Below are positions 1 through 64,000 of a stretch of 64,000 bases of DNA, in pieces. A program made the position numbers and the translations under genes. The stretch spans positions 12,498,687-12,562,686 of the forward strand of contig NC_061072.1 in NCBI RefSeq assembly GCF_021917145.1, read 5' to 3'. How positions within the stretch are numbered: position 1 is the first letter of the stretch; every line of letters starts with the position of its first letter. Under the pieces are notes generated by a model. It did not search any database and was not told the origin of the DNA. It worked only from the letters and a program-made list of their open reading frames with translations. Source of the DNA: Hypomesus transpacificus (taxonomy: Eukaryota > Chordata > Actinopteri > Osmeriformes > Osmeridae).

Positions 1-91
1 TGAGGCCCCGGCCCTTGTAGCTCAACTCTCCATCACCAACATGTGTCTTGGACAGCGCTTCAGCAAGCTGCGCTATCTCCTCAGACGCCAT
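1..91 (-). CDS. rangap1: RanGAP1, first coding exon (partial)
   Basis: The minus strand reads ATG at 91-89 and stays open to the window edge for 30 codons, beginning MASEEIAQLAEALSK and continuing GELSYKGRG. This is the amino terminus of Ran GTPase-activating protein 1 (family start MASEDIA.LA..L.K...G.LS.KG), just before its leucine-rich repeats. RanGAP1 stimulates GTP hydrolysis on Ran at the cytoplasmic face of the nuclear pore and drives nuclear transport polarity. No splice donor occurs before the edge, so the exon continues outside. It is divergent from zc3h7b, its neighbour at human 22q13, which supports the call. Only the N-terminus is visible, so a paralogue (a or b copy) cannot be resolved. 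Confidence 0.85.
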   Translation of the reverse strand, partial: MASEEIAQLAEALSKTHVGDGELSYKGRGL

Positions 92-1761
92 CTCTAGACA
101 GTACATGAGAACAGAATGAGGTAAAACGATACAGTAACAACCAGCTACCAATTCATTACCTTGCCACCTGTTTTATTAATGTCCAATAAAACAATAAGAA
201 GTAACCGCTAACGTGTGCTACACAAGTGAAAGCAACCAGTTTGGCTAGTTTCAAACGTTCGCACGAATATTGTAATTACCCATCATGTAACTACATGGTA
301 AATACATGTTGATATGTAAAGTTGAAAAAGCCTTACTTTTATTTTACAGTATGTGAGGCAGGTGGCTACAAGTACTTTCGTATTCGTCAATACGCTGACT
401 CCCACGGCGCGCGCTTGTTTCTACAATCTGTGACGTTTTCTTCTTCTGCGGTTTCAATCGGGCACCCTCAGGGGTTTGTGCCGCCGTCTGTTGGGATGGA
501 GTTGTATAAAAAACTTACTTTTCATCTGTTTTCAACCATACTTAGTAACCCTACTTTATTGATAACTAAAATGTTGTGGCTGACTGTGTTCAAATGTACG
601 CGCTTGGACCACGGCAAAGGTCACATCAAAGAACAAAATTTCCATAAGAATCAGTTGGCTACACACGTGGTTGGCATTAAACTATTAGAAGTCGATTTTT
701 ACAAACCTCACAGAAGTATATTGTTTTAATGCAAGTGCACCACAACGGCCCTGCGACCAAAAACAACAACAGCTCATCCTCACACTCCCACTCTACTACT
801 TTGTTGGCTCTTTAGGACCCACTAGCGTCCAAGCGCCGAAACAACTACAGTATAAACTTGAAGCTGTGACAGCCTTGACAGAGCATCTAGATTTTTACCA
901 GTTGTAAAAAATAAACTTTCACATGTTCTGTCCGAATACTGAAACATATCGCAGGATACTATGTGTCTGGTCGATTAATATTTGACAGTTCCCTCGACAA
1001 CTAGCTAGCCATCTACCCTTGATGCAAAGCCGTAAAACAATCTCTGAGAACCGTGTGAGTATCGTAATCTTGCTAATAGCTAAATAGCTAGCTCCTGTAT
1101 ATTTTTTTAATATACTTTCATACAAACCCACACACAGTAGAGGCTATAAAATAATCTCTGTATTTCGGCGCGCAGGTTTATGTAAGCACTTTAATGTTGA
1201 CAGCAATGTTTTTACGGGTCGCACAGCGTTCTTTTCCAGCCAACGCGCTTGTCCAGTCGGAGTAGATTGCGAGATTGGGTTACTAACGTTTGGGTTAGCC
1301 AGCTACCAGTTGTACATCATCATCTTCATTGTATTTTGAGGGGTTTGAATGAAGTTCATTTGCTAGCATTTGCTGTTCTTATAATATTTATATTTGCATC
1401 GGATCTGTCAGCCTTGTATGTGTGGCTCGTGTGTGAGCTAGCTAGCTAGCTAGCTAGCGTTTCATCCCAACGAGCAACAGTTAGCAAGCCAGCTACGTGG
1501 GTCGGCCAGTTTTGCGGTGTGTTTGGTTTTCTTCTTCCCGGAGAATGAATACGCGAGCGCGAGGGCATGTTATGATGACAGGCCTCGGACGAAGAAAGTT
1601 GTCAAAAGCTATTGTCTTGTGTGTCTGCACAACAAATTGCCTGTCACATTTACAACATTTAGACACATTACATTCACACCGATATTTCTACTTTATTGCA
1701 TCATAAATGTATAGTTTACTAGTAGTCTTCTAACAAGTCATTGTATTTTCACCCTAAGGCC
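92..1761. promoter_or_regulatory. Divergent intergenic region between rangap1 and zc3h7b
   Basis: About 1.67 kb separates the two divergent start codons and must hold both promoters and the 5' UTRs. I see no convincing exon. A 135-codon open frame at 322-729 has no recognisable similarity and is probably chance. A self-complementary (GCTA)n run lies at 1437-1458. Start sites for the two transcripts cannot be placed from sequence alone. Confidence 0.5.
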
Positions 1762-8259
<6,498 letters not shown>

Positions 8260-11200
8260 TGGTGGTGGTGTTGGCCTTGTAAGGTAGAAGGACAGAGGAG
8301 ACACAACGCTACCACAACACACTAGCCCCTGCCGGCCTGCTATCAGTCTGGGCACACACACACACCTCTGGGACAGTGTCTCCCTTCCCCAAGCACCTGA
8401 TAAAGCAATGCCAAACAGGCTCACGCACACACACACACATACATACACACATACACACAAACAGACCCATGACTAGATGAGTTGTAAGGAATAGCCATCC
8501 TTGATTTCAGTGTGAGCCTCAGTGTATTTTCCAACATATGGCAGGTGTTCTAAACTTGACACAGAAGCCTTCCCCCTACAGTAGGTATCCACTGAAAGTA
8601 CATGAACTACCAGGCAAAGAGTATCACTTTCCAGAAGCCCCTTATTCCATAGATTATCGCTTTATAAACGGGTCCTTGTTATTTCAAGGGGGCTACATTC
8701 TACAACCAAATCCTACCCCCCTTCCCTTCTAGGAATGTAGAGAGAGGGAGGAGAGACAAAGAGTGAATTCTTGGACAAATGTTTTGTTCAACATTTGGCC
8801 ATGGGAGTGGTATTTGGCTCTATATGTCTGCCATATTGGCAGAGGACTATGAATGTAAAGCCTAACCAGGCCTTTGATGAGTAAGTCAAACACAATACAG
8901 TTGTGGAATGTATTTGATAAAATGTAATGATAAAAAATCCCCCCCCCCTTTACAGATGGAGTCTGTGGGACAAGGGACATATAAAAAGCCCTACCTAGCC
9001 TGTAATCAGCACAGACATGTGCTACCCACATCAGATCCATTCATTATGTTATGCACTGAGTGGTCATTAGAACGAGGTAGCTACTGTTGGCATTGGAGGG
9101 TCTCAGGACTAAGGTATTGCAGGTTTCTGTATATCTACAGCCAGTGTTTGAAGTGTGACTTGTTGGAACAATGACAAACAACAAATAAGGGTAAAACCTT
9201 TGGCAAAAAAACTAATGTTTTGCGCCTGAATAATGAACATATTAACATATGGGAAATTGACACCCCATTGTTGCAACTCTTCACATTTACTTCTGGAAAC
9301 GCCTGCACCTGTACCAGAGTAAAGGCCTGGTTGTGTTTAGCCGGCCCTAGTTGATTATGATCTCTTGAAGAAGAAAAAAACTGACCGATAAATAAAATCA
9401 AGGAATTAAATCCTCACACGATTAAATCTAATCTGTAAAGGGAAATACGAACTACAAATCATCAAATTTGATGACAGCTGCACTCACAAGTTAAATGTGG
9501 AAAGACAGAAAAGCATGTGTCAATTTATCAGTTCAACTGAGGCCGCTATATAAAGAGAACTTGCCCTTCAAATGTATACCTGTGCTGGTCCCTGAGGGAA
9601 CACTGATGGGGTAGTATTAGAGGAGGAAGTGATAAGCATCATATGATGTGCCTAATATACAAGCACACACACTCACACACAAACTCATTCACTTGATGAA
9701 CAAGGCACGGCTTGTCTAGCCAGGGCTTGTCATGGCAAGCACCTGCAGTAGACATGGGATGTCTGTATTCATGAACATTATACACACATTATATATATAC
9801 ATATTTACAGATATTGGTATACTACTAATGATAATTGATAACTTAGCAGTTAAGCTTAATTAAATATAACCTGAACCTTGTATTGATTACATAGAACCTC
9901 TTGTTATTGAGCTATGCTATATGACATGTATCGCTGATCTAGATGACTATAGTAATTATTTTGCTTCTGTGAGGGCCATTCCAGGGGCACATGCAGAAGA
10001 TAATGCATCCCCCTCATCTGTATGAGTCAAGTCTTTTTAGTTAAGGCAGAACAACAAACTCTACTTTTCCTATAAATGCTTTGGGAAACCTTGGGAGCCT
10101 TACGTACCCTACTGAACACACCGGCTTTCTTCATTTGTAAACCAATCAAATACAATATGGGAGGAAATCATGTATGAATGCAAGTAACACCTGCTAAATA
10201 AACTCACCCAGACTGTTAACTGACAGAATAACTGTCTAATCAGAATGGTCATAGAGGGGTGAGTGGGAGGGACTAGCACTGGAATGGCCCAGGTATCTGC
10301 TTCATTGAGGGATTGTATAACTGCTACTACTATTATTATGATGAAGATGATGACGATTAGGATTGCTATTATGAAAATGTCTATTCTCCCATATGCTATT
10401 GATATACGTATATGTTAATTGCTATGTATAACTCTCTCTTTATATGTATCCATGTATGAAATATAATACTTTACAGTAAATGGACATCTATGTATGCAGG
10501 CAGGCAGGCTCAAACAGGAAGACTGAGCACTTCAAATCAAAGCTGCTAACACATTGTCTTGTCTTAAAATCCCATAGGCTGTAAAACATAACTGTCCAAG
10601 TATAACCGCCACTAGACGGGGGTAAATAATTACAGTGGGGGATTCTTAGAGTACATTTGTGTTACAGGTTGTAATACCAGCTTTCCGCAAGGCCAATCAG
10701 TTTTATAAAAGAATGTTTGATTCATGTGCATAGCTGCACCTGAATACATATTCTCTCATCAGGGCTGAAATACCTGCAATGTTAATGACAGTGATAACAG
10801 CTCACATTGTACCTGCGAAGACAGATCATGATCCAGAACATGCATAGACGCCTGTATACGTCAGTATAGCGCCTTATTCACTATACCTAATATAAGATGA
10901 AATATATATCCCTATTGTATAATCCTACTTTCTCTATATATGAAACCAATACCGTATACCTATAATGACACTTAGACACTCTTATAAGGTATTTAGATAA
11001 GAGGAGTTGGCAAAAGGTGTTTGTAGTTTTCCCTGGTTGCTGTCTGAAGAGGTCAAAGGTCAGTGTCTGATGTAGTAGTTTGCATATGACGGGTGAGGAC
11101 TACTCGTTCTCTGGACAAGTTGAAATACTGTGTCCCATTGAACAGTTCTAAGAACCGGTAACGTTGGTCCTAAACCGCATCCTATATTTTACCTTCTTTA

Positions 11201-12342
11201 AATTTTCTTTATTTAGAGAGGTTAAGATGGGTGTAAGCAATGCATTGTTTATTCACCATTGGCTTGTTATAGAGTTGCCACCATATAGCTTCTACTTCCT
11301 CAGTCTACTCAAAACTCAGCAAGTGCAGAGGGAGTTGAGGCATAGGGGTAGACTTCGGACTGGAGGTTGTTTCTGATAATAGAACCTTTGTCACTTCAAC
11401 TGCATTATTTGCAACAGACATCTGTGAGAAAACAAGGTGGACATGGAGGTAGAGATGAGAAGAATTCAACTGTTCTCAGCAACAATTCGACAGCAGCTGT
11501 TGTTTCGGAGACTCATGATTTTAGTGGAATATTGCTCATCTAATTGTCCATACAATAGTTTCAGCCTTGTGGTTGGAAGAAGGCTTGACAGTCTCACTTT
11601 AAATCTAGTCCTAAACTTAATAAAACAGATGCCGGTAAACTCTGCTTACTCCTTGTTCATGTTGATGCCCTACACTAAGACTGTGCCTCACCCTCCTTAC
11701 GAACCACAGTGTATTTACATACAAACATGCATACAAACACATGCGCACACAAACTGACACAGAATTAATACAAATCCACAGTTTACTGTCATGGTTATTG
11801 ATCAATACTGATTAATTAGCAGCTTGAAACCAGGGTTTTAAGAAGTGGAAAAAATAAGGCCTCTTTTTGTACTGTATTTTTACATTTTGTTGTTTTTCTG
11901 ACTTTCCTTCTACTCTTCCTCCTTGGTTGGAAGTGAATTATGATCACAAGTGGACCAAATCTCTTGGAAGCGTTTAACAATAAACTGAGACAGTTTTCGA
12001 AATGTTTTGTTTATTTATTTTGTTAATTTCACCCACAATTTTCTTCAAGTAAAGTGATATAATTATTAATGTGATGGTAGAAATGATAATTAATGATCAA
12101 ATGGTTCACGTTCCCTGTCCTGTCCACCTTTCACTGTTTTGAAACTAATTTTGAGGCCAGAAAAAATGTAGAAAATAAACAAATGAGAAACTTAACACAA
12201 GTAAATCTGAGGCAAGTTGGCGAAGAAGTTTGAAAAAATACCGTATTGCCTGCACTGTACGGCATTAAGACCAGAACGTCATATGAGTCTTCCATCACAT
12301 ATTTATAAATGTGATTTTTCAGATGGTCACATACCTGCTAAG
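8260..12342. other. zc3h7b 3' UTR and intergenic sequence
   Basis: No coding exon is recognised here. A canonical AATAAA at 9391-9396 is a candidate zc3h7b polyadenylation signal, about 1.1 kb past the stop. Beyond it the sequence is AT-rich and unique-looking. Open frames of 60-106 codons in this stretch show no family similarity or codon structure. Confidence 0.5.
9391..9396 (+). other. Candidate polyadenylation signal of zc3h7b
   Basis: AATAAA embedded in ATAAATAAAATCA, the first canonical hexamer I see after the zc3h7b stop on the plus strand. Confidence 0.4.
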
Positions 12343-12350
12343 GTCTAAAC

Positions 12351-12541
12351 CAGGGGTGTCGAACTCCGGTCCTCGAGGGCCGCTGTCCTGCATGTTTTAG
12401 ATGTTTCCCTGCTCCAACACACCTGATTCAATTAAAAGGGTTGTTATAACGACCATTCATTCGAATCAGGTGAGCTGGATCAGGGAAACATCTAAAACAT
12501 GCAGGACAGCGGCCCTCGAGGACCGGAGCTCGACACCCCTG
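12351..12541. mobile_element. hAT-type MITE, 191 bp, with 8-bp target duplication
   Basis: The element starts CAGGGGTGTC and ends GACACCCCTG. The terminal inverted repeats extend about 60 bp, through CCTCGAGGGCCGC and GCATGTTTTAGATG, so the DNA can fold into a long hairpin. It is flanked by perfect copies of GTCTAAAC at 12343-12350 and 12542-12549. An 8-bp duplication and CAGGG-type ends are the hallmarks of non-autonomous hAT elements. The family is common in teleost genomes. It has no coding capacity. Confidence 0.92.
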
Positions 12542-12682
12542 GTCTAAACCCATGCACTTTGAGGCTTCAAACGAGATCTTAAAACGACCCAGATCACATC
12601 TAGACGAATGTCTTTGGCAGCTTATCATTTGATTATCATTCATTTATCATTGATATATGACAGTATCGAAAGATAGGTTCAA

Positions 12683-12737
12683 CACGTGCTGAAGATAGGT
12701 AGCCCGACTGGTTGAATGAGGCGCTAGCTTTCACGTG
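12683..12737. promoter_or_regulatory. Two CACGTG E-boxes upstream of tef alternative exon 1
   Basis: Perfect CACGTG hexamers lie at 12683-12688 and 12732-12737, about 630-690 bp upstream of the first tef start codon. A third lies at 14323-14328 in the intron and a fourth at 17128-17133, 740 bp upstream of the second first exon. PAR-bZIP genes are known clock outputs driven by CLOCK/BMAL1 through such boxes. The link here is inferred only from sequence and position. Confidence 0.35.
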
Positions 12738-13367
12738 TCAGAGGATTGTGTTAACCCATGGTGCTCATAAAAAGTATCCTATAGCTCGCCCATTACAAAG
12801 TAATTGAATAGGCACAAATAATAGGGCATAAGCCTTATATTTTAAATACGAGTCTTGTCTGAAATAAAATTTATTCAACATGCTGTTATTTTTGTATACT
12901 TAGATTTAGCTCATTTTTTCTACTAGCATACCATTTTCAGTTTATTTATGTGCTTCAACACAGAATCCTTTTCTTAGGTAACTTGTCCGGCCCTCACGGA
13001 TTGGTCGTCTGTATTGCAGTAGACAGCTGCAGTGCCCTGTCACGGCTCATTCCATCCTTGCTATTGTAATTGCCGGTGTTCTATCGTGGACGTGATTGGC
13101 TAGAGTCTCCCAGCCTTGGATAAACAGAGATCTCAGAGGGCGTCAAATGTTAAGTAACCTCTAGGTTACAGTAGAATTGTAGCTGTCAATAGTTCCAGCA
13201 ACGTATTCCTCAGGTGTCCATCCACATATATTTTTTACATGTGAAACGAATACGACCGTCGACGTCCTGAATCATCTTGTCACCTATTAATTTGAGCAAC
13301 AAGTTGTTAGATTTGAATAGTTGCAGAATCGCGCACTTTTCTTTTTAAGGAATCAAACTCCCGAAAT

Positions 13368-16300
13368 ATGTCTTCAGAAATTCCGGAGATTTTCAAAGCC
13401 CTGCTTGAGTACCCCTTCACTATTCCTACCATTGATGACAACGGTAAGAATTTGGTAAACCGGGCAAGTTATTGTCTTTTCTGTCAACTCTACAATTGCA
13501 TAATAGCAAAGCACTGCAACTCATTGCAACGCACGTCACAATGTTAAAAAAAACATTAGGCAACTTTCCCCTGAATACTGAAGAAGTGGCTTGCTAAATT
13601 TCACTAATTTTATGAGTTTATCATTTACATGTAGGCGTGGGGAGGGCGAAAGAGTTTATACTCTAGCCATATTATTTAGGTGCCGAATGTTTCTGTGAAC
13701 ATGTCGCCACATTGTGAGAAATAACCCTTTCAGTTTAACTACAAGGAATTCGGTACTTAGTTTCTGTGAAGCAAGTCATGGGTCAGTCATTGCTAATTTC
13801 CGTTGGTGACGCAGTTCAATATTTACCCGAAGTCAGTACGCTAATTCTGTCTTTTCTGGAACTAATACTCATCTTGAAGGAGGCTCCATATCCTTCTTGG
13901 CAAAGCCAATGCCATGTTGCATTCCACCCTAAAATGTCTTATGCAACAGGTCTCAACGAATGAGGTCAAGTCACATGGTATGCCACAGGACTGCATCGAA
14001 GTTCTCTAATTTAGGTATTTTGTTGCTGGTGATTGATGCTTCTGTTGATCCCAGAAAAGCTCCCCATGATGTTAAAATGTTTACTGGGAGTAATGCTGTT
14101 ACTGACCCATGTGCTGTGTGAATACCATTGGGCATTCACCAACCGAAGCACTTGTCACCCGTTCAATCTAGTGTCAGAATTTGAGAGGATTTGCATAATT
14201 AAGATTTCTAAATCATACTTTAAAATCAATAGTGGGCAACTGTACACTCCAGGAAAGAAAATAATGTGATCCTCAGACACACACATGAATGCAGTCGCTG
14301 CACTATTTACAAGTCCCACTCTCACGTGACAGAAAGGTTAAAGTGCTGAGTCATGTTCCTCATAATGTGCCCACTGGGTTAAAGCAGCACAGACCAGCAT
14401 ATGACTGAAATGTACATCAACAGAGCCAGTGTATCTGTCACCGCTGAATGTCTCTATTTAGTTGTCTTGGGGCATTATACCTTAGTGCTGGGGACACACT
14501 AAACAATTTTTTTTATCTCATAAGATCTTCAAACTGTGAGAGACCACACACATGAAGACAAAAAAATCCTAGATTTAGCAGTTTTTGCTCTTAGTGTGTG
14601 GTGTGCCATGATTTGACAAAGACAGCACACCACAAACAGATTTCCAACCAGTGTCCCGATTGTTAACACAAGAAATCTCAGATGGCTTAAGAATAAGCAT
14701 GGCGGACGATATGCAGGAAGAAATTGCGATGATAGTCTTAGCAAGGATTTTACAGAAAATTCACGAAAAAAATGAAAAGGGTTTGCTGTTGCCACAAATC
14801 AATTCCATTTAACTTTGTGCTGCGCCGTGACTCTGTTTGTTATGCTTCTGTCTTCTCTCAGTTTGCTTTCTGATTGGATATTGTTTTGTTTCACATGATA
14901 AACTCGGCGTTTGTCCTCGGGGTTCCCCCCACACATCAGGATTTCTGATCGGAAATATTCAACATGTTGAATATTTAGGGTTTGCAATCGGGGCGCATCC
15001 TTCCGAGCAGATTCGGTCACTCTTGACACACCTCACACCATGGGCGTATATAGCCCTATTTTGGGGGGGCTCGATATTAATTATAATTATATAAAAATAT
15101 ATATCAATGTTTTTCTTCTTCATATTTTAAATCTATGTGTTCATTTCTCCTCCTAAAATCCACTAAAGGACACAATTTAAAAGTATATTTTCACAAAAAG
15201 ATTCTGGGGGAACATGCCCCCAGACCCCCCTGATTTTGCTCGGTCACAGGAAAAATAATAGGTTTTATCTAGCCCCCCCAAAAGTGGGAACCTAGATTTG
15301 CCCCTGCCTCACACCAAGGGAACATCTGATAAAATGATCTGTAGAACCATCAAGATAATCGGGACGTTACCTAGGATTGTCGGAAGGGGCGAAATCGGCC
15401 CGATTATCCTGTAGTGTGTCCCCAGCATTAGACTGACCTTTTATACAACCCTCCAGTTAACACCTTGTTATGCCCAGGTGTCTTACATCACCACTCTGAA
15501 CCTGTAGCTAGTCCTAACAGGCTGTGTTGATGCAGAGTAGTGGAGGCTACATGGTGCATATTTAGTTTAAGTCCTCTATTTTCTATGAAGAAAACAATGC
15601 AGTGATGGCTCTACATGCAATCAGTGGCTAACATTGTGAAATAAAGGACACTCACTCCATTCGACCATGAGGTACATGACACATGCACACAATTTGGGAG
15701 TGGCTTTGACCACAACCCAGTTTTTGTAAACAATACACACTTTTCCACTGAGCTAAGAATTAGAGAGCAAACATTAATGTCCAGATTAATGGATATTTGT
15801 TATTGATTAGAAATGCAGAGTTATGTGACCTTAGATAGGTAAGTCCTTCAAATTCATAATTTGCCTGCTGTTGGCTCTATGGCCTAAATGCAGGGGCGGA
15901 TTTAGAGATTTTCATTAGGGGTGGCAATGGGGTGGCAGAAGGAAGTTGTTGGGTGTCCTCCTGGAGGCGAATCAAACCCAAAGTAGGGGGGTACAGTACT
16001 CCCTATGGTAAATGATTAGGCTAGAACATTGTAGTTTAAATTAAACATTAATATTATTTATTGAAATGTTCTGTAATGTACAAATAATATTTTTACATGG
16101 GAAGATTGAGGTTCATGTTGTTTAATTGTAACTTGTTTCACTACATGCTCTTATGGTTCTTCCCTTTGGGACTGTTTTTTCACAATGTATTCTTCATGTT
16201 TTGGCTACCCGCAATGTTTGGGGCTTATCTCGTTGTTATGATCAGATACCTATGCACTTTTGTAAAGCTCTCTCTTGGAAGTCACTTTGGATAAAAGGGT

Positions 16301-19300
16301 CTGCTAAATGCATTTTTTAAAATTGGGGTGGCAGTATTTTTTATTGGGGTGGCAGCTGCCACCCATTGCCACCCCTTAGATCAGCCACCGCCTAAATGTG
16401 ACCTAATGTACATAACACTTCAAATTAGACATATGACCTTGAGAACAGTTGGAAAAAAAGTATACTTCAATGATTCTGGATTCAAATATGTAAATAGTTT
16501 AAGTAACCCTCAACATAGTATCTTCACTTGTTTCTCTCTGTTGCCTGAACAAATTCTTCTTCTTTGCTGGTCTGACCCCAGAATGACATATTTACTAAAA
16601 TCACCCTATGTGAATGGCTGTAGCTTTGATGAGGATTATAACGATGATGTGAGCTTTAACCTTAAATCATTTATGATACGTTATCATCCGGTCTGGACAT
16701 CGGTCTAAATGTAGCAAGGTTTCCCGTCTCGCTGTGGTGAGCAAGAGACTGCACTGTCTGAACACTGTGTACAGTTCTGCTCGTCTTAAAGTACTCTCTG
16801 TCGCATAAAGATCCTCCCCATCCTCTTTTTCTGTCCGATCTTTTTAAGAATTGAACTGTAAGATAACTAAGACGATTATTATGGTCATACGTTTCTTAAT
16901 ATTTGCATGCCATATGCATTTGTTTGAATTTATTTTAATCAATAAAGATTATTTAAAAGTAAATGTTTAAAAAGAGAATGAGAAGACAAGAAAAATGCTA
17001 TCTAATCTTGAGGTGCCGCGACATGGACCACGCCCTACGTTTTACCAAATCATATATCCCTATGTAAATTACATGGAAATGATGCACTGTAACTGTGCAC
17101 CCATAACGATGGTATCGCATGCCTTGCCACGTGAGAACCAAAGTGTTGTCAAATGCACAAATGAAACTTGAATGTGTATGGAACGGCAACGTAGTCAACT
17201 GTAGGCTATATGTTATTGAATGTTATGACAATGAAGTCTGTCTTTTAACTTGTGAGAAGAGATGCAAATAAATAGTTTACATTTGGTCTGTATGTGCCCA
17301 AGATAAATGAATAGCCGCTACGCCGAGCGTAGATAATGACGTTGCGTAGATAATGAAGTTCCTCAAAGGCATCAGCTGGAAGACTAGGCCTATACGTTAT
17401 TTATTTTACTTGGTTAGTTGATTGGTATGCATGTTATTATTGATTTGACACATTTAGGTAATGTATGCTATTCAGACACATATATAACTCCGTCAACCAA
17501 TGGGCGCAAGGATGAGAAAAGCAATAGGGTAAGATCTATTGGTCCTTTTTTGGACGACACACCTCTTTTGCGCAGAGGATGTCAATATTCATGTCGATGG
17601 AAGGAAGAGTGCTCCAATCCGCGTCGCGTTCTGTAATACTTTTTGGAGAGGAGGCGCGGTTTCTCTTCCACATCTGAATCCTTATTTCAAGAGCAGTGTC
17701 ATTTTTCGGTGCCGTGGCATTCTTTTGTTGTTAAATTAAAGGCTATAGTGCTTATTTGGATTTTAATCGAAGTCGGACTGTAGCATATTGATTATTTGAG
17801 ATCGTTTTACTGTATAGTTTACGTGACATAGGCCTAAAAGTCTTAGTTAATATTGTGTAAAACCAACAACAATGTCTGGGGATCCGATAATGGAGCCTAT
17901 CACAATCACCCTGGAAACGACTACTGGTGTGCCTAGTTCGTTTCCAGTGGTGCTGAAGAAAATAATGGAAACACCACCACCGAATTTGCTCGAGGGAGAC
18001 GACGGTGAGTCTAGATGTTTCCTATTTCTACGTGTAGGCTATGTTTAGTGCGTAGCCTACTATTAGCGACAGAAGATTCCGGAAACAACCAAACATATTT
18101 GCCAAAAGTTGAAGCTTTCCTAGGCATTTTATACATACGATCCCTTAAGTTACTTTAAATTAATGATCACATTTTAGCAGCAGCGAGGAATTGTAGGTAA
18201 AACATTCAGTGTTAAGAATGCATCATTGTAGAATAAGTCCAAAATTTAAGGAGCTGCAGGCGTAACTATACAATTTAAACTATTTCTATTAGGTTCTGTA
18301 ACTAGTTGAAACCGATTTTGCAGCCACAGTCGGGGTCCAGTCCCACTTCACACATTCTCCTCCTACTCCTGCCTATACTAAACACTTTGAGTCTGTCTCA
18401 CCCACCCTCATGTGACATGTTTGAAATTCTCTGTCTCATTAATTGAAGTTTATAATTACTATTCCTTCTTGTTTTCCTCTAAATTACAGAAAACATTTCT
18501 CCAGGGCTGTGTTACCTTTTTTCCTATTATTTCTACACTTAAGTTGATCTTTGTTGATTTTCCCAAGTAATCTCTCTTAATTCCAATGGATTGAATAAGA
18601 TTCACTGACCCTGAGTCCCCCTGTGTTGCGACCAGATACTGACAAGGAGAAGCTGTACCTGGGAGATGACGTGAACATGGGTGGGGGTGTTAGCGGTCTG
18701 GGTCCCTCCGCCGCCCTGACACCCGCCATCTGGGACAAGACCATCCCGTACGATGGGGAGACCTTTCACCTGGAGTACATGGACCTGGAAGAGTTCCTCA
18801 TAGAAAACGGCATCCCCACCTCCTTGGAAGGCACCACTGATAAGGAGGGCTCAGTGGAGAGTAAGCCAGAGAAGAAGGCCTCAGCCATGGGCAAACCAAA
18901 GCCCAAGGTGGCACCAACTCCTGGAGAGCCTATCTCTCTACTGCCCATCCTGGAGCTTGACCCATGTGAGGAGGAGGTGGTAACCATCACCCTCAACAAC
19001 ACTGACATTAGTGACACGGCTGAGGAAGGTGAGACTCAAGACGTTACTAGATTTTTGCCCAAGCTCAGATGACAAATGGGGAGCAACATTTAAAAGGGTT
19101 TAGAGGGCTGCAGGGTCGGGGATAGGTAAAAACATCTGGTTGCAATTGTCATGACTCATGCGTGATTTGACAGTAATTCAACCCGAAGTGACTTTATTAT
19201 CTCGTGGTTTGTTGTTCTAGACAACAAGACAAGTCCCAAGGGCACATCCATAAATTGAGGACACCATATACATGGTGTGTTTGGAATGTCAGCCAGTACA

Positions 19301-20354
19301 TTCATGTAGGGGAAACTGAGGTATTAATAGAAACAGACCCTGTGGAGGGGGAAGACAGAAGTTTAAACAGTGATTATAGGACTAATCTGCAAGATTCACA
19401 TAATGGTTGGCTATACAAACTGCTGCATTGACCAAATTACCTCTACTTTGACCTTGACAGAAATCAGTGTCAGCCTGTGTCAGCTCCTAAAGTTGAGTAG
19501 CTCAGTTTCAGTTGAAAGACTAAAGGTGGTGGAAAGGTATTAGGAATAATGACATTTGTAGAATCCACCAGCATGACCATAATGCAACCACTGTGTAAAC
19601 AGACCACACAACTTTGAATTGAATTTGAGTTGAATGTTGAAAGTGAGTCGTGTCAATCAAGAATGACTGAGATTACCCTGTGATTAAACCACCCACTGTC
19701 CTCCTGACACCACAGACAAGGACAGGGAGACCCCTGAACCCCTTGACCCAGAGGAGATCGAGGTGGAGGTGAACTTTGAACCTGACCCCACAGACCTGGT
19801 TCTGTCCAGTGTGCCGGGCGGGGAGCTGTTCAACCCTCGCAAACACAAGTTCTCAGATGAGGAGCTGAAGCCTCAGCCCATGATCAAGAAGGCCAAGAAG
19901 GTGTTTGTACCAGAGGAACGGAAGGTAGGTTTCGGATATGCACAACACATTAAAAACCATAGTTTTGGTAAAGGTTTTAATACCATGTCAGACTTCACTG
20001 TATGAATACAGTTTCAATGAGATTTCAGAGGTCCAAATGACAACTTTGTTGTGGTGGGTGCAGTTAGGATGATGGGGTTGACCTTAACAAACAGTGTTGC
20101 ATATATTTTGGAAATTGTGAAGAACTCTCTTTCCTCAGGATGATAAGTACTGGCAGAGGAGGAATAAGAACAACGTGGCAGCTAAGCGTTCTCGGGATGC
20201 CAGGCGTCTGAAGGAAAATCAGATCACAGTACGGGCAGCATTCCTGGAACGTGAGAACACAGCGCTGCGACAGGAAGTGGCTGAGCTACGGAAGGACTTT
20301 GGGCGCTGCAAGAACGTTCTGTCTCGCTATGAAGACAAGTTTGGAACGCTGTAA
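13368..20354 (+). CDS. tef: Thyrotroph embryonic factor (PAR-bZIP), two alternative first exons
   Basis: The main form uses exons 17872-18004, 18636-19028, 19716-19924 and 20139-20354. It begins [15 protein letters not shown] and includes [13 protein letters not shown]. Exon 2 holds [13 protein letters not shown] and [11 protein letters not shown]. Exon 3 holds the proline/acidic-rich region with [19 protein letters not shown]. Exon 4 holds the basic region [15 protein letters not shown] and the leucine zipper, ending DKFGTL. An alternative first exon at 13368-13443 encodes [16 protein letters not shown] and ends in the same phase (25 codons plus one base) before a GTAAGA donor. It resembles the short human TEF isoform start MDMPEVLKSLLEH. 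TEF binds D-box elements and acts in circadian and endocrine gene control. It lies between zc3h7b and phf5a as in human 22q13. The first exons imply two promoters 4.5 kb apart. Confidence 0.93.
14486..15427. mobile_element. DNA transposon remnant with 16-bp inverted ends, containing a nested element
   Basis: The ends are perfect inverted repeats (TGCTGGGGACACACTA at 14486; its complement ends at 15427), flanked by TTAG on both sides (14482-14485 and 15428-15431). Without the nested element it is about 666 bp and has no transposase frame, so it is non-autonomous. A four-base TTAG duplication, or a three-base TTA, does not let me name the superfamily. It lies in the long tef intron between the two first exons. 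Confidence 0.75.
15039..15306. mobile_element. Nested hAT-type MITE, 268 bp
   Basis: The element runs from CATGGGCGTATATAG to CTAGATTTGCCCCTG, imperfect inverted ends of about 15 bp followed by G-rich and C-rich inner blocks. It is flanked by perfect 8-bp copies of CCTCACAC at 15031-15038 and 15307-15314. It interrupts the transposon at 14486-15427 and so inserted later. Confidence 0.88.
15891..16390. mobile_element. hAT-type non-autonomous element, 500 bp
   Basis: Perfect 8-bp copies of CCTAAATG flank it at 15883-15890 and 16391-16398. The left end, CAGGGGCGGATTTAG followed by AGGGGTGGCAATGGGGTGGCAG, is mirrored at the right end by CTGCCACCCATTGCCACCCCTT and CAGCCACCG. These form long imperfect inverted repeats. 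An L2-like LINE tail lies inside, so the element carries or was invaded by other repeat sequence. Confidence 0.85.
16262..16314 (+). repeat. L2-type LINE / SINE 3' tail
   Basis: TGTAAAGCTC followed by CACTTTGGATAAAAGGG and TCTGCTAAATGCAT is the widely shared 3' end of fish L2 (CR1-clade) LINEs and of SINEs that borrow their tail. The preceding 150 bases (from about 16110) also look like the L2 3' UTR but are less certain. Confidence 0.75.
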
Positions 20355-22648
20355 GAGATTGAAAACACCTGGTGGTAGCCCATATTAGTCATTTCATTAT
20401 TACTTTTGTATAATGCATTGCTTAATGTCCTAACTACACACCACAATATATCCTGGAATATTGTTTCCTTTGTACCAGTCAGTTGAACACATTGTCCCGG
20501 TTAAGAATTAGAATTAATATCAGAATGGCATAGTCTCGCACCATTATTGATTATCATAATGTACTATACTGATCTTAGAAATGTGAGTGGTTTACTAGGG
20601 AGACTGATTTAATTATTGTTTTTGATGAATGACGTTGGTGTGAACCACCCCCTTCACTGATGTCCCTGTCTCCAAAAAAGGAGAGTCATATATCACAAAA
20701 TACATTCTAGATTTATTTTAGCTTGTAAGACATTTGCTTTTAAATCTTACACAGTTTGCTTCATGCTAGTAGTTGCATTATCACTTAGCAGCATGTGAGT
20801 CCTGATCGTGTCTTTATGTTGTTACAGGGCTGATAAACTAACTTCTAGGCTTCCTTCTCTTAATAGAGTTTCTGGATCAAGATGATAACAACTGTGCCCT
20901 ATCTTAACTGTGACCAACAGTCCTATCCAATACTTCTATATCAGGGGACTACTTCTACAGCAGAGTAGTAAAAAGCAACCGTGTTAAAACGCCATATACA
21001 CAATGCTTCCTGTTGTGTAGACAGTCTCCACTTCACTTGTGCTTCAATCCAGTTTGAATTCTAGTCCAACTAGAGGTATTCTCTTACCTTCTGAAGGTCC
21101 ATATCATATAGATATACAGTGTCTATGTAACTTGTCACTTCTATTCTCTTCCTAATTGTTGTTGTATTGTGACGTTCAGATGTCATGTATAGAATCCAAT
21201 GATGCATGTAAATAGTTGCAGAATTACATTCTATTTTATAGACAATTCCTTACTTTCACACATACTATTTCAATATAAGAAGTATTCAAAAATTCAGGTT
21301 ATTCATCTATTCTCTGTTAACTGTGCTGTTGATTTTAGAATTTGTTGTATCATTCTCAACCAAACTATAACAATCACACCAACCTCTTTGTATGTTTACT
21401 TGCTCTAAATGGCTTCTCTAAGCTATTTACTGAGACACTCTGGGAACTTTCTATGGCAATGTGGATCCGATCGTGATCTGTCCTTGTGTAGGGCAGGATA
21501 ATACCTTTTAGATGTGCTTGCCACTGAGCATTAACTTTTTAATAGAAGTCAGACCACACCAAACTCAGACCACAGAAACATGCTACACAAGTCCAGTAGT
21601 ATTAGAATAACTGATGCAGTTTTCATTTTTACTTTTAACAAACTAGGAAGTCTCTGATTTTGTGGGTTATTTTTAACTGGGTGTCCCAGTTTTCACCAAT
21701 GACCCAAAATACCTCAAGTGTCTTCCCCAGCTGTATAGATGCAATATCCAGTCTACTGGTTTACCACAGGGCAGATCCTATGTGACCTAAAGTTTCACAA
21801 ATCACCATCTTTGGGATCGTTTCCACAACATATTAGGATTAGTCCGAGATGTATCATTGTCCTCTGCTAAGTGGAGTCTGTCCAGAAAACTGTGCCCCAG
21901 CCTCATTGTGTTTCTTGTGTTTTTTCAGATTGATTTGACGTTCCCATTTCAATACTTTATGTTTTGTATTGAAACAAAGCATATTGCTTGTCAACCTGTT
22001 CACCGCCAGCTTAAAACTACTACTACTGTAGCAATGTACAACTGGTCAACCGAATTTAACTCAAATGGGTGAATTGAGGTAAAGGGAATGTACAACAGAA
22101 ACCAGTTTTCTTGCATTGTGATGTAAATATTTTGATTCAGGGAAAGACTTCATTATTTGATAAAATGTCATTTAAGAACTTCCATTTCCCAAGAGATCAT
22201 TAGTTTTTTGTTGTACTTTCCATTAGCCCAAATGGTGAATCTTCTGCTTCAAGATTTATTATTTTCTTTTATCATTTTTGTTTTTTTACAAATGATGAGT
22301 TGAAAATTTAGAACAGATATTAGTGATTCACTGAATTAGTAAAAGCAGGCATGGATGTAGTCCTTTTGAATAAAACTATTGATCCCATTGGTTAACAAAT
22401 GATGTTCAAGATGGTAAAAGAGATAGATTATCTTCACCGATGAGCCTCCTGACATCTTTTCTTTTTTTTACATTTTGAATGGAATATGTTAAATTTTCAG
22501 AGATAATGACATCTGCTATATACCCGTTACAGTAGACAGTTACATTTGGGGACGTAAACATAAATTCTTCTCTATTGACTGTCTATGTGCACCCCTTGTG
22601 TGACTGATTTGTTTGTGACTTATTTTCCGACTTGTACATAGTAATAAA
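20355..22648 (+). other. tef: tef 3' UTR with polyadenylation signal
   Basis: About 2.3 kb of AT-rich non-coding sequence follows the tef stop and runs to a canonical AATAAA at 22643-22648. No other gene is seen in it. TOB2, the single-exon gene found next to TEF in human, is not present. Confidence 0.6.
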
Positions 22649-23059
22649 GCATTGGTTAAATGTAGGCCAGTGTCAATGTGTGGTTCCTTAGACTAGACAG
22701 TTTGGTGCAAACACCAATGGTTATGTAATTTCAACTCCTATACTATCGTATTTCACCACACCTGTGTAAACTGACAGGAAATCCTTTACCGTACAACACG
22801 GGGCACAAAGGACTTGCTTTTTTATGACAAAGACAGCTTGGTCTAGGACCTCCCTAAAACAGCCATACTACCAGATCCTTTTCTTGAGGAACATTTGTCA
22901 GGTGTTGTGTAACACAAAGTTTCAGTTGTATAAGATGAGAGTGTGAAAGCATGCCATCTAGTGGCTGCGATGCAGACAATGGGCAGGGAGGGAACGTGGG
23001 TTAGGTCCTGGACAAAAGACTTGAAAAGGAAATATGATTCAGTTCAAAAAGGATAAAAC

Positions 23060-23205
23060 CAGGGTGCGAATTACAGGGGGGTTTGACCTCCCTAACTAAG
23101 ACTTGGACCCCCCCAAAAGAGGTAAAAATAACAGGTCGGGGGTCGATACACACCCTGGAGAAGAAGTTGACCCCCCCCAATTGTCATTCTATAATTTGCA
23201 CTCTG
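23060..23205. mobile_element. hAT-type MITE, 146 bp
   Basis: Ends CAGGGTGCGAATTAC and ATAATTTGCACTCTG form imperfect inverted repeats, each followed inward by G-rich or C-rich tracts. Perfect 8-bp copies of GATAAAAC flank it at 23052-23059 and 23206-23213. It lies in the gap between the convergent tef and phf5a 3' ends. Confidence 0.87.
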
Positions 23206-23466
23206 GATAAAACTATTACTTCAGTAAACTATCCTTACCAGACATATTGGGATAGTGATAGTGGTGCATTTACCACCAAGAAAGTGTGCTATTGGTCTGT
23301 AAATTTGGAGGGAATGGTTCATAAATACAGTTGATCATCTACAGATGATAATAGCAGAAATGTGATACTTTCATTGAGTATAGTCATATTTCAATGAGGC
23401 ACTTCTCCATGTAAAGAATATAATGAATATATACTCTTGCATCAAGACTGATGTAAAAAAGAAAGC

Positions 23467-23472
23467 TTTATT
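23467..23472 (-). other. phf5a: Polyadenylation signal of phf5a
   Basis: TTTATT on the plus strand is AATAAA on the phf5a strand, 97 bases past its stop codon. Confidence 0.6.
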
Positions 23473-23568
23473 GCAATGTCAAAACATGTTTACAAAACAA
23501 AAAGAAAATAATAAAGAAACAGTTTCACAGAAAATCTGCAGCAAAGCAATTTGCGGTCCTTCAGATTT

Positions 23569-24826
23569 TCACCTCTTCTTGAAGCCATACTTCTTCCTCT
23601 CATAGAACAAGTCTGTCTTGGAACTGCCAAGGTTCACAATCTTGGGACAGCCATCTCGCTGTGAAATTTGAAAAAAAGGAGTGTTGAGCAAGACATGTAA
23701 GGGAGAGTAGAAAGTGAACAGCACGTTGTAAATAGGATTGATGGCACCAAAGCAATGAAGATGATAAACATTTGAAGTTACATTTTACATAAAAAAATAC
23801 AAGTGTCTTTATGATGATAAAACAGATATACAGTCCAGGCCAATAGTCTGTGAGAGAACAACTATGAGGAGTAATATACTCAACTCAAGAATCATTATCA
23901 GGTTAGATATGAAGTTCGGAGTAATACGGAGTAAGAACAAGATGATGTCTATCAGCCTTTTATATTTATATTAAAACTAGCTTGCCAAACGTTCTTGAAT
24001 TACATGCATGAGACAGGATGATTTCGAGAACTCATGTTGGATTACTCACATCTTTCTCCTGGATGGTACACTCTTTGCAATAGTAAGCGTCTGATACCCC
24101 AGGCCCTCCACAGATGACGCAGCGCCCCTGGTAGGATCCGTAGTTACACTCGTCACAGATACGCACTAGTGTACAGGGCCTTACGTAGGAATCACAGATA
24201 ACACACTTTCCATCACCTTGGGACGGAGGTGGAGGAAGAAAATAAAGAGAAAGAAATCGTGATTTGGTACAAGCAAATTCCTGGATATACACTGTACACG
24301 GTAAACTGTCTAAACAGAAAATATAACATACTTGTAAACAATACATGGACAGGCGGGGAGTAATTAATTATATAGGGTCTGCCCACTATGATCTCCCTGC
24401 TAAATCGGATCCCGCTCAATACTTACATTTCTCGCACAATCTGCCAATAGCTGAAAAGAAACAGAATAGTTAGCATGACAGCTAGAAAGTTGAAGTTGTG
24501 TCGTCTCGAATTGTGCACATTAAATACAACTTAGGAGGACCAAAGGTACACTGATTCAGCCAAGCTATATAGGCTAGCTAAACTACTAGTAGCGTCTAAT
24601 GAAGCCTGGCGAACGACTGTTTGTGTTAGCTCTAGCTAGCAGGCTAGCTACCTATACAGCACGGAAAGCAGATATATCTCTATATATCGCCGATTATTGT
24701 TGAATACACGAAACTGCTACATTGTAGCTAGTAATATATAAGTATGTGAATACGATATAAATAAAACAACTTACCAACACCGGCTTGTTTTCTGCAAAAT
24801 ATCAAATCTGGATGATGTTTAGCCAT
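23569..24826 (-). CDS. phf5a: PHD finger-like protein 5A (SF3b subunit)
   Basis: Four exons, read right to left: 24775-24826, 24427-24450, 24050-24216 and 23569-23658. They sum to 110 codons plus stop, exactly the family's length. The protein starts [16 protein letters not shown] and ends [10 protein letters not shown]. Its cysteine pairs ([48 protein letters not shown]) bind three zinc ions in a knotted fold. PHF5A is a core subunit of the SF3b complex of U2 snRNP, contacts SF3B1 and helps form the branch-point adenosine pocket in the nucleus. Phases 1, 1 and 0 join cleanly. The gene is near-invariant across animals, so this is a firm call. Confidence 0.98.
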
Positions 24827-25495
24827 TTTCGGCAAACGCGAGGAGAGCGATGGCTTCTACAATGACCTTTGAACTGTGAACCACACGTTTTCTGACTTTT
24901 TTCCTATTCGTTTATAAAACGATATAATTGCAAAAGTATCTTATATTTGACCATTCTTCAGTTACGGAAGTAATGCAAGCATCGAAAATATGATCGAATA
25001 AACCACCCCGCAAAAAATACTGATGCGTTTGTCCTCAATGAACCCTGGCGAACCCATGCCATATAATGATCATACTTTATTCAATAGTTCTTAGATAATT
25101 TATAACATAATACAAATATATGTCTTTGTGGTAGACGTATTTACACATGAATCACTTCGTGATTATTCATGAATCGATTATTATAAAATGTTGATAGTAT
25201 AAAATGATAACAGTGATTCTTCCTGCAAAATACAAGCACTGAGGTCACACTGATCCTTCCAGATATAATAAAATGAAAAACTAAAGTATAGACATTTCTA
25301 CATATTTTAAATCAAATTAAATGTATGTATCTAAACAGTTGAATATTATAATTTACAATAACGTATTATCAGTGTAGAGGCCACATATTACATACACTGA
25401 GAAGTGCGCTAGATTAATCTGTCAGGACAAGCGACGTTGAAAGCCAACAAAACCTGACGTCAACTTTCATCGACACATCTTTGTCAGTGAACAAA
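24827..25495. promoter_or_regulatory. Bidirectional promoter of phf5a and aco2
   Basis: Only 669 bp separate the two divergent start codons, as for the human PHF5A/ACO2 pair. A perfect CRE palindrome TGACGTCA is at 25455-25462, 33 bp before the aco2 ATG. An ETS-like ACGGAAGT is at about 24964. I see no TATA box in a convincing position. Confidence 0.7.
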
Positions 25496-31272
<5,777 letters not shown>

Positions 31273-33025
31273 AGAGACAGCCAGGAATAGGAGGGGCCTG
31301 GATGGTAATAGGAGGGACTTATAGAAGAGGAGGGGCACAGAGAGAAAGAAGGGGTTTGCTTCAGATGCAGGGGACAACAGGGGAGGGGGTCGGAGAATGT
31401 ACATTCAGGTGAAATACTGTTACCCACCCTAAGATACTTCAGAGAAAGTAGAGAGCATTAACTGTACTTGGCTTCACTCTCAGGGGTGTACTAGTGAGGG
31501 TAACAGGCAGCAGCTGTTATCAGCTGATATAGGGTCACATCTTCTACAATCCTCACTTGAAATGGGGTGTAGAGTTACGAATCCTGAATTGGGAGGGGTG
31601 GGGGAAGAGGTGAGGTGGGACTAGTCAAGGAGAAGAGTGGACTGGTGACCTTTCAACCAGGATGTGTTTTTTGTGGAACTAAAGCCACACCTGTAGATTT
31701 AACGCTCAAATTAATTTAACTTCTGGACCACTTGTATGACCTTCCCAACTCTCTGTAGACATGACACATACACACACACAAACTGTTCACAGGACTGTTT
31801 ACATTACTCCAAAGAGGAACTAATGTAGAGCTATAAAAGCTACTGTGAGTCCTCTGTATCTTTCAGTCTGGTGGATGTGTTGGGAGAACAGAAACTGTGT
31901 AAAAGGGGAAGTTGCCACAGAATCTCAAACATGCATTTGCACACGTGCTTGTGTCCTTTTTGGACCTAAGCCCTTGTTGTTATACTGCCAACTGCAGCTC
32001 TGCTCATGTTTTCACAGCTGTTCAAAACGGATTGGTCAGGCTTGAAGCTAGCGTCAGGTGTACACTAGCTAGCTATTTCCACTTTGAGTTGCTTCAGCAT
32101 GAAATATAATGGATCACTGTCTGTGATTCACTTCTTGCTTTCTCTTACCTGCTCTAATCACAGACACACAAATGCAATGAGCTTTATTTTGTTGTACTGT
32201 ATTTCTGCATTTTAGCAAATCAAAAGCCTAGTTAAGAATTGTATGTTTCTACATGATGATGGACCTCTGGCTAGATCCTCCACACCAAGCCTTCTTTAGC
32301 TTACTTCACTCACACTACCATCACCACTCCCATTTCCTGAGGTCATAGGAACATCTTTACTGAATATTGTTAACAAGCAAGTCAAAGCTTTCAAGATTTT
32401 TATTAGAGTGGCTATTTATTTATTTTTCTCAGAAAGGCTAAGATGTGCATTTTAATGAACTTGTCTTCCTTTTTTGTTTTGTATGGCGGTTTGGTCAGAT
32501 ATGAGGGGCTGCGGTGTGACTTCCACTTTTTCACACTTTTCCTGTAACTTTTGAGCACCCTTTTTTGTAGGGTTCCTTGTGTGTTCTGTCTTTACACCCT
32601 GTGTCAAATCCCACTTCACCTCAGTTACATAGCAGTGGTGGAGAACCCTGCCTCTTGACAGGCACACAGACGGACTCTTCATTTATCTAAATGCAAGAAC
32701 CTAAACAGTGTCATCTACAAAAATCGATGTATTTTTCTGTATCATGTGATAACTGTGATTGAGTTGCTCTACCACTGTTGGACAGAAATCGACCTTTTCT
32801 AGTGTCCTCTACTCCCACCCACCCCTAGACAGTACGTATGGACAGGACACACATACTTTTCACACAGTTCTGATATTTTCATGTTAACTTATTGTTATCA
32901 TCACCCCCTCCTCTGACCCATGCTATAAGTCTGGTTCCATGTATATTTAAATCATTTTTCTTTTTTTTTCTCTCCCTGTATTGCAAAAAGGAAGTATATT
33001 CAGTCGCAATGGGTTGTAAAATAAA
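31273..33025 (+). other. aco2: aco2 3' UTR with polyadenylation signal
   Basis: About 1.75 kb of non-coding sequence runs from the aco2 stop to AATAAA at 33020-33025. No further gene is seen. Confidence 0.55.
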
Positions 33026-33045
33026 GTGACATTTAAATGAAAATA

Positions 33046-35436
<2,391 letters not shown>

Positions 35437-36369
35437 ATGGCGGACTCCAACCCCTCCTCCCCAGCGGACTCCCCCATGCCACTGCCCTCCCCCCGCACCC
35501 CTCTGGCCCTGTCCTTCCCTTTCCTGAGGGAGGGCAGCAGGGTGTGGGAGAGAGAGAGGAAACCCCCCCAGCCTGGAGAGTTGCCCAGTCCCCTGCCCAC
35601 CAAACGTACCCGCACATACTCAGCGTGAGTCAGACAAATTAGTGGTGACGTGTGAGTGTGTGTTGAATTGCCTGCTCATGGGCTGGCATGATAATTAGCA
35701 TTAGATGGAAAGTATGAGGATGTTTTTACAGTTTTTATTGTTGTACGGCATCCCTATTTATTGCCTTCCTTGCAATTCTCCATCCCTCCACCTCGCTCTC
35801 GCTCTCTCTCTCTCTCCCCCCCTCCTCCCCTCCCAGGACTGTGCGGGCTACGTCAGGCCCTGTGTTTAAGGGTGTGTGTAAGAACTTCTCCAGGTCACAG
35901 GGTCACGGCTTCATCCGGCCCTCCCATGGTGGGGAGGACATCTTTGTCCACATCTCTGAGTGAGTGGCCTCCTGATGCATCAGTAATTAGTCACCCTTCT
36001 TCCTTACAGTATTCAAACAGACCCATGGTGTACTGCTGGCATAATTTAATAACATGAAATCATTCTAGAACCAGATACCATATACTTTATTTTTTAACAA
36101 TTAAACCCCAAATCTCCCTTTTTTTCCTCTGGTGATTTAGATCCTCTGCATATTGCATATCCATGTCATGTCTGATAGACATCCCTTCTCCCCTCTTTCT
36201 TTTCAGCATTGATGGGGAATACGTCCCCATGGAGGGAGATGAGGTCACCTACAAAGTCTGCCCCATCCCTCCCAAGAACCAGAAGATACAGGCAGTGGAG
36301 GTGGTCCTCACACACCTGACCCCAGGGATCAAACATGAGACTTGGTCTGGACAGATCATTAGCTCCTAA
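35437..36369 (+). CDS. csdc2: Cold shock domain-containing protein C2 (PIPPin)
   Basis: Three exons, 35437-35624, 35837-35959 and 36207-36369, give 157 aa (human 153). The start ATG at 35437 yields [13 protein letters not shown]. The conserved N-terminal segment [14 protein letters not shown] and [14 protein letters not shown] leads into a cold-shock domain from about residue 67. Its RNP-like motifs are GHGFI and DIFVHI, followed by the family signature [16 protein letters not shown] and the C-terminus [11 protein letters not shown]. PIPPin binds RNA, notably 3' ends of histone H1.0 and H3.3 mRNAs, and is expressed mainly in brain. It follows aco2 as in human 22q13, without POLR3H between. 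The polyadenylation signal is AATAAA at 37338-37343. Confidence 0.97.
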
Positions 36370-37337
36370 GCTGCTGTAGGATCTGGGGGTTTGGGGACCT
36401 TGTGGGTCTCAAGGTAGGATCTGGAGGTCTGGAGACCTTGGAGGTTTGAAGGGAGTCTTGGGGTCTGGGGACTGAGTCTGGTGTCTGGATGTTGGGGTTG
36501 GAGGGAGGGAGAAGAGTGAATGGTGAAGAAAGGGACATGAGAAGGAAAAGGGACAGGAACCAGAGGATGGAGTAAAGACTTTAAAAAGCTATAGAATGTA
36601 GAAAGGTCTTGAGAATGTGTGACAAAAGTAAGAAGAAAGGAACAGTTTCGGTTTTGCTGTGTTTGGATTGGTTTTCTAGTCATGAAACGACAGTTGGTGG
36701 TATTAGGGACAACTGTGAAAACCAATAAGCAGCAAACCTTCCTAAATTATATTGTTTTACGTTAGATTTGTTTATTATTTATTTGGAAAAATATTTATTC
36801 CATTATCTATTACAGGGAATGTAGGTTGTGCTAATAATGAGCATTTACTGATAAATTGTACCAATCTAAGCCTGGCATAATCTACTGTACTAACACACAC
36901 TCCTATGATACTGCCCTGATTCCACTTGGTACATGATCATTTAGGATTGAATATGCTTAGCTCATGTTTAGCTCATGCTTAACTCTGTAAAAAAGGCACC
37001 TATTAATATACAAGATTACGTATCCATTTTACGTTTGTAAAAACCCCATGACGTCCCACCTAATACATGTTCTGTATGCAAACTGTTGTGTTCAGTAGTC
37101 TTTGAAACATTAATTTAATGTTTCACCATGCGCTAATATTCAAATAAATTGTCTTGTAATCTCTATGTATCCTGACTGACAAGTTCATCATTGTTGTAAC
37201 ATACTTTAAGACACAGTAATAACGTATGTTTTGTTCATAAACAGGCTGTTCATAAAAAGTACATGTGTTTCATATGTACTTTTTTGTAAAATCATTGTGA
37301 ATTCTGTAATTTTGTTTTATCATGTGAATAACATTAA

Positions 37338-37343
37338 AATAAA
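37338..37343 (+). other. csdc2: Polyadenylation signal of csdc2
   Basis: AATAAA about 970 bases past the stop, at the end of an AT-rich 3' UTR. Confidence 0.6.
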
Positions 37344-37843
37344 AAAGTTACTACTGTATTTACACTATTGTGGGGACATTTTGATGGGTGTTTACATCAT
37401 GTAATACAGTAAAATGTGTAAAAGAAAAAACTGACATTATGTTTCAGTACCAGATGTTCCTGCCTAGAGGGCAGACAAAAACAGCTGCTGGATTCAGTTC
37501 TCTCCTCAGACGGTCAATGATGAGATTCACAGCCTCAATTTGTGAAACCAGATTGAAACTTTTTACCTAACCATTTACGATTTGACCAACAACAAAAAGA
37601 AACTGGGCCAACACAAACAATCTCTGCAATTATTTCTTCACTTCTTCCTGACAAGTCACACAGATTTAGGTCTCCCATTATTTGGTCAACCTGTGGACAT
37701 GGTCAGGGATGCACGCTGCACAATATAGTCACACCCAACCTAGCAGCCATATGCTGATATGCTATCTGGGTTAGTAAACAAGGTTACCCTTTAAAACTTT
37801 TATTGGGACCCCAATGAAGGGCCTGATATGTTGGAAACAAGAT

Positions 37844-37845
<2 letters not shown>

Positions 37846-37907
<62 letters not shown>

Positions 37908-37944
37908 GTCTCTCACACACACACATACACACACACACACACAC
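37846..37944. repeat. Compound (CT)n(CA)n microsatellite
   Basis: A CT run of about 68 bp passes directly into a CA run of about 31 bp with few interruptions. Confidence 0.95.
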
Positions 37945-38770
37945 AAACACACCTTGTGAGATGCCTCCAGGTTCTGTTCTCTTTGATATGTCATTGTGAT
38001 TTATGAAATGTTCTTGTGCATGGTAGTGAGACCGTGGGAAATGAAGAGAGAGAGAGAGAGAGACTGTGTGTGTGTGGTTTGTGTGCTGTAGACGTTCAGC
38101 CCACAGTGATATACAGTCAGGCCAGTGTTGTTGGGAAATCAATGATTATCACCTGTTGGTGTTAGACTGGCCTGTGACCAGGTGTCTAGGATGAATAAAT
38201 GTGTTTATGTGTGTGTGATGTTTGAATGTTATACTGAAATACTATTTCATTCCAAGTGACAAGTCCATTACAAAACATTTTTTTAATTAAGATCTTGAGA
38301 AATGCTTAGAACATATATTTACAGTACAATCGCTTTTAGAAAGAAGAAGAAACTTGGTAACAAAGTAATCATTGACCTATTAAACAAGGGTAATATAAGT
38401 GTAATTGGTCAGAGTGATACTGTATTTGAGGTGATTGGTTATTGCTCTGAGGAGATGTACACAAGGGAGCAGGCACATATCACTGGGACTTTATGGGAGG
38501 AAACACAATCTGTCAGGTTTTATGGTGAGGGAGGTTATCCATGAGTGGTGCAGGTTTATGGTTCTGTCAACCTTTGATCTAAGTGCGTGTGTATCTGACC
38601 CCCCCCCCCCCCCACCACCACCAGCACCACCACCACCTGGCTTTTTCTCTCTCGTTTTCATACCTCTCTGTGTGTGTTTAATTATTTCATCTTCTCCACA
38701 TCCATATTCTGCTCTCTCTTTGATTCCCTTTTCTCTTTTTTTCTGCCTCATTATGATCACTCTCTCTCTT

Positions 38771-38778
<8 letters not shown>

Positions 38779-38820
<42 letters not shown>
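38779..38820. repeat. (CA)n microsatellite
   Basis: A perfect CA dinucleotide run preceded by a short CT run. Confidence 0.95.
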
Positions 38821-38830
<10 letters not shown>

Positions 38831-38896
38831 ACATTCGTGGAGATATTACTGCGTTATATATTACTGACCAGAGAATAACCCTCATTCAGCATCTTC

Positions 38897-38941
38897 ACCT
38901 GTTCCAGTTTGACAGTGTCAAACTGTCAAACTGGAACAGGT
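38897..38941. repeat. Perfect 19-bp inverted repeat with 7-nt loop
   Basis: ACCTGTTCCAGTTTGACAG at 38897-38915 is followed by TGTCAAA and then its exact reverse complement at 38923-38941. No target duplication or terminal motif marks it as a transposon. Confidence 0.95.
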
Positions 38942-39586
38942 AGTACGATTCTGCCAACACCTGTTCTGGGCGGTTATGCAATTACGCACCTCGATAAACT
39001 CTATATGATTTGATGGATTTCGATGTTTGTACTTTTACGAGACAAGTTGTGTGTGTATGAGTGTTTGTCTGGCTGTGAGTCTATGTATGTACGTACGTGT
39101 GTCTGTATTGATTTGTACGGACCTTTGAACAATTGTGAAAAGAAGAACCAATTCCCTCACCCCCACCGCCAACCCCCTTTGGTTGTGTATGTTGATGCCA
39201 GTTGTTCATTAACGTGACAACACGGAAAAGAAAGGTTAGAACCGCATTTGAAAGGACCAACGCAGGTGTGTATTATTTAGAACCGTCGGCTAACAACAAA
39301 CATTCAAATCCAGAATATTTTGATGATCAGAAAGTAGTTTTATTTTGCTTTCCTGTTAAATTTGTTTTATATCTAACTTTCTATCTAACTTTAAATTAAA
39401 TCATGTAGGTCTAGTCGATACAGTTTTCACCATTAAAGGAAGTTTCAAAGAATTTCTTTGAATTCATTAAAATGAATGGACTGCTCAATACCATCATCCC
39501 AAATCCCAAGGCCCTGTTTTTGAATAAGGAAGAAACAACAACAACCAACAAAAAATAACTGTCTGGGAACAGAACCAGTCCGTAAG

Positions 39587-42500
39587 ATGGCTTTTGAAAG
39601 ATGGTGGCTGCTGGCCTGGTTTTTGTTACTGGTAGCGTGTCGCTGCCACGGGCAATACAGCTGTCTTAACAGGACTGTTATGAACGTGGTTCTGTTGGAG
39701 GATGACTTCTCCCCTTGGAGCATAAAGTTAGTTGGTCGCGGCGTGGAAAGAGCAATCGCACTGGATTCTGAACTGAACGATAGTGAAGGTACATGAGCAC
39801 AATAAGAACATGCAATTATATCAACGTTTGAATTTTGTTAGCTCAACAATAGCAATTCAAGTCGCAACTTTGATTATGACTCATTTAGAATCAACATTCT
39901 CAAGTTATTTCTGTCCGTTCTTGTTTTTCTACCTATCGTTCTGTCTGTGTATCCATACCTATCTTAACGTTTACCTCTCTCTATCCCTGATGTAGAGCAC
40001 AATCTTACTTTTACTCAAAATGGATTTGAGACTGACTTGTACTGGCGAAAGGGCTGCAGCAGTAGCACATGCGAAGGGGTGCAGACCCTCAAGAGCCTAA
40101 CTGTAAGTTCATGTGGACTAATACACACACACACACAAACACACACATACACACACACACATACACACAATTAAGTTGCTCAATCTTTGTTTCAGCTTTC
40201 AGGCAAGCTGGGTTGTGTTCTGCTTGGTCCCACCTGTACCTATGCTACTTTCCAGATGGTGGAGTGAGTGTTCCTGTTTGTCATTGTCTCCATCTGAAAG
40301 ATGAGGTCAAGGATGTGGAATCACATTTCTAATGTGTTTTAAGTGTGTTTGATATATATATAACCCTATATAAAAAATATCCTAAAATGTGCCTTCCTTC
40401 TGCGCACCCACATGTGTGTGTGTCAGTCTGGAGATTGGGCTGGATCTCAACATACCCATCCTCTCAGCGGGGAGCTTCGGTCTGTCATGTGACTACAAGG
40501 CTAACCTGACGCGTGTGCTCCCGCCCGCACGCAAGGTCTCCAACTTCTTCTTAGAGTTCTGGCACTACAAGGACGATATCAAGCCCAAGTGGACCGAAAC
40601 ATTTCTCTACAAGAAGGAAGATAACACAGAAGACTGCTTCTGGTGAGGGAGTCATGTGGGAGTCGTTGGAAAAACGTTCATAGAGGATTGACTTGTGGTT
40701 TGATTCTACATGCAACGTTTCAAAGTTGGATACTGTATGTGTGAAAGTTGAAATCGCTTCAGACTCAGTGATTCTGTAGACTTACAGTGAATGGACACCC
40801 ATGTGCTTTTTTTCTGCAGGTATATCAATGCACTTGATGCAGACTCTGCCTACTTCTCCTCAAATGTTTCAAGGACAGTTTTACGCAGCATTGACGATGT
40901 CCGAAAGCAAATAAACTCCAAATCCAGAAAAAGCAATTGTAAGTTCTGTATTGTGACACCTCAACTGGCCTCATCAACACACACTAGGGCAACTGTCATG
41001 TATAATATCACACCTGGATCTGAGCCTCTTTATTGTGAAACAATCATTGCTCAAAACCTCTCTTTTTTTATACTATATGAATTGAGAACAGGGAATTTGT
41101 GAGTGGTTACCCACTGACACTAACTCTTATTCTGACCATTGTCAACTCAGTGTTCATATTATGTGGAACGCCAGATGACATTGTGGAACTGAAAACTGGG
41201 AGCTCGTGGGCTGACAGTGAAACTCTCTTTCTCCTCATCGATCTGTATAAGTTAGTAGACACCCGGAACACACACACACAACGACAGCCATGCAATAGTA
41301 CATGAACATAATAGTATATGTCATGCATATTCTAATAACATTTTAATAACGAACCGTGTGTATTTTCAGTGATCACTACTACACAAACAAGCAGTCCATC
41401 GAAGCCATGAAGAATGTATTAGTGTTGACCATGCCAAACACCAGGAACTACACCATTGGCACGAGTGACAATTTCACAGTAAGATATTAGCTCTGCAACC
41501 CTAACCTGAGGTACTTACCAACCAACTAACAATCCAAACAAACAAGTCAAGTTTCACCAACACCCTACCCTCTCTGTTTCCAGATGAACGACTACGTAGC
41601 AGCATACCATGACACCGTGCTGCTAGTTGGTCAGGTGATGAGGAACATCAGGAACACATCAGGATCATCGTATGAACTGCTGAACATGGAGTTTTTCAAC
41701 ATTAACCACTTCAGGGAAGTCTCCTTTGATGGTGTGTGTTTTAGTTCACGCTCATTACTGACACTGATTCTTAATGCTGGATTTAGGATGTTCATGGAAC
41801 AATATAAATAATTTCAGTACGTCATTTAGGTTGCAATTTTAGGTCTCACTTAAGATAACGTAAAAAATGGGCGAGTGTGTATGTGAAAGCTTGCATTAAC
41901 ATGGTTATTGTATGTGTTTCCAGGTCTCGCGGGTCACTATAAGATTGATGAATATGGAGACAGAGATGTAAATTTCACAGTCATCTACACCACCACAGAC
42001 AACAAGGTATATTGTACACGGTAGTTGTGCATTAGGACCAAGACTGAGGTACATTCTGTTGAAACTTTTTCAACCTATTAAGAAGCCTAACAGCTTTTGA
42101 ATAAGTTTACTTAAGATTCCTGTGTTTCTGTCTTTCTCCTGTCCAGTATGAAACTCTGTATATCTTTGACACCACAAACAATGGCACCAGTAGAGAAGAA
42201 ACAAACCCTTCCTTTATTTGGGCCAACGGCCTACCGGAGGAGTCCCCGCTCCCCTCCCCAGGTAGGTCTTAACACTCAGATACACTGTAGACGTACACTC
42301 ATCCTGTACCATCTGCTGACCAGCTGCTGTGTGCTATTTATTAGCTTTCATCTGAGTTCAAACTCCAGCCTTATTAACAATAAATCAATCCTCTGATATC
42401 TTACCAGGGTAGGCTTTGGAGTTATTGTGTAATATCTGGTCAGTCATTCACAAAGCTGAGGAATGGCTGTTTCCTGTGTACCACTATTTAGATCTCAAGC

Positions 42501-45500
42501 TGCAAGACATCATCATGATCATTCTGGCGGTCACTGTGGTAGTGGTGGCTTCCATCGCCTTCATCTTCTACAGGTGAGACACAATCAAGCAAAAGTTAGA
42601 AGAGATGGTATATTACTTGCCTCAAAACCACAGTGTCTCATAGGGAACTACCTGCATATATGCCTGCTAAAGGGTTGAGAGAGACCTGACTTTGTTACTG
42701 GTATTCCAGACAGAATAAGAGAAATCGCAAGATAAGAAAGCGCTGGTCTCACATCCCCTCTGACCTGATTTCTCTACTGGACCAAAATGAACGTAGTCTG
42801 GTGTCTCTCAAGGTCAGATCCACAGGTCATCCACCTGTAACACACAAAAACCCTAAAAACCTGGGGCAGACATTGGCATTTATTAAAGAAGTTTGAAGTG
42901 GATTGAGCACATACTGTGTACCAAACATCTCACCTATGTGTCATCCACCTAGGATATTCACCTGTAACTGTGCTCCACTGTGTCCATCTGTCCTCTACTG
43001 TCCCTCTGTCTCTGTTCCTCAGATTGAAGAAGACCAGAGGAAAGACCTCAAAATCCGCCGCGCTCGCTATGATAAAAAGGTAGCTGCGGCTTTGCTGAAC
43101 CTTTAAGCGCACATCTTAAGCTTACATCATAATAGCTTTGGCAGCTTGCTGTATCGGAGACTCTTCTCCCTGTTAGCTCAGCTGTAACTCTCCGTCCTCT
43201 GCTGTTGCCATGGTTTCAGGTCGTGATTCTGAAGGAACTGAAACACTCCGACGGGAACTTCAATGAGAGCCAGAGGATTGAACTCAACAGTGTAAGAGTG
43301 ACACTATGGGGTCTCTACGGGGCATTCAGCATCAGCAGCTATTTACATAGCTGAGTTGGAGGAAATAACCCATCCCCTTTATCTGCAGCTTCTGCAAATA
43401 GACTACTACAACCTGACCAAGTTCTATGGCACTGTCAAATGTGAAGAAGGGGTGTTTGGGGTGTTTGAGTATGGGGAGAGAGGTTCCCTTAGGGTGAGAC
43501 ACAACACACACTCACACACAAACGCACAAATGAATATGCACACATACACCCATGAACAAACAAGCACACACAAACCTCATAGGACTCCTCTCCTTACCCA
43601 CAGTATGTCTTGAATGATAAGATCTCCTATCCGGAGCAGACCTTCATGGACTGGGAGTTTAAGATCTCCGTCATGTATGACATCGCCAAGGTAAGCTGAT
43701 AGTGCTGCCCCTCTCTTGTGTGTGCTGTGTTTAGTCACCTTGATCAGAAAATGCAACAAGTTTAACCAAGGTAATTGAGTGGATGAACGTAAACCATCGA
43801 GACAAAGTATATCAATCGTCTTGCTGTCTCTCATCTTCTTTCTCTCTCTGTCTGGTTCTCCCTTCCACCCCAGGGCATGTCCTACCTCCACGCCAGTGAT
43901 ATCCAGGTGCACGGTCGCCTCAAGTCCACTAATTGTGTGGTGGACAACCGCATGGTTGTTAAGATCACAGACTTTGGCTGCAACACCATCCTTTATCCTG
44001 GCAGAGGTGAAGCAGATTCACAGGAGTGTTGGATGTTAGGGTTAACCCTAACCCGAAACTTCCCTCATCCATTTCCCACTTCTCCCTTCTATGTCTTCCT
44101 CTCCGTGTCTCTCTCATCCAGACCTATGGACAGCCCCAGAGCACCTGAGAAGACAGGGCATTTCTCAGAAGGGAGATGTCTACAGCTTTGCTATCATTGC
44201 CCAAGAGATTGTCCTCAGGAAAAGCACCTTCTATACAGAGGCCTGCTCAAATCGTGCAGGTAACACAGGCTTAAAAAAAGCAGAAAAGCAAATTGATTTT
44301 GAGAATTGGCACAATCACAAAATAAAGGTTATGTTTATGGTTCTTGGTGTGAACAACAACAGCATAGTAATAACTGTGGTTGTCAATATGGTATTAATAG
44401 ATGTAACACAAGTTAAACCTTCTTTTAATCTACCAGATATAACCCTTGTTCTGGGTGTAAAAACGGTATCAAACTATGTACTATTTTAATACAAATGAAT
44501 ATCCAAGGACACAGGGACCCCTTTTGGCTGAATTTGGTATCCCGGCTGAAATATCATATTTATCCTCCATAGAGAAACTCGACAGAGTACAGTATTATAG
44601 CATTCCATCATGCTTCAGACCTGATCTCAACTTCGAGACCACGGTAGAGAAAGAGCTTGAGGTAAGAAAACTAGCAGAATACATCCTGGTTCACCCGAGA
44701 CCCAAAACAAGTATGTAGGCTGTGTGTGAAGTACCTTTTCTCCCAGGTGTTCATGCTGATAAAGAACTGCTGGGATGAAGATCCAGAGAAGAGACCAGAC
44801 TTCAAGAAGATTGAGAGTTCTCTGGGAAAGATCTTTAGGTAACTGTATCAAACATGTTTTCTGTCCTGGGTGGGATTTGAAACATTGGATGGAGGAGAAA
44901 TGTCTTTGTAGTCTGACAGTGTAATTAAGGCTTGTCAAGAAGAATGTAGTGATATTTCTTTTCTCTTCTTCAACCTACCTACTTTTCTCTCTCCTCCCCT
45001 AATCCTTTTCTCACTCCCCCTATCAGTGCTCTTCACAACCAAGCCAATGAGAGCTACATGGACAACCTAATCCGTCGTCTGCAGATGTACTCCAAGAACT
45101 TGGAGAACTTGGTGGAGGAAAGAACTTCCCTGTACAAAGCTGAGAGAGACAGGGCGGACCGCCTCAACTTCATGCTGCTCCCAGGGTATGTTCTCTCCAG
45201 TGGAGCTCCTGTTTCAGATCCTCAGCAGCTCCACTGTACTCTGGAGGTCTGTGGTTCTATGTTCAATAATCTTGTCAGAGTGGCACTCTAAACAACACCA
45301 TAGTTTTGTCTGCTCTGTGGTTGCAGTAATAGAAAGAGATAGCTCTAGTTCTAGAACACTGTATACTGCATGTCGTCATAGAACGTTGTCAACTCCCAGA
45401 ATGCCAGATAACGTTACAAAACACTTCAGTTTGAGATTGTACGAAGCTGTAGAAGACTTGACCTTAGACTGACAATGCTCCACCCCTCTCCCAGGCCAGT

Positions 45501-47318
45501 GGTGCGCTCCCTGAAAGAGTCAGGGGTGGTGAAGCCTGAGCTGTTTGATGAGGTGACGGTGTACTTCAGTGACATTGTGGGCTTCACCACGCTGTGCTAC
45601 TACAGCACTCCCATGGAGGTGGTGGACATGCTCAATGACATCTACAAGAGCTTCGACAGTATCCTTGACCACCACGACGTCTACAAGGTAGTGCAACTCC
45701 TAGAGGGGCAACGACCTTAGTCCAAGCATAGTTGACCAATTGATTTCACCCCTTACAATAGCTACTGCTGCAGCATCACCACAAAGGCTGCAATCAAGCA
45801 CGTCCACCGCTCACTCACCCGTAAACAATGGTCATCACTTCCCAGCTGGCATCTTTCTTGTTGTCTGTTTTTCCAATGCCTTGCCACTTGTGGTCCTCTT
45901 TATACTCGGCCTCTCGAGTTCTCCTCGCAGTCTTGCAGTATATCGTTTCTCAGCCTACACCACAAAAATATTTTTTTATTTTGCAAGAAAATGTATTTGA
46001 CCCTTTCCTCCTACTCCTCCTCCAACCCTCAAGGTGGAGACAATAGGCGATGCCTACATGGTAGCATCTGGGTTGCCTCGACGAAACGGTGTCCGGCACG
46101 CCGTAGATATCTCGCGCATGGCACTGGACATCGTCGAGTTCATGGGCACCTTCGAGCTCCGACATCTGCCAGGTCTGCCTGTGTGGATTCGCATTGGCAT
46201 CCACTCAGGTACAGACTGGCACTGACTGGCCTTATCTTAGGAACAGAGTGGCACTGATTGTAATTATCTCACTCTCCTCTCTCTCACCTTGAGCTTGGAG
46301 GGCACTTTGACCTTTACTCACTCTGGTTGTGTGTAGGTCCGTGTGCAGCCGGAGTGGTGGGGATAAAGATGCCCAGATACTGCCTGTTTGGAGACACTGT
46401 TAACACAGCCTCTCGTATGGAGTCTACAGGCCACCGTACGTAAACAACAACCAATCAACCAGTAAAACAATTATTTAATCAACAATTTAGTGTCTTCAAA
46501 AACTCTAGGTAACACTATCTACAGCAACCAGGGGCGGAGCCAGACCTAGTAAACATACGGGGCTCTCCCTATCCTCTCCTTACAACCTCCTCCCTCACCC
46601 TCATCCTTCCCCACAGCCCTGAGGATCCATGTCAGTCAGCCAACCATCAACATCCTGAGGAGGACAAACTGCAAGTTTGAGTATGAGGCCAGAGGAGAGA
46701 CCTACCTGAAGGTACCTAACAGGCAACATTGCAACTGCACGCACAAGCTGCGTCTCAGCCCACTGTTTTTATGCTATGCTAACATAGATGCATTTGTGTG
46801 TGTTACAGGGTAAAGGCATTGAGATGACCTACTGGTTGACAGGTGAAACAGGAAAAGACTACAACCTCCCCACACCTCCTACAGCGTGAGTCAGCCAACC
46901 CTCCAGCCTAAAATGTCCTTTTCATATAATTATTAGCTCATATTAGTTGAACATTGCTATACACATTTTTACTTTTCACATGAGCTACAACTTTACAAAG
47001 TTCAACATTAACTTTGCAAATCATTATCAACTGTGTAATTATTTATTCATACCTCTTCTTCACCTCAACCCTATCAACTATCTTCTTCTCTATCCTCTCA
47101 GAGAGAACTTCCAGCGTCTGCAGCAAGACCTGGCCCAGATGATCCAGGAATGTCTGGATAAGCGCTCTCTGGGGTCGGAGGTCATGATGAAGAGGAAGAC
47201 CCTCTCCATGAGGCAGAAGAAGATGGAGAAGGAGAGTGAGCAGGTGGAGGACGAGGACCAGCCAGAACCTGAGTACCTCCACCTGGCCACGGTCAACCAC
47301 TGCACCACTTTTCTGTAG
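39587..47318 (+). CDS. gucy2c: Guanylate cyclase 2C (intestinal receptor guanylyl cyclase)
   Basis: 27 exons: 39587-39788, 39996-40102, 40196-40263, 40427-40642, 40820-40938, 41151-41250, 41370-41478, 41584-41731, 41924-42006, 42147-42261, 42492-42573, 42710-42812, 43023-43079, 43220-43291, 43389-43493, 43604-43690, 43874-44006, 44122-44259, 44573-44661, 44747-44838, 45027-45185, 45495-45687, 46034-46208, 46337-46435, 46617-46711, 46809-46885, 47102-47318. They give 1079 aa (human 1073). In order: signal peptide ([13 protein letters not shown]); extracellular ligand-binding domain ([12 protein letters not shown]); one membrane helix in exon 11; pseudokinase domain with [10 protein letters not shown] replacing HRD; coiled linker; cyclase domain with metal aspartates in YFSDIVGF and TIGDAYM. 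It is the guanylin/uroguanylin receptor and makes cGMP at the enterocyte apical membrane. The C-terminus TTFL is a possible PDZ ligand. ATTAAA at 47406 may be the polyadenylation signal. Confidence 0.98.
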
Positions 47319-50152
47319 TGATGTCACTCATCCATAGTCAAACGAATGAACACTGAAATGGAAATGTTGCACAGCCAATAAGAGTCGTCCGAAAGATTAT
47401 TTGAAATTAAAGACACCATTTAGCGATCACTGGTTTTAAAAAGAAAGGACATTCAAAACTTTATTTCTGTGATTATCATATCTTTGATTTTCATTTACAA
47501 TTATAACATCATAGGTTCTTTACATAAAGTAGAAATCATGTCAATGTTCGTATGAAGTTGACAACATTGTTTCTGTGAGCTGTAAAAGTATAGCTGAGGC
47601 AATACAATTCTAGTGTCAAACATCTGAGGAGTCCTGTCATGTAGCGTCAATAACACACTGTGTCATGTTATGACATGTCTGTAATGTCCATGGGAGTGGA
47701 TTTAGGCCACTTCTGAAGGTTTTAAGAGGGAAGCTCTTACATAATACCAGTATAGGCATGTTTTGGAAAAATAATTGGGAGCTTTCAAGAAAAGACTTAC
47801 TGACATACGTCAGTATCAACTTTGACATTGATGCAAACTTACAATATAGTACTTATACAACTGTTATTTGCCAACTGCATGAACTGTGTAAAAACAGCTC
47901 TGTGCTGCAAAAACTAAGCTCTGCTCAATGTAATGGCAGCAGATGTTACGACTACTAGTTAGAACTACTTTAGGTCCTTTATGTACACTGAAACAACATG
48001 TATGAAAACATTTCTTAAAGTTGCTTGTGCTAATGAAGATTTATAAAAAGTAAAGTAGACAAACATGCGTTCAAATTTCAATCAATTGTGAACTATGACC
48101 TATGGTTTTCGGTTTTCAATGGTACAGCAGATGCAGGTTTGTTACAAACCTTCCTATTCAATAGGGGAACACAATTTTATGTAAGACGGCCTATTAAACA
48201 TGAGGTCTATAACAGAAATACATTCTATTTCCACTCAAAAATAAACATACAATATTTTTCTGTGCGGCCAAGTAGTCTTAATAAATATTCACATGTACAA
48301 AAATTGAATACAATCCAAAGACATTAAGGTATATACACAGTATTAATATAAAGAAAAGCAAAATAACAAAACCTCTGTGAGCTGCAACAAGTACGTATTC
48401 AGCAACATTAACAATGTCTGATAAACTGATAGATGTAGTTAAAATAAACATTTCTTGTGACACATGATAAACCCAACATAAATGTCATAATGAAAAAGTG
48501 CCTAACATATCTGGATGCAGAGTAATAGTGTGTTCTGAATGACTGTTGCAGTATGTACAGAATGTATCAGTAATACAGTCCCAGCCGATGCTGTGACGGC
48601 ACACACGTACACCATAACCTCTATGAAATGTCAATCACATGTTTCGATCACTTTCAAAGAAACATCATAAGCCTATGGCATTGTTTTTTTTGCTTGAAAT
48701 CAAGGCACACATATCCATATCACACGAATCAGAAAACTAAAAATTTTAAGGAACATGTCATTTGAAATTGACACGCAGTTAATGGGATGGTATTGCTGGC
48801 ATGGTTATAACCAACTACTTTACTGGAACATTGTAATTATTGCCTGACACACTACCCACTGATGTCATGGCAGAAGACTATTATTGAATCGTGATGAAAG
48901 ACTAAGTAACAGCTTTCTGAATTTCAGATTGTCTATAGTAATGGTTGCCTGGTGACACCAATCAGAATGACAGCTGTCGACTGTTGATCTGTGCCATAGA
49001 GTCAAATGCTGGTAACACACACTCACACAATCACACACCAACACAGCTGCCAGAGTGACATGACTGGTCGGTAGGGGGCATTAAGTGCTAAAAGCTCATA
49101 TTGAGTCTCATCATACTTGACAGGATTACTGGATTAAATATTTAGCCAATCCGAACCAATCCCATTCGAGAAACAGGACTAAAAGTACAAGTCTATTAGC
49201 AGGCTTTCAATACAACTTCTACAAAGGAGACAAAGGGGGATTTTTTTGTTGCAACAATACTAGTTCAATGACTACTTAAGCTATGAACCATTCAGAAATA
49301 CATAAACCAATGTAAACCAACAGGAAATCAACCCCTTATGCAGTAACTCTTCAATGTAAATGTCTCTGGATTGAACTGATCAGTCTTTCACGACAACACA
49401 ATAACTCTACAGCTTTGGTTGCATGATCTAGAGCAAACTCTGTGGTCCTGTTCATCAGCTAACCTTGAGCAGATGCACCCAGCAAGAGAAGGGGCTGAGT
49501 CGGGCCCGGCATGACAGCAGGACCGGTGCATCTCTGCCCCGGGGCCGTGGAGCCACGCTGGAGCCGGCCAGGGTGACAGCTAGGGTGAGAGGACTGCTGA
49601 GCACGCACACGCCTCAGGGGGGAGGGGGGGCTGTCGTGATACAACATGTGTGTGAGGACAAAACTGCATGTGTGTGTGTGTGTGGTGAGAGTGAGACAGA
49701 ACATTTGAGAGAGACTAAGTGGTGTGAACAAGGAGGGGATTCAGGGTGAGTGTGATCCTTTTCTGCACACACACAGAGGTCTACAGAAGTTGAGCATGTG
49801 AGAAGGATGAATATTTGCCGTCAGAGTGTCTGAGACCCACACAAATACCTCTACTAAGAAACTGATTACAGTAACTTGTTGATTTATTTGACTTAACCTC
49901 TGATCTTTGGTCAAAATTGTACTTTTACTAAGATTTACTACCAGACTTGGCTTCAATGGTTTAAAAAAACTACAATATAGTCTTAACCAACATCTCAAGT
50001 GAGGACTAGGAGTCTCTAAGGAGCAGCTGCTGGCAAGAGAATGATGCAAGGAGTGTCTGTCTTTAGATCATCTTTGATACAGTGAATAATTTGATAGATA
50101 AGGACCCGTTAACAGATGAAAAAGAAATCCAAACAGGACACCACTCTGGGCT
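47319..50152. other. Convergent intergenic region gucy2c-kctd17
   Basis: About 2.8 kb of mostly unique sequence lies between the two 3' ends. AATAAA on the minus strand at 49883-49888 would suit kctd17. A GC-rich patch at 49480-49620 is discussed under findings as a possible further kctd17 exon. Nothing else is recognised. Confidence 0.5.
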
Positions 50153-56726
<6,574 letters not shown>

Positions 56727-57010
56727 TGGGAAACAGCAATGGATACGAGTACGACGAAAAGCAAATAGCCTCTATTGCCTTGTCTTCTTCCCGTTGCTCA
56801 ACTATCTATGCAAACCGCGCACCGACCAAAGCGATCCGCCTCTCTACCTCCGTCAGCCACGGTAGACCGTTATGGGACTTGTAGTTTCTAAAATGTGGTC
56901 TTTGTAGGCACTAAATCCAAACTCGAACACAAATAGCCCGCACCCTGAGCAAATATATTCCAGACTGTTTGCCATTGAGACTCAACACTGAGGAAACTAT
57001 TTATCAACTA

Positions 57011-57016
57011 TTTATT
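57011..57016 (-). other. plbd1: Polyadenylation signal of plbd1
   Basis: TTTATT on the plus strand is AATAAA on the plbd1 strand, 390 bases past its stop and 285 bases before the kctd17 start codon. The two same-strand genes therefore lie very close. Confidence 0.5.
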
Positions 57017-57406
57017 CATGAGTGTTAGGAAGTTTAAAAAACACACTTTTGATAAGTTCACAAAATACACCATGTAGCAGTGCACCTGAGGATATTGCAG
57101 AGTATTTTGTGTTAATATTAAGGATGGTCACAATGAACCAACATAGTTGTAGGTGGTCTCTATAGTCTTAAAACAAGGTAGGAGAAAAAAACATTACATG
57201 TAGAACCCATTCAATTGGTTCTTCTGTTTTGTAGATGGTTATAGAATGTACCCTTTGTTCAGTGTATGGATCCTGGCTTGGTGTAAGGGGGACCCAGTGG
57301 TCATGAAGTCTAGGATGTAGTAGGGCTGTGTCGTAGGGAACAGTAGTGTGTGGTGGGGATTCAGAGGTAGATGTCTATCCTTGGAAGGTTAGGAGTGTGG
57401 TATAGA

Positions 57407-60400
57407 CTAGGGGTGTAGGGAGGGTTGTAGGCTAACAAAGCTGTAGTTATACGTGTCTGGCAGGCCCTGGTGCACAGTGAGGTTGAAGCGCGACCAGGAG
57501 AAGGGGGGTAGACCCCCCTGAGTGGTTGGACCATTCACCGCCTCCGCTGCCAACTGACGAGCCATCTGGTAGTCTGTCACCTGAAAGGAGGAGGAGAGGA
57601 GAATAGGAAAAGCAGGTTCTTGTTAGTATTATGGCATTCCCACCTGCCATGCGGAACAAAACACTGATTCCAATGAGAATTTCAGGGACCCTCTCAGGAC
57701 AATACAGGACAGGACATGTAGTGTCAGGACTGGTAAAAAAAAAAAAATGTCACAGAGGTAAAAATTGTTTCATGAACAAATTTCTTAAACTGGAACTCTG
57801 ACCTTGGTGTCATAGCAACCTCCAGGACATGGTATTTTCAGCCTCAGGTCGTTACGGCAACATATGGTTTTACAGGGATGTCGCTTGGAGTATGGGTCCC
57901 TCTTGTAGTCTGAAATGATATGTCACAATCCCCGAGTCACACACTCACACACACCACCATCCCAACCCGGTAACACCTACTGTTGTATCTCATGATGCGT
58001 TTGAGGGAGGTGAGGCTGGTGACTCTGCCCTGGTCTCTTCTAAAGATCTTAGCTCGTGAATTGAGGTCATAAGAAAACTCCTCTCCATGTCTTTGCTTCA
58101 TCACTCCGTAGCCACTCAGGGTGTAGATGTCCGTATGGAATGGCACGTTATAGGACGGCCAATAACCTATCAGAGAGGAGAAGTTCTTTCCATGAATACA
58201 TGTTATGCAATTTATGTACTCATTCATTGACAGTTAAAATAATAAACATTATGAAGAACATGCTTTTAATGACATACACAATATTAAAATTAAGTTAATT
58301 ATTTTGTTAATCTAGATTAGTTTACATTTTGCATGCAGTTATGTGTCTAGCTCAATCTCCAGCTGTACCTAGCCTCAGGGCCTGGGATTGGTCAGAGTGC
58401 AGCACCAGTCCAGGGATTTGTTCCACCACCATCAGAGCACCTTCACTGATACTCCGACCTAATGAGACCTGCTTCAGGTCCAACACCATGTACTGGCTGT
58501 TATAGGTTCCTACAAGGAAACATGGACACATTGTCATAGGATTCTACCAGGAAGGTTGGGCAATCTATAAGGGGTTTATTTGGAGTAGCATACTGGTTGT
58601 TCTGGGTTACTAAAAGGAACTTTAACAATCAATGCTTTCGATCAGAGAACGGGGGTACTAAGAAGACTATTGCACATATGAGAATAACAACCAATTTCAT
58701 GTCATTATTTTATTCATATGGTTTGTATGACTCAAAATAAATGTCGTCTGGATGCCAAAATAGAAAACCATTGACCACACAGGAACATTCGGCATGACAA
58801 CACCATCATGCTCCCAGCCTGTCCCTGCTGCACCCAGTCATAAACAGCAAATAGCAGGATCCTGGGAGGCACTGACAGTCTGCATCTCCCTCTTAGCTGG
58901 AACACACTGTGTCGTTCCTCCTTAGCAACACGCTGTCTCTTCACAGACTGAGCTTGTTAACACTCTGAGAGAGCACAGCTAATATGATCTGTTATGTTAT
59001 ACGGATGAAGTGAGCTGGTTGAAGCTTTGTTATAGATCCGTTTACACTGCCAATCCTTCCATAGAGATGGTTCAAAGTGTGCTGTTGTAGTGTAGGGCAC
59101 ATTATATTATTATTATATCATACATACAGTATTGTATTCCCAGCCAGCCATACACGCACGCCAGTCCTCACCTGAGTTGTACCTGGAGAAGATCCGTGCC
59201 CATTGCTTCCCTGTGTTTGCCAAGGCGTGAGCTAGCCTCACCCTCTGCCACGCCAATAGGCTATGTGAGGTAACCCGGCGGAACAGAGAGGTGTTGAACA
59301 CACTGTTGGTGGTTTGTGTCATCAGCAGACCACTGCCCAGGAGGTAGAAGTCATCCAATGACATCAGACAACCTGAGAGGGAGGAGATGGAGAGTGGGAA
59401 GACTTCAAGCTGTATTTTGGCTTAGTCAGGACACCTCCTGACCCCAATCATTAAACACAACACCCTTACGCTCTCAGTAAGTAGAGCACAACAGGAGCTG
59501 GGGGGTTGATATAAACTCTCTTGAAGCGCTGTAGTTAAACTATTTTAATGTAGCAAGTTCTGCACGAAGAGATAACCCTGTCTGCTTAGCTCTAAAAATA
59601 GCATTTCAAGCCACTTTTGTTTAATGGTACTGGGCCCCTAAGAGGATTTTTTTGGGTGGTAATGGATGTTGGCAAATCTTTAATAACAACATACCATCCA
59701 CTGTCAATCAAGAACTGGGCAACCACAAAACACAGTGTTTTTGGTTCTCAGAGTCAGATTTAATACTAATCCTGTGGAGTTATCTATGGAAGCAAATCGT
59801 GACCAAAATTCAAATGAAAATGCATTTCCAGAAATGCATTTTCATTTTAAGAATGTGGCTGCATTATTTGACTCATAAATCAAATTAGTATTCAATCATC
59901 CTATTTGCATTTTCATTTTCTTCTTTAAGACTGCTCATTCTTTCCCTTAATTAAAATGAAAACGAAAAAGACATTTGAAATTTAATTTTCAAAATATGCC
60001 CCAGCAAATAGATACCAAAATTCAATTTGAAATGTAAAATTTGAAAATGAAAATGCATTTCCAGAAATGCATTTTCATTTTAAGAACGTGGCTGCAAAAT
60101 CGTGACCACAATTCAAATTCAAATGCATTTCCAGAATTGCATTTTCATTTTCAAGAACGTGGCTGCAAAATCGTGACCACAATTCAAATTCAAATGCATT
60201 TCCAGAAATGCATTTTCATTTTAAGAACGTGGCTGCAAAATCGTGACCACAATTCAAATTCAAATGTATTTCCAGAAATGCATTTTCATTTTAAGAATGT
60301 GGCTGCATTATTTGACTCATAAATCAAATTAGTACTGATTAGTACTGAGCGGACATTGCATTTTCATTTTCATGTTCTGCCCGCAAAGAACTGCCCATAA

Positions 60401-63400
60401 TTCGAAAACGAAAATGCATTCTGAGCGGCGCAGTAGAGTGACGTCAGTAGCCGCTCTTCTTCAGCTCCCTGCTGACGAGCTACCCATCTTGTTCGGTAGG
60501 GGGCGGTGTGCACATACGCATTGCATTACATGACAAATGTGCCGGGAAATTGATTGAATTGCCGGGTCTTTAGAGGACGCATCACAGATCATGGCGCTCC
60601 CTCAAATTGTGCAGACACTGATAGAATTAGCTGAGCTGGTAGAAACTAATAATATATCTGAGTCTGATGCCCGTGACCGAGTAGAACAAGTCACAGAGAG
60701 CTTGGCTGCATACTCTGCCGTCACAGACGTACACATTAATGAGGTTGCCATAGTAAACCTCTCTTCAGTCCTGGAACGGCTGGATGCTGTGGTGGAGCCT
60801 CAAATGGGACGGGGACGACCAACCATCCACATCCCGTTCGAGTCCATCGAAAACTATTTATTAAATGGTCTACTTTTTCCTGTGAAAGCAAGCTGTTTCA
60901 CCTTTGGCCTGGTTCAGACAAAATCTGAATTTCCGCAATCTGAATTTGAATTTCCGCAATCTGAATTTCATGAATCTGAATTCCTGCAATCTGAATTTTA
61001 GAATGTTTTATTTTTGGATCAAAATAATTCAGTTGTATTAAATTTGGCATACAAATAATTCAGATATTATATATTCAACAGCAATATATTTCAGTTTTAT
61101 GAAATTCGACACACAAATATTTCAGATCTTTCATATTCAAATTCAGATACTTTTGTCAGCTTTCTAGCTCCATAAATCCGTTGCTTTGGATCCTCCGACG
61201 GATGGTCTGGTGGCCGACAACAGCTCCGCTATGTCCTTTATTTTTAAACCATTTAATAAATAGTTTTCGATGGACTCGAACGGGATGTGGATGGTTGGTC
61301 GTCCCCGTCCCATTTGAGGCTCCACAGCATCCAGCCGTTCCAGGACTGAAGAGAGGTTTACTATGGCAACCTCATTAATGTGTACGTCTGTGACGGCAGA
61401 GTATGCAGCCAAGCTCTCTGTGACTTGTTCTACTCGGTCACGGGCATCAGACTCAGATATATTATTAGTTTCTACCAGCTCAGCTAATTCTATCAGTGTC
61501 TGCACAATTTGAGGGAGCGCCATGATCTGTGATGCGTCCTCTAAAGACCCGGCAATTCAATCAATTTCCCGGCACATTTGCCATGTAATGCAATGCGTAT
61601 GTGCACACCGCCCCCTACCGAACAAGATGGGTAGCTCGGTCAGCAGGGAGCTGAAGAAGAGCGGCTACTGACGTCACTCTACTGCGCCGCTCAGAATGCA
61701 TTTTCGTTTTCGAATTATGGGCAGTTCTTTGCGGGCAGAACATGAAAATGAAAATGCAATGTCCGCTCAGTACTAATCAGTACTAATTTGATTTATGAGT
61801 CAAATAATGCAGCCACATTCTTAAAATGAAAATGCATTTCTGGAAATACATTTGAATTTGAATTGTGGTCACGATTTTGCAGCCACGTTCTTAAAATGAA
61901 CATGCATTTCTGAAAATGCATTTGAATTTGAATTGTGGTCACGATTTTGCAGCCACGTTCTTGAAAATGAAAATGCATTTCTGGAAATGCATTTGAATTT
62001 GAATTGTGGTCACGATTTTGCAGCCACGTTCTTAAAATGAAAATGCATTTCTGGAAATGCATTTTCATTTTCAAATTTTACATTTCAAATTGATTTTGCA
62101 GCCACGTTCTTAAAATGAAAATGCATTTCTGGAAATGCATTTTCATTTTCAAATTTTACATTTCAAATTGAATTTTGGTATCTATTTGCTGGGGCATATT
62201 TTGAAAATTAAATTTCAAATGTCTTTTTCGTTTTCATTTTAATTAAGGGAAAGAATGAGCAGTCTTAAAGAAGAAAATGAAAATGCAAATAGGATGATTG
62301 AATACTAATTTGATTTATGAGTCAAATAATGCAGCCACATTCTTAAAATGAAAATGCATTTCTGGAAATGCATTTTCATTTGAATTTTGGTCACGATTTG
62401 CTTCCATAGTTATCTTCTTTGAAAGTGCTTTTGAGTTTAGGATTACACCTAATCCATACAGCACATTCGGGCAAACCTGCAGTACATTTATCAATTTCAA
62501 GATTGGATACTTATAAAGAGTGGATTAAGCAAGAAGGATTCACATCTAATTTGATTCAACCACCAGATATGTTGAGATACAAATGTTGCTATTATTTAAT
62601 TGCAGAGGTTTCAATTTAACTTCTAACACTATATATTGGTTCAGACCTGTCATTTACCATGAATCAATGTTGGATGTTTATTCATATATGGCATCAAATA
62701 TAAATTGGGGCGCAACTTTGTATGGTGCTCTGCTCCCAAGGTCACATAGAAAAACAAAGTGTCACAATCAGCAGTTAGGTAAGGGTGCCAAAGAGCCCCA
62801 CCTGAGCTTATGAATGCAGCCTGGAGCCTTGAGACTTAGTATTGTTGTCATTAGAAGACAACTGTTGTTGTTTCCACTATCATTATTATGCAAACCCATT
62901 ATGACTTTGTTTGTTGAGCTACTGCTGTTCCTGTACCTGGGTAGCTGCTGAAAGACATCCTTCCTGTAGCTGTGTGTTTATCTGCCAGCCTGAAGTCCCA
63001 GTGTTTGTATATGCGCAGGGTGGCAGCATAAGTGTACCAGCTGGAGTGGGCAAACAGAAGGTTCTCAAAACCTGGCAGCACCTGGCACAAGAAATGACGA
63101 AAGGCAGAAACAAGGAAAGAATAAGGAAATGGAGGATGGGAGTGATCAACAGAGGAAAGGAGGAAAGGAAAATGGAATGGAAGGATGAGAGGAAGGGAGA
63201 TTTAAAAAGAAGGAAAGAAAGAAAGGAACATGGATGAAACACTTGACTTATACATCATCTCTTTTACATGAGAATACCACCCCACCTCCCCTTAACATTC
63301 ATGGACTCTACTGGTCTAGTAGACTGCCCTCACCAGGGCAGACCCTGGAGCCAAATGGGTTTGACCCCTGACCTTTATGAGAGCAGAGCAGTGGCCCATG

Positions 63401-63813
63401 CCTGGCATCCTGAAGGGGCCCTGGCCAGCAGAACTGTTGGTGCGTGGTGCCAGGGCTGGGATGAGGTCCAACAGGTCTCCAACCCCATTCAAAAACTGGA
63501 CAGCAAACTTTGACAGGGGCTGGTGGGGGGAGAGAGGAGATGGAGGAGCCACTGAGGGTTAGTCAGGATGCTGGAACCCAGTTAAGAACCCAGTTAAAGG
63601 CTCTTGGGACAAAAGAAAGCATTTAACTTTTCAGCAACAATTTTTCTCTCTCTCTTATCATTGTCTCTCACCTCTTTCTGTCTACTCTTTGCCCAGTGTG
63701 CAGCACCCGCCTGTAGTCCATCCAGTTGAGCCAGGATCAATCCTGCATGCTGCCACAAGGGGTCACTGTTTTTTCTTTTCCTCACCTGCTCCCTGGTCCA
63801 CAAGTCCTGATCA
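57407..63813 (-). CDS. plbd1: Phospholipase B-like 1, 3' part (5' exons outside window)
   Basis: Exons right to left: 63672-63813, 63373-63519, 62937-63081, 59172-59372, 58369-58509, 57981-58166, 57803-57909, 57407-57580, all joining in phase. The protein segments include [108 protein letters not shown] and CYDTK, ending [10 protein letters not shown]. The Cys of GHCSAL is the N-terminal-nucleophile residue exposed by autocleavage in this lysosomal family. PLBD1 hydrolyses acyl chains of phospholipids. The first ~170 residues, including the signal peptide, are not in the window. The intron between 59372 and 62937 hosts a 2.6-kb palindromic transposon. Human PLBD1 also neighbours GUCY2C. Confidence 0.95.
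60047..60310 (+). repeat. Subterminal tandem repeat array of the palindromic element (left arm)
   Basis: Four units of about 71 bp each carry the small palindrome TGCATTTCCAGAAATGCA, then TTTCATTTTAAGAACGTGG and a linker with AATCGTGACCAC. Another unit at about 59808 lies outside. The mirror array is at about 61810-62160 in the right arm. Such subterminal repeats are typical transposase-binding sites. Confidence 0.85.
60591..60870 (+). pseudogene. Transposase-like N-terminal fragment, left arm copy
   Basis: The frame starts [16 protein letters not shown] and runs about 93 codons to [20 protein letters not shown]. It then leaves the arm into unrelated spacer sequence, so the open frame to 61001 is a chance extension of repeated SEF-type codons. 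The block GRP.I.IP.E.IE.LL..G resembles the linker and first helix of helix-turn-helix regions that precede integrase-like catalytic domains in fish transposases. No catalytic domain is present. It differs from the right copy by one extra Val codon (LDAVVEP versus LDAVEP). Confidence 0.7.
60920..61001 (+). repeat. Short AATCTGAATTTC tandem repeats in palindrome spacer
   Basis: Five imperfect copies of a 12-18 bp AATCTGAATTTCCGC-type unit lie at the left edge of the spacer between the two arms. Confidence 0.8.
61157..61523 (-). pseudogene. Transposase-like N-terminal fragment, right arm copy, frameshifted
   Basis: The minus-strand frame starts [16 protein letters not shown] at 61523 and continues past the arm end with [16 protein letters not shown] to a stop at 61164. 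Shifting the frame after AELLS reveals [17 protein letters not shown], a typical end of a helix-turn-helix (IAELL...TIRRRI...G). A small indel has therefore broken the DNA-binding domain. No downstream integrase core follows; the spacer beyond is AT-rich. This copy retains more of the ancestral coding sequence than the left one. Function is inferred from the motif pattern only. Confidence 0.7.
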
Positions 63814-64000
63814 CTGCAGATGCAAGGCAATGCATCAAAGCCTGATAAAGCATCCAAACTTCTTATATAACTGTCTCATAATCTGTTCCCCACCTAGGAA
63901 TATTGACATTTAATTTAAACTGGATATTCCTAAAACAATCAAATGATAAAGTAGAATGTTGTGAAGAGGCATGCCTTAGAAAGTTTTTTAAGGGGTCCAA

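Follow-up and report, generated by a model that had tools for sequence, protein, structure and literature searches.

The window, a stretch of 64,000 nucleotides from Hypomesus transpacificus (contig NC_061072.1), contains exons in which aconitase, PHF5 and BTB_2 (KCTD-like) domains were recognized, as fits a vertebrate. Upstream of the BTB_2 open reading frame, about 3.06 kb from its start codon (position 56726, minus strand), lies an element of 2,624 bp that occupies positions 59785–62408, has the termini TATGG...CCATA and is bordered on each side by the target-site duplication GTTATC (59779–59784 and 62409–62414). The preliminary description of this region placed a foldback transposon at 59779–62414; the element is real, but the span given for it takes in the duplications, which lie outside the element proper. 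The first 15 bases of the two ends are identical, and this 15-mer occurs within the window, with up to two mismatches allowed, only at these two ends; at least two matches were obtained in one of 100 shuffles. Neither the end 15-mer nor a blastn comparison of the element and its centre with the rest of the window (threshold 1e-3) revealed a further copy in the window.

The element is built from two arms, a left arm of 1,088 bp (59785–60872, plus strand) and a right arm of 1,164 bp (61245–62408, minus strand) that is an inverted copy of the left arm with one extra unit of 78 bp. Alignment of one arm with the other in reverse orientation shows 1,080 identities over 1,085 aligned base pairs (99.5% outside insertions and deletions), with one of the five mismatches falling at the innermost edge, where the homology ends. 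The 82 gap columns of this alignment (78 + 1 + 3) reflect the 78-bp unit and a single base that the left arm lacks and one codon that the right arm lacks. The longest run of exact inverted identity at the element is 318 bp, in which one base of the duplication on either side matches by chance, and 27 of the 28 exact inverted segments of at least 25 bp that remain in the window after low-complexity filtering lie at the element, the other one being a small MITE. Outside the duplications, the left flank and the reversed right flank agree at 58 of 200 positions, and the mirror symmetry ends at the element. Each arm is organized, from the end inwards, as the terminal sequence, an array built from the terminal sequence, a promoter-like block and 93–94 codons. 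With its long inverted repeats, internal tandem repeats and little sequence between the arms, the element belongs structurally to the foldback type, and the arm alignment and end comparison confirm the palindrome with a clean GTTATC duplication and TATGG...CCATA ends that had been noted earlier.

Internal comparison delimits a terminal unit of 79 bp (59785–59863, plus strand) that from about its tenth base onwards resembles the units of the internal array, with 96% identity over 97 bp to the innermost unit. Tandem-repeat analysis locates the array at 60051–60307 in the left arm (plus strand, units of 70–71 bp) and at 61808–62142 in the right arm (minus strand, units of 70–78 bp, one unit more than on the left). 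Counted between sites of the marker GTGGCTGCA, the left array has three full units (70–71 bp) and the right array the same three together with one of 78 bp. A short near-palindrome is present in every array unit as ATGCATTTCCAGAAATGCAT or a variant, and the block ATTATTTGACTCATAAATCAAATTAGTA is found in two copies per arm. The outermost terminal sequence is itself an internal array unit, so that each arm has several copies of a possible transposase-binding end. By analogy with Galileo, for which the available part of a study of its THAP domain reports the repeats as added binding sites (PMC3688188), the repeated terminal units may offer additional binding sites for the transposase.

The inner portion of each arm holds the beginning of an open reading frame, the 5' coding part, which comprises 94 codons on the left (60591–60872, plus strand; MALPQIV...ENYLLNGL) and 93 codons, with one valine codon fewer, on the right (61245–61523, minus strand). 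Within this coding part the arms differ in length only by a multiple of three. Each of the remaining five frames of the left coding stretch contains three to eight stops, in keeping with the earlier proposal of about 93 coding codons in both arms, and the frame stayed open in 10 of 2,000 single-base shuffles, a weak test in which base composition alone is preserved. The start codon, with A at position −3 and G at +4, is preceded by a promoter-like block, detected by pattern scan at 60439–60590 in the left arm (plus strand) and by arm alignment and pattern scan as the same block at 61524–61676 in the right arm (minus strand), which contains TGACGTCA and a second motif that we take to be a CRE and a GC box, respectively. 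TATA[AT]A and CCAAT were absent from the sense strand of the arm in the pattern scan. The observed-to-expected ratio of CpG is 1.0 over 60355–60590 compared with 0.4 for the window, and this stretch is also richer in G+C.

Searches of Pfam and NCBIfam with the two open reading frames, of which the right one has 119 residues, identified no model at the cut-off; below the cut-off, the best Pfam matches of the intact frames were to unrelated entries (DUF5830, E values 0.036 and 0.074; phage terminase, E value 0.19). Among solved structures, two chains matched with E values of 0.3 and 0.42 and were dismissed as chance. We infer that the gene starting in the arms is that of a transposase.

The sequence ...ENYLLNGL is common to both sides. 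Beyond position 60872 the left frame enters non-homologous sequence, whereas the right side shows a coding continuation of about 86 bp (61159–61244, minus strand) that reads KIKDIAEL and then proceeds in a shifted frame; three-frame translation and the comparison of the two sides thereby bear out the earlier observation that coding extends past the arm end on the right and not on the left. Since the right reading frame passes the point at which the left one breaks off, and does so without an intron, the arm end lies inside coding sequence rather than at an exon edge, and the suggestion that the arms carry a first exon is not supported. With an X placed at the frame shift, the right-side stretch produced six Pfam matches (four HTH and two sigma-factor entries; best E value 0.011), all below the cut-off. 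Its first 30 residues alone gave no Pfam match, and the stretch joined without a spacer gave one (E value 0.15) versus none in nine shuffles, a control that covers the joined version only. NCBIfam gave no match to this HTH-like stretch. The frameshifted stretch is read as a putative helix-turn-helix remnant on the basis of a weak likeness that falls short of proof. The span between the arms measures 372 bp and contains, next to the coding continuation, a centre of 286 bp (60873–61158) that is AT-rich and internally repetitive and has no homology to the arms. Tandem repeats of 15–30 bp and of 62 bp are visible in this centre.

The available portions of the published family descriptions give TA..TA ends and usually 6-bp duplications for IS3EU (PMC10045372) and TAYGG..CCRTA ends with 'TIRs longer than 30 bps' for fungal IS3EU families (PMC12730594). 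The TATGG..CCATA termini fit both end patterns, and the 6-bp GTTATC stands on both sides of this one copy; the IS3EU-like ends and duplication length recognized earlier are in agreement with the signature as given in those portions (PMC10045372; PMC12730594). A table of four teleost genomes, in the part of the report at hand, has one IS3EU entry with 17,838 copies, in a column taken to be that of zebrafish (PMC4746887). The element is like the IS3EU or GingerRoot group in its TATGG..CCATA ends and 6-bp duplication, and this group is listed for a teleost, but it is unlike the group in having 1.1-kb coding-bearing arms and no catalytic domain. IS3EU transposases are of the IS3/IS481-like DDE class; no catalytic domain was found in the element, the coding sequence of which ends before any such domain. 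A DNA-binding N-terminal region preceding the catalytic core has been suggested for IS3EU, although not as a defining feature, in the accessible part of the description (PMC10045372). Because neither a catalytic domain nor a relative was found, it is the ends and the duplication that assign the element to IS3EU. A search for relatives by peptide pattern returned 31 stretches from IMG/VR and 153 from GTDB, none of which was confirmed, and a 22-base array motif was absent from IMG/VR; these misses carry little information, since fish DNA is not expected in those collections.

The most probable explanation, and one in which we have reasonable confidence, is that the element is a young, non-autonomous IS3EU-type derivative in which the front end was copied onto the back end during break repair. 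The near-identity of the arms upholds the earlier view of a derivative with one end standing at both sides. Three of the five substitutions between the arms lie in full array units, and in each case the variant base is confined to one arm when compared with the other units (one on the left and two on the right), as expected of mutation after copying, which indicates that the copying was recent; the remaining two were not polarised. The element or its parent would have been cut out or broken inside, with a copy serving as template for repair of the break. At the left broken end, the front part of the template would have been copied inwards. The right broken end would have annealed to the front rather than the back end of the template, which could occur because both transposon ends share the terminal sequence, and would have copied the front part inwards for about 86 bp further. 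Copying would then have halted at different points, and the two products would have been joined by some 286 bp, either filler or older sequence left in place.

Break repair is supported by the unequal inner limits, with coding sequence reaching further on the right, and by the unrelated centre; against it stand the presence of a single copy only, with no full-length relative to show the normal length of the inverted repeats or the identity of the gene, and a coding part that has no Pfam or NCBIfam match at the cut-off. Abortion, slippage and template switching in gap repair have been put forward to explain defective Galileo copies (PMC4168063), and the uptake of fillers with microhomology at breaks has been described for animal TIR elements (PMC8277862), both in the available portions of these reports. 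Since the latter also considers internal breaks more likely than excision where there is a single copy (PMC8277862), repair after excision is not the sole possible source of the break. The GTTATC duplication does not discriminate between transposition of the two-fronted form itself and its formation in place. As the element has two transposon ends but no catalytic domain, it could move only with transposase from elsewhere; it should be unable to make a whole transposase and should be mobile only in trans.

A possible but less favoured account is that long array-bearing inverted repeats are normal in the family and that only the promoter-like block and coding start were added by gene conversion. 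That the terminal sequence is iterated in arrays, a feature shared with Galileo and Foldback repeats, is consistent with this account, as is the incorporation of spacer and ORF sequence into the repeats of Galileo copies reported in the accessible parts of PMC4168063 and PMC3573991. Nothing speaks directly against it, and the fungal wording 'TIRs longer than 30 bps', as it stands in the portion of the source at hand, leaves long ones possible (PMC12730594). This account overlaps with break repair and differs from it in extent and not in kind. It is unlikely, though consistent with near-perfect arms around a short centre, that a replication fork stalled in the front half and copied back, giving a hairpin-derived inverted duplication that was then transposed. 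Fork stalling and template switching have been proposed for animal TIR elements, according to the part of the report available (PMC8277862), but the 286-bp centre is no plain coding continuation on either side, so that a simple turn-round inside the gene is insufficient and a second event would be needed. A sequencing or assembly artefact, such as a fold-back read or mis-joined arms, is highly improbable and was rejected: long palindromes are error-prone, but the symmetry stops at the transposon ends, the flanks are unrelated (58/200), a 6-bp duplication surrounds the element and the arms are not identical, being distinguished by a 78-bp unit, one codon, one base and point changes.

A comparable structure is found in maize Mu killer, a MuDR derivative that, in the available part of its description, has TIRA and 1.298 kb extending into mudrA on both sides (PMC3440606). 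In both cases one end is duplicated in inverse orientation together with the beginning of a gene, that of the transposase in Mu killer and the element's own, probably also for a transposase, at the present locus. Mu killer differs in belonging to another superfamily and to a plant, and silencing of MuDR is reported there. Extended-repeat copies of Galileo in Drosophila likewise have long repeats of foldback type, contain tandem units and carry internal sequence in both repeats, with parts of the upstream spacer or ORF placed in both repeats in species that include willistoni (PMC4168063; PMC3573991), and recruitment of an ORF was called so far unique to Galileo by its authors in the portion of the text available (PMC4168063). 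Galileo belongs to the P superfamily, and the available portions of these reports describe no copy in which both repeats hold a promoter as well as a start codon. Foldback (FB) elements are alike in having long inverted repeats with internal tandem units, as far as the accessible parts of PMC8277862 and PMC3688188 describe them, the likeness being one of structure. In the part of the IS3EU literature covered, no report was found of a form with such coding-bearing arms, and 'foldback' appears there in a single paper, once, in its reference list; such a form may nevertheless be described in another paper, figure or repeat database. The preliminary statement that this architecture had not been seen described for an IS3EU-like family holds to the extent that no IS3EU case was found in that literature, but Mu killer and Galileo show the same kind of structure.

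The promoter-like blocks of both arms point to the same sense RNA over the coding part, and the RNAs from the two arms would become complementary only after read-through of the 372-bp central span. Contrary to the earlier expectation that transcripts from either arm would fold back, both transcripts would be sense, so that double-stranded RNA would require crossing of the centre. Polyadenylation-like hexamers, which are also expected by chance in AT-rich DNA, occur as ATTAAA on the plus strand at 61037 and as AATAAA on the minus strand at 61242 (in the coding continuation) and 61012. Folding prediction for an RNA that reads through from 60440 to 62408 pairs 428 of the 433 left-side positions with the right arm. 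This pairing and the structural parallel to Mu killer would suit an active silencer, with small RNAs from the read-through hairpin acting on intact relatives as in maize, but such a role is improbable: the arm RNAs are sense until past the centre, where the polyadenylation-like hexamers occur, and the available part of the Mu killer report proposes antisense transcripts, not the hairpin, as the main agent (PMC3440606). Slightly more doubtful still is the idea that the element plays in a vertebrate the part of Mu killer, as a two-fronted IS3EU derivative the hairpin of which, spanning promoter, start codon and DNA-binding part, would silence intact relatives in the germ line. Silencing by the element is possible.

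The element provides a clear example, seemingly a young one, of a cut-and-paste transposon in which a single end occupies both sides and the join falls within the gene. Should further copies exist, they would offer an animal test of the break-repair origin and of silencing of a parent family by two-fronted derivatives.

Two further features were observed elsewhere in the window. The small MITE at 12351–12541 is hAT-like, of a kind known from fish; it has the form CAGGGGTGTCGAACTCC...GGAGCTCGACACCCCTG, contains an exact inverted repeat of 48 bp and seems to be flanked by the 8-bp repeat GTCTAAAC. A run of 42 G residues is present at 29001–29042, shortly after the aconitase match.
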